A stretch of DNA of 64,000 nt, from positions 160,005-224,004 of IMG/VR virus record IMGVR_UViG_3300041411_000178; one strand, given 5' to 3'. The notes beneath the pieces were generated by a model that saw only the letters and a program-made list of their open reading frames with translations, ran no database searches and was not told where the DNA came from. This document shows positions 1-64,000 of the stretch, in pieces. The stretch is from a virus. The position numbers were made by a program, and so were the translations under genes. The stretch's first letter is position 1; each line of letters starts with the position of its first letter.

Positions 1-109
1 CGTCTATCGTCAGGTCATTATCGATACCGTCCATAACACCATCACCAGCGAAGTGCACATGTACAGCGCTGGCAAAACTGTACAATACCTTCACGAAATC
101 AAGGCGTAA
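1..109 (+). CDS. C-terminal end of a truncated unknown gene
   Basis: One frame is open from the window edge to a TAA at 107-109. It encodes about 35 residues ending in YLHEIKA. The next gene starts 5 bp later and its likely ribosome site (AAGGCG) lies in the last codons of this frame, as in the tightly packed genes that follow. The visible part is too short to identify. Confidence 0.55.
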   Translation, partial: VYRQVIIDTVHNTITSEVHMYSAGKTVQYLHEIKA

Positions 110-114
110 CCAAC

Positions 115-1260
115 ATGATCAAATTGAACCTGCGTGAATTCCTCAATAACGACGGCAACAACATCAACCTCCACAGCATCCGGAATAGCCTTGTAGCAAA
201 AGGCTATTCGCTTCTCGATCTGGTCGACGACATGGAGATCCTCGAGGCCACCCTCGGCGATGCGACCAATCCTGAATGCGGTATGCAGGCAATCGTGACC
301 CGTCTGCGTGAAGGCTACGAGATCGATCTGATCTTCGGCCATCAGAAGGGTGTAGATCCATCGATCGAAGACACCGAGGCCTACACCAGCTGCTGGGCCA
401 ATAGTCGGTTCTACATTGCGTTTGCAGCGCCTCGGCAGAAACGACCCGACCAACAAGGGCTTACCGCGATCGATACCCTGCGTGCGGTTGTCGATGCCGA
501 ATTGGGTGAAGGCACACTGTTCAACATGCTGCCGTGGCTCAATCCAGAAAACGACCGGTTGGCAATCAGCAAGTGGGTCGATAACAAGGTTAAGTCCGAA
601 CTGGCCGAATGCAAGGTTCCTCGTAAAGACCTCAAAGATGTTGATCGTCTGGATGGTCATTATGCTGCCTGGCTGGATACCTTTGTTTCGCATCACCTCG
701 CCAACGTTCTTCCGCACCTTAAAGCGGATGCAATCACCGCGCGTATGTTGGAAGCAATCACGGGCGTTAGTCACCGCGTCCGTTGGTTGAGTGAGCGACT
801 GACTGCCTACGAGCGAGTGTTTGGTTGTGAAGACCTCTCCTTGGAAGAACTCCAGGGTCGTAAACGTCATCCTGTTTCTGATGATGGCGTGGGTAACCGC
901 AGTAAGGCTCAGTTCGATGAGCCCGATGAACCATCGTTGTTTAAAGAAGGAGAAACCGAAGAACTCAACCCACTGTGGGTGCTGTACACCACCAACTATC
1001 ACCGTGGCCTCCTGACTCAGGAACAAGTGGTGAACGTCGGCAACAACCTGCTCAAGCAAATCCAGCAGTGCTCTCCTGAGCGTCTGCAAGAGATTGGCCC
1101 TCGCGGTATTCCCAATGTGCTCACCAAGTTCGGTCATGTGTCTATGGCCTGGGTAATGCACTTCAAGAATGCTCATCAACCAGATCTCAACTTCGGTCAA
1201 ATTACCCGTCTGGGTCACACCGTAGCTGAACAAGTAAAGGCGTACAAACCTCGTGGATAA
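115..1260 (+). CDS. Unknown 381-aa phage protein
   Basis: A soluble protein with no signal peptide or membrane segment. A mostly helical N-terminal two-thirds (residues 1-240) is followed by a charged, probably flexible linker at about 248-290 and a C-terminal helical part. The ATG at 115 follows AAGGCG by 8 bp. The stop overlaps the GTG start of the next gene by 8 bp, so the two are translationally linked. I recognise no family. Nothing in the sequence points to an enzyme. Confidence 0.8.
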   Translation: MIKLNLREFLNNDGNNINLHSIRNSLVAKGYSLLDLVDDMEILEATLGDATNPECGMQAIVTRLREGYEIDLIFGHQKGVDPSIEDTEAYTSCWANSRFYIAFAAPRQKRPDQQGLTAIDTLRAVVDAELGEGTLFNMLPWLNPENDRLAISKWVDNKVKSELAECKVPRKDLKDVDRLDGHYAAWLDTFVSHHLANVLPHLKADAITARMLEAITGVSHRVRWLSERLTAYERVFGCEDLSLEELQGRKRHPVSDDGVGNRSKAQFDEPDEPSLFKEGETEELNPLWVLYTTNYHRGLLTQEQVVNVGNNLLKQIQQCSPERLQEIGPRGIPNVLTKFGHVSMAWVMHFKNAHQPDLNFGQITRLGHTVAEQVKAYKPRG

Positions 1261-2440
1261 AGTCAAGATCATCGATCTCAAAACATACTTCACCCAACCG
1301 TCCCTGTATCCGTCGCAGAGCCGTAAGTTCTGGCAGGAAAACCAAGCGTCGATTCTCGAGTTCATTGGCAGTCTTGAGGACAAGGGCTCGTTCTTAAACA
1401 TGCATGCCTTCATGGCCAGGGTTGACACCGCCATGTCCAACCCGCGTATACCTGGGTCGCGCGAGACTTACTTGATCCTGGGTAAGCCACTTGATATCTC
1501 GGCTCATGATTACGGCGATGCCGAGCTTCAAAAACTGGTAACCGACGAAGTGCTCGCTTCTGTTGACCGGGAATTGTTGTTTGTGGTTGTAAGCGTTCCG
1601 AAGGCGGATGATAAGGCCCAAGGGAGCTACTACAGCGAGCATAGACGCGAATACTCTGATCCGTGGGGGCACGTTACTAACGACATGCTCGCGCATCTCC
1701 TGAGTCATTTCTCGTTGACGCAGATCCATCCGTTCCAACCCCATGGGCAGCGTGTCCAGGTACCGTCTGGTCTTGAGCTGGTGGAACTGATCCAGTCGCG
1801 TCTTATGCCGCCGGACTATCGTGGCGGTCAGCCGTTTGCTGCATTCAACCAGTTCTTCGATCCACGCTTCAGTGGCGGGTTCCGTCCGTTCCCGCGGTGG
1901 TGTAATGGCGGTAATGCAGCCATGAACGGCATGAACATGATGTTCAATGAGATGAATGGGCCACAGGCCAGTAATGGTGCTTATGCACGGCATGCATTCA
2001 CTGGTGCTTGGACCTGGTATCCACACACTGGTGTTTATGCAAACATCATTCTGGATCACAAGGGGGACGACCAAAAACTCACGCTGCAAACTCTGCTCAA
2101 TGAAATCTACAAATTTGTAGCCCGTTACGGCGTAGAGTATGAACCGCACATCACCCGCTTGGTTAAGGAGGTCTGTGTTACGTTCGAACATGACCCTAAA
2201 GCAATGGAACTCCTCAAAGGTTCCAGTGTTACGCTGTTTATCGGCGAGCGCGGTCATATTCAGCCGGTTGTGCGTGAGCGCACTGACAATGCATTCACCA
2301 ACTGGGCGTTGGCGGATGGAGCGTGGGTTCCAGGCAAGGAATACAAGCCGACCAAGGTAATCAACGTTATCGATGGTGTGGCCAAATACATTCCTGGCTA
2401 CGGTAATGAAGGTTTCGGCGGTCGTCCAGGCTGCTGGTAA
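1253..2440 (+). CDS. Unknown 395-aa protein with Gly/Asn/Met/Phe-rich centre
   Basis: Starts at GTG inside the end of the previous gene, with GTAAAGG upstream. Residues about 185-232 are low in complexity and rich in Gly, Asn, Met, Phe and Pro. This region separates an N-terminal alpha/beta-looking part from a C-terminal part that ends in a Gly-rich tail. No family is recognised. It closes the first transcription block: a hairpin terminator follows within 10 bp of the stop. Confidence 0.8.
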   Translation: MDKVKIIDLKTYFTQPSLYPSQSRKFWQENQASILEFIGSLEDKGSFLNMHAFMARVDTAMSNPRIPGSRETYLILGKPLDISAHDYGDAELQKLVTDEVLASVDRELLFVVVSVPKADDKAQGSYYSEHRREYSDPWGHVTNDMLAHLLSHFSLTQIHPFQPHGQRVQVPSGLELVELIQSRLMPPDYRGGQPFAAFNQFFDPRFSGGFRPFPRWCNGGNAAMNGMNMMFNEMNGPQASNGAYARHAFTGAWTWYPHTGVYANIILDHKGDDQKLTLQTLLNEIYKFVARYGVEYEPHITRLVKEVCVTFEHDPKAMELLKGSSVTLFIGERGHIQPVVRERTDNAFTNWALADGAWVPGKEYKPTKVINVIDGVAKYIPGYGNEGFGGRPGCW

Positions 2441-2448
2441 CTAGTACA

Positions 2449-2476
2449 CGGGTTGTGGGGTAATTCCTGCAACCCG
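2449..2476 (+). terminator. Hairpin terminator after the 1253 gene
   Basis: CGGGTTG pairs with CAACCCG around an inner partly paired loop, followed by CTTTTTATTTATTT. It sits directly after a stop codon and before a new ribosome site, as expected for an intrinsic terminator. Confidence 0.7.
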
Positions 2477-2502
2477 CTTTTTATTTATTTAAGGAAGTAA
2501 TC

Positions 2503-2997
2503 ATGGACCCTATTGAAATCGAAGCAGCTTTGTCTCCAATCGAGCAAGAAAACCAGGTGTTGGCCTATTTCAAAAATAACTTCACCACCAATCCTAAGAA
2601 GCTGTGCAAAATGGCTACTCGGATCTGGAACGACCAACCTGCTTTCATCCAGAAAGGTTTGTTGCAGAACATCCTGGATGCTAAAGACCCGGTCAACATG
2701 CTGCGTGACTTTTTCCAGATGATGGATGAGTGGAAGCAGGTTGTACCTGCTCTGATAGCTGACGGCGCTCACGGTATGATCGTGGACAAGAAGAATACCA
2801 TCTTCGGCGTTGAGATCAAAGCCAACGAGAAGTGGTTGCGTGCAAACGATTTGTGGAACCCCGACCAGGAAGCCGATATCCAGGACGAGGTCATGAAACA
2901 ATGGATGGCTGATCAAGGGTTGAAACATTTCCATGGCAAGATTGTCCTTTTTGACAACTTTGGCTTTAGCGGCATGTGCCGCGAAATATTCCTCTGA
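2503..2997 (+). CDS. Paralogue family A, member 1 (unknown, 164 aa)
   Basis: First of three paralogues in the window (others at 3008 and 6597). Shared features in order: an N-terminal [EQ]..[HV]L.[YW]F..N[FW] segment, the block NFTTNPKKL near residue 25, I.A[ED]G.HGM in the middle, a K..WL[RN][AK] block, and a C-terminal FG.FSG motif. This copy ends soon after FGFSG. The ATG at 2503 follows AAGGAAG. No fold or activity is recognised. The neighbouring second copy suggests tandem duplication. Confidence 0.8.
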   Translation: MDPIEIEAALSPIEQENQVLAYFKNNFTTNPKKLCKMATRIWNDQPAFIQKGLLQNILDAKDPVNMLRDFFQMMDEWKQVVPALIADGAHGMIVDKKNTIFGVEIKANEKWLRANDLWNPDQEADIQDEVMKQWMADQGLKHFHGKIVLFDNFGFSGMCREIFL

Positions 2998-3007
2998 GGC
3001 AGACAGC

Positions 3008-3619
3008 ATGGAATACGAATTTGATGAAAGCCTGTCGCCGTTCCGACAGGAGTTGCATGTACTGGATTGGTTCCAACGCAATTTTACAACCAATCCCAAG
3101 AAACTGAAGAAGATGAACGAACGGGTTCGTCCGAAGCTGCCAGACTGGATCCAGAAGAGCCTGTGTGACACCCTGGCGCGTTCTAGCGACCCGGTTGGGT
3201 TCATGCGTCACGCTTTCCGCGATCTCGCCGCCTACCCGGCTATCATGGAGCGTCTGATTGCCGAGGGTAACCACGGCATGATCATGATGGGTCCTCAAGT
3301 GTTCGGTTTCAGTCTCGATACTAACGAGAAGTGGCTGAATGCTGACAAGACCGGCAAGTGGCACAAAGATGATGAAAGCGACATCATCGACAAGGCTCTC
3401 CAACACTGGATGATCAAAGAACGTCGCCGTAAGGTCACGTGTCGCATTACTTTGTTCGCTGAGTTCGGTTTCTCTGGTATCCCGTTCCAAACTACGCACA
3501 GTCTCAGTGACCGTCTGTGGAATGAACTGCTTCCGCACTGGAAGAAAGAAGACGAGGCTCTGGCTAACCTGGAACTTCAGTACCTGCTAAACCCCGAGTT
3601 AAAGGAACAAGAGCAATGA
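3008..3619 (+). CDS. Paralogue family A, member 2 (unknown, 203 aa)
   Basis: Starts at ATG 3008 after GAGGCAG, 10 bp beyond the stop of member 1. It keeps all the family blocks (NFTTNPKKL, IAEGNHGM, NEKWLNADK, FGFSG) and adds about 40 C-terminal residues beyond FGFSG, with a charged helical end. Its stop overlaps the next ATG (ATGA). A longer reading frame upstream exists but would overlap member 1 heavily and has no ribosome site. Confidence 0.8.
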   Translation: MEYEFDESLSPFRQELHVLDWFQRNFTTNPKKLKKMNERVRPKLPDWIQKSLCDTLARSSDPVGFMRHAFRDLAAYPAIMERLIAEGNHGMIMMGPQVFGFSLDTNEKWLNADKTGKWHKDDESDIIDKALQHWMIKERRRKVTCRITLFAEFGFSGIPFQTTHSLSDRLWNELLPHWKKEDEALANLELQYLLNPELKEQEQ

Positions 3620-3972
3620 CTGATAAGCCACGTTTTGATTATGCAACTGCCGACATCGTAGGCGAGCGTTTGGGTGCTATCTTTAACGGACTCGACAAAG
3701 AGCACGCCATGGCTGCTGTTGAAGAGTTCATTGATGACTACACCAACAGCATCTTTGGGCTGAGCGTGATCGATGCCTTGCGTAAGGTTAAGATGCCTGA
3801 GCAGGGTCGTTCGCAATGCATTCAGACATTGGCTAAAGGTCGTGCTGTATTGGTGTCTGCATACGGCTTTAATGTCAAGACAGACACCAAGTGCAAGTGT
3901 GGGCGGGCTTTCATTGTTCTGGATGAAATGACTCGTGAAGACCGCGATAAAGAAATGGAAAGTCTGGGGTAA
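3616..3972 (+). CDS. Unknown 118-aa protein with CxC motif
   Basis: Overlaps the previous stop by 4 bp (ATGA). A mostly helical N-terminal region is followed by a short C-x-C-G segment near residue 94, which could bind metal. There are too few ligands visible to call a zinc finger. Unknown family. Confidence 0.75.
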   Translation: MTDKPRFDYATADIVGERLGAIFNGLDKEHAMAAVEEFIDDYTNSIFGLSVIDALRKVKMPEQGRSQCIQTLAKGRAVLVSAYGFNVKTDTKCKCGRAFIVLDEMTREDRDKEMESLG

Positions 3973-3977
3973 TAACC

Positions 3978-4205
3978 ATGTCCGGTGCAAAGGTTCTTAA
4001 TCGGGTATGTCTTCCGATCGACTACACCAAGATTGATCCTGACGCGTTAAGCGATAACTTCCAGGACATAGAGAAACGCATGATCCGGGAGTTTATCAAA
4101 GCACACCCTGAAATGGGGCCTATGGAACTCCAGAAGGCTCTTCTTGAAGCTAAGGGCTACGAGGTATCACACCAGGTCATCCGCGTACAACGCGAGAAGG
4201 ACTGA
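3978..4205 (+). CDS. Small HTH-like protein (75 aa)
   Basis: The C-terminal 40 residues read as a helix-turn-helix: a helix IREFIKAHP, a turn, a second helix MELQKALLEAKG, then YEVSHQVIRVQREK, which has the Y.VS...V.R pattern of winged or resolvase-type recognition helices. The N-terminal 30 residues are unassigned. If real it would be a small DNA-binding regulator encoded in an early-type block. The HTH call rests on pattern only. Confidence 0.6.
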   Translation: MSGAKVLNRVCLPIDYTKIDPDALSDNFQDIEKRMIREFIKAHPEMGPMELQKALLEAKGYEVSHQVIRVQREKD

Positions 4206-4225
4206 ACAAACAACCGAGGTGTCCA

Positions 4226-4579
4226 ATGAAAAAATCTCTTGAAGAATGCTTTAACGAAGAAATCACCCTTCAGCTTGATTCGGGCAAAACGTATTCTGTA
4301 ACGCCCGTGCCGGTAGCGTCTCCTGATGGGGCTGTGTTTCTGAGCGTCAAGGATCCTGAGGACAAACACCACAGCACGCTGACGACTGTGGTTGTACGGA
4401 TGGAAGAAGGCGGGCTCGAGATGGTCATGGGTAACTTTGAACCGTCCGATGTTAAATATGACATTCCAAAGAACCGTTTTGTTCATTGGACCAATCCATT
4501 TGCTACCCGGGAAGTCCGTAAAGAACTCCTGGGCAAGCTGGCAGACAGCATTAATAAGGAAGACACTGATGAAGCCTGA
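4226..4579 (+). CDS. Unknown acidic 117-aa protein
   Basis: The ATG is preceded by GAGGTG. Predicted beta-rich and acidic, with no Cys cluster or membrane segment. It ends inside the start of the next gene (8-11 bp overlap), so it is co-translated with it. No family recognised. Confidence 0.75.
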   Translation: MKKSLEECFNEEITLQLDSGKTYSVTPVPVASPDGAVFLSVKDPEDKHHSTLTTVVVRMEEGGLEMVMGNFEPSDVKYDIPKNRFVHWTNPFATREVRKELLGKLADSINKEDTDEA

Positions 4580-5339
4580 AGAACAACCGTTTTACATTCC
4601 TGACGAAGATGAACCCAGTGTCTTTGGTTCTTGTGTAAACGTCAGCACCATGGCTAATGGGCATCTGGCTAGCGGAAGCTTCGACCAGGAGCATTGGTAT
4701 TGGCCGACCTGGCTTAAGGCAAAGAAACGTCGTCAACACCTCGAACGCTGGCGTTCCGCTAATCCTGATGCGCCGGCCCTTCACTACCCGCCGTTCTTTG
4801 ATGCGGACAGTTACGAATCCATCGGTCTTAATTTGATCGTGCGGTTACGTACTGAGCTGAAGGAACCCGATTACCCAGTGTTCGCACCCACTCCTACCAT
4901 GTTCATTGGTGATACTCGCAAGATCAGTCTGCGTTGGGTGCTGCAATATGCGCGGGATAACCAGATGGATCCCAACGAAGCTGTGCTTGTTGCTGAGCAT
5001 GAGCGTGATCTGGGTGGGCTAACGCTTAATAGTCAGCCTGCATGGAAGGGCCAGTGGTGGAAAGAAATCATGGAGCTGCCGGGTATCGGCTACCCTATCT
5101 GGCGCTACAAGGATGGTCACGAAAACGTAGCCATTCCTTACCTACTCATGCCAGGTCCTTTGAGTGAATCGATCGTTATTGTTCGCGTTCACGAGAAGAA
5201 CCCCAACATCTCCTACAAGCTGGTCACCATCAGACAGAAGGGTGGTGAAGTGGTCGGTGAGTTCACCGGTTACGAGGGTTTCGATCGGGTAGAGCTGGAT
5301 GGTCTCCTTAAATCTTTCAGGGCGGGATTCTGGTCATGA
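4569..5339 (+). CDS. Unknown 256-aa protein
   Basis: The ATG at 4569 is chosen because the longer in-frame extension runs back through the whole of the preceding gene. A Trp-rich, basic N-terminal patch (about residues 38-60) precedes a mixed alpha/beta body. A GYEGFDRVEL-type end is followed by an ATGA overlap with the next small gene. Unknown function. Confidence 0.75.
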   Translation: MKPEEQPFYIPDEDEPSVFGSCVNVSTMANGHLASGSFDQEHWYWPTWLKAKKRRQHLERWRSANPDAPALHYPPFFDADSYESIGLNLIVRLRTELKEPDYPVFAPTPTMFIGDTRKISLRWVLQYARDNQMDPNEAVLVAEHERDLGGLTLNSQPAWKGQWWKEIMELPGIGYPIWRYKDGHENVAIPYLLMPGPLSESIVIVRVHEKNPNISYKLVTIRQKGGEVVGEFTGYEGFDRVELDGLLKSFRAGFWS

Positions 5340-5491
5340 AAGGTGATGAGGAAAAACTTTCGGACCAACAGACTCAATTGGCTGGCGCGGTCAAGAAGAT
5401 CCGATCCAGTTTGCCGGTAGATCTAATTGAATTCTTGAATAAAGGAAAACGTTTCCATGAAAAAGAAAAGAACGTTCGGGGTAAGTCCTAA
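5336..5491 (+). CDS. Small unknown protein (51 aa)
   Basis: Starts in an ATGA overlap with the previous stop and ends 35 bp inside the next gene in another frame. Charged, with helices KLSDQQTQLAGAVKKI and PVDLIEFLNK and a basic tail. The ATGA coupling is the main support, since the overlap with the next gene is longer than usual here. Confidence 0.5.
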   Translation: MKGDEEKLSDQQTQLAGAVKKIRSSLPVDLIEFLNKGKRFHEKEKNVRGKS

Positions 5492-6590
5492 GGGTGCACT
5501 CGTTCTTCGTGCCCGTGAAGAAGAGCGTCGTCGCAATCTTCCTCGGGTTCAAGCGACTCCAGAAGGTGGTTTGAAGCGCGTACAGCAAAATCCACTGCTG
5601 GAACTGATGGCGGAGTTTCCAATGCTCCCTCCGATCGACATCGATGTTGTTATCGATCCGAGCGTACACGCTGCGCTCGATCTCGCACTGCTGACCGTAC
5701 GTGGTGGTGCGGTTGCTCGTAATAAGCTGCCGTGGAACCAGCCGTTCACTGGTAAGCATTACATTACCCATCCTGAAAACACAGATCTCCTGAAGCAAGT
5801 GACAGACCATTTGGTCAGTCCATTAAAGGTCTTTGACCCGCAGTGGGAAGGTAAGGTAATCAACGCTCCTGGAGGTGCTCCGGATAAAACGTTCCTCCTG
5901 GATCCGGGTATTACGCTTAACAGCAAGTTCAGTTGTGAACTTATTGAAAGCGATAACCAGCCGGTCAGTAATTGGTTGAACACCTGGTATCCCGGCGGCG
6001 TTTTGGCTGAACCGTTCGAGCAGCCACCGATATCACCTGCGGCGGCTCACCGTTGGAAATTGAGAATGGCCAATGCGCACGCTGAAGTAGGTCCCGATGA
6101 TAACAACTATCGGGACTACCTCGACACGATCCGTTCGTGGTATGCCGGGGATGCACCGCCCCATGAACACCGGATCTACACATCTGAAGCAAAGATGTGC
6201 GAGAATCTGGAGAAGCTTCGGGTGTACTTCCACGACTTCAAAGAGCGTGTCGGTGTTCGCTTGCGTGGCCTTGATATCAAAATCGGTTTCGAAGTTGACG
6301 ACCGGTTTAAGTTGATGGTCACGGAAGTGTTTTACCATGACCAGGCGATGCTGCTGTTGGAGGTTGTTACTACGCTCCCCAATATGCGTCCAATGGGGTT
6401 CGTGCGGTACTTCAAAGATCCTGGCACACTGAAAGCACGTAACGACTCCGAGCATGATATCTCGTGGACGTTTAATACGTTCTTCAGTGACTTCAACGTG
6501 TTCGGTCGTGATCAGTTGGATCAGTTCCTGGACATCGTTGTGTATTGCCTTGATAAAGGCGTTCGTGAAGACATTGCGTATTTCGGGTAG
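5457..6590 (+). CDS. Unknown 377-aa protein with basic N-terminus
   Basis: Begins MKKKRTFG and has a strongly Arg/Lys-rich first 40 residues, which could bind nucleic acid or be a flexible tail. The body is mixed alpha/beta with no motif I recognise. The ribosome site AAAGGA lies 11 bp before the ATG, inside the small upstream gene. Not similar to its neighbours. Confidence 0.8.
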   Translation: MKKKRTFGVSPKGALVLRAREEERRRNLPRVQATPEGGLKRVQQNPLLELMAEFPMLPPIDIDVVIDPSVHAALDLALLTVRGGAVARNKLPWNQPFTGKHYITHPENTDLLKQVTDHLVSPLKVFDPQWEGKVINAPGGAPDKTFLLDPGITLNSKFSCELIESDNQPVSNWLNTWYPGGVLAEPFEQPPISPAAAHRWKLRMANAHAEVGPDDNNYRDYLDTIRSWYAGDAPPHEHRIYTSEAKMCENLEKLRVYFHDFKERVGVRLRGLDIKIGFEVDDRFKLMVTEVFYHDQAMLLLEVVTTLPNMRPMGFVRYFKDPGTLKARNDSEHDISWTFNTFFSDFNVFGRDQLDQFLDIVVYCLDKGVREDIAYFG

Positions 6591-6596
6591 GTAACC

Positions 6597-7100
6597 ATGC
6601 AACAAGTTCCTGAAGGGGCGTATGAAGACCCCTTTGCTGATGAAGCGGTTATTCTTCAGTACTACAAGGACAACTGGCCAAAGAACCTCAAGAAACTGAA
6701 GTCGATGGCAGTGCAGTTGTCCAAGGTGCCGGGTCAGAAGCGTTATCTGATTGAGGGTATCCTCAATTCCATCCAGCGCTCCTCTCGGCCCGATGAGTAC
6801 TTGAAGGAATGCTTTAAGCAGCACGACGATTATTCTGTTTTGATCCCTGAGTTTATCGCAGAAGGTCATCACGGTATTTTGTTTGTTAATCGTGTGCTGT
6901 ATCCCGTTACGGTCGTGGCCAGTAAGAGCTGGTTGCGTAAAAGCGATAAGTGGGACTTCCAACAGGAACTCGAGATCATGGAGTCCCTGGCTACGGAGTG
7001 GATGAAAGAGAACGGTAAAGTTCGTCTGGACGGGAAGATGTTGTTGTTCCCTGTATTTGGGTTCAGCGGTCTTTATCGCAAACTAACGATGGAATTGTAG
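6597..7100 (+). CDS. Paralogue family A, member 3 (unknown, 167 aa)
   Basis: Third copy of the family seen at 2503 and 3008, separated from them by six genes. It retains the conserved blocks in altered form: NWPKNLKKLKSM for NFTTNPKKL, IAEGHHGI, SKSWLRKSDKW, and FGFSGLYRK at the end. Its length matches member 1. The greater divergence suggests the oldest duplication. Function unknown. Confidence 0.8.
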   Translation: MQQVPEGAYEDPFADEAVILQYYKDNWPKNLKKLKSMAVQLSKVPGQKRYLIEGILNSIQRSSRPDEYLKECFKQHDDYSVLIPEFIAEGHHGILFVNRVLYPVTVVASKSWLRKSDKWDFQQELEIMESLATEWMKENGKVRLDGKMLLFPVFGFSGLYRKLTMEL

Positions 7101-7110
7101 GAGCAAGACA

Positions 7111-7272
7111 ATGTCCGCAATCAAGAAGGATTACAGTATCCCGTTACCAACCGATCCGATGTGGTGTCTGGCGCGTAAACCACCGGGCATCCGTACCAAA
7201 CCTCGTCCGCGTTACGAAGTACCTCTGGCTGATCCTACCAAGGCTCAGGAAGAGAAGGGGTTGTACCTGTGA
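7111..7272 (+). CDS. Proline-rich small protein (53 aa)
   Basis: ATG at 7111 after GGAGCAAG. It is rich in Pro, Arg and Lys (PLPTDPMW, RKPPGIRTKPRPRYEVPL) and is probably unstructured. It overlaps the GTG start of the next gene by 4 bp (GTGA). A second Pro-rich mini-gene lies at 7722, so the cassette looks symmetrical: Pro-rich, coil, coil, Pro-rich. Confidence 0.65.
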   Translation: MSAIKKDYSIPLPTDPMWCLARKPPGIRTKPRPRYEVPLADPTKAQEEKGLYL

Positions 7273-7487
7273 ACGAGGAACAGAAAGCCCAGTTTGAAGC
7301 GGTGGTCGAGGAAAAAGCCAAAGAAGTACTTATCGTCGGTGTCGGTATTGCGGTGGGTGCTATCAGGAACATGGTTAAAGACATTAAGTTCCGGATGATG
7401 GACATCGAGGCTAAGGCTCAGGCTATTCCACCTCGCCATAACTCTTACACACGACGTCGTAAGAAAGGACGTAGCCAGCCTTTCTAG
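7269..7487 (+). CDS. Small protein with basic KKGRSxxF tail, copy 1 (72 aa)
   Basis: GTG start in a GTGA overlap. An acidic helical N-terminus leads to a hydrophobic segment (EVLIVGVGIAVGAI) and a strongly basic C-terminus ending RRRKKGRSQPF. The next gene has the same plan, so they look like a tandem pair. The basic tail suggests nucleic acid or membrane-surface contact (inference). Confidence 0.65.
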   Translation: MNEEQKAQFEAVVEEKAKEVLIVGVGIAVGAIRNMVKDIKFRMMDIEAKAQAIPPRHNSYTRRRKKGRSQPF

Positions 7488-7497
7488 GAGGTGCAAC

Positions 7498-7725
7498 ATG
7501 AACGAGAAACTAGAGGACCTAGAGGAAATCGTCGAGTCGGTTGAATCTGCTGAGAAAATACCCCAGAAAATTCTGTTGGTAGGGACTCATCAAGGCGCCA
7601 GTTTGGTAATGGCTAACTTGGCGAAAGATATAAGGGCCTCGATCAAAGAGGTGGTTGGTAAGTTCTCCGAGCGCCCACAGCGTTCCTATCCAAAGAAGGC
7701 CAAGAAGGGGCGCAGCCGTTCATGA
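7498..7725 (+). CDS. Small protein with basic KKGRS tail, copy 2 (75 aa)
   Basis: ATG after AGGAGGTG. It shares the layout of the 7269 protein: MNE.. acidic start, KILLVG hydrophobic core, then an Arg/Lys/Pro tail ending in KAKKGRSRS. The stop is in an ATGA overlap with the next mini-gene. Unknown function. Confidence 0.65.
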   Translation: MNEKLEDLEEIVESVESAEKIPQKILLVGTHQGASLVMANLAKDIRASIKEVVGKFSERPQRSYPKKAKKGRSRS

Positions 7726-7856
7726 ACACGGTATCTGATTCGTTCCCGCCACCCGATCCAAAGGGTGCCAAAAATCCCTATCCTGGGCATTGCTACCGGT
7801 TGCCTCCGCTTCCGGCACCACGTCCGTATCCACCACAAACACGCAAAGATAAGTAA
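7722..7856 (+). CDS. Proline-rich small protein, second copy (44 aa)
   Basis: ATGA overlap with the previous stop. About one residue in four is proline (SFPPPDPKG, RLPPLPAPRPYPP). Like the 7111 product it has a single Cys and a charged Lys-rich end. Likely unstructured. Support is the coupled start and the following tight ribosome site. Confidence 0.55.
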   Translation: MNTVSDSFPPPDPKGAKNPYPGHCYRLPPLPAPRPYPPQTRKDK

Positions 7857-7865
7857 GGAGTAAGC

Positions 7866-8186
7866 GTGGAAACTAAACTACCTCCTTATGACAATGGCTT
7901 CTACGAGATCATGCGGAGTCATACAGACCACCCGTTTAAGCTTGTGAAGTGGCTACTTCAGGAAAGGGGTGTTGATGTTTACCCCAAGTTCGAAGTTGAG
8001 CATGCCTGCGGTGTGTACTACCTCCTGGGTCACTGGATTGCCGATCCTGTTAACTGGCACGCCAATGCCCACAAGGAACTCGAAGCATTTGAAGCAGCCC
8101 GTTGCGAAGAACTCAGGAAAACGGGAACACTAACCGAAAAAGACTTCGAGCATTACGTGGTCTACGACAGCAACAAACACCTTTAG
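7866..8186 (+). CDS. Unknown 106-aa protein
   Basis: GTG start 6 bp after AAGGAG. A compact acidic protein with aromatic residues throughout and a helical C-terminal half (ELEAFEAARCEELRK). No recognised family. Confidence 0.7.
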   Translation: METKLPPYDNGFYEIMRSHTDHPFKLVKWLLQERGVDVYPKFEVEHACGVYYLLGHWIADPVNWHANAHKELEAFEAARCEELRKTGTLTEKDFEHYVVYDSNKHL

Positions 8187-8196
8187 GGGGAACATC

Positions 8197-8493
8197 ATGT
8201 CTGAAGCCGAAAGCAAGCGCCGCGCCGAAGTTACTGCGTGGCTGGAAGGTCGTACAGCACAAGAGTTGTTGGGTCATGCTCAAGCACTCTTCTACACCGC
8301 TGTTGAAACCCAAGGCGGTATCCAGGAAGTGATTGCGACCTATACGACCCCTGAGGGTGAGCGGTCGTCGTTTACGCTCCACGTCAAGGATCACGATCTG
8401 GTAACGATGGAACTGTTCAGTCGGGTAGATACGTTAGTGCAAGAAGTAGAAGCACTGGCTAACCATATCGAGCAAATGACCGATAGCGATTAA
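8197..8493 (+). CDS. Unknown 98-aa protein, last gene before an early promoter
   Basis: ATG after AGGGGGA. Acidic helix-strand-helix pattern, ending with a long helix (TLVQEVEALANHIEQM). It is the last gene of the block. No hairpin follows, but an early-type promoter lies 20 bp downstream of the stop. Confidence 0.7.
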   Translation: MSEAESKRRAEVTAWLEGRTAQELLGHAQALFYTAVETQGGIQEVIATYTTPEGERSSFTLHVKDHDLVTMELFSRVDTLVQEVEALANHIEQMTDSD

Positions 8494-8512
8494 CTTGTAG
8501 TCCGTTTCACGT

Positions 8513-8521
8513 CTACATTAT
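8513..8521 (+). promoter_or_regulatory. phiKZ-type early promoter motif, site 1 (CTACATTAT)
   Basis: CTACATTAT in an AT-rich gap, 52 bp before the ATG at 8573. It matches six other sites in the window and differs by one base from the TATATTAC core known for phiKZ early promoters. Confidence 0.65.
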
Positions 8522-8572
8522 TAACGCGTTAATAACACAACCGCTACATTTTGTTTTAATAAGGATACTTTC

Positions 8573-9340
8573 ATGTCCCAGCAACTTTTCGTCACCTTAC
8601 AAGAAGCTCGTCGCGTCAATGCTGTTAAGCACAACCGTCCTCGTGAACTCACCCAGGCGGAACAAATCCTCCTGGCCGGTATCGAGCTGTCGAAGAAACC
8701 GAAGTACGACATCGAGGAACTCAAGGACCTCTGCAAGCTGATGCTCGACACCACCGGCGGTGAACGTCTGGCAGACAAGCTCAAAGAGGCTGTGAACGAC
8801 CCTGTGGCGATGAAGTCGCTGGTTGAGGTCTATCCTCACGTTGAGTTCTACGACGTCATCAAGGAAGGCCCAGACGCCTTCAATCCCTTCGAACGCCTGC
8901 ACTACGCGAACCAGCCTTTCGAAGTGCTCCAGAACAAGGCCGCAACACTCGTCGGGTTCTTCGGATTGCTGGAACAGTTGCCAAAGGGTATCGATACCTA
9001 CATCTACACCCCTTGGACCAACATCCATGCACTGCGGGCCCACTGGGATGGCGACAAGAAACAAACCCGTTGCCTGGGTTATGCGTTGCCGGCAGCATTG
9101 CAGAAAGCAATCACCAGCACTCTCCAAGGGCGCTGGCAGGAAAGCGTGGTGGGCTCCATCATTGCTGACGGCCTGTTCAACAACAAGAACCTGTGGGTTC
9201 GTGCACGCGTCAGCGAACCGAAGTCCGACTTCGTACTGTCGTACCACGAAGATCCGAAGTTCTCTACCTACGGCGATCGCGGTCGTATTGTGAAAGCCAC
9301 CAACAAGAAAACAAACAGCACGTATTACTTCTGCGTGTAA
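8573..9340 (+). CDS. Unknown 255-aa protein, first gene of an early unit
   Basis: First gene behind promoter site 1, so probably made early. ATG after TAAGGATAC. A helical N-terminal half (residues 10-80) precedes a mixed C-terminal half with aromatic motifs. No enzyme motif, signal peptide or membrane helix is visible. Followed by three further genes and a terminator at 10565. Confidence 0.75.
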   Translation: MSQQLFVTLQEARRVNAVKHNRPRELTQAEQILLAGIELSKKPKYDIEELKDLCKLMLDTTGGERLADKLKEAVNDPVAMKSLVEVYPHVEFYDVIKEGPDAFNPFERLHYANQPFEVLQNKAATLVGFFGLLEQLPKGIDTYIYTPWTNIHALRAHWDGDKKQTRCLGYALPAALQKAITSTLQGRWQESVVGSIIADGLFNNKNLWVRARVSEPKSDFVLSYHEDPKFSTYGDRGRIVKATNKKTNSTYYFCV

Positions 9341-9356
9341 CCTAAAGGGTTCGCTC

Positions 9357-9635
9357 ATGTTCAGTCCAGGTAGGCTAGAACACATGGAGTGGCGCCGCAA
9401 GGTGCTGCTCCGTGGCGAACCTGTTCTTACGGTCAAAGGTAAACTCAATCCTGACTGGGTGGACTGGTATCGCGCTACAAACAGAGTATCAGGCAACATC
9501 GCAATAAATGCTGGTAAGAAGTTGATCCGGGAGGCAAAGGCACTTAAACAAGAGCCAGTGGTAACAGAGCCTCCAAAAACATTTCGAAAGATTAACCCTC
9601 ACCACCAACTAATGCTTTATTTCCAAACGGAGTAA
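9357..9635 (+). CDS. Small protein with NPDWxDWY motif (92 aa)
   Basis: The segment GKLNPDWVDWYR at residues 29-39 recurs as TVNPDWCDWYE near the start of the 11204 protein, so the two share a short module. The remainder is basic and helical (KKLIREAKALKQ). Likely early, in the unit from 8573. Function unknown. Confidence 0.65.
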   Translation: MFSPGRLEHMEWRRKVLLRGEPVLTVKGKLNPDWVDWYRATNRVSGNIAINAGKKLIREAKALKQEPVVTEPPKTFRKINPHHQLMLYFQTE

Positions 9636-9639
9636 AACC

Positions 9640-10023
9640 ATGTCAACAATACAACAACTCCAGGCAAGACGTATGGAAGTCCTGGACAAGATGTTTGATC
9701 CCGACACCAAGATCGTTGCTACCCCCAATCCTGATATGGTTGTGGGTATGTCTGGTCTGGCGCTCTACCTGGGTAAGGTAGACGGGATCCTGCGCACAGG
9801 GTACGAGCAAGTCAAGCGCAACGTAATGTTCTTGCAGCACGACCTGCCCACGCCGAACGATCACTTCGAGAGTGCACTCGATGCATTCGACAAGGATGCA
9901 AAGTCGCTGCGCATTCGAACCATCCCTGAAAAGATGGCCTTGAAACAACTGGCTGAGCAACACGAATACCGCCATAACAGCATTATGGACCTTCAGCCGC
10001 TGACCAAGCATTACATGGGCTAA
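9640..10023 (+). CDS. Unknown helical 127-aa protein
   Basis: ATG 5 bp after the previous stop, with a GGAGTAAAACC ribosome site. Helical, with long amphipathic stretches at both ends and a conserved-looking centre VVGMSGLALYLGKVDGILR. No family recognised. Confidence 0.75.
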   Translation: MSTIQQLQARRMEVLDKMFDPDTKIVATPNPDMVVGMSGLALYLGKVDGILRTGYEQVKRNVMFLQHDLPTPNDHFESALDAFDKDAKSLRIRTIPEKMALKQLAEQHEYRHNSIMDLQPLTKHYMG

Positions 10024-10070
10024 CGGATTTTATACATCGGTTACTCAATAATAATCAGGAGATGTACCGC

Positions 10071-10556
10071 ATGAAAGCAATAAAGCGTATTGGCTTCGTT
10101 TTGGTTTCCGTGATTGCACTGGCGTTTGTTGTAGCGCCTTTGTTCGCGTTGGCTAACAGCAACAACTCCAGCCCCACGTACAACGTCAACGACAAGGAGC
10201 AGAAGTTCGTCTGCGAAGCGTTCACTCGCAACACCATCGACGCTGATGGGAAGTTGACGGACAATGATCCGAAGTATGTCAAGACCACGGTACTGGAAAA
10301 CAAAGAGGGTTTCACCATTAAAGCGGGTGAGGCCTTCAAGGAAAAGGTGGTGCTGGGTAACGGGATGATCGGTCCTGGTAGCAACATGGGTAGTAATAGC
10401 CGGGCTATCTTGCAGAAGCGTAACGAGATCCCGGGTGCCCTCTACTTCATGATCTACACCTTCGACAACGAAAAAGATCCGAAAGACCGCGTTGATCCTG
10501 CTGATTCGCCAATCAAAGATATGGTGGTTCTGGGGCAATGCAAACGCAAGCAGTAA
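10071..10556 (+). CDS. Secreted (periplasmic) protein with signal peptide (161 aa)
   Basis: A basic start MKAIKRIG is followed by a 17-residue hydrophobic core and a likely signal peptidase I site ALA|NS after residue 28. The mature part has two Cys (KFVCEAF, LGQCKRK), which could form one disulfide after export. The ATG at 10071 is preferred over one at 10062 because AGGAG lies directly against the latter. It is the last gene of an early unit, so it may act on the host envelope early in infection (inference). No family recognised. Confidence 0.75.
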   Translation: MKAIKRIGFVLVSVIALAFVVAPLFALANSNNSSPTYNVNDKEQKFVCEAFTRNTIDADGKLTDNDPKYVKTTVLENKEGFTIKAGEAFKEKVVLGNGMIGPGSNMGSNSRAILQKRNEIPGALYFMIYTFDNEKDPKDRVDPADSPIKDMVVLGQCKRKQ

Positions 10557-10564
10557 CCTGCTGA

Positions 10565-10602
10565 ATAACCCTACAGATGCCTTAGGGTGTCTGTAGGGTT
10601 AT
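10565..10602 (+). terminator. Strong hairpin terminator closing the 8573 unit
   Basis: ATAACCCTACAGA pairs exactly with TCTGTAGGGTTAT around a 12-base loop. It is followed by GGCTATTAG and then ACTTTTTATT. The 3' edge reads TTATGGCT, the same tail seen after several other hairpins here. Confidence 0.8.
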
Positions 10603-10666
10603 GGCTATTAGCCACTTTTTATTAACACTGTGGTACTAATCTAATATACCGTTTGGGAGAATAACG

Positions 10667-11134
10667 ATGTCTAAAGTTGCAGAGCTGGTTATCCGCGAAT
10701 ATCCGATGGAAGTTATTGCCGCTGATACCATGGAAGATCTGTTGGGTCTGTTCGAACAATTGATCCGTTTCGAAGATGCACTCGTTAACCTGGACGTACA
10801 CAAAGATCCTCTCGCTATGGCCACGACCATGGATGAGATCTTGCTTATGGTTGATCGTTGCGCCATGGCTTACATCGGTGATGACCCTGTAGCCTTCCTG
10901 ATGATCGACAAGGGCGAACCTTACGCTATCGGTTCTCTGTTCGTGGCCGAAGAACACCGTGGCCAGGGTATCGGGGAACTGTTGGTCAACATGCTGCGCG
11001 ATTACCACCCCAACAACGACCTCACCGTGAGCTGCCATAAAGGTAACACCCGTGCACTGGCCTTTTACGAGCGCCTGGGTTTCGTGTTCACCGAGACCGA
11101 CCTGATCATGAAAGGTGTGCTCAAAGCAGTTTGA
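10667..11134 (+). CDS. GNAT-family N-acetyltransferase (155 aa)
   Basis: Carries the GNAT acetyl-CoA motif A: a strand SLFVAEEHR then RGQGIG at residues 98-103 and helix ELLVNMLRD. Motif B follows with NTRALAFYERLGFV (127-140), the usual N..A..FYE..GF signature. The first 60 residues, helical, are an unusual extension that may hold the acceptor site. The family transfers acetyl from acetyl-CoA to an amine. The substrate cannot be told; a phage enzyme could modify a host protein. ATG after TTGGGAGAA. It forms a one-gene unit between a terminator and promoter site 2. Confidence 0.85.
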   Translation: MSKVAELVIREYPMEVIAADTMEDLLGLFEQLIRFEDALVNLDVHKDPLAMATTMDEILLMVDRCAMAYIGDDPVAFLMIDKGEPYAIGSLFVAEEHRGQGIGELLVNMLRDYHPNNDLTVSCHKGNTRALAFYERLGFVFTETDLIMKGVLKAV

Positions 11135-11153
11135 TTTACAGGGTTTTTCACAT

Positions 11154-11162
11154 CTACATTAT
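11154..11162 (+). promoter_or_regulatory. phiKZ-type early promoter motif, site 2 (CTACATTAT)
   Basis: TCACATCTACATTATTAGTGTGA: CTACATTAT with the TGTGA seen downstream of other sites. It lies 42 bp before the ATG at 11204, right after the GNAT gene. Confidence 0.7.
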
Positions 11163-11203
11163 TAGTGTGAATTACAATCACTGTTCTTAATGGGAGAACG
11201 ACA

Positions 11204-12859
11204 ATGACTTTGAAATCGACTGGGTACGTACCTCCAATGCCTACACTGGCGATGCTCGCTGATAACGGCGGCATTGTAACTGTCAACCCGGACTGGTGTG
11301 ACTGGTACGAACAAGTGTTTAACGAACCTGCTGGCGCCGGCTATGTCAAAGGGCGCGAGATCATGAACCAGGTTGATCAGTCGTACTCCGAACTGCTCAG
11401 CATCCGTAGCGAGGCCATGAAGAGTGCGATCCACTCGATGATCTCCAATGATCCAAACCGTCCTACCGTGCGCTTCAAAAGCATTGCAGAGGCCGAGAAG
11501 TCGTTCAAACTCTCCGGCAAGCACGCAATGGACTTCGACAAAGAAGAACAAGTGTTCACGTTTGACGGCTACTTCAGCGTCAGTGACATGGAAGCCATCC
11601 TGTTCATCCGTCGTGCGGAAGAACTGATTGACAAAGCCAAGGAACGCTTTCCGGGTTTCTCCGACTGCGCTACTGGGAGCTACAAAGAGCTGGACATCAA
11701 TCAGTTGATGCAGGTCATGCAGCCATCTTTGTCGAGAACGGACATTGATTCCGAGATTTTCGCTACTCCTGTAGCCGAATCGCCAAATCGCGCGTACATG
11801 TTCCCTGACGCCAAAGCCAAAGCTTCTCCGATGGCCGAGCAGTTCAACTCTGTTGTTGAAGCACACGCAACGCTGGCGGAATCCGGTATCCTGCGTCAGA
11901 ACGTGATCCGCACGCCCGGCGTAAACAATCTGGTACTAGACGGGTACTTCACCCCGAAAGATCTGGAAGCGCTGCTGTACCTGTACCGCAACAACGATCC
12001 GATGGTGTTCCCTGAAAAGGATGCCAACGGTCTGCCAAAGGACAGTCCCGCGGGTGATAAGCTGAACCGCAAGACCTTCATGGAACTGCTGGGTGTTACG
12101 CCTGAAACCAGCAGCGACGAAGTTGCGGAGAAACTCCGTGCAGCACGCCTTGTTCTGGAAGCAAATCTTACCGGACCTGTTGCAGGCCAATATTTAGACG
12201 GCCTGGGTAAGTTGTACGACGATGCTCTGGAACACCCAAGTTCGGCTAAAGCTCTTCTTCGTCCTACCGGCGATGATTTTGAGAAGAAGCTGCATGCGGA
12301 GATTGTTGGCGGTAGTCTGCGAGAGATCCCCGACGAACTGCCTACCGGTAACGCTGTCCTCAACCGGTTGATAACGGAAGGCGGCGGTCTGCGTCGTGGT
12401 GAATGGGCGGGTGAAGCTGCTGCCCGTACTGATATCAACCGCACGTCTATCGTGGGCGGTACTCGTATTCACTGCTTCGAAGAGGGTGACGATGACTTCC
12501 CAATGATGACCGCTCTGATCAAGAAGATTGAAACCTTCGAAGAGCAGTTCGGTGGGTTGTCTTTGGCTGACTTCCGCGCGCAAGTAGACGCACCATGGGC
12601 TGAAGGCGGTGTTGCCTACTTCAAGAAGGAAGACGGTCACTTCAGCCTGGTGTTCGAAAAGAACGAGGTGGTCGTCTCGCTGTTCTCGTTCAAAGTGGCT
12701 GAACACTCCAACCCTCCGGGTCAGATTGTCTTGTGCGAACACGCGCCAAGCCTGGTCAACTACACCACTATCTCCAGCTTCTTTGATCTGTTCATCAGCA
12801 TCACGCCTGAGCAGGTAAAGGAAGCTAAAGACCGAGCTATCGAGAAACACGGTCAGTAA
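11204..12859 (+). CDS. Large unknown protein with internal repeat (551 aa)
   Basis: A single-gene unit between promoter site 2 and a perfect hairpin. It contains NPDWCDWY at residues 28-35, shared with the 9357 protein. It also has an internal duplication: FTFDGYFSVSDMEAILFI.R (about 117-137) matches LVLDGYFTPKDLEALLYLYR (about 242-262). The segment SPMAEQFNSVVEA (about 208-220) recurs almost unchanged in the likely virion protein at 61749. The C-terminal third looks beta-rich. No known domain recognised. One of the largest early-type proteins here. Confidence 0.8.
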   Translation: MTLKSTGYVPPMPTLAMLADNGGIVTVNPDWCDWYEQVFNEPAGAGYVKGREIMNQVDQSYSELLSIRSEAMKSAIHSMISNDPNRPTVRFKSIAEAEKSFKLSGKHAMDFDKEEQVFTFDGYFSVSDMEAILFIRRAEELIDKAKERFPGFSDCATGSYKELDINQLMQVMQPSLSRTDIDSEIFATPVAESPNRAYMFPDAKAKASPMAEQFNSVVEAHATLAESGILRQNVIRTPGVNNLVLDGYFTPKDLEALLYLYRNNDPMVFPEKDANGLPKDSPAGDKLNRKTFMELLGVTPETSSDEVAEKLRAARLVLEANLTGPVAGQYLDGLGKLYDDALEHPSSAKALLRPTGDDFEKKLHAEIVGGSLREIPDELPTGNAVLNRLITEGGGLRRGEWAGEAAARTDINRTSIVGGTRIHCFEEGDDDFPMMTALIKKIETFEEQFGGLSLADFRAQVDAPWAEGGVAYFKKEDGHFSLVFEKNEVVVSLFSFKVAEHSNPPGQIVLCEHAPSLVNYTTISSFFDLFISITPEQVKEAKDRAIEKHGQ

Positions 12860-12875
12860 TACCAGCAACACAACT

Positions 12876-12895
12876 GGGTGGAGAATTCTCCACCC
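12876..12895 (+). terminator. Perfect palindromic terminator
   Basis: GGGTGGAGAA and TTCTCCACCC form a perfect 20-bp inverted repeat followed by TTTCTT, 16 bp after the stop at 12859. Confidence 0.8.
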
Positions 12896-12960
12896 TTTCT
12901 TAACGCAATACCCACTTAACAGAATCCACTCTGGTTTCTGAAACTATTGGAGCAATAAGC

Positions 12961-13530
12961 ATGGCTAGTCTTTTCCGTAACCGTACTTTGCTGGACTCTT
13001 TCCCTAACCGCAACGTGGTAGGTGAAAGCACTGGTATTCATACCAATGACGGCAACCTTGTTTTCCGCGTGGGTATCGACTTCGGTATCCAAGGCAAGCT
13101 TACTCGCTACATGACTGTTAAAGCCCTGGGCAATGAGCTGGTAGAAGTCAGCCGGGCGATCAGTGAGTACGAAAGTTCCATCCTGGAGATCATTGACATC
13201 CTGGAGGAAATGCAGCGCTGGGTCCTGGACATTGATTTTGTTCCGGGTGCAATCAGTCCTGTTCGTCACCGTGGTGATCTGGTATTCAACCGCGTGTTGT
13301 GCGAAGAGAACCCACTGATGGTTCACGCAGCGTGGTTCAACAAGAGCATTACCTGCTCGTTGTTCGGCAAAGGTCTGTACGACCTGGAGATCCGCATTCC
13401 AGCGGGTGGTGAACACAATCACCGCATCTTCCAGCTGAAGATCATGTCGATGATCAACGTGTTCCGTGAACATCTGCGTGATGTTGAGAAGCTGCCGGTT
13501 CAACAACTGCTGAAGAAGGGTGCCAACTAA
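12961..13530 (+). CDS. Unknown 189-aa protein
   Basis: First gene of an eight-gene run ending at 16552. ATG after TTGGAGCAATAAGC. A beta-rich first third is followed by a helical middle (VSRAISEYESSILEIIDILEEMQRW, shortened here) and an alpha/beta end. No early motif lies upstream, so it may belong to another temporal class. Its stop overlaps the next ATG (TAATG). No family recognised. Confidence 0.75.
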   Translation: MASLFRNRTLLDSFPNRNVVGESTGIHTNDGNLVFRVGIDFGIQGKLTRYMTVKALGNELVEVSRAISEYESSILEIIDILEEMQRWVLDIDFVPGAISPVRHRGDLVFNRVLCEENPLMVHAAWFNKSITCSLFGKGLYDLEIRIPAGGEHNHRIFQLKIMSMINVFREHLRDVEKLPVQQLLKKGAN

Positions 13531-13985
13531 TGCGCTCTGTACTCTTCGCTCTGCTGCTGTTGGTAGGTTCTGCTCAGGCAGATGAAACTCTGATGTGTGG
13601 TCAATATGGCTACACAGACAAGAGTGAAGACTTCCACCAAATGAACCTCCTCCCGTTGATCAGCATTTTTGAGATCGATAAGGAGGAGGCTCGGTTTGGT
13701 AACGAGGTCTTCAAGAAGTTCGATGCTAGCCGCGTCGAGATGGACGGATTGGCTAAGACGTACTTCCAGCCAGAAACTAACAAGTTGCTCTATGTCTACA
13801 CGAATGAGCAGGGTACTCAGGAAGTTGGTATCAGCCTATTGAAGGAGGATACTGACGACCTGTTTGCTGATAAGTCTGTTTTTACTGGCTGCAAGGCAAA
13901 GACGGTTGGGCACGAAGAGGTAGTGGCATCTAAAACCTCTCTTCGTCGCCCACTCGATCCCAACCAACCGCTTTATACCTTCTGA
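13530..13985 (+). CDS. Secreted protein with signal peptide (151 aa)
   Basis: A classic short signal peptide: MRSVLF start, a Leu-rich core, and AQA|DE cleavage after residue 17. The mature protein is acidic with one Cys near the start (LMCGQYG) and one near the end (GCKAK), possibly disulfide-bonded in the periplasm. Second exported protein in the left half of the window. Function unknown. Confidence 0.75.
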   Translation: MRSVLFALLLLVGSAQADETLMCGQYGYTDKSEDFHQMNLLPLISIFEIDKEEARFGNEVFKKFDASRVEMDGLAKTYFQPETNKLLYVYTNEQGTQEVGISLLKEDTDDLFADKSVFTGCKAKTVGHEEVVASKTSLRRPLDPNQPLYTF

Positions 13986-13995
13986 GGGGAAAGCA

Positions 13996-14382
13996 ATGGC
14001 TAACGGTATTTTCCTGGCTACGGCTATGTTTAATGGCGAACCCACGTTCTTCCAGTACACGATGCGAGAAAATGATCCGGTTGTTATCGTGGAGCTCTAC
14101 AAGCCGCCCAAAGACGATCTGATCCCTAACGCGGTGATGACTACCGAGATCAAGAAAATCAACCCACTGGACTATCCAGAGCCTCTGCGTCAGCATCTCC
14201 TGAGCACCCCTCATCTTGAGCGATCTCTGGCGGATTCCATATCGAAAGAGGTTTCTAGAATCGGTCAAGAACAATGGGGCAAGATGCTTGCTGACCATGA
14301 AGTGAACAAAATTCCTACTCAGGAGGAATGGAACACCAGTGTTAAACGCATCATTAATAACGTGAGGGGGTCGGATGCTTAG
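13996..14382 (+). CDS. Unknown 128-aa protein
   Basis: ATG after GAGGGGAAAGC. A beta-strand-rich first half (FFQYTMREND, VVIVELYKPP) is followed by a helical half. It overlaps the next gene by 8 bp. Unknown family. Confidence 0.7.
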   Translation: MANGIFLATAMFNGEPTFFQYTMRENDPVVIVELYKPPKDDLIPNAVMTTEIKKINPLDYPEPLRQHLLSTPHLERSLADSISKEVSRIGQEQWGKMLADHEVNKIPTQEEWNTSVKRIINNVRGSDA

Positions 14383-15028
14383 TCGTAATAAAGATTGGTT
14401 CGTCCAGTCTAGCTACTGGCGTAACGTCAGTCGCGTGTTGCAACGCATGGGAGGGCCATTCGAAGAACAACTCGAGGTGTCGGTCTCCCCCATCAACTCG
14501 GATGACCATTCATGGCTGACCCTGGGTGAAGTCCGCATTCGCCGTCACGTTACTTACAGTGCGGCAGATGTATTCACCCATCACTTTCCAGAGTACCTGG
14601 AAAATGAGCTGAAAGGGCGGCTGGGTAAAAGTATCGCCGATGCCCTGCTGCACGTTAATCTCCTGAGTGAGATTGACCCGGTTAAAGTCCGGGAAGTAGG
14701 CCGCCATTGGGTATGGGGAGGTGGTATCCCGTTTGTATTGATTGCACGAGACCCTCACAAGTTTCCTGCGTTGATTCAATTCTGGATCGATCACCCTGCC
14801 ACTACCAATCAACAGCTGCTGTTTCTTCCGCTTATTCGTGAGCATGAAGAACTGTTGAAGCGTCCCGTGCTGGATAGAGTCCCTCGTTCTTGGATGGACC
14901 ACTACCTACAACTGATGACCAATATGCAACCTGGCGATCCCAGAACTGCTGAGGTCAAACAATTTCTGGAAGACAATCCGGTTGAGACCATTTGTTTTCC
15001 ACAGGTGCCGCATTCTAACAAGGAATAA
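14375..15028 (+). CDS. Unknown 217-aa protein
   Basis: Starts inside the end of the previous gene with GTGAGGGGG upstream. Globular, alpha/beta, with Trp and His residues clustered near the middle (VGRHWVWGGGIPF). Nothing recognised. Part of the 12961-16552 run. Confidence 0.7.
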   Translation: MLSRNKDWFVQSSYWRNVSRVLQRMGGPFEEQLEVSVSPINSDDHSWLTLGEVRIRRHVTYSAADVFTHHFPEYLENELKGRLGKSIADALLHVNLLSEIDPVKVREVGRHWVWGGGIPFVLIARDPHKFPALIQFWIDHPATTNQQLLFLPLIREHEELLKRPVLDRVPRSWMDHYLQLMTNMQPGDPRTAEVKQFLEDNPVETICFPQVPHSNKE

Positions 15029-15030
15029 AC

Positions 15031-15618
15031 ATGAACTGGTATGTGCACGGGAAGACTTCCCGCTGTGTTGGATTTATCCAGGATGGGGGTGTCTGTGAAG
15101 GCGGTAACTGTGAGCACCTGGAAGATGGGGACCAGGCACACGGTTATTGCGGCGAGGCTGATAGCTTCGGCGAAGAACATCACCTGATGTGCCAACCGTG
15201 CTACGAGGTGTTTCTCGAAGAACGGAAGACAGAGCCCGTGGACTGCGAAGACTGCGGGATGGATCACCCCAGAAACGAGGGAATCAGTTACATCCCTTAT
15301 TTCTGCGACGAGTTGCCACGAGAGCGTAACCGCATTTTCGTGTGTAATACCTGTAAGGAACTTCCTGCACACAAGTACCGTCTTGAGCGGGATGAACGTG
15401 ACATGGAAGCCGCTAAACTGGAGGCTGAAATGAACGACGATAAAGCGCACGTCTCGCATGAAGACGGAGTACCGGAACCCCTCGACGATGATGACATCGA
15501 CGTCTATCCGGACCCAATCTTCGAACCGCGGGAGCCTGAGGAAGGCGAAGAGCCCGAGGAGCTGGAACTCGAGGAAGAAGACCACGACATTCCGTTCCCG
15601 GACGAGGAGCGTCATTAA
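15031..15618 (+). CDS. Cysteine-rich zinc-binding-type protein with acidic tail (195 aa)
   Basis: Eleven Cys lie in the first 110 residues, including three CxxC pairs: C54/C57, C72/C75 and C105/C108, plus C22, C27 and C40. This spacing suggests two or three zinc knuckles. The last 60 residues are extremely acidic (runs of Asp/Glu/Pro), resembling a DNA-mimic or flexible tail. No exact family is recognised. A role in binding a host nucleic-acid enzyme is conceivable but unproven. Confidence 0.75.
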   Translation: MNWYVHGKTSRCVGFIQDGGVCEGGNCEHLEDGDQAHGYCGEADSFGEEHHLMCQPCYEVFLEERKTEPVDCEDCGMDHPRNEGISYIPYFCDELPRERNRIFVCNTCKELPAHKYRLERDERDMEAAKLEAEMNDDKAHVSHEDGVPEPLDDDDIDVYPDPIFEPREPEEGEEPEELELEEEDHDIPFPDEERH

Positions 15619-15818
15619 TGTGGCTTACCCTCCTGCTGATCGTAGCCGTTGGTATTGCCTTGGCAGGAACCTATATTCCCTGGAGTAGCATCCAGGGAAT
15701 GTCGGATATTCCTCGTAGGGCGGCCTGTGCCATTTATATTGCTAGCTGGATTGTACTGGCTGGTTTTGGCTTCGCGGGTATCGATTTGTTTTATTCTTAC
15801 AAGGAAGCACTGCGATGA
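15618..15818 (+). CDS. Small membrane protein, two TM helices (66 aa)
   Basis: Starts in a TAATG overlap. Two hydrophobic helices (residues 2-20, and about 38-58) flank a short loop. The C-terminal SYKEALR is probably cytoplasmic. Ends in an ATGA overlap with the next gene. It looks like an inner-membrane protein of unknown role. Confidence 0.7.
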   Translation: MWLTLLLIVAVGIALAGTYIPWSSIQGMSDIPRRAACAIYIASWIVLAGFGFAGIDLFYSYKEALR

Positions 15819-16273
15819 GCAATAAACCTTTTCTCTTTACACCTGGCAGCATGGACAAGCTCCAGCACACTGACGTTGCTCAATCCGTCGAAGTGGATGA
15901 AGCGCGCAGTGACCGTATCAGAAACAAGTACGAAAAGCTGGTAGAAAACGGTCTGTACGAGAACAACGATCTGCGTTCGTTCTCTAACACCCTGTGGAAT
16001 GCGATCGTCCACTTCGACGATAAGACACTCTACGTGTTTACGTATCCAATCATCTCCTCTTCTCCGGCCTGCTACATCAAGACCTGCTCCTGCGGCACGG
16101 TAGTCTTCAAAGAACTGCTGGATGACGTCGACTTCAAAGGCGTTCTCGATCTCGAGGACGTTCTCGACGCCATACAACTAACACTGGACTTCGTCGGTGA
16201 CGAGGTTGGTGCCGATCTACCCAAAATCCCGTTCAATCCCCCTTACCTAAAACAAACGAAGGAAGCCGATTAA
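15815..16273 (+). CDS. Unknown 152-aa protein
   Basis: ATGA overlap with the membrane-protein stop. Contains C-x-C (KTCSCG, about residues 87-90) inside a beta-rich middle, and an acidic C-terminal half with DVDFKGVLDLEDVLDA. No family recognised. Confidence 0.7.
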   Translation: MSNKPFLFTPGSMDKLQHTDVAQSVEVDEARSDRIRNKYEKLVENGLYENNDLRSFSNTLWNAIVHFDDKTLYVFTYPIISSSPACYIKTCSCGTVVFKELLDDVDFKGVLDLEDVLDAIQLTLDFVGDEVGADLPKIPFNPPYLKQTKEAD

Positions 16274-16552
16274 ATGGCAACGGTAAAGATTCAACAAAAG
16301 CTCGGTATGGACCTGTTCAAAAAGCTCAGCGCTCAAATGAAAGAAACCGGGCTGCATCTGGTCCGTAGCGACGGCGAAGACAAGCCTGACCGCAAGATCA
16401 CGCAAGAGAACGTGATCTGCAAAGTCAAGCAAGTGTTCAACCTGGGCAAGAAGATGGAAGCCGTAGTGGATGGCGATGTTGTGCTGTCTGGCTATGAGTT
16501 GCGCTTCCAGCAGTTCGAGAACGTTTTCTATCTGGTGCGTAAAGGCATCTGA
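16274..16552 (+). CDS. Unknown 92-aa basic protein
   Basis: Starts at the base after the previous stop. Short, Lys-rich alpha/beta protein. A terminator follows 15 bp after the stop, closing the run that began at 12961. Confidence 0.7.
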   Translation: MATVKIQQKLGMDLFKKLSAQMKETGLHLVRSDGEDKPDRKITQENVICKVKQVFNLGKKMEAVVDGDVVLSGYELRFQQFENVFYLVRKGI

Positions 16553-16567
16553 TTATACGTGCAACAC

Positions 16568-16606
16568 CCTCCCTAGCGAGTCGGGCCAACAGGCTTGCTG
16601 GGGAGG
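16568..16606 (+). terminator. Hairpin terminator with U-tract
   Basis: CCTCCCTAGCGAG pairs with CTTGCTGGGGAGG (two G-U pairs), then TTTTATTTTTTG. Confidence 0.85.
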
Positions 16607-16637
16607 TTTTATTTTTTGTTTAAATTAGGAGTTTGTA

Positions 16638-17279
16638 ATGGATAACTATAAAGACGGAACGATAGCGTTTGACCGTATTACAGTTTTGGGGAAGGACTTT
16701 GTTGCGGGGACGTACAAGGACGACTTGGCTGTCTATCAATATGCCTTTGATGTTAAGCCGTTTGTAGCAGGCGGGAAGAAAAAGAAGAAGAACGCCCCAG
16801 AGAAGTATGACTATCAATGGGAAGGCTTTTTCAACATGATGGTCAACAATACCCGCATTCGACTGCATCCGGTTCTGAATGACTACGGGTTGTTCGAGAT
16901 GGAAAGAAAGCTTGAGCTGCTCAAAGAGAAGATGCAGTTCTTTGTGAAGGAACTCAAGACACGCCGTAAGACACCTGCTAAGGGCGATCGTTACGACAAG
17001 CAGTGGCTGAACAAACCGGATACCCCTTACTCAGGGCATGTGCACCTGACCATGCACAAGGACGGCGGTGGCAACCTTTCGGTAGCCGACTGTCATAAGT
17101 CCATCCACTGGTGGGTGGACTGTTACTTAGATCCGAGTGGCAAACCCGTCTACGACGAGTACTACGAAAAGTCGTTGAAGTCGATTGAAGAGTTTGCACG
17201 TGGGTTAGGCAAGGCTTGCAAGGCAATCCAAGAATTGCGCAAGTTCTTTGCCCGTGAACTCGAAAGCTCTCAAGGTTAA
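16638..17279 (+). CDS. Unknown 213-aa protein
   Basis: ATG after TTAGGAGTTTGTA. A run of Lys at about residues 48-53 separates a small N-terminal domain from a helical body. HWWVDCYLDPSGKPVYDEYYEKS near residue 155 is the most distinctive stretch (two pieces). A monocistronic gene between a terminator and promoter site 3. Function unknown. Confidence 0.75.
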   Translation: MDNYKDGTIAFDRITVLGKDFVAGTYKDDLAVYQYAFDVKPFVAGGKKKKKNAPEKYDYQWEGFFNMMVNNTRIRLHPVLNDYGLFEMERKLELLKEKMQFFVKELKTRRKTPAKGDRYDKQWLNKPDTPYSGHVHLTMHKDGGGNLSVADCHKSIHWWVDCYLDPSGKPVYDEYYEKSLKSIEEFARGLGKACKAIQELRKFFARELESSQG

Positions 17280-17292
17280 GAGAGTTTCAAAC

Positions 17293-17301
17293 CTACATTA
17301 T
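17293..17301 (+). promoter_or_regulatory. phiKZ-type early promoter motif, site 3 (CTACATTAT), for the chaperonin
   Basis: TTTCAAACCTACATTATTACCCTGAG starts 10 bp after the preceding stop and lies 48 bp before the chaperonin ATG. It is the fullest match to the shared pattern, including the downstream CTGAG also found at site 7. Confidence 0.7.
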
Positions 17302-17349
17302 TACCCTGAGATACATTGTTTATATCAACCCAGCTACGGAGATTCTTCC

Positions 17350-19020
17350 ATGTACATGCAACTCTCTAATAACCGCAGTCATGGTGATATGCAGGTCCGC
17401 ACTACTCAAGATGTTGTTGAGGATGTAATGACCAACGTCCATGACGCGGTGGTTGCCACCATGGGTCCTAACGGCAAGCTTTCAGCCATTACTATCGGTA
17501 CCTCGGTGAAGGTTACCAAAGACGGTGTAACAGTCGCAAAGTCGCTGAAGTTTGTTAACCCATTCGAAGAAGCTGTAAACCGCATCATTCTGGAACCGGC
17601 AATCAAGACCGATGACGAATGCGGTGACGGTACCACCACCACCATTCTGTTGACCGGTGAACTGTACAGCCTGTACTCGCAGTTCCCTACTTACCGTGAA
17701 CGCAAGTTCATCGACAAGCTGTGCAACAAAACGATCGAAGAACTCAGCCGTATGTCGATCGCTGTGAACAACGACAGTCCAGAGTTGTACAGTCTGGCCC
17801 TGACGTCCTCTAACGGCGATGAGAAGCTGGCTGACGTCATTACCGACATCTATCACCAGGCTGCCGGTAAATACCCTGAGATCGAGCTCAAGGAAGGTCT
17901 GGGCGGGCAAGACCAGGTTGTGCGTTCCAACGGTCTGCCGGTGAACCTGATCTACAGCAACCCGTCGTTCTCCAAGAACGGCAACGGTACTGCGTCGGAA
18001 TTCACGCTCTTCGTCCCAATCGTTATCGATGACAACATCCGTAACGTAGATCCGCAGGTGCTGATCGGTCTGCTGAAAAAGGTAATGGACAGCGTTGGCA
18101 GCGAAGCTACCTTCCTGCTCATTGCTCGTTCGTTCGACAACCCGATCAACAGCCTGATCCTGCAACTGAACAACCAACTGAAACGTCAGGCGTTCATCTG
18201 CGCACAGACCAACTTCGGTGGTTCGGTTGGTACGCTGTTGATGCAGGACCTCTCGATCATGCTGGGCACCAGTATGGTTAAGGTGTTCTCGGACATCGTG
18301 ACCGTCGAACCGCGTTTTTGCGTCGACAAGCTGACCATTGGTTCCACCCGGTCGGTATTCGAAGCGACTTCCCTCGAGACCACTGACCGTATTGCCGCAC
18401 AGGTGAAATCGATCGAAGAAGAACTTAACAGCTACGAGCGTGGTGAGCGTTTCAGCATGCGTGCGCGTTTCAATGAGAAACGTCTGCGTGATCTGAAGGG
18501 CGAACTGATCACCATCTTCGTGGGCGGTGAAACTCAGTCCGAGATCAAGGAACGTATCGACCGTTTCGAAGACGTGTCGAAGGCTGTCAAATCAGCACTG
18601 GTGAACGGCATCCTGCCGGGTGTAGGTACTGCACTGATCACCGCTGGTGTGTTCGCCATGCAAAGTCTGGAAGATGAAATCGATACCGATCCTGTCTACG
18701 ACAAGATCATCAAGGCTTTCATCGAAGTGATCTTTGCACAGTACACCCTCCTGATGGGTCCTCTGATGTCGTTCAAGGGTACCGCCGAAGAAAAGGCTAC
18801 ACTCATGGAAGGTGTCTTGGACATGGACAACCCTGCACCGTTCACTGTTATGAACATGCGGGATAACACCACCGGTACTCCTCGTGACCTGGGGATCTAC
18901 GACACGGCTTACGCCTCTATCACTGCATTGCGTGGTGGCATGCAGACAGCCAAGATCCTCGCCAGCCTCGATAGCATCTTGATCGGGGACAAACTGGCTG
19001 CGGTTCATATCCAGTCTTAA
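17350..19020 (+). CDS. groEL-like: GroEL-type chaperonin (556 aa)
   Basis: A full-length group I chaperonin subunit (556 aa; bacterial GroEL is about 548). The ATP site is intact: TMGPNGK (37-43), TKDGVTVAK (56-64) and GDGTTT (92-97). A LVNGILPGVGTALI stretch matches the GroEL second equatorial block. The apical region is strongly diverged and the Gly-Met-rich C-terminal tail is missing. No GroES gene lies nearby. Known relatives are the chaperonins of phages EL and OBP, which work without a co-chaperonin. ATG at 17350 is 8 bp after CGGAG. Single-gene unit: own early-type promoter, own terminator. It probably folds phage proteins, with timing set early. Confidence 0.93.
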   Translation: MYMQLSNNRSHGDMQVRTTQDVVEDVMTNVHDAVVATMGPNGKLSAITIGTSVKVTKDGVTVAKSLKFVNPFEEAVNRIILEPAIKTDDECGDGTTTTILLTGELYSLYSQFPTYRERKFIDKLCNKTIEELSRMSIAVNNDSPELYSLALTSSNGDEKLADVITDIYHQAAGKYPEIELKEGLGGQDQVVRSNGLPVNLIYSNPSFSKNGNGTASEFTLFVPIVIDDNIRNVDPQVLIGLLKKVMDSVGSEATFLLIARSFDNPINSLILQLNNQLKRQAFICAQTNFGGSVGTLLMQDLSIMLGTSMVKVFSDIVTVEPRFCVDKLTIGSTRSVFEATSLETTDRIAAQVKSIEEELNSYERGERFSMRARFNEKRLRDLKGELITIFVGGETQSEIKERIDRFEDVSKAVKSALVNGILPGVGTALITAGVFAMQSLEDEIDTDPVYDKIIKAFIEVIFAQYTLLMGPLMSFKGTAEEKATLMEGVLDMDNPAPFTVMNMRDNTTGTPRDLGIYDTAYASITALRGGMQTAKILASLDSILIGDKLAAVHIQS

Positions 19021-19036
19021 CGTAACACAAATAATC

Positions 19037-19052
19037 GGGGGCTTCGGCTCCC
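19037..19052 (+). terminator. UUCG-tetraloop terminator after the chaperonin
   Basis: GGGGGC-TTCG-GCTCCC followed by TTTTATTTT, 16 bp after the stop. Confidence 0.85.
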
Positions 19053-19077
19053 TTTTATTTTGCCCTGAGGAATAATA

Positions 19078-19281
19078 ATGACGCCAGAAATGCAGCAGCT
19101 CTTTACCGGATCCAACCGGACCATATTGCTTATGTGGACCATCTTGGGAGTAGCAATCGGTAGCAAAACACTTTTAGGCAGTGTGTTAGTGTTGTCGTTT
19201 TTCGTCCTGATTGTAAAGACGAATTCCCATCTGGCCTTCATCGCGTCAATTCTGATTCCATTGGTTTTCATTTGGTTCTGA
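19078..19281 (+). CDS. Small hydrophobic membrane protein (67 aa)
   Basis: ATG after TGAGGAATAATA. After a 13-residue polar start, nearly all residues are hydrophobic, giving two or three membrane helices (about 16-34, 36-48, 52-67). It could be a holin-like or inner-membrane protein. No lysis genes sit beside it, so no function is assigned. Confidence 0.65.
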   Translation: MTPEMQQLFTGSNRTILLMWTILGVAIGSKTLLGSVLVLSFFVLIVKTNSHLAFIASILIPLVFIWF

Positions 19282-19351
19282 GTAAATTTCTAGGGGATAC
19301 TATGCTGAACGTTTATACGTTTGGTTTTATTCCTTTCCCTGGAGAACCACC

Positions 19352-19948
19352 ATGGCAGCTAAGACGCACATGGCGTTGTTTGTTGAACGGTTTGTTAAGT
19401 TCAACAAGAATCGCTACGCCGGCGACGCCGATTATCTCGCGCTGTTCGAAGGCCTGAAAGAAACCGACCTCCAACTCGGCACTCCTGTCGATGCTGGTGA
19501 CGGCACCTTCAACATGACCATCGCTTCGGCTGGTCGCAACTTCCGCTGTGATCCACTGCAATCGTGGACCCCGGCCGACGCTTCGAAGACTTTGGGGTTG
19601 TATACCCTGAAGAACGTTACACCGCTGGCCGACATCAACGAGCTGGAAGCGCAGACCGAAGCCGGTTTGTATTCCTACACTGATGGCGCCGACACCCTCG
19701 TTGGTGTGGTCATTGCCTCCGACATCGCCGACGGCGGTGAAGAAGCTGCAATCGAAGCGATCGTGAACGCTGGTCTGGTTTACGCCATTCCAACGATCAC
19801 CACCACCGAGGGTGACACCTTCACCCAGCTCATCGGCAGCACGTTCAAGGGTAACCTCGAATGGGTTAAAGGTGCTGTACCGGTCAAGGTGATTCCACCT
19901 ACTGACTACGGCCTCCTGACCGTTGATCAAGACGCACCCGAAGTTTAA
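19352..19948 (+). CDS. Paralogue of the tail-cluster protein at 38417 (198 aa)
   Basis: ATG after CCTGGAGAACCACC. The first 110 residues align with the 38417 product: LFVERFVKFNKNRYAGD versus LFLDRFIAYNQDRYKDE, QSWTPAD versus QKYQPAD, and TPLADINELEAQTEAGLYSY versus a TPLALADLQAKTVQGIYLL match. The partner opens the minus-strand tail-fibre cluster, so both are probably virion or virion-associated proteins. This copy has its own terminator and is separate from the tail genes. Confidence 0.75.
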   Translation: MAAKTHMALFVERFVKFNKNRYAGDADYLALFEGLKETDLQLGTPVDAGDGTFNMTIASAGRNFRCDPLQSWTPADASKTLGLYTLKNVTPLADINELEAQTEAGLYSYTDGADTLVGVVIASDIADGGEEAAIEAIVNAGLVYAIPTITTTEGDTFTQLIGSTFKGNLEWVKGAVPVKVIPPTDYGLLTVDQDAPEV

Positions 19949-19972
19949 CCCGCTGGGTTGAGCTGCTCTAGT

Positions 19973-20008
19973 AAAGCCTACCGTTGGGTCATTCCCGCGG
20001 TAGGCTTT
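19973..20008 (+). terminator. Hairpin terminator with TTTATGGCTG tail
   Basis: AAAGCCTACCG pairs with CGGTAGGCTTT. Instead of a U-tract it runs into ATGGCTGCTTTACG. The same tail follows hairpins at 49828 and 54030. Confidence 0.75.
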
Positions 20009-20100
20009 ATGGCTGCTTTACGCCAGTTAGAATTTAATGTTACACCCACGACTATTATCTACACCCGATAAAAGGTCATTTGTATTAAGGAGTTTTATCC

Positions 20101-20673
20101 ATGACCGCACAATTAAAAGCTGCAATTACAGCACCGGCTGTAATGGACGAAGAAGAGTACGCACTGGTATGTCGCGCACTGGAACCGTCCTTTGTTGACC
20201 ATTTCCATAGCCTGGGGGTTATGAAGAATGTACTGCGTGAGATGGTGTATGGTGTTGATCACCTCACTGACATGCTCAGGATGCCAGAGTGCCCAGTTGG
20301 CAAGACGCTGGTAACCATGGATCTCGAACACTACAAACTGGAATCGTTCTTCCTGTTTGACCAGTTGTTCCGGGCCACGAACAATGACTGCTGGAAGATT
20401 TCACTGCCGACTCCAACAGTCAAGAAAGAACTCGATGAATTCTTTAACCGGAGTTACATCGAAACGTTCCATTTCATTATGGGACGCATGGGAGTGGAAG
20501 AGCTGATGTTCAAGGTCGACCATGAGAGGTACTCGATCGAGTTCAACGAGATCATACCGGACAGCAAGTTGTATATCTTCCACTTCAATAACCTGGACAC
20601 ACGTCAGGGAATTAACCTGCCGTTTGCCCGCCGTCGTACGCAACATTCCTTGAAGGTCAAGCGAAATGATTGA
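20101..20673 (+). CDS. Paralogue family B, member 1 (unknown, 190 aa)
   Basis: ATG after TAAGGAGTTTTATCC. Matches the 20933 product: FVDHFHSLGVMKNVLREMVYGVDHLTDMLR aligns with FVDTFLKYIPDVRKLQEFVYGIDCLTEISR (only parts given), then P.G..L..[MI]D and a C-terminal [IV].LPF.R.RT. No known fold. Coupled by an 8-bp overlap to a small membrane protein that separates the two copies. Confidence 0.75.
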   Translation: MTAQLKAAITAPAVMDEEEYALVCRALEPSFVDHFHSLGVMKNVLREMVYGVDHLTDMLRMPECPVGKTLVTMDLEHYKLESFFLFDQLFRATNNDCWKISLPTPTVKKELDEFFNRSYIETFHFIMGRMGVEELMFKVDHERYSIEFNEIIPDSKLYIFHFNNLDTRQGINLPFARRRTQHSLKVKRND

Positions 20674-20836
20674 TCCAAAAGATTTGCTCGACAAAGACGA
20701 TGATTGGGTCGCTAGTATGGTGGCAGACCCTATCCGTAAACAACAGCTTAAACGTCGCCGTAGGTTCTACACTGTGCTTGGCATTTCTTGCATTATTGCC
20801 GTGTTTATTGGCGCAGTGATTGGCTGGAAGGTGTAG
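20666..20836 (+). CDS. Small tail-anchored membrane protein (56 aa)
   Basis: ATG in the last codons of the previous gene. The first 30 residues are acidic then strongly basic (KRRRRF). One membrane helix fills residues 35-52 and only WKV follows. The basic stretch before the helix predicts a cytoplasmic N-terminus (positive-inside rule). Confidence 0.65.
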   Translation: MIDPKDLLDKDDDWVASMVADPIRKQQLKRRRRFYTVLGISCIIAVFIGAVIGWKV

Positions 20837-20861
20837 ATTTAAGTTAAGGAGGACTTCAGAC

Positions 20862-20870
20862 CTACATTAC
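20862..20870 (+). promoter_or_regulatory. phiKZ-type early promoter motif, site 4 (CTACATTAC)
   Basis: CTTCAGACCTACATTACCTACGTGTAAC lies between paralogue B copies, 62 bp before the ATG at 20933. Confidence 0.65.
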
Positions 20871-20932
20871 CTACGTGTAACAAAGACGTTCATTAATTGT
20901 GGTCTTCCACGTTAAGTTAATAGGGAAACATC

Positions 20933-21496
20933 ATGAGTGAAGCACTAAGAAAGTTGGAGGCTACCGATGGACTGATAACTAATCTCGCCCAAGTTACTGA
21001 AAGCAAACGCTTGGGTTATTTCAAGCACATCCTGAACGTAGAGTTTGTTGACACCTTCCTCAAATACATCCCCGATGTAAGGAAGCTGCAAGAGTTCGTC
21101 TACGGGATCGATTGCTTGACGGAAATTAGCAGGAGCAGTTCATTCCCATCTGGTCGATTGTTAAACAACATTGATATCAACGAGAAAGCCGCTGGCAAGT
21201 TCAACGAGCTCCGTTGGTTGACTCGCGACCAATCTTTTCTGGGCTGCCAAGTGGGTGCTGAAACCACAGAGTTGATCACCGAGTTTTTCAGTTACGAGTA
21301 TCCACGGTTGTTCGGCGAGTTGTTCGATAAGTCGCGCCTGCCATTCGCGACCTTCGCACTCGACGGTGTTTGGTATCACCTGACTTTTAACCGCAGCTTC
21401 AACAAACTGAGAACGCACTCTGCGATCAAGTTGACCAGCGCGGACAGAAGCAGGGAAGTGTATTTGCCTTTCCTCAGGACTCGAACTGGGGTTTGA
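20933..21496 (+). CDS. Paralogue family B, member 2 (unknown, 187 aa)
   Basis: Second copy of the 20101 family, under its own early-type promoter. It keeps the VEFVDTFL...FVYGID.LTEISR core, the S.P.GRLL.NID block and the EVYLPFLRTRTG end. Identity looks low, so the duplication is old or the pair evolves fast. Function unknown. Confidence 0.75.
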   Translation: MSEALRKLEATDGLITNLAQVTESKRLGYFKHILNVEFVDTFLKYIPDVRKLQEFVYGIDCLTEISRSSSFPSGRLLNNIDINEKAAGKFNELRWLTRDQSFLGCQVGAETTELITEFFSYEYPRLFGELFDKSRLPFATFALDGVWYHLTFNRSFNKLRTHSAIKLTSADRSREVYLPFLRTRTGV

Positions 21497-21509
21497 CGTA
21501 AGCTCGCCG

Positions 21510-21542
21510 TAATCTCCCGGGCGTTGGTTGCCTGGGGGATTA
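21510..21542 (+). terminator. Hairpin terminator with TTATGG tail
   Basis: TAATCTCCCGGGC pairs with GCCTGGGGGATTA (one G-T pair) around GTTGGTT, followed by TGGTTTCTTTTTTATTT. Confidence 0.8.
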
Positions 21543-21602
21543 TGGTTTCTTTTTTATTTGTACCGCTGTAACTTTGTAAAGACTACTAACAAGGAGTTCC
21601 AC

Positions 21603-23183
21603 ATGAATACCCCAATAAACAAAGAGGCCACTTACATGCCCGGGCCTGTTGGTAAAACCTTCACCGAAGAAGAGATGCTGAAAATAAACCCCCATGTCAG
21701 CAAGCTCGCGCCCAACCTCATGGACGGTTATGTTTTCGTTTGGAACAAAGAGCGCGACCTGTACGAGAACATCGGGACTAAGGCTTCAGTGTTGGGGAGT
21801 AACACCCCACATGAATACATTTGCCCTGTTTCTTTTACCATGAAAGGGAATTGGGAAAGTGATGACCCACTTCCTGAGGAAGACGCACAGGTCGGTGATT
21901 GCTGGATCCGGGAAAAACACTTCTGGGCAAGAACTTCCCAGAATATTTGGAAAGACTACGGGGATGTCAGTAACGTAGGTGCTATCCAGTACTGCTTCCT
22001 GGAAGACAACCCACCACCGGCACCAAAGCCTGTGATTTTCCGCAACGTTGGTAACCACGAACTTACAGCCACCATCATCGGTGATTTCGTCAACCGTGAG
22101 ATCGCCGATGCACATGCTCCCAAAGTTGGCCACGCAGGGGAAGCATATATTGCCGACAACACGGTCTTTCTTTGGGATGTATTTAACGGGACAGGTTGGA
22201 TAGAAAGCGGTAAAGTTGGGGAAATTTGGGAACCGCTTCCTCCGCCTACATCGGGACTTGCTGAACTTTTCAGAACCCTGCCGCGTTCCAGTATGTTAGG
22301 TCATGACCGTCACAAGGATCAACGCTCCAAAGAGCAAATCCTGCAAAGCCATTTCCATGATGATGTCAGAGCCGGGTACGGTGGGACCTTCGATCAATGG
22401 TGCAGTCAGAACGGTGATCTTAATGCCGTTCTTCGCGAAGCGGCTGGCAAAGACCCACAAGGTCTTGAACACCTGGTAGCCGTGCACAATCTCGAAGAGC
22501 AGCGGGTGCGTATGCACCGCCGTGACCTGTTGGCAGACGCCAAGGCTCATCCATCCCTGGACGATGCTGAGAAACTGCTGGCAGGGGCTCTGGAGACGCT
22601 TGAGGGCGAAGAAAGTGATGCTGCTTTCAAGGCTCTCGATGCGTTGAAGAAAGTCAAGAAAGATATGCGTCGTAAGCGTCGTAACTTCTGGCTTTTTGTC
22701 ATCACGTTCTGGGCTATCGTGGGTACGGGTGTTTACTTCCTGGGTAAGTGGTTGTCTACCCAGGTTGTTACCGGTCGCTATACCGTTCCAAAGACGTGCT
22801 CGGCTCCATTCGGCCCCGGCGTTATTCAGGGCATGCGTTACTACGACTACAGCTACAAGTCGTTGTTCGGTGTGCACATGACACTGGAGAGTACTGTCAG
22901 GGAAAGCACGATCGTTACCACGAACGGCCAAGAGTTCTCCATCTTCGGTCTATCGCCTCGTAACGAAGAGTCTGACGTACCCGGAGAGCCGATGGCTGAT
23001 CGAGTGCTGAAGGCTGCTGAGGTGGAAGTAGAAACTGCTCCTAAGCCTCCTAAGGGCAAATGGTGGCGCATGAACATCTGGACCAGCGACAAAGGCACAC
23101 AGCCAATGAAGCCAGCCGAGCTGTATTTGTTCGCGTCTGAGAAGTATACAACCATGGTCGCTTATAAGGACTTCTGTAAATGA
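21603..23183 (+). CDS. Membrane protein with fibre-type modules and coiled coil (526 aa)
   Basis: ATG at 21603 after AAGGAGTTCCAC; an upstream in-frame extension passes through the terminator and is rejected. Residues about 75-210 hold two modules of the kind repeated in the tail fibre: VGDCWIREKHFWAR..WKDYG and AGEAYIADNTVFLWD..GWIESG. Near 255-280 AGYGGTFDQWCSQNGD resembles the fibre's GYGGTLQQWLLSL. A charged helical region (about 295-358) leads to one membrane helix at about 361-382. The last 140 residues then lie across the membrane. Role unknown; envelope attachment or display is an inference. It ends in an ATGA overlap. Confidence 0.75.
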   Translation: MNTPINKEATYMPGPVGKTFTEEEMLKINPHVSKLAPNLMDGYVFVWNKERDLYENIGTKASVLGSNTPHEYICPVSFTMKGNWESDDPLPEEDAQVGDCWIREKHFWARTSQNIWKDYGDVSNVGAIQYCFLEDNPPPAPKPVIFRNVGNHELTATIIGDFVNREIADAHAPKVGHAGEAYIADNTVFLWDVFNGTGWIESGKVGEIWEPLPPPTSGLAELFRTLPRSSMLGHDRHKDQRSKEQILQSHFHDDVRAGYGGTFDQWCSQNGDLNAVLREAAGKDPQGLEHLVAVHNLEEQRVRMHRRDLLADAKAHPSLDDAEKLLAGALETLEGEESDAAFKALDALKKVKKDMRRKRRNFWLFVITFWAIVGTGVYFLGKWLSTQVVTGRYTVPKTCSAPFGPGVIQGMRYYDYSYKSLFGVHMTLESTVRESTIVTTNGQEFSIFGLSPRNEESDVPGEPMADRVLKAAEVEVETAPKPPKGKWWRMNIWTSDKGTQPMKPAELYLFASEKYTTMVAYKDFCK

Positions 23184-23791
23184 AAAGCATCAAGCATGTA
23201 AACGTAGGGACTGTGGGTCATGTTGACCACGGCCGCATGTTGCAGTACACCGGCAAACGTGGGTACAAAAGCATGGTGGAGAATTATCCCTCCGGCATAC
23301 CGTACCTTACGCGTCGTGTAAATCCATTCGAACCAGAGTGGATCTACTGGTGGGAAGGGTTGATCTACGTGGGCGGTCGGGTTATTCATAACCTGCGCAT
23401 CTACGAAGACAAGAAACCACCTGAAGAAGGAGTGATCTGCGATTCGATCTCTCCGACTGAGGGTCGTTCAAAGGAATACGAGCAGATAAAGAAGATGCTC
23501 GTTTCCAGGATGAACAAAGGTACCTCGGGCAAAGCAATGCCGCCTGAGATTACCTCGGCGATCGAGGACTTCCTCCGACCGACCGGGGTAAAGGTTAACC
23601 CAATACGGATCATGCACGAGTATGAGCGTGACCGTCGTACGGTTATTCCGTCACGTAAGTCGATTCAGTGGGCCATTGAAATGACTCACTGGAAAGACAA
23701 AGATCTTTTCAAAATCCTGGGTATGGATCAACTGTCCCCAGATCAATTAGCTGACCTAAGGTGGAAACGTACAAATGGACAATCGTCTTAA
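23180..23791 (+). CDS. Unknown protein with EF-Tu-like N-terminus (203 aa)
   Basis: Residues 6-18 read HVNVGTVGHVDHG, almost identical to the EF-Tu segment HVNVGTIGHVDHGKTT that forms the GTP-binding P-loop. Here the next residues are RM, so the essential Lys and Thr are replaced and GTP binding is unlikely. The rest has no GTPase motifs (no NKxD) and is far shorter than EF-Tu (about 394 aa). VNPFEPEWIYWWEG (48-60) recalls the NPDWxDWY motif of other proteins here. It may mimic or have captured the EF-Tu segment. It overlaps both neighbours. Confidence 0.75.
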   Translation: MKSIKHVNVGTVGHVDHGRMLQYTGKRGYKSMVENYPSGIPYLTRRVNPFEPEWIYWWEGLIYVGGRVIHNLRIYEDKKPPEEGVICDSISPTEGRSKEYEQIKKMLVSRMNKGTSGKAMPPEITSAIEDFLRPTGVKVNPIRIMHEYERDRRTVIPSRKSIQWAIEMTHWKDKDLFKILGMDQLSPDQLADLRWKRTNGQSS

Positions 23792-23963
23792 GGAAGAGAT
23801 GGAACACAACATCGCCTTGTACAAGGAGAACGGCCCTAACCCAGGCGATCGCTTTGCCAAAGTGCAAGGTATCGGGTTAGTGGTAATGAAATCCAAAACA
23901 CTGCCTTCGGGCTTGATCATTGAACCTTTTGAAAACGTAAGGAACGAACATGGGCCAGAGTAA
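23775..23963 (+). CDS. Small unknown protein (62 aa)
   Basis: Overlaps the previous gene by 17 bp and the next by 14 bp. Contains NPGDRFAKVQGIGLVVMKS, a compact beta-looking core. Real by context (coupled starts on both sides), but no function is visible. Confidence 0.6.
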   Translation: MDNRLKEEMEHNIALYKENGPNPGDRFAKVQGIGLVVMKSKTLPSGLIIEPFENVRNEHGPE

Positions 23964-24594
23964 TAAAACCGGCGAGCGTAACCCGAACAATCCGCCGAGC
24001 CCTAACAAAGGACGCAGCATGGTTCCGGTGAATCACAAGCTGAAGTACACCGAAGAAGATATGGTCAAGGCCATGGAATTTGCCAAGCGTAATGCGCGTG
24101 GTAACTTCATGAAAGAACTCGGTCTGACCGAATTGAACTCCGGTATCGGTAGCACGCCGTCTTCGAACTGGTTTGCTAAGGGCGAACTGGAGGAGTTCCC
24201 TGAGCTGGTTAATCGTGATCGTGCAAGCCTGTGTCTGGGTCACCTTACCGATGACGAATTGGCCAGCCTGGTCTTCATGCAGGGTGACATCGATAAAGAC
24301 ACCGACATGCGTTTGTCGATTGCTGCCATGCAGTCTGGACAGCAGTACTACTCGAAGATCGCGGCGGTAACGGGCGGTAAAGAACGCATCCGCTGGCTGT
24401 CACGTCACCTGGAACTGTCCCTTCAACGTCAACGTACACAACGTACCACGATTTGGAACTACATTCTGGATACGTACGGCGAGTGCGGGGGTGAAGCTTC
24501 GATTCTCGAGGCGTGTGAAAAGCTGGGGTTGTCGAAGGAGTACGCGATGGCGCGCATGCATCCAGAACAATCGGTCGTTAAGGAGGCACAATGA
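23950..24594 (+). CDS. Unknown 214-aa helical protein
   Basis: ATG after GTAAGGAACGAAC. A Pro/Asn-rich disordered start (residues 5-25) precedes a helical body. The C-terminal 60 residues (ILEACEKLGLSKEYAMARMHPEQ) have a helix-turn-helix-like rhythm, too weak to call. ATGA overlap with the next gene. Confidence 0.7.
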   Translation: MGQSNKTGERNPNNPPSPNKGRSMVPVNHKLKYTEEDMVKAMEFAKRNARGNFMKELGLTELNSGIGSTPSSNWFAKGELEEFPELVNRDRASLCLGHLTDDELASLVFMQGDIDKDTDMRLSIAAMQSGQQYYSKIAAVTGGKERIRWLSRHLELSLQRQRTQRTTIWNYILDTYGECGGEASILEACEKLGLSKEYAMARMHPEQSVVKEAQ

Positions 24595-24980
24595 AACTGG
24601 AATGTTTGATGACCGTCTGGCCATCGATCAAAAGGTCTATTGAACTGGCCTTCGCGTCCGGAATGAACTCCGGCGTTGACCCTCGTGGAGGGGAGTGCCG
24701 TGAAAAGATTATTACCGATCTCAAGGCTGAGCTGTTTGGCCATGCAGAGGAAGCCCCAGCGCCACTGGCGACCAAGACAGAAGAAACTCGAGTTCTGAGC
24801 GAAACTGACAAGCAAAAAGCCAAGATCATGTTGCTCCACGGAACACCGGAGCAACAATGGGATGCGCTTACCAGCACAGGAGTTATCCCGCCCACTACGC
24901 CAAAAACTAAGGAGAACTTAGATATGGCCGTAGGGATGGTCCGTGACTTCAAAATGATCTACCATTGCCTAGGAGGTTAA
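24591..24980 (+). CDS. Unknown 129-aa protein
   Basis: ATGA overlap at the start, AAGGAGG upstream. Helical, with a disordered Ala/Pro/Glu stretch around residues 48-65. No recognised family. Confidence 0.7.
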   Translation: MKLECLMTVWPSIKRSIELAFASGMNSGVDPRGGECREKIITDLKAELFGHAEEAPAPLATKTEETRVLSETDKQKAKIMLLHGTPEQQWDALTSTGVIPPTTPKTKENLDMAVGMVRDFKMIYHCLGG

Positions 24981-24982
24981 CA

Positions 24983-25273
24983 ATGGCCCGTAATACAAAC
25001 AACGAACTTTCAGCACTACCAGGTTTCTTTTACTACCCGCGCTGTAATGACGGGTTAGAAAAGCTTACCGACCGTGAGCGTTACACGCTTCTGCTTAACC
25101 AGGGTAACTACACCGTGGGTCTGAACATGGAAGATCCTGCTCAGTTCGGTGATCTGAACTGTGCCTGCGATAACGGTCGTATCCCAACCCACCGCCGTGA
25201 AGGGGCCGTGATTCCTGAATACGGCAACGTTCCTTTTGATCTGCGCGAAGTTATCGACCTCAAGGGGGAGTAA
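24983..25273 (+). CDS. Unknown 96-aa protein
   Basis: ATG at 24983, with AGGAGG 6-12 bp upstream. Contains a C-x-C (NCACDNG), and a NYTVGLNMEDPAQFGDLN centre. No family recognised. Ends 2 bp before the next GTG. Confidence 0.7.
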   Translation: MARNTNNELSALPGFFYYPRCNDGLEKLTDRERYTLLLNQGNYTVGLNMEDPAQFGDLNCACDNGRIPTHRREGAVIPEYGNVPFDLREVIDLKGE

Positions 25274-25275
25274 CT

Positions 25276-25569
25276 GTGGACAAGGTCACTGAAATAATCT
25301 TGTCGGTCGATAAAAAGATGCAGGAGTCTTTCGACGATGGGAGAGGCGGGCAAAGTGAATACAGACCGTTCCTCGATAAGAAATCAGAGTTTCTCGGCGG
25401 AGAGGAGTGTCTTGCTCTGAAACTGCATCGTCTCGATATGGGGCGTAAGGTGCTGAAAGCTGCTATTGCGCTGGGTAAACTATCTGAGGCTGATGTTCAA
25501 GAACTAACTGAACTCACCTTTCGCAAAGATGAGAGTGATAGGTTCATGTGCAGATTAAAGGAAAGCTAG
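25276..25569 (+). CDS. Unknown 97-aa protein
   Basis: GTG start after AGGGGGAGTAACT. Entirely helical in appearance, charged, with no Cys pair or membrane segment. Sits in the coupled run 23180-26691. Confidence 0.65.
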   Translation: MDKVTEIILSVDKKMQESFDDGRGGQSEYRPFLDKKSEFLGGEECLALKLHRLDMGRKVLKAAIALGKLSEADVQELTELTFRKDESDRFMCRLKES

Positions 25570-25570
25570 T

Positions 25571-26104
25571 ATGAAAGTGAATAAGGATAAACATCAGGTA
25601 GTTGTGTCTCGTGAGATGTATGACGATCTGATGCGTCTGGCCGTTATCGGTGATTACGAAAGTAGCGGTAATGGTGAGACGGCGGCTAAAGTTCGTCGGC
25701 ATGTGCGGAAGTACAACAAGCACATGCATGAAGAGCGCCAGGTTGAAGTGGCCAAGGACACAGCTGAGTATCGTCGTCTGCGTTCCAAGGTCATTGCACT
25801 GATCTCCACTCATGGTGGTGAAATGGTGTGGCGTAAATCCAAGACTCCACCACCTCCTGGTCTTTCAGAAGGCTACACCTTCTATCTCGGGTGTAAGGTT
25901 GTGGGTCGCTCTGAGCTGAATAAGCTTTGTGTCAAGGTGCGCAATATGGACGGTACCGGTAACAGCGACATCCACATTGACGCACTGCTCACTGAGCTGC
26001 CAGAAGGCTATGAGTTCGATCCTTCTGGTATGACCAGATTTATTGCTTACGACTCAAGGGTGATGGAGCCCCGTAAACCGTATCAAATCAAAAGGGGGAG
26101 CTGA
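25571..26104 (+). CDS. Unknown 177-aa protein
   Basis: ATG after GGAAAGCTAGT. A basic, His-rich helical N-terminal half (KVRRHVRKYNKHMHEER) is followed by a beta-rich C-terminal half. It shares one base with the next start (TGATG). No family recognised. Confidence 0.7.
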   Translation: MKVNKDKHQVVVSREMYDDLMRLAVIGDYESSGNGETAAKVRRHVRKYNKHMHEERQVEVAKDTAEYRRLRSKVIALISTHGGEMVWRKSKTPPPPGLSEGYTFYLGCKVVGRSELNKLCVKVRNMDGTGNSDIHIDALLTELPEGYEFDPSGMTRFIAYDSRVMEPRKPYQIKRGS

Positions 26105-26691
26105 TGATTAAGAAAGGACTTTGTTTTACTGACGACTTTCCATTGCGCAATGCAGGAGAGGCTCAGTTCAGGGTGTCGCGTGAAAAGGGTGAAATCATTA
26201 CCCATTCGGTTCCTTGGCAGCGACGCCAACGCACTATCCTGGTACGTCATGGTTTTCGTGATCCGATTAAGTTCTACGCGGTAACGGAAACAGCTCACGG
26301 TAATCTGATTGCCATGAGTGACGGTCACTACACTCGCTACTACTGGCTCAATGCCATGGGTCGTCGTGACACGTATCTGCTTCAAGGTTCCTCTGCTACC
26401 TTTGAGGAAGCGTGGGAACATCTGTTTGAAGCGCTGGTACTTGATGGACGGGCTCCGTCTATTGGGCTGTACAACCGAATCAGTTTCCTCTTCATCTGGT
26501 ACTTCAATCAGATCGAGGATCAACCGGTTCGTCGTGCCACTGAAGGTTTGTGGCGTGGTGTCAAGAAAGAAGTATTGTTCGAATGGTTACCCGAGATTGG
26601 CAAGCGCGCTGTTCGCGTAACTATTGCTGGTTCCCAACCCGTTGCAGTACCCCTGGCGGACCACCCGCTGGTAGGCTTGCTGCGCAAATAA
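26104..26691 (+). CDS. Paralogue family C, member 1 (unknown, 195 aa)
   Basis: Related to the next gene: both have a beta-rich start, then the block TFEEAWEHLFEALVLDGRA (TPEEAIEQLFKELVMDDRE in the partner), a Y.[RL][IV]S.[FL]FI.YF strand, and an end [VM].[VL]..HP[LI]V..L. This copy is about 45 residues longer at the N-terminus. Function unknown. Confidence 0.75.
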   Translation: MIKKGLCFTDDFPLRNAGEAQFRVSREKGEIITHSVPWQRRQRTILVRHGFRDPIKFYAVTETAHGNLIAMSDGHYTRYYWLNAMGRRDTYLLQGSSATFEEAWEHLFEALVLDGRAPSIGLYNRISFLFIWYFNQIEDQPVRRATEGLWRGVKKEVLFEWLPEIGKRAVRVTIAGSQPVAVPLADHPLVGLLRK

Positions 26692-26708
26692 GTTAAGAGG
26701 CAAATGAA

Positions 26709-27164
26709 ATGACAAATGCACAACGCCAGTACCACCAACTGTTTACCCTGCGTCTCGACAATGGTCAACAACTTAAAGTGTGTTCTTACGAGCACCAGAC
26801 CTCTTACATCGTGTCGGACACCCCAAACCGTGGCGGTACCATGTACCTCATCCAAAAGCCTTCTCACACGCCTGAGGAAGCTATTGAGCAGTTGTTCAAA
26901 GAACTTGTCATGGATGATCGTGAAGCAGCGATCAACTACTACAACCTGGTTAGCGGTTTCTTCATCTACTACTTCAGTGGGGATGAGGAAGGTAAATTCA
27001 AAGCGACCCTGACCAGTCGCTGGCACAGTCTGTTCCTCCACGTGGATCTGGAACGTCGTCCTGGTCTGGATGGCTCTTTGATGTTCTTCCACATCCATGA
27101 CAAAGAAGTGATGGTGTCTCTGCAAACGCACCCGATTGTGTACATACTGGCTAAACAGCAGTAA
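26709..27164 (+). CDS. Paralogue family C, member 2 (unknown, 151 aa)
   Basis: Immediately downstream copy of the family (see 26104). It keeps the EEAIEQLFKELVMDDRE helix, GFFIYYF and the HPIVYILAKQ end. ATG after AAGAGGCAAATGAA. The tandem position suggests local duplication. Confidence 0.75.
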   Translation: MTNAQRQYHQLFTLRLDNGQQLKVCSYEHQTSYIVSDTPNRGGTMYLIQKPSHTPEEAIEQLFKELVMDDREAAINYYNLVSGFFIYYFSGDEEGKFKATLTSRWHSLFLHVDLERRPGLDGSLMFFHIHDKEVMVSLQTHPIVYILAKQQ

Positions 27165-27218
27165 CCACAATCTTACGCTTGAAATAAAAACGCCAGCAGC
27201 TATGTAAGGGGACAAAGC

Positions 27219-27413
27219 ATGCCAGTAGTAGAGATGACTATCGAAGAACGCATTGGCGAGATCACCCGCGAATGTACCAAGCAGTTGTTGGGTTTGGTGT
27301 TGGAGTACGACCCCACAGAGGAAATCTGGACCGGTTACTTCGACGACAGTCCTGAAATAAAGGGTACTCTCGAAGAAGTTATCGAAGGACTCGAAGCTGA
27401 GTTGAATCTCTAA
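27219..27413 (+). CDS. Small acidic protein (64 aa)
   Basis: ATG after AAGGGGACAAAGC. About a quarter of residues are Asp/Glu, few are basic. Alpha/beta/alpha pattern. Last + strand gene before the convergent minus-strand cluster. Acidic mini-proteins in early phage regions can act as inhibitors, but nothing here shows that. Confidence 0.7.
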   Translation: MPVVEMTIEERIGEITRECTKQLLGLVLEYDPTEEIWTGYFDDSPEIKGTLEEVIEGLEAELNL

Positions 27414-27420
27414 GCAGCTA

Positions 27421-27458
27421 TAACTACCTCCTACCCTTTGCGGGGTAGGAGGTAGTTA
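27421..27458. terminator. Bidirectional terminator between convergent clusters
   Basis: TAACTACCTCCTACCC pairs exactly with GGGTAGGAGGTAGTTA around TTTGCG. T-rich sequence follows on the + side (TTTCTTTATTTTTTG). It sits between the + stop at 27413 and the minus stop at 27494. Confidence 0.85.
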
Positions 27459-27493
27459 GCCTGTTTCTTTATTTTTTGTTTTAACCAATTGCA

Positions 27494-27952
27494 TTAAGCA
27501 GCCATGGCCACTGGCTTCGGTTCGGTTGGGTTATTTACAAGTCGGTGTATTGTTACACCCGCCATGATAACCTTCTTCTTCCACGGCGTAACATTGAGCA
27601 CGTCCATGGATTCTTTCAGGATGGCGTCGATCTGTTTGCGTGTTACTTTCACCTGGATAGGCTTGCCGTTTACCACCTGGATAATCTTGTAAGTCGTACA
27701 GAGCTTATCGTGCAGTGTGGTGCACTGGGTGTATTCACCGATAGGGGGAAGAAGCCACCACAACCAGCGTGGAATAGTCGCCCCATCAGTTTTGAAGTTG
27801 GTCTCCACATCTACGTAACGAGTGGAGTTCTCCTCGCCGATGTAATAACGAAACCCAGGAATGGTATCCCAGATATCCTTGTTATTAAGCACACTGGCGG
27901 TTTTATCATAACGCAGTTGTTCTTCGGCGCTGAAACGCGTGAATGTGCTCAT
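27494..27952 (-). CDS. DUF1353-family protein (152 aa)
   Basis: Shows the DUF1353 signature: DVETNFKTDGATIPRWLWWLLPP (parts), then a TTLHDKLC segment and a following conserved helix with R/K..D. DUF1353 proteins are found in many phages and prophages, often near tail or lysis genes, with no proven function. Length is normal for the family. Last gene of the minus-strand tail cluster, 11 bp from the LamG-like gene. Start ATG at 27952 with GAGAGGATCTCC upstream. Confidence 0.8.
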   Translation of the reverse strand: MSTFTRFSAEEQLRYDKTASVLNNKDIWDTIPGFRYYIGEENSTRYVDVETNFKTDGATIPRWLWWLLPPIGEYTQCTTLHDKLCTTYKIIQVVNGKPIQVKVTRKQIDAILKESMDVLNVTPWKKKVIMAGVTIHRLVNNPTEPKPVAMAA

Positions 27953-27963
27953 GGAGATCCTCT

Positions 27964-28689
27964 CTAGAACGGCACTGGAGTATAAGGGTGAATGTACCGG
28001 GCGTAATCACTGAACCGAATACGACCGATGTTTGAAATTGCGGCTGGAGCTACCGTACTCAGCCAGCCAAGACGGATGGTATTAAGTTTACCCATGCCCG
28101 CTTCTTTGTTAAAGCTATTTCTTGTAACCTGGTTAGCTGCACCGCCAACAATGTTCCAGTTAGTAACCTTTTGCGGAACTCCGTCTTTAAAGACAAAAAT
28201 CACACCTTGCCTACAAACTAGAGCCATGCGCTGGAGAATCCCAACTGTACTTTGTTTGGTACCAGGAATACGCCAAAAATCAGCTTCGTTTGTACCAACC
28301 CCAGCTATGTTTTGCAGCTGGCTGCCATAACCGGCGTCAGTCCAACGAGAAACCAGCCACTTACTTGCGGTGGTGCTGCATCGTATCTCGCCGTCATAAC
28401 GAGTAGCCTGGTACGCAGAACCCATACGCGACCATTCGAGTGTCCAATCGTTTGCATCCAACTCAAGAGGAGTCGGTATGGTGATCAGCATGTAACTCGT
28501 TATGGAAGGCAGTTTGGTCGTTGGGAATCCGTCAATTAAATATGTTGTGTCCACTGTCGCGCCGGAGACCGTAACCGAGGCGTTGTTATTTATTAGGTCG
28601 GTGCGTGTCTCATGGTCGAACAAAAACACACCTGGCAAATCGGGAGGTTGTTCCGCGACTTGTGTAGTCGTTAACAATGTTTCTATCAT
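27964..28689 (-). CDS. LamG/concanavalin-A-like tail protein (241 aa)
   Basis: Residues about 85-241 look like the LamG-type jelly-roll common in phage tail proteins: WTLEWSRMG near the start, a DGVPQKVTNW strand, and the ending IRFSDYARYIHPYTPVPF, matching the family end (iR.t..aRYt..ftP...f). Such domains bind sugars or fold as fibre tips. The N-terminus MIETLLTTTQV resembles MNEALLSTGGKT and MNEAMLATAYKTG of the adhesin genes upstream, hinting at a common attachment peptide. A probable minor adhesin. Confidence 0.65.
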   Translation of the reverse strand: MIETLLTTTQVAEQPPDLPGVFLFDHETRTDLINNNASVTVSGATVDTTYLIDGFPTTKLPSITSYMLITIPTPLELDANDWTLEWSRMGSAYQATRYDGEIRCSTTASKWLVSRWTDAGYGSQLQNIAGVGTNEADFWRIPGTKQSTVGILQRMALVCRQGVIFVFKDGVPQKVTNWNIVGGAANQVTRNSFNKEAGMGKLNTIRLGWLSTVAPAAISNIGRIRFSDYARYIHPYTPVPF

Positions 28690-28708
28690 TTTGTCCCACC
28701 GATTAAGT

Positions 28709-28733
28709 AACCCTCCCTCCGAAGAGGGAGGTT
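28709..28733 (-). terminator. Hairpin downstream of the DUF4376-type gene
   Basis: Read on the minus strand, AACCTCCCTC-TTCG-GAGGGAGGGTT forms a strong stem. It lies right after the stop at 28739 and before the LamG-like gene. Confidence 0.6.
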
Positions 28734-28738
28734 AACGC

Positions 28739-29395
28739 TTACGCAGTAAAGAAGTCTTCTGCGGTTGGCAGGGTTGGGAGGTCTTCGATAGTCGTCGCGG
28801 CATCAGCGCCGTCTTTGACATCCCAGGTCTTCTTGTAGCCAACGGTGGAGGCAACGAACGCAGCATCAGCCACAGCTACCATCTCAGCAGCGTTGATCGA
28901 AACCACGGCGTTCTCGTAGACACGGAACTCGAAGGTCATATCGCCACCGGCCGCGATCACTTCCTTGGCAACGGTACGGAGACCGAGCAGGTTCGAGCGG
29001 TCAGTGTTACGGATCTGGACGTGGTAAATGTTCTCACCGAAGGTGTGTGGGAAACCGCGCTCGAACTGAGAGATCCGCAAGGTTTCCGCCTGGGCTTGCA
29101 GAGTTGCCTTGGCATTTGCCAGACGTTCAGCCAGCTCTACTTCGCCATAGCTGCGAGAGATCCAGGTCTGGGTCCACTCACCGTCGATTTCTTCAGGAGG
29201 CCCTTCCGAAACAACGTCGTTAACTGGAGCCGGGACTTCCTTAACGACTTCGATACCGAATTCGATCAGGGTTTCAGCATCGGTAGTAGGACCGAATGCG
29301 GTGTGTGGTGCGTATTTGGCCAGGCTGTCCATGAAGAGTGGGTACGTGCCGGACTCAGCATGGATCAGACGGGTTTGACGAGTTACTGTTGTCAT
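28739..29395 (-). CDS. DUF4376-type, probable tail fibre assembly protein (218 aa)
   Basis: The C-terminal half (about 105-205) has the DUF4376 pattern: an aromatic/Gly start FERGFPHTFGENIYHVQIRNTDRSNLLGL (parts), then a small-residue-rich region and a paired-helix end. A Trp-Thr segment (GEWTQTWISRSYGEVELAERL) and a helix precede it, as in phage proteins that sit next to fibre genes and help fibre folding. Position between the adhesin array and LamG-like gene agrees. The function remains an inference. Confidence 0.6.
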   Translation of the reverse strand: MTTVTRQTRLIHAESGTYPLFMDSLAKYAPHTAFGPTTDAETLIEFGIEVVKEVPAPVNDVVSEGPPEEIDGEWTQTWISRSYGEVELAERLANAKATLQAQAETLRISQFERGFPHTFGENIYHVQIRNTDRSNLLGLRTVAKEVIAAGGDMTFEFRVYENAVVSINAAEMVAVADAAFVASTVGYKKTWDVKDGADAATTIEDLPTLPTAEDFFTA

Positions 29396-29404
29396 GATGA
29401 TTCC

Positions 29405-30310
29405 TTACAGAACGAGTTCGAAAAGAGGACGCCAGCCGTGGCTGGGGTGAGTCGCGGCAGTTGTCAGGCTGACGTTCAGTGCGTCAGGGTTAGTACCACT
29501 GCCGCGGTTAATACAAACGTTGTTTTGCAGATCGGTGGAGAAGGTGATCCAGCTACCATTGATCAGATCATCCACGGATTTAATCCCCAGCGCCTCTGGA
29601 AAGCTACGGATCTGGAACGCGTATGGAAGGATAAGGTCGTACTCGCCCCCAATCTGATCTGCCGCAACCGCGCTGGTGCTCGACATCACCGCACGAGACG
29701 TTGGTACCCGCATGATGAGCTGGTGATCGCCTTTATTAACTGTCTTGGCCTGTGCGATGGTACCAAAGGTAGTCTTGGCATACGGTGCCCAGTCAGCACT
29801 TGGGAAGTTACCGTAGATAACGCCCGCGCGATACAACAATTCCCAGTTAATGTTAGAGTACAGCGCCTGGCTTGCGATAAAGAGGATTTTTCCTTTATAC
29901 ACAAACTTCAGCCACCCCAAGTCAGCGGCCGTGTTCTCAGTGTTTCCCGCTACGATAGTGCCGACAAAGTTTTTGCACTCTTGAGTACTGAACAGGTCAG
30001 ACATCGGCATTTTGCCAAAGTACCCGAAGTTCCAGTCGCCCCGCAACAGCGCTTGAGGACCAGGACCGGTATAAGGCATGTAAGCCAATACCTTGTTAGG
30101 CGTCAACGCTACTTCAGTGCCCTTGCGAGAGGCCACACGATAGTAGTACACCTGGTTACGCACAGCGGTGTTATCGGTGTAGGTCAATGTCCCGCCCGGA
30201 ACTACCGCTAACGATGCAGGGAGCGCGGCGTCAGCGATAGGTGTGACTGAGCGATAGATCGTGTAATCGTCCGCCGAGTTAGGGTCGGACCAATCAATTT
30301 TGATGGGCAT
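29405..30310 (-). CDS. Adhesin paralogue 1: FN3-like plus tip domain (301 aa)
   Basis: Residues 1-80 look like a fibronectin III domain (KIDWSDPNSADDYTIYRS..., YYYRVAS). A linker TGPGPQALLRGDWNFGYFG leads to the conserved tip domain: WLKFVYKGKILFIASQ, INWELLYRAGVIYG, GGEYDLILPYA, GWRPLFELVL. The same order recurs in the next two genes. The tip domain is common in phage tail proteins and ends with GWRPVLEL. Probable receptor-binding or fibre-decorating protein, made late. Confidence 0.75.
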   Translation of the reverse strand: MPIKIDWSDPNSADDYTIYRSVTPIADAALPASLAVVPGGTLTYTDNTAVRNQVYYYRVASRKGTEVALTPNKVLAYMPYTGPGPQALLRGDWNFGYFGKMPMSDLFSTQECKNFVGTIVAGNTENTAADLGWLKFVYKGKILFIASQALYSNINWELLYRAGVIYGNFPSADWAPYAKTTFGTIAQAKTVNKGDHQLIMRVPTSRAVMSSTSAVAADQIGGEYDLILPYAFQIRSFPEALGIKSVDDLINGSWITFSTDLQNNVCINRGSGTNPDALNVSLTTAATHPSHGWRPLFELVL

Positions 30311-30321
30311 TTAACCCTCCG

Positions 30322-31266
30322 TTAAGCAGGAATTAATTCAAGAACAGGGACCCAAGAAATCCAGGCCCCAGCGGCAGAACCGGTAATCGCACGACCGAAG
30401 ACGTCAGACCAGTTAGAGTTACTGACCGACATGTTGCTAGTTCCACTGAAGTGCTGAGTGGCCATTAGTGGATAAGGAACACCAGAGGCGTCGCCCCACT
30501 TGAATGGCTGTAGCAGCGGGACGTCGGCGGCCAGGATTGCGGTGGTCATGGAGCACATCAACTCACACCACTCACTGCCTTTAAAGGTTGTGCGGTCCGG
30601 AACGTTTTGATCGGTTGGCAACGTACTGTTCTTGGGGATACGAACCAAGAAGCTATCGCTACCCACAGTGACAACCTTTTTCTGGTTGACCAAGGTGTTA
30701 ATGGCAGGCTGAGCACCCACAGCGGTAAGGTTAAACGGAGCAGCCCCAGGACCGTCGACACCATAAACTAAACCGGCGTTGTAGATCTGAGACCAGGTAG
30801 CCCCACCCTGCGCTGTAAAGGGTGCGTTAGGGAAGAACAGGATCTTTCCCTTAAACACGAACTTGTACCAACCTGTCATGGTGCCATCAGCAGGCGCACC
30901 GCCAATAGATGGAGAGCCAACGGCCGCACGTAAACCGGATATGGTGAACATCTGAGCGGCAGGAATGAAGCCCATGTAACCAGCATTCCAATCACCACGT
31001 AGTACCGTGTTGTTACCGGGACCCGTTTTGGAGAAGTTGCCGTACTGCATGCACTGGCTGTATTGTGTGGTAGCTCCGGCCTTCACTGCTTCCAGCATGT
31101 AGTAACGGACGCTTCTGTCTGGGACAGTAGTGTCCGTATACGTCACATCCGAAGCACCCAGCGTTACGGTGTTAGCAGGAAGCGTGTTCCAGGTGAATGG
31201 TGAGTCTGACCAGTACAGCGTCAGGGAGTCAACAGACATTGGAGACCAATCGATTTTGATAGACAT
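30322..31266 (-). CDS. Adhesin paralogue 2: FN3-like plus tip domain (314 aa)
   Basis: Same plan as the 29405 product: FN3-like domain (IKIDWSPMSVDSLTLYWSDS ... VRYYMLEAV), linker TGPGNNTVLRGDWNAGYMG, then WYKFVFKGKILFFPN, ATWSQIYNAGLVYGVDG, GSEWCELMCSM and SWVPVLELIPA. The tip loops differ in sequence and length from the neighbours, as expected if they contact different receptors. Starts ATG at 31266 behind AAGGGGATTCC. Confidence 0.75.
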   Translation of the reverse strand: MSIKIDWSPMSVDSLTLYWSDSPFTWNTLPANTVTLGASDVTYTDTTVPDRSVRYYMLEAVKAGATTQYSQCMQYGNFSKTGPGNNTVLRGDWNAGYMGFIPAAQMFTISGLRAAVGSPSIGGAPADGTMTGWYKFVFKGKILFFPNAPFTAQGGATWSQIYNAGLVYGVDGPGAAPFNLTAVGAQPAINTLVNQKKVVTVGSDSFLVRIPKNSTLPTDQNVPDRTTFKGSEWCELMCSMTTAILAADVPLLQPFKWGDASGVPYPLMATQHFSGTSNMSVSNSNWSDVFGRAITGSAAGAWISWVPVLELIPA

Positions 31267-31275
31267 GGAATCCCC

Positions 31276-32220
31276 TTAGACTTCAATCAGCTCCAGCACA
31301 GGCCACCAGCCGTAGTTCAGGCCGTTCCAAGTAGCGGCGTTACGGTTGGCAATGCCGGTACGGTTAGCAGCAGTGTTTCCGCGAACAAGGTTGTTGGCAG
31401 TGTTACCCGCTGCAACACGTTCTTGAACAATGCTGCCGGTGGTAACACCTGTGGACGCCATGTACAGATCTGCGACCGTGGCTTGTTGAACGTTGGCCAT
31501 ACGCTGTAGATCGGGGCAATACATGGAAAGCGGGTACGCCAGGTCGTTCCACTCATTTGGCCACAGTTCGGTTGGTTCGGTTGCGGCAGGAGTACCAGGA
31601 TAGCGGACCAAGGTGTCATCAAAGCCCGTCATGCAGCGTACACGGAACTGTTCGCCACCGATAGTTACCTTGGCACTCTGATTAACGTTAGCGCCGGCGT
31701 TGGAAGGTCCTGGACCGTCTACGCCGTATACTAACCCGAGGTCATAAAGCACTTTCCAGCTGAGACTGCCACACAGCGGGCCGTTAGGAACGTACAGAAC
31801 CTTGCCATTACGGATCCACTTATGCCAGATAGGACCTTGTTGGTTGACCACTCCAACGGTGAGACCAACTGCTGTACGAAGATCGTTGGTATTGATCAGT
31901 TCGCCAGAAGACATCGAACCGAAATAGCCGTAAGAGAAGTCACCGATCTGGATAGTAGTGGGCCCAGGGCCTTTCCGTGGTACAGCACGGATAGGGATGT
32001 TTGGAGTGCTTTGTTTGTCGGCACCCACGATGGTTTCAATCACGTAGTAATACAACGTGTCACGAACCGTAGTGGTATCGGTATAGGTGTTTTCACCCGC
32101 CGAGAGAGTGGCGATTGGGTTAGCGAGGTTAGCCCGATCGAGCGGAGCAGTCCCGCGATAGATTTTCGTTACGAACGTTCCTGGAGCACCCAGGTTAGTC
32201 CAGTTTAATACTGTATCCAT
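31276..32220 (-). CDS. Adhesin paralogue 3: FN3-like plus tip domain (314 aa)
   Basis: N-terminal FN3-like domain (VLNWTNLGAPGTFVTKIYRG, LYYYVIETI), linker KGPGPTTIQIGDFSYGYFG, tip domain with WHKWIRNGKVLYVPNG, LSWKVLYDLGLVYGVDG, PNEWNDLAYPL and WWPVLELIEV. Close in length to paralogue 2. Ribosome site AAGGAATTG. A virion role is inferred from the cluster. Confidence 0.75.
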   Translation of the reverse strand: MDTVLNWTNLGAPGTFVTKIYRGTAPLDRANLANPIATLSAGENTYTDTTTVRDTLYYYVIETIVGADKQSTPNIPIRAVPRKGPGPTTIQIGDFSYGYFGSMSSGELINTNDLRTAVGLTVGVVNQQGPIWHKWIRNGKVLYVPNGPLCGSLSWKVLYDLGLVYGVDGPGPSNAGANVNQSAKVTIGGEQFRVRCMTGFDDTLVRYPGTPAATEPTELWPNEWNDLAYPLSMYCPDLQRMANVQQATVADLYMASTGVTTGSIVQERVAAGNTANNLVRGNTAANRTGIANRNAATWNGLNYGWWPVLELIEV

Positions 32221-32231
32221 TGTTCAATTCC

Positions 32232-33245
32232 TTAGGCGACGTATGAGCCAGTAATTGTGAATGCTTTAAGCGTTGGGCTTTCGTTTGTCCCCCTGACCCC
32301 GGCCGCTCTCATGGCCTGGCCAGAAAAGCTATACTGAACCTGAGGAAGCTGATAGGCCCAATTCTTCTGTCGTACGTTCTGCGCTCTCTGAGCGACCGTA
32401 ACGCCTGTCCATTGACGGACGTCCGTAATGACAGGGGCAAATGGACCGGGTGTTCTGTAAAGTAGTTGATAGGGATCTTTGGCTTCTGTGTCCGGAATAA
32501 GTTCTAGGACGGGTCTCCAGAAGTGTTGGTTAAAGCTGCCTGATATACGGTCAGTCTTGAGGGCGACTCGATACGCGCCCATGATCTGTCCGCTACCGCC
32601 ATCACCGCGGATGATCGTCTGGTTGACGTTAGTGGAAACCGTCTCCATTACAATCGAATCAGGACTTGAGTTAGTCCAGCCCAGAGGAGCGTAACCGAAG
32701 GTTGCAAATTTGGGAGTGATACCTCCATCTGTTGCAACACTACAACGACCTAGCAGTTGGCTCCACTCACCGGCATGAATGTTGGTACTGCCGCTGTTGG
32801 TAACGGGGTCAACATCGTAACCTTTGACCAGTCGAGGTTTGAGCACCCACAGCTTCTCTCCCTCGTACTTCGGCATCTGAATAAACTGATGCTTAGGTGT
32901 GGCGAGAGGATACTTGCCGTTATCCCGAGTGCCGTATACCAAACCAGCCGCATACAGATCCGCCCACGAAATATTGGTCCGGAAAGGTCGCTTGGCAATA
33001 TAGATGATCTTGCCATTCCAGATAAACTTTAACCAGTGGTTAGCACCCTGAGTAAGCCCGCTATTGTCATCACCCTGGTACAGCCCGGCAGCACCTGCTA
33101 CTTGAGAAATGCCAAACAACTGTGTGTCTGTTACTTCGCCAAAGTAACCCAAGGTCTCATCACCGCCAATCAGCGCCTTAGGACCAGGCCCTGAGTTGTT
33201 GATGTAAATCGTTTTACCCCCCGTAGAGAGTAGTGCTTCATTCAT
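32232..33245 (-). CDS. Adhesin paralogue 4, no FN3 domain (337 aa)
   Basis: Starts with MNEALLSTGGKTIYI, then directly the linker SGPGPKALIGGDETLGYFG and the tip domain (WLKFIWNGKIIYIAKRP, ISWADLYAAGLVYG, AGEWSQLLGR, FWRPVLELIPD). About 75 extra residues follow the tip domain, unlike the others. ATG at 33245 is preferred because the next gene also begins MNEA; an ATG at 33263 with its own AGG-rich site is possible but lies against the terminator hairpin. Confidence 0.7.
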   Translation of the reverse strand: MNEALLSTGGKTIYINNSGPGPKALIGGDETLGYFGEVTDTQLFGISQVAGAAGLYQGDDNSGLTQGANHWLKFIWNGKIIYIAKRPFRTNISWADLYAAGLVYGTRDNGKYPLATPKHQFIQMPKYEGEKLWVLKPRLVKGYDVDPVTNSGSTNIHAGEWSQLLGRCSVATDGGITPKFATFGYAPLGWTNSSPDSIVMETVSTNVNQTIIRGDGGSGQIMGAYRVALKTDRISGSFNQHFWRPVLELIPDTEAKDPYQLLYRTPGPFAPVITDVRQWTGVTVAQRAQNVRQKNWAYQLPQVQYSFSGQAMRAAGVRGTNESPTLKAFTITGSYVA

Positions 33246-33268
33246 AACGTTCACCTCTGGCATACAAA

Positions 33269-33284
33269 CCTCCCCGGAGGGAGG
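33269..33284 (-). terminator. Short hairpin after adhesin paralogue 5
   Basis: CCTCCC-CGGA-GGGAGG lies 17 bp after the stop at 33301 (minus direction). It also contains the AGG-rich site before the possible start at 33263, so it could act as a translation control instead. Confidence 0.5.
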
Positions 33285-33300
33285 TGAGTATGTTTAACAG

Positions 33301-34560
33301 TTAAGGTGCTGGTCCGATAAGCTCTAGTACCGGTCTCCAGCCGTAGCCACCGTGTGTGGATCCCGGAGCCTGATACCAAAGTCCGTTGAAGCCAGGATAC
33401 CCGCGAGTCAATGGTCCGTTACCAGCCCAGTGTTCTTGGCAAAGTGTGAGCTCGCCGTTACCAGTACTGTTGTTCCAATAAACATCTGCGTTGCTGTAGT
33501 TGGCCCACCGATCATTAGCCGAGCCCTGATAGTTAACGGTCACACGAGCAAAGTACGCATCGTATTCACCGCCAGCAGCGCTCGCTGGATCCGGACCGTT
33601 ACCGCCCGTCATGAGACGGACCTTATAAAGGTTCCCGGCGATCTCGATGGTCTTGGTGCCTTTAGCAGCACCCATGGCATCGAGCGTCTCCCACAACACG
33701 GCTGTGCGCATTGGCTTCATCGCGATGTAGAACGTTTTACCGTTATCAATAAACTTCAACCAGCTTGGATTATCGTCTGGCGGTGTAATGCCGGTGATAC
33801 CCAGTTCTGTTGCTAAAGCGTTGGCCGTGATGAGATCCGCACCTGCTACCTCACCTTTAAACGGACTCGGTGGAATGCTGGACTTCTTAACCAGCATCGG
33901 TCTCCAGCCGTAATACGTTTGCGGGTTGTTAGCCGGCATGTTCCAGATACCCATGATCGGGTGGTTACCGCTGGAGTTCTGCCAGTCGTTGCCGCGCAAG
34001 CAAAAACCGTTGGCGAGCTGCTCTGCACAGATGGTAAAAACACCATCACTCAGGTCAGTACCGCCAGGAGCACCAAGACCCAGCATTGTCCGGGTGTAAT
34101 CACCCCAGATAGGTGCTGACTCGATACCTACACGATCCGTGTTGTCGTATATCGCATACATGTAACGGTTCCAGTTACCGCCGGCGTTTGAAGGCACAGA
34201 GGAACCTGAAGGAGAGATTGCACCGGTCATTAACTGACAGATGTAAACTTCGCCTTGAATCGTTACTTCTTTTGCACCACCATTGGTAGCAGCGGCAATG
34301 GCTTCGTAAGTGGTGGCGTAACGAATAGGCTTCTTAGCAATGTACAGCTCAAGCCCACTCTCTTCAATGAAATGTAACCAACCACCGTCGACGTTCATTG
34401 GAGCGCCGGTGTCCAGTCCAACCAGTCCAGCCAGCGTATCCCCGTAAGTAAAGTCTGCCGACTTCGTTATTCCTTTAAACGGAGTCCCCTCTGGGAAAGG
34501 GATGTCAGAGTTGTCATTGGCTCCTGTCTTATATGCCGTTGCAAGCATCGCTTCATTCAT
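33301..34560 (-). CDS. Adhesin paralogue 5 with two tandem tip domains (419 aa)
   Basis: Starts MNEAMLATAYKTG. It then has two copies of the tip domain in tandem: copy 1 (about 28-228) with WLHFIEESGLELYIAKKPIRY, VTIQGEVYICQLMTGA, GWRPMLVKK; copy 2 (about 230-419) with WLKFIDNGKTFYIAMKPMR, IEIAGNLYKVRLMTGG, GGEYDAYFARV, RGYPGFNGLW, GWRPVLELIG. No FN3 domain. Duplication within the gene mirrors duplication of the genes. Likely tail fibre tip or receptor-binding protein. Confidence 0.75.
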   Translation of the reverse strand: MNEAMLATAYKTGANDNSDIPFPEGTPFKGITKSADFTYGDTLAGLVGLDTGAPMNVDGGWLHFIEESGLELYIAKKPIRYATTYEAIAAATNGGAKEVTIQGEVYICQLMTGAISPSGSSVPSNAGGNWNRYMYAIYDNTDRVGIESAPIWGDYTRTMLGLGAPGGTDLSDGVFTICAEQLANGFCLRGNDWQNSSGNHPIMGIWNMPANNPQTYYGWRPMLVKKSSIPPSPFKGEVAGADLITANALATELGITGITPPDDNPSWLKFIDNGKTFYIAMKPMRTAVLWETLDAMGAAKGTKTIEIAGNLYKVRLMTGGNGPDPASAAGGEYDAYFARVTVNYQGSANDRWANYSNADVYWNNSTGNGELTLCQEHWAGNGPLTRGYPGFNGLWYQAPGSTHGGYGWRPVLELIGPAP

Positions 34561-34585
34561 TTCACGATCCTTTAATGAAAAAGTA

Positions 34586-34620
34586 ACACAAGGAACCTCC
34601 CCGAAAGGAGGCCCCTGTGT
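34586..34620 (-). terminator. Hairpin after the collagen-like fibre gene
   Basis: An imperfect 35-base inverted repeat with core CCTCC-CCGAAA-GGAGG and outer ACACAAGG/CCTGTGT arms, 8 bp after the fibre stop. It would reduce read-through from the fibre into the adhesin genes. Confidence 0.6.
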
Positions 34621-34627
34621 TCAGCGG

Positions 34628-37600
34628 TTAAGGTACTACCGCACCCGAAGCGCCAACCCACTCAACACCGTCCCAGAAGAACGTGAGGATGGTACGGCTA
34701 CCGGTCAGGCTTGGAGGAGCACCTGTGTTCCAGACCAGCACAGTAGCGCCAGTTGGAGCAAAGGTGATTGCCCCGGCAGCACCGTTGACTTTCACCACCA
34801 GGGTTTGAGCCCGAGCCGGAGCTTTAGGACCATCACCGAGGGTAATCGTCTTGGCGGTTGCACCAGTGTTGTTGACAATCAATGTACCAGTGGTCAGTGG
34901 ATCTACCGAGCCCGTAGCTGCGAGTGTCTGAATCGACAGATCGTAGCGGTTGAACTCGATCCACTGCGTGCCTTTGTAAACGTACGTTTTACCGTCGTTC
35001 GCAGGACCCGAGATGCCAGGAGTAGGTGCGGTGTAAACCACCCACGTCTTGTCACCTTTACGCAGGTACAGGTTGGTGTCCGCTGGGACATCAGCAAAAC
35101 CAGGTACGAATGCAGTGATCTGCGCCTGGATCTTGCCGAAGGCCGTGAGGACCGTGTCAGCAGCAGTGATAGCACCACCGGTGGCAAAGCTGATACCCGC
35201 CAGCGGAGTAGACCGTGTACGAGCCGGAGTGTAGTAGAGGTTGGTAGTCCCTTCCACCACCGCATCGGTAGTACCCGGGGAGGCTACCAGACCAACGTAA
35301 ACAGTACCCGACCAGCGGAACTGAGCATTGGTTGCGAGGGAGATGTAGATCTTCCCTGCTTCACCAGTTGCTGGGAAAGCCGCTTGGTTAGCAAACTCCA
35401 CCACGTCATCAACGTAGCTCGGCAGTTGACCTGCCGGAACGGTACCGTTAACCAGCGTTGCAACCGTCTGGCCCAGTGCTGCGAGAGGAACACCACCCAG
35501 GCTACCGATCGTAGGGGCATTGTACGCACCCCAGGAACCGACGTCCTGACCGTTGAGACGCACACGCATGTACGGCTGGTTGTCAGCAGGTGGTTCGTCG
35601 AACTGAGGAGGAAACTCCAGCTCTACCCACTCGCCTTCGTTGGTTTCGCTACCTTCAACCAGTTGGCGAACGTAAACCTTACCAGCAATCATGGCAGGGG
35701 CTTCATCAACCGGCAGCATGACCCACTCGTTGCCGAGACGGACTACTTTACCAGCAGACAGTTCTGGCGAGTTAACATCACCCGCAACCAGTTGACCCCA
35801 GTACACCCAACCCGACACAGCCGACTTGTAGTAAACCTTGAAGCTGTCGGAAACAGCCCAGTCACCCACGTTACCGGTAAAGCCAGCGCTTGGAGCATCC
35901 ACACCAGCAGGCAGAGTAATCCAGGACGAACCTTTCTCACCCTTGTCACCTTTCTTGCCGATACCGACAGGACCAGGAACACCCTGGATACCCTGAGGAC
36001 CGCGAACCAGACCGATGTCGATCCACTCACCGCCGTTAGCGGTAGTCCAGATGGCCAGGTTGTTACCAACCAGATAACCATCACCCAGCGAACCGGTAGG
36101 GACCGCAGTTTCCAGCGCAGCCAGCGTTGGGTAAGCACCCAGGATGTTGATCGAGGTACCTGCTTCACCCTTCTCACCATCGTTACCCTGAGGACCAGGC
36201 AGACCCGTGATGTCGTACGGACCATCCCACTCACCATCGGTCAAGACATACAGCATCTTGTCGTTGGAAGTGAACCAGCCGTCGCCTTCTTCAGAGTTAG
36301 CCGGCAGAGGCAGATAGGTAGGGCCTGCAACAGTACCACGCAGCTTCAGACCGATACCTTGGATACCACGCTCACCAGGAGCGCCCACTGGACCGCAATC
36401 GACCCACACGCCGCCCAGAGAGATCTGGAGGTGCTTGTCCAGGTCAACGTAGGCTTTACCGCCGTTGAGGAGTGGATCAGGTACGTTGGCATCTTCAGCG
36501 GTCAGGATCTTGATGATCGTGATCGAGGAACCGTTGGCGCCCGGAGCACCGTCGCTACCGTCTTCACCTTTGAACTGACCCAGATTCACCCATGCAGCAC
36601 CGATGTGGGCATACAGAGTGTTGGTATCACGGACAGCGTAGACGTCCTGTTCTTCCGGAGAGGCCGGCAGGGAGCCGTAAGTGGATACCGAACCCTTGAT
36701 GATGATGTTGGTACCGTTAGTACCGTTGGTACCTACCAGGCTGGAAAGGAACTCGAGTTCCGAACCACTGTGGCCGTTATCCAGCCAGAGCTGGTAAGTC
36801 GATTGACCACGGAAAGGACCCACGTCCACCCAAACAGCATCAGTGAGGATGTGCAGGTGACCGTCGTCAGCAGTGACGTAACCGTCTTGCTCTTCTGGGT
36901 TTTGGATATTGCCCAGTTGAGGAGCGTTAGCCACGGTGCCTTTAACGGTGAGGTTCTTACCACGAGGACCTTCAGGACCTGGCACAGTGGACTTCAACGA
37001 AAGCAACCACTGTTGCAGGGTGCCGCCGTAGCCGTCTTCAACAGCCAGATCGTAAGCCGACAGACCACCTACCGAGCCGAGGTCAACGTATTGCTCAGCG
37101 TCAGTCACCCAAACGTACAGGTGGCTACCGACGTACCAGGCTTCAGTTGCAACACCTGGGGTTGGCAGCAGCGCTTCGGTATCTTTGGCACCCATCACTT
37201 CGAAAGGCGAACGAGGAGGACCTTCAGGACCTGGGTCACCAGGAGTGGTCGACTTCAGGGAAGCAACGAACTCGGCTTCAGTACCGGTGTTACCGATGTT
37301 CAGCCAGGATTGATAAGCGGACTTACCTACCAGGCTGGCCAGCCATTGTGCCTGAGTACCCGCGAAGCCGTCAGCCTGAGCAACCTGGAACGCCGACTTA
37401 CCTTCTGGACCTTCCAGACCAATCGAACTCCAGACTGGATCAGCATCAGGATCGCTACCGTCACCACCCGGTACCAGCAACCAAAGGTCGCTCTTCCAGA
37501 TATACGCGTCACCGATCGATACAGCGTTAACCGGAGGAAGTGCTTGTGCATCGGGCCAGGTACCCAAAAGGGTCACACCGCGGTCGCCCAACAGGGAACC

Positions 37601-38377
37601 CGAGTCGGACCAATCCACACCGTTCCAGACACGCAGGGAGCCGGTCACGAAGTAAGCGGTACCTTCAGCCAGGCCTTCGGTAGGAATAGCGTCCAGTTCG
37701 GCTTGGCTGTTCAGCGTACCGATAACCTTAACCGAACCCACAGAACCGGCAGCGCCTTTAAGGCTCAGCAGGAAGTCCGCCTCGGTACCGGTGTTACCCT
37801 GATCCAACCAGATCTGGTAAGTGCTCTTGCCGACCAGGCTGGTCAGCCACTGGGATTGGTTACCCTGGAAACCACCGTCTTGAGCGATTTCGAAAGCCGA
37901 CTTGCCCGCATCGCCTTTCAGGCCGATGGTGACCCAGCCGTCAGGCTGAGGGATGAGCAGCCAGATGTCGCTCTTCCAGATGTAGGCATCACCCACTTCA
38001 TTCAGCGTGTGATCCGGGAGCGGCTGGTTATCGGGCCAGGTGCCGAGCAGGGTAATACCCCGTGGACCCAGCAGTAGACCAGAGCTGATCCATTCGGTCA
38101 GGTTCCAGACAACCAGCGAACCTTCAACGAAGTAGGCGTCGCCTTTGGCGAGGTCTTCAGTTGGCAGTGCGTCCAGATCGGTCTGGGAAATGTTGCCGAT
38201 CACATTCAGACCGCCAACTACCAGAGCCTGGAATTGATCGAGCAGATAACGGGTACGGTTCGCCAGCAGAATTGCTGCACGGTTATCCGGACCATCCGGA
38301 CCACCACGGACCGGTTCCCCTGTTTCAATAAGGGGGATGTCTTCGGGAAATTCACTTACTTCTTCAATGTTAGCCAT
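34628..38377 (-). CDS. Large tail fibre with collagen-like stretches (1249 aa)
   Basis: The N-terminus holds ANRTRYLLDQF, typical of fibre attachment regions. Then come at least nine repeats of the pattern V.G....LP....GD.Y.V...L.VW...W...G, alternating with six copies of [ST]A[FY]..A...G..GT...WL.SL (for example AFQVAQADGFAGTQAQWLASL, split in reading). Between them lie Gly-X-Y stretches such as GPQGIQGVPGPVG and GDKGEKG, which form collagen-like triple helices. The C-terminal 120 residues are a small beta domain. A trimeric host-binding fibre, in the tail, expressed late. The reverse strand carries a long spurious open frame. Confidence 0.88.
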   Translation of the reverse strand: MANIEEVSEFPEDIPLIETGEPVRGGPDGPDNRAAILLANRTRYLLDQFQALVVGGLNVIGNISQTDLDALPTEDLAKGDAYFVEGSLVVWNLTEWISSGLLLGPRGITLLGTWPDNQPLPDHTLNEVGDAYIWKSDIWLLIPQPDGWVTIGLKGDAGKSAFEIAQDGGFQGNQSQWLTSLVGKSTYQIWLDQGNTGTEADFLLSLKGAAGSVGSVKVIGTLNSQAELDAIPTEGLAEGTAYFVTGSLRVWNGVDWSDSGSLLGDRGVTLLGTWPDAQALPPVNAVSIGDAYIWKSDLWLLVPGGDGSDPDADPVWSSIGLEGPEGKSAFQVAQADGFAGTQAQWLASLVGKSAYQSWLNIGNTGTEAEFVASLKSTTPGDPGPEGPPRSPFEVMGAKDTEALLPTPGVATEAWYVGSHLYVWVTDAEQYVDLGSVGGLSAYDLAVEDGYGGTLQQWLLSLKSTVPGPEGPRGKNLTVKGTVANAPQLGNIQNPEEQDGYVTADDGHLHILTDAVWVDVGPFRGQSTYQLWLDNGHSGSELEFLSSLVGTNGTNGTNIIIKGSVSTYGSLPASPEEQDVYAVRDTNTLYAHIGAAWVNLGQFKGEDGSDGAPGANGSSITIIKILTAEDANVPDPLLNGGKAYVDLDKHLQISLGGVWVDCGPVGAPGERGIQGIGLKLRGTVAGPTYLPLPANSEEGDGWFTSNDKMLYVLTDGEWDGPYDITGLPGPQGNDGEKGEAGTSINILGAYPTLAALETAVPTGSLGDGYLVGNNLAIWTTANGGEWIDIGLVRGPQGIQGVPGPVGIGKKGDKGEKGSSWITLPAGVDAPSAGFTGNVGDWAVSDSFKVYYKSAVSGWVYWGQLVAGDVNSPELSAGKVVRLGNEWVMLPVDEAPAMIAGKVYVRQLVEGSETNEGEWVELEFPPQFDEPPADNQPYMRVRLNGQDVGSWGAYNAPTIGSLGGVPLAALGQTVATLVNGTVPAGQLPSYVDDVVEFANQAAFPATGEAGKIYISLATNAQFRWSGTVYVGLVASPGTTDAVVEGTTNLYYTPARTRSTPLAGISFATGGAITAADTVLTAFGKIQAQITAFVPGFADVPADTNLYLRKGDKTWVVYTAPTPGISGPANDGKTYVYKGTQWIEFNRYDLSIQTLAATGSVDPLTTGTLIVNNTGATAKTITLGDGPKAPARAQTLVVKVNGAAGAITFAPTGATVLVWNTGAPPSLTGSRTILTFFWDGVEWVGASGAVVP

Positions 38378-38416
38378 GACTCGTCCCTTCAGGAAATGAG
38401 TTTAAAATAGTGGTCC

Positions 38417-39004
38417 TTACTGGTAGGTAAGAGTCCCATCGTGCAGATACGTGCCGTCGTGGATAGCGTCGGTGATAACACCACCGTTGCTTTCAACAAT
38501 CGTCAGCGTACCTACAACGGTGTGTGAATCGATGGTGGCCAAGGTCACCTGTTGGTCAATCGTGATTTCTTCATCAACCAGCACGTACTTGCAGCTGTTC
38601 TTGATGATTTGCAACACTGTTTCGGCGTTTTTGGAACCCTTACTCACCAAAACTGCCCCCGACACACTATCACCCTCTCCTGACAGAAGGTAAATGCCCT
38701 GTACCGTTTTTGCCTGAAGATCAGCAAGGGCCAGCGGGGTGGGTTCAATGAGGTTGGCCGGTCCGTTGGCAGTGTAGTCGGCCGGCTGATACTTCTGGTC
38801 GACTCCCGTGAAAAGGGCTGGTGAATCAACATCGACCAGGTAGGTGATGACGCCCGCATTGTCCGCTTTGCGGAAATTCGAGAAAGTGACTTGGCCGAGG
38901 GTCAGGGCGGTGAGTGCATTTACGAAGGTCGGTTCATCCTTATAGCGGTCTTGGTTATAAGCGATAAACCTGTCCAAAAACAGTTGTTCGTTTGGAGAGG
39001 CCAT
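38417..39004 (-). CDS. Probable virion protein, paralogue of the 19352 gene (195 aa)
   Basis: ATG at 39004 (a GTG 12 bp upstream is weaker). The first 110 residues align with the 19352 product (LFLDRFIAYNQDRYKDE; QKYQPADYT; PTPLALADLQAKTVQGIYLL in parts). The C-terminal half carries a beta-strand series typical of structural proteins (VTLATIDSHTVVGTLTIVES). First gene of the minus tail cluster. No early motif is found upstream on this strand. Confidence 0.7.
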   Translation of the reverse strand: MASPNEQLFLDRFIAYNQDRYKDEPTFVNALTALTLGQVTFSNFRKADNAGVITYLVDVDSPALFTGVDQKYQPADYTANGPANLIEPTPLALADLQAKTVQGIYLLSGEGDSVSGAVLVSKGSKNAETVLQIIKNSCKYVLVDEEITIDQQVTLATIDSHTVVGTLTIVESNGGVITDAIHDGTYLHDGTLTYQ

Positions 39005-39094
39005 ATTTAGTTCCACAGTAGGGTCAGGGGGCTTGGAGCATAAAATTGCAAAATAAGATAGTCAGTGTGATTTCATTTATAATAAAACTCAAAC

Positions 39095-39103
39095 CTACAT
39101 TAT
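39095..39103 (+). promoter_or_regulatory. phiKZ-type early promoter motif, site 5 (CTACATTAT)
   Basis: CTCAAACCTACATTATTTATCCGG in the divergent gap between the minus tail cluster and the + unit, 44 bp before the ATG at 39148. Confidence 0.7.
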
Positions 39104-39147
39104 TTATCCGGAACTCCATTTCTTTTCAAACTTTTGCAGGGGCGTTT

Positions 39148-39261
39148 ATGCGCAGCAGACCTGTTAACAAGCAAGCCTTGATTATCCTGTTGATTCAAGT
39201 GCTTGGGCCCTTTGTTGCTATCGGGATTGTACTCCTGATCAAACCTTTTATTAATTCGTAA
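39148..39261 (+). CDS. Very small membrane protein (37 aa)
   Basis: ATG after GCAGGGGCGTTT. Basic start (MRSRPVNKQA), one long hydrophobic helix with a Gly-Pro kink (LIILLIQVLGPFVAIGIVLL in part), and KPFINS at the end. It heads a ten-gene early unit. Confidence 0.6.
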   Translation: MRSRPVNKQALIILLIQVLGPFVAIGIVLLIKPFINS

Positions 39262-39278
39262 CGGATAAGGAATTTATC

Positions 39279-39710
39279 ATGAACGACAAACAGAAAGCCA
39301 AGGTCGTCATTCGTCCTAATGAAGACGGCATCGACGTCAACTATGGTCCTTTGGTTGCTGGTAACTTGGACGGTATTCCGTTCGTTGCTGAGGACTGGTA
39401 CTTGGACATGCTCAAGCTGCCGTACGTGATCATGGACAAGATCCCTGAATTCCTCATGGATTTCAAGTTGGATGTGGAACTCAGTGTGGAGAGTGGTCGC
39501 AAGATCATCGTTCATATCCTGGACAAGGCTGACATTCGCCAACTGGCGGTGGCGTTCTCCAAGGTAGGTGGTGGTCGTTGGGTTGGCGTTCACCACAAGT
39601 GCCGTTGGTTGGAGACCTTCGAGAACGGTCATGTTGTCAACGGTCATCAGACCATTGATGAGTTCTACACGGGCATGACGGCAGAGCAGATCGAACACTC
39701 CAAGTACTGA
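39279..39710 (+). CDS. Paralogue family D, member 1 (unknown, 143 aa)
   Basis: ATG after TAAGGAATTTATC. Related to the 40369 product: VVIRPNEDGIDVNYGPLVAGNLDGIPF aligns with VLLKDTAGVERDWGRLVNTNLDGISF (parts), followed by a DMLKLPY/DMSVFDIAY stretch and a [DE][RI].[VL].[EQ]... helix near the end. Extra C-terminal 40 residues. Unknown function. Confidence 0.7.
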   Translation: MNDKQKAKVVIRPNEDGIDVNYGPLVAGNLDGIPFVAEDWYLDMLKLPYVIMDKIPEFLMDFKLDVELSVESGRKIIVHILDKADIRQLAVAFSKVGGGRWVGVHHKCRWLETFENGHVVNGHQTIDEFYTGMTAEQIEHSKY

Positions 39711-39723
39711 CGGGGGTAATGCG

Positions 39724-39969
39724 ATGGGCAGTCAACTAGGTATCGGCAAACTTAACGGCGGGCTGTTCATCGCAGATCAGGATACACTGATCAGACTAAA
39801 GGTTTGCTTCAGACCTTACAAGGCCAAGTACGAGTACAAGACTTTTAATGTTCCAACTGTGTACGCGATGACTCGCGGCTGCGAAAAGCTGTTGGTTGCG
39901 CACTTTAATAAACATCACCTTGACGTACGCGTTATGCTTGAGTATAGCGCACGCAAGAGACCTCTTTAG
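39724..39969 (+). CDS. Unknown 81-aa basic protein
   Basis: ATG 14 bp after the previous stop, behind GGGGGTAATGCG. Lys/Arg/Tyr-rich with a mixed fold. No recognised motif. Confidence 0.65.
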   Translation: MGSQLGIGKLNGGLFIADQDTLIRLKVCFRPYKAKYEYKTFNVPTVYAMTRGCEKLLVAHFNKHHLDVRVMLEYSARKRPL

Positions 39970-39977
39970 GAATAAAC

Positions 39978-40355
39978 ATGGCTACTAGCTTACACATCGT
40001 CCTGCTCACCAAAGAACAGTTTGCAAATCAGTACCAGCGTGAAAAGTTGGAAGATGGAGGTTCGACTGACTTCAGCAACGTTGTTCACGAAGGCTACGAA
40101 AACTTCTGGATCGGCCCGCGTCTTTGGTTCCATGAAGAGTTCATGGCCAAGCCTTTCGTTTGGGGCATGAGCAGGATCATCACCAAAGATGAGTTACTGA
40201 AGATGTTGCCCCCGGCTCGGGAGTATATTAACAGCCCCGAAGAGAGTTTTGAAGCTGATGTAGTTGCTAGCGTGCTCAGTGACTACCAGGAGTTGGAGGA
40301 TAAACTGAACGTCCTCAATGAAGAGACTCATGTTCTTATCGGGCACGCGGTTTAG
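39978..40355 (+). CDS. Unknown 125-aa protein
   Basis: ATG after TTAGGAATAAAC. An alpha/beta start (SLHIVLLTKEQFANQYQREK) is followed by an aromatic centre and an acidic helical end. No recognised family. Confidence 0.65.
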   Translation: MATSLHIVLLTKEQFANQYQREKLEDGGSTDFSNVVHEGYENFWIGPRLWFHEEFMAKPFVWGMSRIITKDELLKMLPPAREYINSPEESFEADVVASVLSDYQELEDKLNVLNEETHVLIGHAV

Positions 40356-40368
40356 TCATTAGGAGAAA

Positions 40369-40686
40369 ATGATGCCTGCTCCTAAGGAACCTAAGTCGGT
40401 CTTGTTAAAAGACACGGCTGGCGTGGAAAGAGACTGGGGACGTTTGGTTAATACCAACCTCGACGGTATCTCGTTTACGGGCGACTTTTACGACATGTCC
40501 GTGTTTGATATTGCGTACAAAGTAACAGTCGTCAAACCATTTTTAATCAATAAGGCAATCAGGGTCTTCTGCCCACTGAGGCATTACACAGGTGTTTTCT
40601 ATGTTTTCGAGGATCGGGACGTAGAAGAAGTTGTGGGGTTCTTCAAGGCAAAGGGCGATTACATTGTTGACGTCGTGGAGTTATAG
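40369..40686 (+). CDS. Paralogue family D, member 2 (unknown, 105 aa)
   Basis: See the 39279 product for the aligned blocks; NLDGISF near residue 31 is the clearest anchor. ATG at 40369 or 40372; TTAGGAG lies just upstream. Shorter than member 1 by about 40 residues at the C-terminus. Confidence 0.7.
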   Translation: MMPAPKEPKSVLLKDTAGVERDWGRLVNTNLDGISFTGDFYDMSVFDIAYKVTVVKPFLINKAIRVFCPLRHYTGVFYVFEDRDVEEVVGFFKAKGDYIVDVVEL

Positions 40687-40689
40687 TTC

Positions 40690-40932
40690 ATGGGCGAAGT
40701 AATTAACATGTCGTTGTGGAAACACCGTCGTGCCGGCATACGACCTACCAGGATCTACACGGTTGGCAACACTGCAAAGACATTGGTTGTTGCGACGCTC
40801 GAGTCGCAACTTAAAACACAGCGGTCTATTTTGAATACTAGCGGTAGCGTTTACGAGCGTGAAACCGCCGCAATCAAAATAGGCGAGTTGCAAATAAAAC
40901 TCCGGAGCATCAAGGAGAAAGGCAATGGGTGA
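40690..40932 (+). CDS. Small basic protein with MGEV start (80 aa)
   Basis: Starts MGEVINMSLWKHRRAG. The following gene starts MGEVVSLGEHRARKLG and the 43853 gene MGQVVQLFPQ, so a short N-terminal tag is shared. The remainder is helical and basic (ATLESQLKTQRSI; ETAAIKIGELQIKLRS), possibly a coiled coil. Overlaps the next gene by 8 bp. Confidence 0.65.
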   Translation: MGEVINMSLWKHRRAGIRPTRIYTVGNTAKTLVVATLESQLKTQRSILNTSGSVYERETAAIKIGELQIKLRSIKEKGNG

Positions 40933-41350
40933 AGTAGTCAGTCTCGGCGAGCACAGGGCTCGTAAGTTGGGGTTCCCTGATCACGTTGCCACGGGAAGTT
41001 ACACCGACGCCAAGGGTAACAAGTGCGTGCGTCTGGAACCCAAGGCCGGTTCTAACGCCAAACCTGTCCAAGCGGTTACGTATGCTGCCCGGGTTAAAGA
41101 AGATAAAGCCTTTAAGTACGTTAAAGGCGAGACAGAACAACAGGTGCTGAAAATCCAGGAGCTCCTGCAATCGTCGATCGACATCATGTCTTACATGCCT
41201 CAGCTCAGATCTGTCACGGCGCGGGAACAAGCTGTGATTGACTCGATGAAGATCCGTGAAAAGGCTGATCAACTGGCTGCCTCTAACGGCTGGGTTATCC
41301 GTAAAGGTGATGAAGGCCAATTCATTATCAGTCCAAAGGAGAGCCTGTAA
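40925..41350 (+). CDS. Unknown protein with MGEV start (141 aa)
   Basis: N-terminus MGEVVSLGEHRARKLGFPDH, basic. A small beta segment is followed by long helices (EQQVLKIQELLQSSIDIMSYM) and an alpha/beta end. The stop overlaps the next ATG (TAATG). Unknown function. Confidence 0.65.
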   Translation: MGEVVSLGEHRARKLGFPDHVATGSYTDAKGNKCVRLEPKAGSNAKPVQAVTYAARVKEDKAFKYVKGETEQQVLKIQELLQSSIDIMSYMPQLRSVTAREQAVIDSMKIREKADQLAASNGWVIRKGDEGQFIISPKESL

Positions 41351-41868
41351 TGGCCAAGGCATATCGGCGACTAGCAAGACTCATCGCGGAGTTCCACCCC
41401 ATCGAGGGGATGACTCCAAAGATGATGAATGACAACATCATCCATTGGCGCGACTTCAAAGGTCAATTGGACGACAACACTTACCTGCGAGAGCAGCACG
41501 AATACTTCGGACGCATGCTCAATGGGTACTTCCATCGCCGTCGTTGTCATGAACCGGGAGTTCCCTTTAACAGGCGTGCTCCATTGGTGCAGATGCACAT
41601 GGGGTGGTCCAAAGACGATCCGTTCAAACACAACGACATTGTTCTGGGTCGTGTAGATGACGACATCACCTACTACGTTGTCTTCGAGAAAGCGGATGGG
41701 CGTGGCAAGGATCGGTTCTTTATCGGTTACCAACCAGCGCTTAGTTATTACACTCACCTTATCAGTGCTGGCACACATTCGGACGGACTCCTGAACACGC
41801 CGTATCAATGGCGGACTCTGGAAGAACTACGATCTGCGTGGGCAGGTGGAGCAAAGTATGGAAAATGA
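41350..41868 (+). CDS. Unknown 172-aa protein
   Basis: Begins in the TAATG overlap. Basic helical start (AKAYRRLARLIAEFH) and a His/Arg-rich middle (GYFHRRRCHEPG). The C-terminal half is beta-rich with DDITYYVVFEK. Overlaps the next start by 11 bp. Family unknown. Confidence 0.65.
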   Translation: MAKAYRRLARLIAEFHPIEGMTPKMMNDNIIHWRDFKGQLDDNTYLREQHEYFGRMLNGYFHRRRCHEPGVPFNRRAPLVQMHMGWSKDDPFKHNDIVLGRVDDDITYYVVFEKADGRGKDRFFIGYQPALSYYTHLISAGTHSDGLLNTPYQWRTLEELRSAWAGGAKYGK

Positions 41869-42058
41869 TGAAGGCGAAGGACTGGGGTATCACGTCACTT
41901 GGCCTGGGCTGGCCAGCACGGTGTTGTTTCTGGTGATGTGGGTGGTCGGCTGGATACTCGCCAAAGGGTTCTGGAGCACGTTCTTCGCTGTGCTCTTCTT
42001 TCCTTGGGGCTGGTACTTGGCGATCGAGAAAATAATGATGGCATGGGGGTGGTTGTAA
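41858..42058 (+). CDS. Small membrane protein (66 aa)
   Basis: ATG at 41858 behind AGGTGGAG. An acidic N-terminal 15 residues are followed by two Trp-rich hydrophobic helices (about 21-38 and 42-62). The gene overlaps both neighbours. Likely inner-membrane. Confidence 0.65.
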   Translation: MENDEGEGLGYHVTWPGLASTVLFLVMWVVGWILAKGFWSTFFAVLFFPWGWYLAIEKIMMAWGWL

Positions 42059-42723
42059 TGGCTGGTAATCTGATTCCTTCTGGTGGTCTCTTCTTTTACG
42101 TAATCGAAGTGAGCTGGAGTAACGAGAATTCGCAGTTTAACCATCTCGCTAAGACTACCCTGAAGTCCACCAACGGACCGATGAGTGTCTACGCAGTGTT
42201 CAGTGATGTTGACATGAACCCTGCGGCAAATGGTCGTTTCTTTACCAAGCAAATAGAAGCGAAGAAGTTCTTTGACGTCGTGTGTGATGATATCAAGCGG
42301 TATGGTAATCCGCTAATCAATGGCATGACCCTGGAAGAAACCCATGCATGGGCGGATGCATTAACCCCGTCGGAATATCGGCGGATAGTTAATCCAACCG
42401 ATTATGGCCAGGATGTTGTTTACCGAGAATACGCCGGCGTTCAAGTAGTAGGGGAACGTAATTCTTTCGAACTCCTCGAGCTTGACGAGGGCGAAGAAGA
42501 ACTACCTCTTTACAAAAAGAATCATGACGACTATTTTTGCATCCGGGTGGACCTCACCGAACACCAGGACGAAAATGTGCTGGCCTTCCTGTACATGAAG
42601 GAGCGGGATAGTGTTGTCCCTGTAATGGACGAGCTGCTCGATACCTTTATCAACGTTGAGGTTGTGGTAAGTAGCGTCGAAAGGCTCAAAGCTCTGATGG
42701 GCATTCCTGTAGACCAGGATTAA
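42058..42723 (+). CDS. Unknown 221-aa protein
   Basis: The start is in a TAATG overlap; a longer in-frame extension through the membrane gene is rejected. A beta-rich N-terminal part, a helical middle (TLEETHAWADALTPSEYRRI), and an acidic C-terminal half. Last gene of the unit from 39148; a hairpin follows 10 bp later. Confidence 0.7.
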   Translation: MAGNLIPSGGLFFYVIEVSWSNENSQFNHLAKTTLKSTNGPMSVYAVFSDVDMNPAANGRFFTKQIEAKKFFDVVCDDIKRYGNPLINGMTLEETHAWADALTPSEYRRIVNPTDYGQDVVYREYAGVQVVGERNSFELLELDEGEEELPLYKKNHDDYFCIRVDLTEHQDENVLAFLYMKERDSVVPVMDELLDTFINVEVVVSSVERLKALMGIPVDQD

Positions 42724-42733
42724 CACCGATACA

Positions 42734-42753
42734 CCCTCTCCTTCGGGAGAGGG
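42734..42753 (+). terminator. Perfect UUCG hairpin terminator
   Basis: CCCTCTCC-TTCG-GGAGAGGG followed by ATTATTTAAG. Confidence 0.85.
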
Positions 42754-42781
42754 ATTATTTAAGATACATTCTTTTTTGGAC

Positions 42782-42790
42782 CTATATTAC
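42782..42790 (+). promoter_or_regulatory. phiKZ-type early promoter motif, site 6 (CTATATTAC)
   Basis: TTTGGACCTATATTACCAATGTGATT contains an exact TATATTAC, the phiKZ early core. It lies 50 bp before the ATG at 42841 and 28 bp after the terminator. Confidence 0.75.
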
Positions 42791-42840
42791 CAATGTGATT
42801 AAGACAATTAAGTCTTTCACCAACGTAAAAGGATTCCGCC

Positions 42841-43212
42841 ATGTCTAATGAATTGAATACCCCTATCCGTCGTCGTGTTGTTGCAACCATGACCCGTGGT
42901 AAGTCCAAAGAAGTGATCATGGTTCGTCACTTCAGCTACTTCGATACTGCAATGCCTCGCATGTTGCAGCTGGCCATCAGCTACTGCAACGAAGGTGACT
43001 TCATCGAATTCGCCAGTACCGAGATCGGTCACCAGCTCGGCGTGCTGCACATCCGCAAAGGCGGTCGCTTTGAAATGGAGATGAGTCCTCTGGTTAAGTC
43101 CAGCCCATCCCTGCTCAAGTTGATGACCGAAGACAACAGCAAACAGAACAGTCTGGTAACGGCCGCCCTGAACAAGGCCAAGAACACTCACCATTCGCGT
43201 TCCATTCACTAA
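42841..43212 (+). CDS. Unknown 123-aa protein, head of an early unit
   Basis: ATG after AAAAGGATTCCGCC. A basic start (TPIRRRVVATMTRGKSKE) precedes an alpha/beta core and a Lys/Asn/His-rich end. First of three genes under promoter site 6. No recognised family. Confidence 0.7.
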   Translation: MSNELNTPIRRRVVATMTRGKSKEVIMVRHFSYFDTAMPRMLQLAISYCNEGDFIEFASTEIGHQLGVLHIRKGGRFEMEMSPLVKSSPSLLKLMTEDNSKQNSLVTAALNKAKNTHHSRSIH

Positions 43213-43222
43213 GGATTATTCC

Positions 43223-43828
43223 ATGCAACTGCATTCCAAAGCTCGTGCTGTAGGTGAAATCGTTTTCCCTGAATTCTCCGGGGCACACGTTTACATGGCT
43301 CGCAACCTTGTGGGTCATCCGCTGGAAGGCGTTCCTGAAGCCTATCACGGCATCGTCAGCAACATGCTCCAGCAAGCAGGTATCCCAGAACACACCGGGT
43401 TCTACGTGACCATCGATGAGCAGTTCCTGAAGGCTTCCAACAAGCTTCGCCGGGGCGGTGTGCATATCGACGGCAACTACCTGTTCAGTTGGGGCAGTAG
43501 CGGTGGTTGGTTGAACGGTACCCCTGGTCGTATGCTGACCGAGGATCAACACCGTCTGCAATACCAGTCGGAACTCGGCGGGGTTGTCATGGCAAGTAGC
43601 TTTGTTGCTTGCGAAGGTTTCCTCGGGACTGTCAACGGTGCAGCAGGACACGGGGGTGATTGTGAACACCTGCGCGATGAGCTGACCAAGCTGGAAAGTT
43701 TCTGGTTGAAAGAGAACGTGGTTTACCTCGGTAACTCCACGTTTGTTCACGAAGGCCATGTGGTCAGCAAAGACACCAATCGTCAGCTGATTCGCATTAC
43801 GCTCGACACAACGTATCAATATCAATAG
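43223..43828 (+). CDS. Possible 2-oxoglutarate/Fe(II) oxygenase-like protein (201 aa)
   Basis: The sequence GGVHIDGNY gives an H81-x-D83 pair. A distal histidine lies in TFVHEGHVV (H176 or H179), and an Arg 8-12 residues later (R187 or R191, in NRQLIRITL). The order HxD...H...R and beta-rich spacing fit the double-stranded beta-helix of 2OG-Fe(II) oxygenases. The region between (SWGSSGGWLNG...GGDCEHL) is unlike any specific family I know. Substrate unknown; a nucleic-acid or protein hydroxylase would be conceivable. Early unit of site 6. Confidence 0.5.
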   Translation: MQLHSKARAVGEIVFPEFSGAHVYMARNLVGHPLEGVPEAYHGIVSNMLQQAGIPEHTGFYVTIDEQFLKASNKLRRGGVHIDGNYLFSWGSSGGWLNGTPGRMLTEDQHRLQYQSELGGVVMASSFVACEGFLGTVNGAAGHGGDCEHLRDELTKLESFWLKENVVYLGNSTFVHEGHVVSKDTNRQLIRITLDTTYQYQ

Positions 43829-43852
43829 CGTCACTTAAAAGGAGTAAGCGTC

Positions 43853-44116
43853 ATGGGTCAGGTCGTTCAATTGTTTCCTCAGAAAGCCACTTACGTCCGT
43901 GGGCTGAAAGCTATCGAGCTGGACAGAAAGCTTAAGCTGTACCGTCGGATTGAAGAAATGGAATTCACGAAGAAAGTATTTGTCGACCTGATCACCCAGC
44001 TGGAGAATCCTAAAGATTCTTTCTTGGCTCGGCAGATGGCGGCAGAAACTCAACGTGACATTGACAAAGCTGTAGCAGAGTTTACCGGTCTCTACGGTTC
44101 ACTCGATAACTGGTAA
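43853..44116 (+). CDS. Small helical protein with MGQV start (87 aa)
   Basis: Starts MGQVVQLFPQ, like the MGEV proteins at 40690 and 40925. The rest is a continuous charged helix pattern (LDRKLKLYRRIEEMEF; RDIDKAVAEFTGLYG), likely a coiled coil. ATG after AAGGAGTAAGCGTC. Followed by a bidirectional hairpin. Confidence 0.7.
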   Translation: MGQVVQLFPQKATYVRGLKAIELDRKLKLYRRIEEMEFTKKVFVDLITQLENPKDSFLARQMAAETQRDIDKAVAEFTGLYGSLDNW

Positions 44117-44123
44117 GCGGCTA

Positions 44124-44157
44124 TACTCCTCCTAACCCATTTGGGTTAGGAGGAGTA
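44124..44157. terminator. Bidirectional terminator
   Basis: TACTCCTCCTAACCC-ATTT-GGGTTAGGAGGAGTA, a perfect 15-bp stem between convergent stops at 44116 (+) and 44167 (-). Confidence 0.85.
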
Positions 44158-44166
44158 CACTGTCTA

Positions 44167-45165
44167 TCAATTTTCTTTTGTTTTTACAACGCAGGACTCG
44201 ATACCCTTGGCGATCTCGCTGAGGCATTCGCGCGTTCTTTCTGCGATCTTGACCACTGTCACGATAGTTGCCATGTTGCGCTTGAGCTCGGTGATCTCTT
44301 CGATCAGCTCTTGCTTGGTGTACTGAGTGCCCCGGCCACCGTGGTCGATCTTTTGCTGAATGTCCTTGATGGCATGTTCGTGTTCGCCCTTCATCGCCTT
44401 GATGGTCAACAGACTGTTGTCTGTGGCTTCGAGGCAACGCTTAGCGTAAGCCACCCAGGCCTTGGCTTCAGCCAAACCTTTAGTCGGCTCCTTGATGCCT
44501 GTGAAGCCGTTCAAGAAGTGTTCGATGGCATGACCCAGTGACTCACGATCACCCTTGCCCTTTTTGTACTCTTCCTGACGTGCTTTCAGGTCTTCGTAGA
44601 GCTTGTTGAACTCCTTGGTCAGGGCGTTCATCCGTGGCTTGTCAGTCAGGCTCGCGTCGAAGACTTCTTTGACCAATGCCGTAGCGGTCTGCTTGGCCTT
44701 GGCCGGTTCAGCGATTTTGGCGTCAGCAACTTTCTTCTTGAGTTCCTTTTTCTTCGGACCCTCCGGAAGCTTGTCGACTTTCTTCTCAACGTTAGCAACG
44801 ACCGCTTTGACGTTGGCTTCAGTCACCTGTGGGGACTCAACATCCTTGAGAGCTTCTTCAGCGCCTTTGACAGACGCCTTGGCGGCTTCCGAGTCTTCCT
44901 TGTTCTTCTTGCCGAAGAAGAAGTCCCAGATGGAGGTGAACATTTTCTTCACGAACTCCCAGGCTTTCGCGAGACCATCACCGATGTCGCTCAGGAGGCC
45001 CTCAGTGCCCGTTACAGACGAACGCGTTACGTCATTGCTGTCGAGTACGGCAATCAGATAACGTTGCGCAGCGGAGAGGTCAAGGCTTTCAGTGCCCTTC
45101 AACGTATCGAGCATGCCGTCCAGCATGGTTTCAACGTGACTTGCTTCCGGAATAGTGTCGTACAT
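44167..45165 (-). CDS. Helical, probably virion-internal protein (332 aa)
   Basis: Almost entirely helical and Lys/Glu/Ala-rich, with a Trp/Phe-rich amphipathic stretch at about 67-90 (KAWEFVKKMFTSIWDFFFG) that may touch membranes. Long coiled-coil-like segments follow (EEALKDVE; LYEDLKARQEEYKKG). Such proteins occur as internal head or injected proteins in large phages. Assignment is by composition and context only. Transcribed with the helicase upstream, gap 20 bp. Confidence 0.65.
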   Translation of the reverse strand: MYDTIPEASHVETMLDGMLDTLKGTESLDLSAAQRYLIAVLDSNDVTRSSVTGTEGLLSDIGDGLAKAWEFVKKMFTSIWDFFFGKKNKEDSEAAKASVKGAEEALKDVESPQVTEANVKAVVANVEKKVDKLPEGPKKKELKKKVADAKIAEPAKAKQTATALVKEVFDASLTDKPRMNALTKEFNKLYEDLKARQEEYKKGKGDRESLGHAIEHFLNGFTGIKEPTKGLAEAKAWVAYAKRCLEATDNSLLTIKAMKGEHEHAIKDIQQKIDHGGRGTQYTKQELIEEITELKRNMATIVTVVKIAERTRECLSEIAKGIESCVVKTKEN

Positions 45166-45185
45166 GGTGTAACTTCCTTTAAAGG

Positions 45186-48029
45186 TTAGAAAAGGGAAAG
45201 AACGCTGTTGGTCAGTTTAAGCGGTCGCCCGGTTGGTTCTTCGCTGATATCGAGACACTCTTCACCCGTTACGTTAGCAAACGCCACGTGACCGTCCATA
45301 CGACCCATCAGAGCATCCACCTGTTCTTTACTCCAGGCCAAGATGTCCAGACTGCGTGTGGTGATGTTGAGTTTGTCGCCTGTGTCCATGTCGAGCATCC
45401 GGAAGAAGCATTGAGATGCATCCTGTCCGGTACGCCAGATACGACCTTTTACTTGTCGCAGTTCATGTTCCCGGAATGGGGAATCCAGCCCGATGATTTG
45501 GTTGGCCATTAGCAACGGATAACCTTCTTTCAAGCTGTTATACACAGCCACCAGTGGGTTGGTCCGTTCGTCATCGGCAAACTGCTTGATGGTTGGCTCA
45601 CGATCACTGCTGTTCTCACCGAACACCGATACAGGCTTGTAACCCTGAGCGGTTAAGTAATCAACCGACAGTTTCAAGGCTTCAACGTAAGAGGTAAAGA
45701 TGACTGTCTTCTTCTCTACGTCGTCGATGTACTTAGGCAGTTCAGCATGTTCGATCAGCGACTTGATCGCATTGATTCGAGCACGACCCAGTACGTTACC
45801 CAATGCTTCACCACGGATCTTTAATGCCAGGTACTTAACAGCCGATTTCACGTTACGGAACTCAGCCAACTCTGGGCCTTTCAAACCACGCTCGATATCC
45901 TCCTCTACAGCCTTACAGAAGGCGCTGTCAGCAGCGTCCGTAAAGTTGTTGTACCCTTGGGTGCGGAACCGATTAACGATCGCCTTGTAGCGCTGTAGCG
46001 CGGCCAGCTCTTTAGGGTGCTTGAGAACGGTGTATTCATAGCGTTGAACCACATCGTTATAGAACACGATGAACTCTGCCATGTGTGCATTGTAGAAACG
46101 AACCCGCTCCACGATGTACGTCTGCATTGCCAAACGAATGGCTTCCAAGGTGTATTGTTCCCCATTGGGGATTTTAACCTTGATGATTTCAAACGGAGGA
46201 GGGTCCCCCATACCGGCCAGTTCAGGGATTGAGAACTTACCACGACCAATGCGGTTAGCCAACAGCGAGATCAGCGCAGGGCGGTTACGACCATAGCTCG
46301 CCATGAAGAACTCTCTGGCGTACTTGTCGAAGTGTTTGTCGATGATGCAGGTGATGGGATAGATCTCGCTCCCAAGTGCCTTCAGCGGTGTCCCAGACAT
46401 CGGTAGAGACTCTTCGAACAACCCGTCATCCGCCAGTTCTACCAAGCGACGTGTCTGCTTAGACTTCATGTCGCTGAAGTTGTGAGACTCGTCGACAATC
46501 AGGTTGAACTGTTTCTTGTTGCGCTTCTTGGCTTCGTTGAACCATTTACGCAAGTGGTCGTAGTGATTACCCTGGAGGAACTCGTAGTGGATGACGTAGT
46601 AGTCGTAATCGTCAGTCAACAAGCGACCCGACGTAGACGTCCACACACGAGGAGGTTCTTTGAACTTGCCCTTAAAGGTACCAAGCCAAACTTCCTCCAC
46701 GAGGTTCAGAGGGCAGATGATAATGCACTTGTTATCGTTCACCAACATCGACCACATTAGCGACGTTAGCGTGTTGTGGGTTACGATCCAGTTATCAACA
46801 ATGTAGAGGTGATCTTCACTGTCAATACTGATGCACGCTGTTTCGATCTGAGGCTGTTGCTGGATGGCGACTAGCTTCAGCTTGAGTTTCATGAACTGAG
46901 TAACGTCGAGGATATCACCCAACGACAGGTTCACCAAACTGTCCACCAACCAGACCATATCACGGTGTTTGAAGTCCACCTTGAACATGTTCCCGAAAGC
47001 TTCCAGCGAAGCGATGCCACCCAGACTCCACATTAGCTTCTGGAAGTTGCTTGCGCCGTAAAGGTTGTCCATGACTGCGCAGACGCCGAACTCCGATACA
47101 TGGCAGGCTGACAGTTCGATCATGTGCTTGGCAATCTGCCGACGATCGACGTAGGAAAGTTCTGTCACTGGGTCAGCCATATGTATACCGGCACTCAGCA
47201 ACTTGGTGGCGATCTCCAACAGGTCCAGTTCAGAGGGTTCTACTTCCTCACCCACATCACCCACCAAAGGGATGTGGTAACTGAACTGATCGAAGTGGTT
47301 AACGATGTCCTTGGTCGTGGTGACGTACGTCTGACCAACAGCATGACCGTCTTGGTTCACACCAGCTTCTGCCACTTCCCACAAGTGCAGCGGATGGGAG
47401 TCAGCGGTACGACCGTCTTCAAAGGTAAAACGGAAACTCTCTGTTACGCCCTGAGGGAAGTAGCCGGTGATATTGGCAACGTTCCCCTTGGGTCCTATCA
47501 CCTGATCACCTATCTTAAGGTCACCTAGGCGCTTCCAGCCACCGGGTACTTTGACCTGTGTGCTGAGCGGCATTGCCTTACCACTACCCACCGCAGCATC
47601 CAGCAGCAATCCTTTAAGGTGATAGCTTGGGGTGATGATGGGGTATTGCTCCAAGAACTCACGTTGCTTGGGGAACGGTGTGACGTTAAGACGCTCCAGC
47701 TTCTTGAAGTCGAACTGTCTTTTGATGGGATTGACGGTGTCTTTAATCCAGGTTTCAGTTTCCAGCAGGTGTTTTAATTCTGCCAGCTCTCTACGACGGC
47801 TACGGAGGTTACGAACTTTAAGCAGTTCACCCAGGGCAAGGTGTAGTTCCACCAAAAAGAAGTTATGAACCTTGATGGAGTCCCAGGTCTCTCTACGGAT
47901 CTGCCATTTGGTGATCAGTGAGCTGCTGTAGAACTTTTCGATGTCTCGTGCCAGTGCGCCGTATGAAACTCCTGTGATATGTACAAAGACCCCAGTTTGC
48001 TTTACAGCAACTGAAAATAAGTTAAACAT
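45186..48029 (-). CDS. SF2/SNF2-type helicase interrupted by an intein (947 aa precursor)
   Basis: ATG at 48029 behind GGAGGCAGTTC; a longer frame upstream crosses the divergent gene and is rejected. After intein removal (residues 152-419) the 679-aa protein has Walker A AAVGSGKT, Walker B VDESHN (512-517), motif III SGTP, and motif VI QVKGRIWRTGQ (859-869), the pattern of SNF2-type ATP-driven DNA translocases. Role may be transcription, replication or DNA handling. Splicing must restore the ATP site, since the intein splits GSGK/T. Confidence 0.88.
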   Translation of the reverse strand: MFNLFSVAVKQTGVFVHITGVSYGALARDIEKFYSSSLITKWQIRRETWDSIKVHNFFLVELHLALGELLKVRNLRSRRRELAELKHLLETETWIKDTVNPIKRQFDFKKLERLNVTPFPKQREFLEQYPIITPSYHLKGLLLDAAVGSGKAMPLSTQVKVPGGWKRLGDLKIGDQVIGPKGNVANITGYFPQGVTESFRFTFEDGRTADSHPLHLWEVAEAGVNQDGHAVGQTYVTTTKDIVNHFDQFSYHIPLVGDVGEEVEPSELDLLEIATKLLSAGIHMADPVTELSYVDRRQIAKHMIELSACHVSEFGVCAVMDNLYGASNFQKLMWSLGGIASLEAFGNMFKVDFKHRDMVWLVDSLVNLSLGDILDVTQFMKLKLKLVAIQQQPQIETACISIDSEDHLYIVDNWIVTHNTLTSLMWSMLVNDNKCIIICPLNLVEEVWLGTFKGKFKEPPRVWTSTSGRLLTDDYDYYVIHYEFLQGNHYDHLRKWFNEAKKRNKKQFNLIVDESHNFSDMKSKQTRRLVELADDGLFEESLPMSGTPLKALGSEIYPITCIIDKHFDKYAREFFMASYGRNRPALISLLANRIGRGKFSIPELAGMGDPPPFEIIKVKIPNGEQYTLEAIRLAMQTYIVERVRFYNAHMAEFIVFYNDVVQRYEYTVLKHPKELAALQRYKAIVNRFRTQGYNNFTDAADSAFCKAVEEDIERGLKGPELAEFRNVKSAVKYLALKIRGEALGNVLGRARINAIKSLIEHAELPKYIDDVEKKTVIFTSYVEALKLSVDYLTAQGYKPVSVFGENSSDREPTIKQFADDERTNPLVAVYNSLKEGYPLLMANQIIGLDSPFREHELRQVKGRIWRTGQDASQCFFRMLDMDTGDKLNITTRSLDILAWSKEQVDALMGRMDGHVAFANVTGEECLDISEEPTGRPLKLTNSVLSLF
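46773..47576 (-). other. Class 3-type intein inside the helicase Walker A (268 aa)
   Basis: The intein begins with Ala (GSGK|AMPLSTQVKV) and ends VTHN before Thr. Block A is present (GDQVIGPKG). Block B ends HPLHLW (H64, W66 of the intein). Block F has C248 (ETACIS). Block G is T266-H267-N268. W, C and T at these places are the diagnostic triad of class 3 inteins, which use the block F Cys as nucleophile instead of residue 1. The 110-180 region has FQKLMWSLGG, a remnant resembling a LAGLIDADG endonuclease without two clear motifs. Confidence 0.85.
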
Positions 48030-48070
48030 GAACTGCCTCCGATGGCACCCATTTAAAAAGAGGGAAAGTG

Positions 48071-49816
48071 ATGAGCGAAGAAAAGAAAGGTGAAGCCAGC
48101 GGTATTCCTGTGGATCTGACGGACTGGAACAGCCACATGGACCTCCTAAGCGATGTCGTTCAATTGCCCATCGGTCCGGATGACGGAGCCAAGGACGTAG
48201 CACTCGCCGGTTATGTTGCTCCTACCTACGAAAATGGCGTAGCGAACGGCTTCGTTGGCACCGAGGAAGAATGGAACGAACTGGTAGCCAAGCATCGTGC
48301 CGAGGCTCCGAAAGAAGGTTACATCGAGCAGATGGTTGTTGAAACCCACACCCCGGAAAGCTTCGGGGAACTGCTGAAAGAAATGACCACTCCAAAAGAG
48401 GGCGAAGATACCGCCACGCTTGCAGTGGGAACGATCACCGCCATCTCCCCGGAAGAACAAGGTGTTGCCATTGCCAAAGCGGCGCTGGGTGAACCTTGTA
48501 TCGGTCACTTTCTGTTGCTGGATGAAGACGGCAAACCGGCTGAGGTGGAAAGCTTTGCCAGCAGCACCAAAGAAGCCAACCTGGCCAGCAAATTCAGCAG
48601 TGCGCTGTCGGGTATGACGAGCCTGGATCAGATCTTCCCGATTCGCACCGCGCACCCCAACGACCCACTGCCGGGTTGGGCTCAGTCGCTGATCAAGTTC
48701 TATAACTTGGCGGTCTCTGACTTCCAGAGTGACAAACTGACGGTTGATCCTCGTACCGGTCTGTCATTCCCAAGCGACCTACAGATCTTCCGCTACGCTG
48801 GCATGGACGGTGATCAAGAAGTCACCTGGTTCCGCTTTCAGCTGGGTGATCAGTCTCGGTCGTTTGTTGTGCTGTCCAAAGATGTGCCTACGTTCCTCGG
48901 TCAGATGACCGAAGAGAATCCAATGGAATGGACTCACAAACGTCGTGCTTCGGCGAAAGGTTTTGGCCTGAATGTAACCCAAGCGCCTATAGAGTTGCCT
49001 CTGAGCTTCTTCCCGTTCAGCTTCGCCAAAGACCCAATCGACGACCTGTTCGATGGTGACTTTACTCAAGTCAAAGAAGTCTGCGAACGTCTGAACGAAG
49101 ACCTCCGTGGCCGTCTGGGTGAACTCAACCGTATCGCCCTGAAACTGGCAGATCTGATCCCGCAAAAGGACCATGACCTGTACCTCAGCTTCAAAGGCGT
49201 TAACGGTCTCAAGGAAATGAACGTAGCGCTGGATCGTGTCTATCCAAAGCTGCCTGAGTCCGGTGAGATCGTTCTCGGTGATGAGCCGATCAACATCTTC
49301 GAATGGTCTGCGTACAGCAAGGTCGTTCAGGTGAACGTCAAGCGCATCAGCCACGGCACTCGCCAGATCAATCGCATGTTCGACAAGTACCGTGCACTGA
49401 TCAACCCGCATCCGATGATCCAGGAAATCTTTGATACCAACCTCAAAGAACAACTGATGGCATCTAGCCACTTCCTCAACCGTGTGTACGGCTTCTCTGC
49501 TGCATACGGCGTGAAGTACATGGAAGAAGTCGCCAACGAAGTGATCAGCAAGTTGAACGCTCACGGCGGTAACATCGGCCTGGATCTGAATGAGTGGGTT
49601 GTTTACGAATACCACGAAGAAGGTCGTCCAACTCCAATCGAAAGTGAAGAGCTGGACTTCAAGAAGCAGATCCTCAACAGCTACACGCAGAGCTTCGTAG
49701 ACGCCCTCTACGGTTACCTGCTCGACGTGCAGAACCCGTACATCAAACCCTACACTTACCGTACGGTAGTGGAAGGCGATGACGGTATTGAAGTCGGTAC
49801 GATTCGTCAGGTGTAA
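48071..49816 (+). CDS. Large unknown, probably structural protein with fibre-like module (581 aa)
   Basis: ATG at 48071 after AGAGGGAAAGTG, 41 bp from the divergent helicase start. Residues 53-72 (ENGVANGFVGTEEEWNELV) match the GT...W repeat of the tail fibre. The rest is alpha/beta with a helical C-terminal half. The size, and the convergence with other probable virion genes, suggest a structural or virion-associated protein; no domain identified beyond the module. Confidence 0.7.
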   Translation: MSEEKKGEASGIPVDLTDWNSHMDLLSDVVQLPIGPDDGAKDVALAGYVAPTYENGVANGFVGTEEEWNELVAKHRAEAPKEGYIEQMVVETHTPESFGELLKEMTTPKEGEDTATLAVGTITAISPEEQGVAIAKAALGEPCIGHFLLLDEDGKPAEVESFASSTKEANLASKFSSALSGMTSLDQIFPIRTAHPNDPLPGWAQSLIKFYNLAVSDFQSDKLTVDPRTGLSFPSDLQIFRYAGMDGDQEVTWFRFQLGDQSRSFVVLSKDVPTFLGQMTEENPMEWTHKRRASAKGFGLNVTQAPIELPLSFFPFSFAKDPIDDLFDGDFTQVKEVCERLNEDLRGRLGELNRIALKLADLIPQKDHDLYLSFKGVNGLKEMNVALDRVYPKLPESGEIVLGDEPINIFEWSAYSKVVQVNVKRISHGTRQINRMFDKYRALINPHPMIQEIFDTNLKEQLMASSHFLNRVYGFSAAYGVKYMEEVANEVISKLNAHGGNIGLDLNEWVVYEYHEEGRPTPIESEELDFKKQILNSYTQSFVDALYGYLLDVQNPYIKPYTYRTVVEGDDGIEVGTIRQV

Positions 49817-49827
49817 ACCACGACTAA

Positions 49828-49859
49828 CCTCTAGCAGCCCCCGCAAGGGCTGCTAGAGG
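49828..49859. terminator. Bidirectional terminator with GTTATGGCTGCTT tail
   Basis: CCTCTAGCAGCCC pairs with GGGCTGCTAGAGG around CCGCAA, between convergent stops at 49816 and 49873. Confidence 0.8.
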
Positions 49860-49872
49860 CGTTATGGCTGCT

Positions 49873-50613
49873 TCAGGGCACTGGGATGGGTGGCAGACCA
49901 GCCGCAACCAATGCTTCGTTAGCGCTAGCAAGAGCCGCTTGAGTTGCAGTGAGTTTCGTCTGTGCTTCAGCCAGAGTGGTTTTGGTACCGATAAGATCGG
50001 ATTCCAACTTAGCGATGTACACATCTTTGTTCGCTGCTTGCTGGGTCAGCGCACGTACCTTGGCTACATCGTTGCTGGCATCAGTGATCAAACCCTTACG
50101 GGTGTTCTCATAGGCATCAGCTTGATCCTGACTGACGTAGCCCACAGTTGGGATGGTTCCCAGTCTGACGGACACAACAACACCCAGGGTAGCCTTGATG
50201 TACTGCTTCGTGTGATCCAACACTTGCTGCATGGCCTGAGCCATTGAAGGTGGTACAGGACCCAGGTCAGCGATCATGCACATACGTTCATACGACACAC
50301 CATCAACCAACGGAAACGACGTCAGGTAGGTGGTGGGTACATAAACAGGAGCGCCATTACGGTCCAGCAGTGCACAGATGATAGCGCCGGCATCTTTGGC
50401 ACGTTTCAGTACGGTTGGGAAATCTTCAACAGTTACCCCAACCGGTGCAAACACCAGCGAGTACAAGTCCAGCTTGGCACCTTCCATCTCGTGGATAGTG
50501 CGTGTGGCTTCTACCGTGTAGTAGGTGGACTCGTTTACAACCGCGTTAAACGGAGCTGCCGCTTCGAAGCGACCCGCGGCATTAATAGCCGGGATCATGT
50601 TTTGATCAGCCAT
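49873..50613 (-). CDS. Probable virion protein with C-terminal coiled coil (246 aa)
   Basis: A beta-rich N-terminal 100 residues, a middle alpha/beta part, and a final 65-residue coiled coil (ALTQQAANKDVYIAKLESDL; TLAEAQTKLTATQAAL), ending in GLPPIPVP. Short spacing (2 bp) to the upstream 50616 gene shows co-expression. No family recognised; composition resembles phage baseplate or collar proteins. Confidence 0.65.
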   Translation of the reverse strand: MADQNMIPAINAAGRFEAAAPFNAVVNESTYYTVEATRTIHEMEGAKLDLYSLVFAPVGVTVEDFPTVLKRAKDAGAIICALLDRNGAPVYVPTTYLTSFPLVDGVSYERMCMIADLGPVPPSMAQAMQQVLDHTKQYIKATLGVVVSVRLGTIPTVGYVSQDQADAYENTRKGLITDASNDVAKVRALTQQAANKDVYIAKLESDLIGTKTTLAEAQTKLTATQAALASANEALVAAGLPPIPVP

Positions 50614-50615
50614 GG

Positions 50616-51959
50616 TTATTCACTCACTACACCGTCCTGCAACATTTGATACTTCGTCAGTACCAGGATTTTAACCTTGCCGATACGACGGGCTACGTAG
50701 GTTTGACCGAAACGCACAACACGAGTGATACCCTGCGGAGGCAGACTGATCGGAGTAACCGTTTCAGCAGCAGCCAGCAGACCTTCCATTTGGAAGATGA
50801 AGTTCATCGTGGTCGGATCCATCAGATCAACGTCCGAATCATCCGACGAGATCAGCGAGTAATCCGGGAACAACGCGGTGATCTTTTCCATGCCCGCTCG
50901 GTTGTTCAGCTTAGCCACGAAGGCACAGTTGAGCGACTTATAAAGGAAAGGAACTTCCTGCATGGATTTTATGACGTGGTCACTCGTCATGTTCGGAGTC
51001 AGATACTTGTCAACCAACACCATCATGGTTTCACGATCGGTGATTGGCGAGTACTGTCGGGCGCCATTGGTCTTGTTTCTCAGGCCATAGCGATCGAAGT
51101 TCGGAATGACGTAGAACTCGAGTGGGTTGAACAGGTCAGGGATCTTCTCTTCCCAGCGGCTGCGAGGAAATTCGGAGTTGTCGAGAATCTCTTGTTGCAG
51201 TTGATCGAACAGCTGATCTTCCGCATCTTTGCCATTGCCCCACCAGATGTAGGTCCAGCTGCCGACGTTGAAGCTTGGGGTGTTAACGAGGTCCATGATC
51301 TGGAATTCGAGAACATCACGGTCGGTATAGGGCCAGGCGCTTTGGCTATTGAGAGTTTTGAGACGGTCTTCAATAACCTTCGGAGTTTCCAACAGCAGGC
51401 GTGCTTCGATCTGCTTGTAGTTGGCTTCCATCAGGAAGTCCATCTCCGCCAACGGGAGTGGATGTACAGCGGTGAACTTGACGCGTGGGAACTGATCCTG
51501 GAAGTAAGCGTCAGCAAACCACAGGTAGAACTCTTGACGCTCGCCGTTTACGATATGGGCGCCTTGAACGAAGCTTGGCATCCAGATCGCATTGTCGGTA
51601 ACCATTTCGCCCACATCGGTAATATCGATGGCGTTCGAAAAGTTCGCTTTCAAAAGCGCTAGCGTATTGGGACGGCTGCTGGTAATGTTACCCAACTTTG
51701 CCTGCGCATAGAGCCAATCGCTGATACCAATTTGCACCAGCGCAATACTGGCCGGCATCTTGGTTTCAACTTCATCCGTCAGGGTGAGGAAGTTAACCAA
51801 CTCAGTAACCGTAGCTACGTCAGTACGGGTAAAGGTACCAGGGTCTTTCTGATAGCTCCTGGATTTGTTCGAGAGTTCGCCCAGTGGTGCGGCATTCTCA
51901 GGATTGTTGTTATAAAGTGGTGAAATACTACCAAAAGACAAATACATTACAACGCTCAT
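50616..51959 (-). CDS. Probable virion structural protein (447 aa)
   Basis: A soluble acidic protein, without signal peptide, rich in aromatic residues (SWTYIWWGNGKDAEDQL; EFYLWFADAYFQDQFPR). Contains no recognisable enzyme motif. Starts 31 bp from the divergent 51991 gene. Minus-strand, no early motif; probably late. The structural call is from context and composition. Confidence 0.6.
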   Translation of the reverse strand: MSVVMYLSFGSISPLYNNNPENAAPLGELSNKSRSYQKDPGTFTRTDVATVTELVNFLTLTDEVETKMPASIALVQIGISDWLYAQAKLGNITSSRPNTLALLKANFSNAIDITDVGEMVTDNAIWMPSFVQGAHIVNGERQEFYLWFADAYFQDQFPRVKFTAVHPLPLAEMDFLMEANYKQIEARLLLETPKVIEDRLKTLNSQSAWPYTDRDVLEFQIMDLVNTPSFNVGSWTYIWWGNGKDAEDQLFDQLQQEILDNSEFPRSRWEEKIPDLFNPLEFYVIPNFDRYGLRNKTNGARQYSPITDRETMMVLVDKYLTPNMTSDHVIKSMQEVPFLYKSLNCAFVAKLNNRAGMEKITALFPDYSLISSDDSDVDLMDPTTMNFIFQMEGLLAAAETVTPISLPPQGITRVVRFGQTYVARRIGKVKILVLTKYQMLQDGVVSE

Positions 51960-51990
51960 AAACTCTCACCTCTTCAGTAAGGATGGTCCC

Positions 51991-52443
51991 ATGTTAGCGG
52001 TCTTTAGAGAGCTAACCAACAGATCTATAGAATTTGTACTCTCGTTGACAAAGGGTGAAACACTTGAAGAGCAATTGACATCGGCACTGAAGACTTCTAT
52101 CTTCTTGATTACAGTACTTATGTTTACGGTGACCAGTCTTTTGATTGCTAACTACAACATGCGTATTGAACGCTTGGATCTAGAGGTGGGTATTTCTAAG
52201 GTAAACCTTTTGTTCGATGGGGATAACGGTGGGCCTATTAAAGGGTTCATCCGCATCAACGACATGCTAGCAGCGCAGAACAATGCACTGAAGCAAGAAA
52301 ATATCCTTTTCCTCAAGACCAACGCTCGTCTGTTTGAACAAAACCACTGGTTGCGTTTACAGCTTCTACAGACTCTGGACGAGAACAACATCTTGCGGGA
52401 AAACAACAAAGCGCTGTTGAATAAAGTTCTTCGACGTCCGTAA
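51991..52443 (+). CDS. Single-pass membrane protein with coiled coil (150 aa)
   Basis: One membrane helix at residues 36-54 (SIFLITVLMFTVTSLLIAN), then a long Leu/Asn-rich coiled coil to the end (LKQENILFLKTNARLFEQN; LRLQLLQTLDENNILRENN). This is a spanin- or anchor-like layout, but no lysis partner is visible. ATG after AGTAAGGATGGTCCC. Confidence 0.7.
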   Translation: MLAVFRELTNRSIEFVLSLTKGETLEEQLTSALKTSIFLITVLMFTVTSLLIANYNMRIERLDLEVGISKVNLLFDGDNGGPIKGFIRINDMLAAQNNALKQENILFLKTNARLFEQNHWLRLQLLQTLDENNILRENNKALLNKVLRRP

Positions 52444-52503
52444 TGTGATTCTTCACCCTGGAGCTCATTAATGTGTAACTACACCTTTTGAGAGCACCTC
52501 ACA

Positions 52504-54021
52504 ATGGACGAAATCATTCCAACGATAAACATGGTGGTTTATCTCACTGCAAATGCCTTAGAGCCCAAGGAAGGTCGTCGTAAACATCATTACTACCTGG
52601 GTGGTCATGGTTACACCTACGATGTAAAAGAAGAAGGCAAGAAGAAGCTCGCCAAAGACGTAGCCACCTCGACTGGTTATTACACTGGCAACAAACAAAA
52701 ACCGAACACCGTTGTGGTGGTACAGGATATCGTCAGTCTGACTGTTCCGAATGCGAGCAGTTTGATTGACAGTTTGATGAAGGGATTCCTGGAGGTTCTG
52801 AAAGTTGCAAACGAACGGGGTCAAAAGAATCTGTGGATCGTAACACCCCACAGAGAACTGGAGCTCCTCAGTAAGCTGCAAGAACCCGCATGGAAGGTAG
52901 TATCCGGACAGGAAGTAAAGGTCGGCAAACACGTACTGACCCCGGAAGAAACGAAGACTGGTTTGGAGCTTTACGAACAGCTGGAGATCCTCAAGAACAA
53001 CAAGGAACGTAAGTTGTTTTTCGATCTTCCAGGTTCTGCTGAGGGTGGGATGGGAAACCGACTTGCTCACAAGCAGATGGAAATTGCTGAGATTTCTAGC
53101 GTATGGGGTCATGAGCAGAAGCCGGATGTTTCGGTAATGTCTCGTAAGGAATACGAGAACCCAGAGACGGATTTTAACAAGATAGTCAGCGCCAGCCGTT
53201 GGTACTTCGAAACCGGTCAGTCTGAAACGTTCTATGATCTCTTCAATGGGTATCGGGTCTACAGCTTCGGTAAAGTAGAGCCTGATAAAAACTACTACGG
53301 CAAGATTACGCCTGACGTCACCTACTCGAAGTTGTACACCTTGACTCCAATCACGTTGTTGGACAAGATGTTCGAGTTTACCGCCAAGAAGATTGCGAAC
53401 CCAGATGGGTACCTGTCAGCGGGAACACTCAACAACCTCACGAGCAAAGACGTGTCGCGCATGCTGGACGGGATTCCTGCTATTAAGGAAGACAACAACC
53501 TGGTCTCGCCTGTTACTAAAGGCAATGGTAAACCGGTACTGATCGAACTGATCTCTCCGGTCCTGATGTCGTATCGCATCCGTGAGTTCTTGGATGGCAT
53601 GGATATTGTGCTGGAGTCCTTTCTCAAGAAGGATGAGAACAATGTCTTTGGTCACACCAAGTTCTATGACATTACGGATTTGGTCTACGTCAAGGAAGCC
53701 AATGGCAAGGGTGTTGTCAAGTTGAAGTTGCATCCTGAGTTCAACCAACTCAAGACAGTGTTTAAGGTTCCGGTCGAACATCGCAATGCGGTTAAGCCAG
53801 TGCCACTCACAGTGTCTGTGGGGTACGACATTCCAGAGCGTAACGCGTTTAACTCGGTTGAAGATCCTGATGTAGAGGTGTGGGTAGCGGTTGATACCCG
53901 TAACGAGCAAGGTATGCGTTACTGCACGCTGGTGAAGACTAACGACTTCATTTACGTGCACACCAGTGCAGGGGCTAATCTTCGAGTGTTGTCAGAAGCT
54001 GAGCTGGGTAGAAAGTCATAA
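52504..54021 (+). CDS. Unknown 505-aa protein with weak RNase H-like N-terminus
   Basis: Residues 10-125 have strand and helix order resembling RNase HI: VVYLTANAL, YYLGGHGYTYDV, a central helix SSLIDSLMKGFLEVLKVANE, then LWIVTPHRELELL where RNase H has a TDS.Y strand. The catalytic acids of RNase H are not evident, so activity is doubtful. The remaining 380 residues are unassigned alpha/beta. phiKZ relatives do encode RNase H-like proteins in this kind of neighbourhood. Low confidence for function. Confidence 0.6.
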   Translation: MDEIIPTINMVVYLTANALEPKEGRRKHHYYLGGHGYTYDVKEEGKKKLAKDVATSTGYYTGNKQKPNTVVVVQDIVSLTVPNASSLIDSLMKGFLEVLKVANERGQKNLWIVTPHRELELLSKLQEPAWKVVSGQEVKVGKHVLTPEETKTGLELYEQLEILKNNKERKLFFDLPGSAEGGMGNRLAHKQMEIAEISSVWGHEQKPDVSVMSRKEYENPETDFNKIVSASRWYFETGQSETFYDLFNGYRVYSFGKVEPDKNYYGKITPDVTYSKLYTLTPITLLDKMFEFTAKKIANPDGYLSAGTLNNLTSKDVSRMLDGIPAIKEDNNLVSPVTKGNGKPVLIELISPVLMSYRIREFLDGMDIVLESFLKKDENNVFGHTKFYDITDLVYVKEANGKGVVKLKLHPEFNQLKTVFKVPVEHRNAVKPVPLTVSVGYDIPERNAFNSVEDPDVEVWVAVDTRNEQGMRYCTLVKTNDFIYVHTSAGANLRVLSEAELGRKS

Positions 54022-54029
54022 AGCACTTA

Positions 54030-54065
54030 CTAACTACAGGAGCCCCACAAGGCTCCTGTAGTTAG
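54030..54065. terminator. Bidirectional terminator with TTTATGGCTGCTT tail
   Basis: CTAACTACAGGAGCC-CCACAA-GGCTCCTGTAGTTAG, perfect 15-bp stem between convergent stops at 54021 and 54081. Confidence 0.85.
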
Positions 54066-54080
54066 GTTTATGGCTGCTTG

Positions 54081-54902
54081 TTAACGCAGGGCGGAGATAG
54101 TCTTGACTTGTTCGTTGAACACTGCTGTGAGGTCGTTCAGGAGCACCAGGATGGCACCCGACAGGTTCACCAGGCCAACAAACTTGTTGATGATGGTTTC
54201 GATGTCGTCGATGCCTTGTTCGTTGATGACCAGATCGTTCGACTGGATCTTGTGCGTCAGCAGTTGGCCCAGTTCATAGACGTTGTTCAGCTCTTTGGCC
54301 AGCATTTCGATATCGCGGGCACCCAGGGTCTGTACAGTGTCGTTGAAGGTGTCAACGCAGGCGAAGAACTCGTCGAAGTTGAAGTACACTTGACCCAGGG
54401 AGAACTTCAGTTTACGGCTACCGGTGGGCAGTTGGCGTACGAAGTTTTCGGTCTTGCTCAGTGCATTGTCGAAGTCGCGGATGCTCCAGCCGAAACTGCG
54501 ATCGATACGACCATTACGAATGACTTGTTTCAGCCAATCATATAGTCTCGACGCTTCGGTTTTCAAACTGCACACGATGTAGATGCCATCGGTCACCGCT
54601 TTGGTATGGGCCATCATGTTACCCATGCCCACAGAGTAACCTTCTGGAGCGAGGATCTCTACGCCGGTGTTCTTCACGTACATCACTTTGTTGGCGGTGA
54701 TGTTGTGTTGTGCTGGAGACGCGTCCACCTTGTGGATCGACTTGCTCAGCATGGCCATGCGGTTGTCGATCGAGGAAGTGAACTCTTTAAAGAACAGCTT
54801 AAGGTTTTCACCGATACTCAGGGCTTCGAAGCCTTGAACGGTAAAGGGTTCTGGTTTCTGAACCAGCGCCAAGTAGTTCGGGGTGTCGGTGGATTGTTCC
54901 AT
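54081..54902 (-). CDS. Unknown helical, probable virion protein (273 aa)
   Basis: Helical at both ends with a Gly/Met-rich centre (GYSVGMGNMMAHTKAVTDG). C-terminal 100 residues carry heptad-like Leu/Ile spacing. Divergent from the UvsX-like gene across 103 bp. No enzyme motif. The structural call is an inference from strand and setting. Confidence 0.6.
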   Translation of the reverse strand: MEQSTDTPNYLALVQKPEPFTVQGFEALSIGENLKLFFKEFTSSIDNRMAMLSKSIHKVDASPAQHNITANKVMYVKNTGVEILAPEGYSVGMGNMMAHTKAVTDGIYIVCSLKTEASRLYDWLKQVIRNGRIDRSFGWSIRDFDNALSKTENFVRQLPTGSRKLKFSLGQVYFNFDEFFACVDTFNDTVQTLGARDIEMLAKELNNVYELGQLLTHKIQSNDLVINEQGIDDIETIINKFVGLVNLSGAILVLLNDLTAVFNEQVKTISALR

Positions 54903-55005
54903 TACTGACCTCTGTATTTCTATAGTTTGGGGGAGGGCAGCTGCCCAGTAATAATTGGGCGGATTGGCCCTGGATTGAATTCATAACATTATCAGGAAGG
55001 TTGCA

Positions 55006-56499
55006 ATGGCGAGTACAAGTCCGTTTTCTTTTGTTGAGGCGATCAAATCATCGGATTCACTGATTCCAGCTTATAACGTATCGCCGATCAACGACATGGT
55101 CAACGGCGAACACGTGATCGGCCCGAACGGTATCACGTACCTCAACGGCGGTGCATGCCGTAACAACGCAGTGTGTGGCGGTAACAACACACAGAAGACT
55201 GGTGAAGCCGTACTGCAAATCGTGCGCATGCTGTTCCGTATTCCAACGTCACTCGCGTTCATCATGGATATCGAGGCCACGTTGTCGATCAAACGTATGG
55301 CCGACATGTACGACCGGGAATGTGGGATTCCGGGCTACTTCATGGAACACGTTCTCAACAAACGTCTGTTCTACTTCAACCGTAACGACCACAAAGCCAA
55401 CCCATTCGGCCGGCATGATCCAAAGGCTGAGATCGCTGGTGTTGATGGCACCTGGGTGCATAACTTCTTCAAAGACCTGAACGTCAAGGTTAAAGAGGAC
55501 ATCAAAGCCAAGAAAGACATTTACATCGAAACCCCGTACTTGGGTAACGACGGTTTGCCAATCAAGCTGATCACTCCGATCATTACCTTTGTGGACTCGA
55601 TCTCCGAGATGCACTTCCACAAGGTGTCGGCACACTTCCAAGACGGTGACGTCGACGAAGGCGGTGAGAAGCGTACCCGTGACATGGCCATCGGCAACAT
55701 GAAGCGCATCGTCTATGAAGACGCTGACGTACTCGGTGGTGAAGTGGGCTGCGTGCAGTTCTGGACTGCTCAGGTTGTTGAGACCATCAACATGTCCGGC
55801 CGCCCCCAGGAAAAGGAATCGGTCTTCATCCGTCCTGGTAAGAAACTCAAGGGACCTAAGTCTCTGATGCGTATCCCACAAGTAGGCTGGGAGATCATCA
55901 AAGGTTCCGCTCTGAAAAGTGGCCAGGAATGGCTGTACCCTAATCCTTATGGACGCGACATTGTTCTCGATGCAGATGCTAAAGAAAACCCTGACCTTCT
56001 GTTTTACCCATTCACTGCTTATCGTAACAAGAGTGGTTCTAGTGGTGGCAGCTTCTTCTTTATTGGTTCCCAAAGTTTAGGGATCCAGGAAGGCCTGACC
56101 ATGTATCATGCTATGAAAACGAACGGCATGTTTGGTCTTGAAGGCTCGGCGATCAGCCACGTTTGCGTTCTGTATCCGGAATGTAAGCTGGGTCGCACCA
56201 CTGTCTGGGAAAAGACCCTGACCGATGCCAAGCTGGAGCGCGCGCTAACGATCTGCTACCAGATGCTGCACATGCAAGCCTTCTGGCTGGATACACCAAA
56301 GCGTTACCGTTTGACCCCACAAGAGCTCTATACTAAAATCAAAGAGCAGGGGTATAGCTGGGACGACATTCTGGAAAACACCGTGTACTACTGGCACACG
56401 AACCCAGAGATCAAGAAGCACACCGTCTCGACTATGGAGCTGCTGAAAATCGCCATTGGCGAACGTAAACCGTACTGGCTGGAAAAAGCCGCTAAGTAA
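55006..56499 (+). CDS. RecA/UvsX-like recombinase-type ATPase (497 aa)
   Basis: RecA-type order: a P-loop-like CGGNNTQKTGEAV (Walker A at 58-65, with Gln where Gly is usual), then LAFIMDIEATL (83-93) matching the RecA segment that holds the catalytic Glu, then IITFVDSIS (192-200) as Walker B, then a stretch with NMKRIVYEDAD..GC.QFWTAQV like the RecA post-Walker-B strand. Longer than RecA (about 350 aa) with a C-terminal 150-residue extension. It probably binds ssDNA for recombination-dependent replication. A terminator follows. Confidence 0.65.
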   Translation: MASTSPFSFVEAIKSSDSLIPAYNVSPINDMVNGEHVIGPNGITYLNGGACRNNAVCGGNNTQKTGEAVLQIVRMLFRIPTSLAFIMDIEATLSIKRMADMYDRECGIPGYFMEHVLNKRLFYFNRNDHKANPFGRHDPKAEIAGVDGTWVHNFFKDLNVKVKEDIKAKKDIYIETPYLGNDGLPIKLITPIITFVDSISEMHFHKVSAHFQDGDVDEGGEKRTRDMAIGNMKRIVYEDADVLGGEVGCVQFWTAQVVETINMSGRPQEKESVFIRPGKKLKGPKSLMRIPQVGWEIIKGSALKSGQEWLYPNPYGRDIVLDADAKENPDLLFYPFTAYRNKSGSSGGSFFFIGSQSLGIQEGLTMYHAMKTNGMFGLEGSAISHVCVLYPECKLGRTTVWEKTLTDAKLERALTICYQMLHMQAFWLDTPKRYRLTPQELYTKIKEQGYSWDDILENTVYYWHTNPEIKKHTVSTMELLKIAIGERKPYWLEKAAK

Positions 56500-56514
56500 T
56501 GCGGCAATGTATAG

Positions 56515-56536
56515 GGGACTCAATTCATCGAGTCCC
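56515..56536 (+). terminator. Hairpin terminator after the UvsX-like gene
   Basis: GGGACTC-AATTCATC-GAGTCCC followed by TTTTCTTATTT. Confidence 0.85.
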
Positions 56537-56562
56537 TTTTCTTATTTAGGGGATTGGAGCAA

Positions 56563-56937
56563 ATGGATACTCAACAATGTGGCAATGTCGTACTCGTGGT
56601 TGTCGACAGTAACTTCATCAATCTGTGCGCAGACCCTTTTGGTTACATGGCTCGTTTGAAAGCCAAACTGACCGAACAGTCCGCTGATCAAGGTCTTACC
56701 ATGTTCACTGTTTCTGGTAAGTACGGACTGAGCAACATTGACGATTCGATCGGGGTTATTCCGGTCGATGACAAGAACAAGACTGTGTTTGGTCAAACGT
56801 TGGAAAACGTAACCATGCTGTTCGATAAGCTGGTAACCATCACGATCGCCCAGAACGATCCCTTCCTCTCGATGGCCTGTGAGGTGGTGACCAACGCCAA
56901 CAAGCCTTACACCAAGTACGGGTACCAGAGGAAGTAA
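56563..56937 (+). CDS. Unknown 124-aa protein
   Basis: ATG at 56563 after GGATTGGAGCAA. An alpha/beta protein starting with two strands (NVVLVVVDSNFINLC). Contains no motif I recognise. Start of a four-gene run to 58792. Confidence 0.7.
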   Translation: MDTQQCGNVVLVVVDSNFINLCADPFGYMARLKAKLTEQSADQGLTMFTVSGKYGLSNIDDSIGVIPVDDKNKTVFGQTLENVTMLFDKLVTITIAQNDPFLSMACEVVTNANKPYTKYGYQRK

Positions 56938-56940
56938 ACC

Positions 56941-57621
56941 ATGTCAAAGAACCGTAAGGGATTCGAGGACTTTATCCTGACGTTTATGGGTAAGGTCACG
57001 AAGGGCGGTGGTAACCGTGTTATCTACGAGCGGTTATTCAAAGCCCTGAACGATAAACAGTTTGACGAGTTCATGGTCAAGCTGGAAGAAATCGGTGTGT
57101 TGGCCATCTGGGGGAGTAACGATAACCCCGATGAGATGATCGATTGGGAAAACCTGAAGAAGCTGGCCAAGGAGTACAACGTCTCCCTGGAACAGCGTCT
57201 GGTCATCTACGACGAGGAAACGGGCATCAAGTCGATGACACCGTACACCGCGATCGTGGGTACCGATGTGCTGCGTAAACAACGTCAGATGTGGGTAAAA
57301 AAGTTCTCCGCTGCCAAAGACGACACAGCCATCGACGACCTCACAGGGCAGGTCATGGGTGACAGCCGTTCCACGGGCATTAGCCAACCTGAGATTACTG
57401 TTCTTCGTAACCTCGGGCTGACCATCATGGCCAACGAACTGTATAACGTCAAGGGTGGTGATCAGCAAGCCCTGCGTGCGTACAAGAACGACATCCTCAC
57501 CACGGGTAAAACCAACACCAACTCCAGCCTGGCTCGGGGTGACATCGCCAAGGTGTTGAAAACTGCGTACCACTGGCTACGCGCTCGTGGTATCGACAAC
57601 AACATGAACTCCCGGAGTTAA
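56941..57621 (+). CDS. RNA polymerase beta subunit C-terminal-like fragment (226 aa)
   Basis: Residues 89-222 follow the order of the end of bacterial RpoB: DEETG... then IVGTDVLRKQRQMWVKK (RpoB IGV.YLLKLHHMVDDK), FSAAKDD, LTGQV, ISQPEITVLRNLGL (RpoB QRFGEMEVWALEAYGA), ELYNVKGGD (EMLTVKSDD), RAYKNDI..G and KVLKTAYHWLRARGIDNNM (ending NVLLKEIRSLGINIEL in RpoB). phiKZ-type phages split both large RNA polymerase subunits into separate chains. Here the end of beta may be its own gene. The catalytic beta residues are not present, so partners lie elsewhere. Confidence 0.6.
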   Translation: MSKNRKGFEDFILTFMGKVTKGGGNRVIYERLFKALNDKQFDEFMVKLEEIGVLAIWGSNDNPDEMIDWENLKKLAKEYNVSLEQRLVIYDEETGIKSMTPYTAIVGTDVLRKQRQMWVKKFSAAKDDTAIDDLTGQVMGDSRSTGISQPEITVLRNLGLTIMANELYNVKGGDQQALRAYKNDILTTGKTNTNSSLARGDIAKVLKTAYHWLRARGIDNNMNSRS

Positions 57622-57629
57622 GGTGTACC

Positions 57630-58058
57630 ATGGATGACATGAATGACCTGTTACACCTTAAGCTGGTGATCAACAATGCTTTAATCGATCTACAGCCTAA
57701 GGAGATTCCCAAGCTGAAGATCCCGCTGTCGACTATCTTCCTGGTGCCGTTGGTGCGGTTCGGTGAAGCCTATGACTCGTTCTTTAAGGGCGTAGGTGGT
57801 GATGGCGAGGCTTACGACGCTTGGATCAACTTCCAGATGCAAGTACTCACTGACCTGGGTGCCGCACGTGAAGATCTGATCGAGAAGTTCGAGAAGCTGC
57901 TGACCAACGTAATTGCCGGCACACCAGGCGGCGAAGCGGCGAAGTTGCATGACGACCGCGGTGCTCTGTCTTACCTCATTCTGCTGGCTACCCGCGTGTA
58001 TGGCGATGCCATGAAGCTGGAAGTGCCCGAGCCAGTCGAGAAGGATGAGAAGAAATGA
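57630..58058 (+). CDS. Unknown 142-aa protein
   Basis: ATG after GAGTTAAGGTGTACC. Helical, with a GVGGDGEAYDAW motif in the middle and an acidic C-terminus (PEPVEKDEKK). ATGA overlap with the next gene. No family. Confidence 0.7.
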   Translation: MDDMNDLLHLKLVINNALIDLQPKEIPKLKIPLSTIFLVPLVRFGEAYDSFFKGVGGDGEAYDAWINFQMQVLTDLGAAREDLIEKFEKLLTNVIAGTPGGEAAKLHDDRGALSYLILLATRVYGDAMKLEVPEPVEKDEKK

Positions 58059-58792
58059 ACAAGGTCCTGGAAGTCTACACGGAACTGGATTGCATCTACG
58101 ATCCCCGTCGTGGGTTGCTCAGTCTGCTGATGACGGAAGGCATTGAAGATGATGCCAAACGTAAAGCAGAAGGCAATCGTCTCTGGGACCTGCACGTGGC
58201 CGATAACTACAAAGCTCGTGAGATGGACACCTTCAGCTTCCCGTTCTTCAACATCGATCGGGAGAAGTATGAAGAGGCGTGGAAGAATCGTTCGATCAGT
58301 TCGTGGCTGATGTATTACCCGTCTAACTTCTACAATGAATTTATCCGCACTGTGGTGGGTTTGGAGCAGTTGGACGAGAAGCCGCTGGCGATCAAGACGG
58401 TTAACCTCAACGTCAACATCTACCCTTACGAACTTGACCAGGAAATGATCGATGAGTTTGTCCTTCATTGCCGCGGTGCGTTCAAAGGGCTGGTAACGGT
58501 CAAGACGTTCAGCAGTGATCCGTCGAAGATGACCGCTCAGTATTACAAGCAGTTCCGCTACGTGTTCAAGTACGACTCGTTGATCGGCGAGAACTCCAAG
58601 CTGCTGATGGAGTCTTTGAAAGACAACCCGATTCCGAAAACAGCGTTTATCGTGCCGGATATCCTGGCCAAGAAACTCGACACCTTTACCGGTAGTGTTT
58701 CTGACCTGATCTTCAGTATGAGTATGGCCTTGGGTACGTCCATCACCCTGGTGCCGATTAAGCATCAGTTCTTTGATTATGCGGAAAAATAA
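58055..58792 (+). CDS. Unknown 245-aa protein
   Basis: Begins in an ATGA overlap. Mixed alpha/beta, DPRRGLLSLLMTEGIEDDAK near the start and a beta-rich second half (TVNLNVNIYPYELD). Nothing recognised. Last gene of the run; a bidirectional hairpin follows. Confidence 0.7.
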   Translation: MNKVLEVYTELDCIYDPRRGLLSLLMTEGIEDDAKRKAEGNRLWDLHVADNYKAREMDTFSFPFFNIDREKYEEAWKNRSISSWLMYYPSNFYNEFIRTVVGLEQLDEKPLAIKTVNLNVNIYPYELDQEMIDEFVLHCRGAFKGLVTVKTFSSDPSKMTAQYYKQFRYVFKYDSLIGENSKLLMESLKDNPIPKTAFIVPDILAKKLDTFTGSVSDLIFSMSMALGTSITLVPIKHQFFDYAEK

Positions 58793-58801
58793 TCCTGCTA
58801 A

Positions 58802-58830
58802 CTAGAGTGGAGGCATTGCCTCCACTCTAG
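58802..58830. terminator. Bidirectional terminator with CCTTTATG tail
   Basis: CTAGAGTGGAGGC-ATT-GCCTCCACTCTAG, perfect 13-bp stem between convergent stops at 58792 and 58852. Confidence 0.85.
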
Positions 58831-58851
58831 CCTTTATGCTGTTAAATGTTT

Positions 58852-59421
58852 TTACACCGTGTTGCCATCTATATCGACAATCGAGTTACCCTGTACCAAT
58901 TCTTCCGGCTTGATAGGGGCTACGTCTTTATTGCCTTCCAGCAAGGACTTGCTCGGATCCAGCAAGAAGTTCGATACGTCGAACACCGGCAAGGCAACTG
59001 CGCCGCTGCTGATGGTCTTCATGGCTTCCAGCATTTGGTTGAACGCCAGTACGTTGGTTTCGCCTTCTTTCTTTTTCGCCTTCTCTTTGCGGTTATCACG
59101 GACAACCTTTTCCATGTGACCGAGCAGAGAGGAGACGCCTTCCAGCAGAGATGCACTGCTAGGTTTACTGAGGTATTGCTGCATGGCGTACTTCAGCATC
59201 AGCGCACGACTGTTCTGGATGGCTTCAACCAGTTTGTTCTGGTCTTCATCTTCCAAGTCGGCGATCAGTGACTTACGCAAGAGTTCCATTGCAGCAGCAG
59301 CTTCGTCGTCTTCGGTCTGGTGCTTCTTATCCAGGTCGGACAGCTTGTCTGCAAAGGGAGAGATTTCTTTGGGTGGTGGTGTCGGCTCTACTGGTTTTAC
59401 TGCTTCTTCTGTGGTGTCCAT
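58852..59421 (-). CDS. Unknown helical protein (189 aa)
   Basis: A Pro/Glu-rich disordered first 20 residues are followed by long charged helices (AMELLRKSLIADLEDEDQN; VRDNRKEKAKKKEGE) and a compact C-terminal end (LLEGNKDVAPIKPEELVQG). The divergent gap to 59473 contains a + strand early-type promoter. No clear ribosome site (weak AGG). Scaffold-like composition, but no proof. Confidence 0.6.
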   Translation of the reverse strand: MDTTEEAVKPVEPTPPPKEISPFADKLSDLDKKHQTEDDEAAAAMELLRKSLIADLEDEDQNKLVEAIQNSRALMLKYAMQQYLSKPSSASLLEGVSSLLGHMEKVVRDNRKEKAKKKEGETNVLAFNQMLEAMKTISSGAVALPVFDVSNFLLDPSKSLLEGNKDVAPIKPEELVQGNSIVDIDGNTV

Positions 59422-59433
59422 AATTTTTTAAAC

Positions 59434-59442
59434 CTATATTAC
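59434..59442 (+). promoter_or_regulatory. phiKZ-type early promoter motif, site 7 (CTATATTAC)
   Basis: TTTTTTAAACCTATATTACTAGTCTGAG contains an exact TATATTAC, 30 bp before the ATG at 59473. It sits within the mixed structural region, unlike most other sites. Confidence 0.75.
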
Positions 59443-59472
59443 TAGTCTGAGAACAGTAAGGGGCATGAGTTC

Positions 59473-60099
59473 ATGATACTCACCAAGCGGTCCATGTTGC
59501 AGGTACTCGGCAAGTTTCCGATTGTAGGGAAATGGGCGCAACTGGAACACTATTCCCAGTTGCTGAATCAATTCGATGAGGTTCAGAGAGGTTACGGTAC
59601 CGCAAGGGTCCGTTTTATTGACTCTGTGACACTTCTATACGATGCGTTGCTACAACTCACTACCGTTGAGCTGACGGAAGATTTCGACTGGTTCTATACC
59701 CTAGAGTTAAGTGTTTACACGCGGACCTCTGGGGATGCTTACAAGCTGTTAGAAGGGCTGTTACGCGGTAACCCCGTCAAGGTGGAAGATGCTTTCCGTA
59801 GTTTTGGCGTGGGCAGTAAGGTACCATTCATGGACTGGTACAGCAGTGGTTATACAACAGAACTCTTCTTTACGCATGGGGTTAACCTGGTCAAGCGGTA
59901 CTGCGAGCACCACACAGCAGAACTGTCACCTGAGCAGGCTAAGGCTAAGCAGAGTTCCTTCAACCCACCACTCGATGCATTTTTGACGAGCAAGCACTTC
60001 AAAATGTTAACTGAAGATCTTATCGCCATTGCTCGGTTAATTGTGCAATCACAGCTAAGGGTGCTCAATGGAGAAGCCAAAGAAAAACCTACGGGCTAA
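59473..60099 (+). CDS. Unknown 208-aa protein, early-type unit
   Basis: ATG at 59473 after GTAAGGGGC. Helical, basic start (ILTKRSMLQVLGKFPIVGKW). A two-gene unit with the next gene (32 bp overlap), bounded by promoter site 7 and the 60525 hairpin. No domain recognised. Confidence 0.7.
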   Translation: MILTKRSMLQVLGKFPIVGKWAQLEHYSQLLNQFDEVQRGYGTARVRFIDSVTLLYDALLQLTTVELTEDFDWFYTLELSVYTRTSGDAYKLLEGLLRGNPVKVEDAFRSFGVGSKVPFMDWYSSGYTTELFFTHGVNLVKRYCEHHTAELSPEQAKAKQSSFNPPLDAFLTSKHFKMLTEDLIAIARLIVQSQLRVLNGEAKEKPTG

Positions 60100-60511
60100 C
60101 CAACTCGACAGTATCTCGCACAAATATGTAGACGACGACCAACTACAGGACACTCCTGCGCGGTTGTTTCGTAAGCTGTTGCGCAAGATGGATATGAACC
60201 CACGCAAGTGGGTTAGTTATCTCCGGGATTACCTGGACTGGCGGGTAACGACCGAAGATCCTGATAAAGCAAAAGAGGAACGCACCACTCGAACTGGCAA
60301 TATCAAGGACACGTACTTCCAGAAGCCTGGTCTTACATTCAGCAAGTTTCTGGAAGGACTTTCAATTTTAAGGATGTCCAAGGTAGAGATTATCTTCAGG
60401 GTAACTGACACCGAAGGCAAGGTATATGAAGTATCGGAAGTACAGCGCATTGTGGGTAAAGACCGCAGCTCGCTTCTTCCGGTACGCGATGACGAACCTG
60501 AAAGTTCTTGA
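60068..60511 (+). CDS. Unknown basic 147-aa protein
   Basis: ATG 32 bp before the previous stop. Strongly basic first 75 residues (ARLFRKLLRKMDMNPRKWV) and a C-terminal beta part (VEIIFRVTDTEGKVYEV). Could bind nucleic acid; inference only. Confidence 0.7.
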   Translation: MEKPKKNLRANQLDSISHKYVDDDQLQDTPARLFRKLLRKMDMNPRKWVSYLRDYLDWRVTTEDPDKAKEERTTRTGNIKDTYFQKPGLTFSKFLEGLSILRMSKVEIIFRVTDTEGKVYEVSEVQRIVGKDRSSLLPVRDDEPESS

Positions 60512-60524
60512 CCGGTACGGTATA

Positions 60525-60544
60525 GGTGGGGGAATTCCCCCACC
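60525..60544 (+). terminator. Perfect palindromic terminator
   Basis: GGTGGGGGAA/TTCCCCCACC, a perfect 20-bp inverted repeat, with TCCTTTATTTTTTG downstream. Confidence 0.85.
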
Positions 60545-60581
60545 TCAACCTCCTTTATTTTTTGTTTATCGGAGACACTCC

Positions 60582-61685
60582 ATGGACTTATTCAGCGGAC
60601 TGGATCTCAATCCATCTGTCACCAGTTTCCAAAGCAACACCAATACCGCCATGAAGTCGGTCAAGGAATCCTCCCTCACACCGGCTGACGTTACTACAGC
60701 GAACCAGAAACAGGGTGTGGCGTTAAAAACCAGTCGTGACACTGGTGTAATGGGGACCATCTCTGAGTACCGCTCTACGGCCGTAGAACAACTGAACGGC
60801 ATTATTGGTTCTCTGTCGGGCGGTACGCTTAACCTGAAGGACCTGACCAAAAGTATCCGCATGGGACCTGACGGGATCACCTTCAGTGACAACGCGATCA
60901 TCTCGGCAGTATCGGGTGCAGCGGGTTACAAGGTTAGTGGGCAAAGCGGGGCTGCTCGTGCACTGTCTGCTTCCTTGGCGGCAGAGTTCAAGAAGATCAC
61001 TGGCTTGAACATCGGCAATATCTTGACCACGAATGGCACTAAGTTCCGGGTCAATGATAACTGGCGTGGACAGTTGGGTAAACAAACCCTGAACATGCTC
61101 GGTAAGGCGGCAGGACTGGATGACTTGCTGGACGTCAGTGTTAAGGGGGCGTTCTACAACAGCGTCCTGAAGAATGCGACGATATTCGGTATGTCGGACA
61201 GCTACCGCAAGATCTGGGATTCTTATCCGAAAGGGTTTGACCTGATCAAGCGAGATGCGGCCATTGAAGCCATGGAGAACGTGATTACAAATGGTGACGT
61301 TGAATCCATGGATGCGATGCTGAAGTTGTTTGACACGCAGACCAAGAACGTACTGCTGGGTAAGTATCCGCGATTCGTTTCTATTCTGTTCAGTAACTTC
61401 CGTTTTGACAAGACGGCTATCCCGGAAGAGTATCCAATCATCCGGGCTAAACTGTTGGCGATCCTGGAAGACTTGATTGGACCTGAGTGGTACATGAAAC
61501 AGACTTACTTCGGTAAGGTTCTGGATCTGGGTCTGATGAACAACGCCAGTCCTGATCTGAAGACCCTGCTGCAACCAGTGGACGATTTGGTTCCTCTGTT
61601 GTGCACAGCAGGTATGTTCCACGATGCTTCGGCATTGGGTCAACTGCGGGGTCAATTCCCGGGTGCTGCAAAGTACGCTTTCTAA
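60582..61685 (+). CDS. Unknown, probable virion protein (367 aa)
   Basis: ATG at 60582 after CGGAGACACTCC; the open frame extends upstream through the terminator, which is rejected. A Ser/Thr/Asn-rich N-terminus (1-60), Gly/Ala-rich helical centre (AVSGAAGYKVSGQSGAARAL) and a C-terminal helical domain. Composition fits a phage structural or injected protein. No family recognised. Confidence 0.65.
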   Translation: MDLFSGLDLNPSVTSFQSNTNTAMKSVKESSLTPADVTTANQKQGVALKTSRDTGVMGTISEYRSTAVEQLNGIIGSLSGGTLNLKDLTKSIRMGPDGITFSDNAIISAVSGAAGYKVSGQSGAARALSASLAAEFKKITGLNIGNILTTNGTKFRVNDNWRGQLGKQTLNMLGKAAGLDDLLDVSVKGAFYNSVLKNATIFGMSDSYRKIWDSYPKGFDLIKRDAAIEAMENVITNGDVESMDAMLKLFDTQTKNVLLGKYPRFVSILFSNFRFDKTAIPEEYPIIRAKLLAILEDLIGPEWYMKQTYFGKVLDLGLMNNASPDLKTLLQPVDDLVPLLCTAGMFHDASALGQLRGQFPGAAKYAF

Positions 61686-61691
61686 AACACC

Positions 61692-61733
61692 CTATAACCC
61701 CTCCTACCCCGCAAAGGGTAGGAGGGGTTATAG
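61692..61733. terminator. Bidirectional terminator
   Basis: CTATAACCCCTCCTACCC pairs exactly with GGGTAGGAGGGGTTATAG around CGCAAA, an 18-bp stem between convergent stops at 61685 and 61749. It is the longest perfect stem in the window. Confidence 0.88.
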
Positions 61734-61748
61734 TTACCACTAAGTTTT

Positions 61749-63920
61749 TTATCGCGCTACAGGACGAACAAAGATGCGAGCCAGGTCACCAATGATCGAG
61801 TCGTTCACCTTGGCTGCAATGTTGTCAGCCCGGATGCTCTGTTTCATGTCAAGGGTGATACCTGTCAGGTTACGGTTGAGGCGAGCGTACTTCATGACTG
61901 TATCGAGGTAATCAACACCGGTCAGACGCGACAGGTAGTTGTTGTAGGCTGTGTCGTCGTTAAACAGACGGTTAGCCACCTGTGATGGGTTAGTCAGATC
62001 CAGCAGGCTGATAGAGCGGTCAATTGGAACAGTGATGATTGGTTCCAGGTCAACAATGGTAAAGTCGATCTTGATGTTCAGAGGACGACGATCCAGTGTC
62101 CAGCCACCATCACCTGAACCCAGGGTAAAGCTCAGGGTTTCCATCATCCCGGTACGGATAATCGAACGCGACTTACAGAAAGCCTTCAGCATGAACGGCG
62201 AGGTGTAAGTAGAACCACCCGCTGTGTTCGGTGCTACCATCGGAAGGAACAACGACAGCAATACCCAGATCTTCATGATCTGTTCATACGGGTGAGCGTA
62301 GTTACAGTGCGACGAGATGGAATAGCTTTCTTTGTGCAGGTTGGTCGTCGAACCATCCCAGTGGTCAGCAATCTTCACGTAGCTGTTGTTTACCAACGCC
62401 AATGGGATGTTACCAATCACAGTGCCCGACAACGCACCAATTGCGCCTTCCTTGATGGTGTTCACAACGGAGTCGATAATACCGATACCGGTTGCACCAC
62501 CGGCTACGTCAAAGCGGAAGTCGTTCGCGGCTTTAACCACGGAGTTGAACTTCTCAGCCATAGGCGAAGGAGAGTGGCTGTTGGAGAAGCTATCCGTTAC
62601 AGGACCAGCACCGCCATCTACTCGGAACGTAATCGCATCAAGACCACCGGAGAATGCGGTCTGCACCAAGTCGGCTACGTCGCCTGCCCAGGTACGGTCA
62701 TTCGGGTTGTCTTCATACGAGATGGTCTGGCCGCTTGCAATGGCTGCATTACCACCGGTCTGCGAAGAAGCGGGTTGAGGACGGGTCGACTGCTGGTTGG
62801 GGTTGATCCCCGGTGTAGCCCCAGGAGCGCCTGCACTCGAAGGCTCCATGCCAGACGCTGTACCTCCCCCACCGGCTGCTGAGGATTGGTCCACACCAAA
62901 GGAAGCCAAGCCTTGATCAGCGTTGTTGATGTTGGTGTAAGCCGATTCGTTAGCATACGCGCTGTCCTGCTCAACGAACTTGCCTTCATCATCACCGCGA
63001 TACTTACCGACCGAACCGAACTCTTTCTCGATGAACTGCTGAGTAGGATCACCCGCCCAAACCGTATCGTCGAAACTAACTTCTTCCATGAGTTGTTGTG
63101 CCCGGAGTAGTTTCTCATCCGGTGTGGTTAAAGCCTCGTTATCCATCTGAGCCAGTTTGTTCAACATGACCCGATGTTTACGCGTGCCCTTCATAATCAA
63201 CCGCATCAGGTCGATCGTGCCATCCTGGTTAATGACGTCGGGCATCAGCAGGCTGAGGTCTTGCACTGCCTTGCTGTTATCGTAGTCAGGCTTACGACCG
63301 TAGAGACCGTCAGTTTGCTCCTGGTTACGTTTAGGCAGCACAGGGTCAATGTAACCCAGCTTAACCATCAAGTCGTTCAGGATACCCGTAGAGGCCATGG
63401 TGTAAGCACCCATCGCCGGCTTACAGGTCCAGAAGTTGTTCTTGGGGGAATCTGCCAGGAACGACAGGAACTGAATACCGATGCTGATCAGCTGCATCGG
63501 CCAGAAGGCAATCGCAGTGGCTGCTTGTCCCATGTAGAAAGCCAATCCTGGAGCACGACCTTTGTTTGCAATGATCGCAGCCGTAGGACTGAACATGTTG
63601 GTGATAAAGCTGAGCAAGCCCGCAAACTGGGGCACACTCGGTGTCAGGGTCAAGAGGGTGACGTTGTTTTCGTATACCTCTTTGTACATGCTCCCCATGC
63701 CGCCTTCAGACGAATTCAAGAATCGACTGTAACGCGGATCGGTAGCTGGGCTTGATTGAGGAATCGGGTTAACGTAGCGGTTGTCACCTGTTGCACTGCT
63801 AAACACGTTGAAGTAACGGTCCCAGTCCATTTGCTGTAGCAGGTCGCTGGGTTGAACACCACGTGTAAGCAATCGAAACGACTTGGTGATAATGTCGCGG
63901 TCTCGAATTGTTACGGCCAT
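61749..63920 (-). CDS. Large probable virion structural protein (723 aa)
   Basis: ATG at 63920. The N-terminal 180 residues include hydrophobic, Ala/Phe-rich stretches (PGLAFYMGQAATAIAFWPM; LISIGIQFLSFL), which may be membrane-active or buried. The middle (about 340-440) is Ser/Gly/Asn/Pro-rich and likely disordered. SPMAEKFNSVVKA (about 452-464) nearly equals a segment of the 11204 protein. The C-terminal 250 residues are beta-rich. It could be a tail or internal head protein. No function assigned. Confidence 0.7.
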   Translation of the reverse strand: MAVTIRDRDIITKSFRLLTRGVQPSDLLQQMDWDRYFNVFSSATGDNRYVNPIPQSSPATDPRYSRFLNSSEGGMGSMYKEVYENNVTLLTLTPSVPQFAGLLSFITNMFSPTAAIIANKGRAPGLAFYMGQAATAIAFWPMQLISIGIQFLSFLADSPKNNFWTCKPAMGAYTMASTGILNDLMVKLGYIDPVLPKRNQEQTDGLYGRKPDYDNSKAVQDLSLLMPDVINQDGTIDLMRLIMKGTRKHRVMLNKLAQMDNEALTTPDEKLLRAQQLMEEVSFDDTVWAGDPTQQFIEKEFGSVGKYRGDDEGKFVEQDSAYANESAYTNINNADQGLASFGVDQSSAAGGGGTASGMEPSSAGAPGATPGINPNQQSTRPQPASSQTGGNAAIASGQTISYEDNPNDRTWAGDVADLVQTAFSGGLDAITFRVDGGAGPVTDSFSNSHSPSPMAEKFNSVVKAANDFRFDVAGGATGIGIIDSVVNTIKEGAIGALSGTVIGNIPLALVNNSYVKIADHWDGSTTNLHKESYSISSHCNYAHPYEQIMKIWVLLSLFLPMVAPNTAGGSTYTSPFMLKAFCKSRSIIRTGMMETLSFTLGSGDGGWTLDRRPLNIKIDFTIVDLEPIITVPIDRSISLLDLTNPSQVANRLFNDDTAYNNYLSRLTGVDYLDTVMKYARLNRNLTGITLDMKQSIRADNIAAKVNDSIIGDLARIFVRPVAR

Positions 63921-63952
63921 TGATAAATACCTGGTTTGTGTAAAGAAAAAAG

Positions 63953-63978
63953 CGGAAGTGGGTGTGACCCCACCTCCG
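63953..63978 (-). terminator. Terminator of the gene beyond the right edge (minus strand)
   Basis: On the minus strand CGGAGGTGGGG...CCCACTTCCG forms a stem with one mismatch, followed by CTTTTTTCTTT. Confidence 0.7.
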
Positions 63979-63983
63979 TACAA

Positions 63984-64000
63984 TCAGATGGTGACAGCAG
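63984..64000 (-). CDS. C-terminal end of a truncated minus-strand gene
   Basis: A minus frame reads ...AVTI and stops at TGA (63984-63986), just before the terminator. Only five codons are visible, so this is placed by context alone. Confidence 0.35.

Follow-up and report, generated by a model that had tools for sequence, protein, structure and literature searches.

A probable class 3 intein with a conserved LAGLIDADG remnant in the helicase of an EL-like jumbo phage

The window, a 64-kb stretch of DNA that forms the last part of a 224 kb virus record, encodes a helicase whose ATP-binding loop is interrupted by an intein. Class 3 splicing of the helicase precursor, with a dead endonuclease remnant inside the intein, is the best explanation of this arrangement and is very probably correct. 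Assignment of the intein to class 3 is supported by all of the published sequence criteria, with a concordant predicted fold. The kind of intein is already known, and phage EL and its relatives carry the same intein in the same position; because the window intein would be one more class 3 example, its splicing route is the expected one. The features of the locus are as follows.

45186-48029, minus strand: helicase precursor ORF, ATG at 48029 to stop at 45186, 947 aa, with a GGAGG-like ribosome site upstream
47577-48029, minus strand: N-extein of an SNF2/SF2 helicase, 151 aa, ending in GSGK (Walker A)
46773-47576, minus strand: intein assigned to class 3 from its ORF, relatives and predicted fold, 268 aa, Ala1 to Asn268 (precursor residues 152-419)
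47283-47576, minus strand: N-terminal splicing domain, residues 1-98, blocks A and B, predicted as the β-rich Hint half
47379-47387, minus strand: block B His64 (B:10), Leu65 and Trp66 (B:12)
46887-47282, minus strand: central insert, residues 99-230
46935-47174, minus strand: single LAGLIDADG-type repeat, residues 135-214, from hhalign and the AlphaFold2 model
46773-46886, minus strand: C-terminal splicing domain, residues 231-268, blocks F and G
46833-46835, minus strand: Cys248 (F:4), predicted initiating nucleophile
46773-46781, minus strand: Thr266-His267-Asn268 (G:5-G:7)
46770-46772, minus strand: Thr+1, predicted second branch point, and the Walker A threonine once spliced
45186-46772, minus strand: C-extein, 528 aa plus stop, starting T(+1)LTSLMW, with the helicase C-terminal domain

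The intein interrupts the Walker A loop exactly between GSGK and T; its host is an SF2 helicase of SNF2 type, the junctions reading LLLDAAVGSGK/A on the N side and VTHN/TLTSLMW on the C side. Removal of the insert in silico leaves an extein of 679 residues (947 - 268) in which GSGKTLTS aligns without gaps to four intein-free relatives (Joad, Aphrodite1, phiKp_32 and OBP), all four of which have an uninterrupted GSGKT. (Aphrodite1 shares its genus with Vibrio phage 2, which has the intein.) The original prediction, made from the sequence alone, had described a 268-residue insert splitting this loop and had held that its removal restores GSGKTLTS; its coordinates, length and residues were exact, and the restored loop agrees with the empty sites. 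The insert is real and not a chance reading, since both extein halves match the phage DNA helicase family phrog_62 (E = 9.7e-34 for the N-extein and 1.4e-63 for the C-extein) and the intein matches that of phage EL at 40% identity across its full length (E = 2e-58). Together with the Walker A loop and the phage helicase family, the C-extein contains the helicase C domain (Pfam Helicase_C, PF00271, 1.7e-07) expected of an SNF2/SF2 helicase; the match to SNF2-rel_dom (5.8e-4) is under that model's own cut-off.

The N-extein is 90-94% identical to those of L005-L009, and the exteins are 72% (N) and 58% (C) identical to phage EL. The gene order around the helicase is the same as in EL: structural protein, hypothetical protein, opposite-strand hypothetical protein, helicase. 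Because gene order and extein identity both match phage EL, the source virus is, judged by its genes, an EL-like jumbo phage, a giant bacterial virus akin to Pseudomonas phage EL. The intein of EL ORF166 (gp166) shares with that of the window its gene, its GSGK/T site, the gene order, the WCT residues and a single-repeat insert, but it is 262 aa long and only 40-43% identical. The records for gp166 describe an "ATP-dependent helicase domain" or a "DarB-like antirestriction" protein, and neither annotation mentions an intein. EL (NC_007623) also has inteins in its RNA polymerase β subunit (gp039; 45455-46543) and in the helicase gp040 (48323-49063), giving at least four when 11687-12559 and gp166 are counted.

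Tori and Perler defined class 3 inteins by Trp B:12, Cys F:4 and Thr G:5, together with a +1 residue that is Ser or Thr and the lack of a nucleophile at the first position (PMC5222942); sequence criteria are also given in PMC7891396, where 1701 such inteins were counted in 2020. The window intein has A1, H64, W66, C248, T266, H267, N268 and T+1. Residue 1 is thus Ala, with none of the Cys, Ser or Thr that a class 1 intein would have there, and in alignment with 71 relatives W66, C248 and T266 fall on Trp B:12, Cys F:4 and Thr G:5, while H64, H267, N268 and T+1 fall on His B:10, His G:6, Asn G:7 and the +1 position. His B:10, Cys F:4 and the Thr-His-Asn of block G were invariant among 72 distinct related phage inteins, although the Cys is part of the block F pattern by which much of this set was gathered, so that its conservation is partly built in, whereas that of His, Trp and Thr is not. 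Trp B:12 was present in 71 of the 72, and +1 was Thr in 68 and Ser in 4. The same residues occur in five alleles from an initial search whose patterns lay outside blocks F and G, and in the phage tblastn loci. The Ala start, the W66/C248/T266 triad and the VTHN before Thr had all been named in the original prediction, which had also proposed this comparison of block positions. One residue counts against a typical class 3 intein: block B position 7, often Asp in other class 3 inteins, is His in the window intein, a residue confined among the relatives to the EL-like clade.

It is most improbable that the intein belongs instead to class 1 or class 2, with a displaced N-terminal nucleophile or direct attack of Thr+1 on the N-junction, and with Cys248 incidental. 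Some inteins with the WCT motif do begin with Cys or Ser, and that of Escherichia phage EC001 (L023, 2986-4023) combines a Cys-Cys start with a full WCT motif and intact LAGLIDADG motifs, a mixed class 1/class 3 pattern. However, Ala1 is found in all EL-like alleles, the empty sites pin the N-junction so that there is no displaced Cys1, and Cys F:4 is present in every one of the related inteins. KlbA inteins have Cys at +1. Class 2 inteins are reported only from KlbA genes (PMC3196547), whereas the present intein sits in an SNF2 helicase of a phage and is followed by Thr at +1, which led us to reject class 2 membership.

No match to the window protein was found with the Pfam and NCBIfam intein models because the window intein is divergent, and profile and fold comparisons were therefore needed. 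Among PDB sequences, the intein matched gp41-1 with an engineered WCT motif (6riz; 2.4e-9) and the class 3 intein of Mycobacterium smegmatis (Msm) DnaB1 (6bs8; 4.3e-9). An AlphaFold2 model built from 48 sequences gave a confident Hint fold (pLDDT 93.2, pTM 0.90), with pLDDT mostly >90 in the N-terminal splicing domain. In Foldseek, the model matched PI-SceI over its whole length (5.6e-10), and 6bs8 was the best of the mini-inteins, with a target-normalised TM of 0.84-0.87; the predicted Hint fold thus lies closest to solved class 3 inteins. The Msm DnaB1 intein (PMC6195587) resembles that of the window in WCT motif, Hint fold and P-loop insertion, but it has 139 aa, no folded endonuclease remnant, a DnaB host and Ser+1. 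Its Cys48-Cys118 pair is redox-active; in the window intein, where residues 1-98 are free of Cys, the block F member alone is present. A redox switch of the Msm DnaBi1 kind was considered but gained no support, the other cysteines (C158 and C166) lying in the insert and C166 occurring in no other EL-like allele. A class 3 intein is reportedly also present in the Snf2 protein of Deinococcus radiodurans, an SNF2 host like that of the window, a likeness that goes by description.

Two further inteins were observed in the genome. The second, at G000:74084-74827 (L002), is of class 3 type and splits the GGGK/T of another SF2 helicase; it begins with Ala and has HQW and a remnant insert. The third, at G000:38065-38955 (L003), splits the terminase RQQGK/T and has the full WCT motif after a putative, unusual Tyr-Gln-Asp start. 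The Pfam Intein_splicing model found none of the three, and model-based annotation therefore overlooks the inteins of this genome. In a tree on splicing-domain columns, all EL-like alleles, including stand-alone orphan copies described below, formed one clade (100/98), within which the window intein grouped with L005-L009 and the orphans (100/99). The L002 and L003 inteins were far apart from it on this tree and are thus not recent copies.

By analogy with the intein family, the 947-residue precursor would be unable to form the ATP-binding loop. The Hint fold would place Cys248 beside the K-A1 bond, which this residue, aided by His64 and Thr266, would attack, forming a branched thioester that holds the N-extein. 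In the next step the N-extein would pass to Thr+1 as an ester, cyclisation of Asn268 would release the intein, and an acyl shift would join GSGK to TLTS, the products being a helicase of 679 residues and a free intein of 268. Unable to home, the insert that separates blocks B and F would be retained since the fold or the rate of splicing now depends on it. The chemistry, the order of the steps, the silent ATPase and the reason for retaining the insert are all inferred. From the Walker A position, it is reasonable to suppose that the ATPase would be silent before splicing, as was also supposed for Msm DnaBi1 (PMC6195587).

Residues 99-230 match the second repeat of phage LAGLIDADG endonucleases with an hhalign probability of 94.8% and a score of 53.3, against scores of at most 21.2 in 100 column-shuffled profiles and 17.0 for the reversed profile, a similarity above controls that points to LAGLIDADG descent. 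The helix-strand-strand-helix-strand-strand-helix order of such a repeat appears in the AlphaFold2 model at residues 142-214. The GLMDTDG of active relatives reads HMIELSA, with the catalytic Asp replaced by Ser156 and the preceding Asp by Glu154, and block C, which holds the other catalytic Asp, is absent. An active LAGLIDADG enzyme has two repeats with a catalytic Asp in each; the window insert has one repeat and neither Asp. Loss of the catalytic residues is common to all 11 EL-like members, in which the block E Asp is variously replaced by Ser, Val or Ala. The insert is, on this sequence evidence, a conserved remnant of a LAGLIDADG homing endonuclease. In its structured endonuclease domain without catalytic aspartates it is like PhoVMA (PMC8966425), but that is an archaeal VMA intein, and the window intein is down to one repeat.

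That the insert is still a working homing endonuclease, and the intein still mobile, is barely credible: L033, L082 and PA1C (L019) do have intact LAGLIDADG motifs at the same helicase site, but block C is missing throughout the EL-like clade, and Ser156 stands in the place of the block E Asp in the window. Other phages have intermediate or shorter forms at this site, SL2 reading LMDTCG and Vibrio phages carrying shorter inserts. The same-site intein of PA1C (3001-4040) runs over two overlapping frames, with the break within the endonuclease part, and that of L032 contains a stop codon; a split intein, a frameshift or a sequencing error are candidate causes of these interruptions.

Selection was assessed on six alleles, the window intein and five others at 78-88% identity, which showed no indels and no stops. 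With dS near 1 the figures are rough, but mean dN/dS was 0.057 and 0.047 for the N- and C-terminal splicing halves, 0.054 and 0.073 for the exteins, and 0.137 (bootstrap 0.086-0.189) for the central insert, the LAGLIDADG repeat alone giving 0.11. Since indels and stops are absent and dN/dS is low, the dead insert is under purifying selection and not drifting freely. The original prediction of a decayed LAGLIDADG endonuclease thus holds in that one repeat is left and the catalytic acids are gone, but not in the sense of free decay. The simplest reason for this conservation would be that folding or splicing now depends on the insert; a dependence of this kind is reported for TliVMA, but not for PhoVMA (PMC8966425). 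A dead intein that does not splice, leaving the helicase inactive or without ATPase activity, has a precedent in the class 3 pseudogene Arth_1007 (PMC3196547), and the helicase is lost from two related contigs. Nevertheless, a dead intein is very unlikely here, given the intact catalytic residues, the low dN/dS of splicing domains (0.05-0.06) and exteins (0.05-0.07), and the six uninterrupted alleles.

In these two contigs (L024 and L025), both helicase exteins are gone, and the intein ORF is retained with all splicing residues present.

L024:2974-3807, and the same position in L025 (IMG/VR 3300046810_000100 and 3300028597_000010): orphan intein ORF, MVNIFASGK, a 265-residue intein, then SFS and stop

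The contigs, of 164 and 106 kb, come from different metagenomes and have 55 differences over 6.8 kb; neither extein was found on them, but both are fragments, and a helicase may lie elsewhere in those genomes. The flanking genes are the same as those around the window helicase. Because MVNIFA is similar to MFNLFS, with which the helicase begins, and SGK to the end of its Walker A, two deletions flanking the intein would fit. A strong terminator-like hairpin lies 3' of the ORF; at 3833-3866 its loop is inverted between the contigs (TTGAT versus ATCAA), as if the hairpin had flipped. The orphan intein is 60-62% identical to that of the window and is predicted to fold (pLDDT 90), and relative-rate tests showed it to evolve no faster than helicase-borne copies. 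Between L024 and L025, the intein codons differ by seven silent and two amino-acid changes (P ≈ 0.001, from small numbers and assuming that three quarters of random changes alter a residue). A phrase search of the literature on stand-alone inteins returned no match. The only published parallel found was Arthrobacter Arth_1007, a class 3 intein pseudogene likewise nearly without exteins (PMC3196547), but in it both Cys F:4 and His B:10 have been lost, and splicing does not occur, whereas the orphan keeps every catalytic residue.

We consider it possible, but rather doubtful, that the EL-type intein is useful by itself, that the dead half-LAGLIDADG is functional, and that one lineage kept a splicing-competent stand-alone gene after deletion of the helicase (predicted spliced leftover MVNIFASGKSFS). 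Under domestication, a reading that does not conflict with class 3 splicing, the insert would itself perform some task, for example DNA binding, and the intein would have been kept by two phages after helicase loss for that reason. The repeat free of indels and with a low dN/dS, the orphan with its full set of splicing residues, its unhurried evolution and its predicted fold all speak for such a role. However, dependence of splicing on the scaffold, as in TliVMA, also explains the conservation, the orphan amounts to two near-identical contigs with nine codon differences, and Vibrio alleles at the same site have a shorter insert, so that we regard domestication as somewhat unlikely.

A second look is merited by the orphan relative and by the dead but conserved insert. 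Across jumbo phages, a single insertion site presents a graded series, from a full endonuclease through partly damaged forms to one silent, conserved repeat and shorter inserts. With an intein whose catalytic residues are all intact although its host gene is gone, it becomes testable whether inteins may be retained for more than rescue of the host protein.
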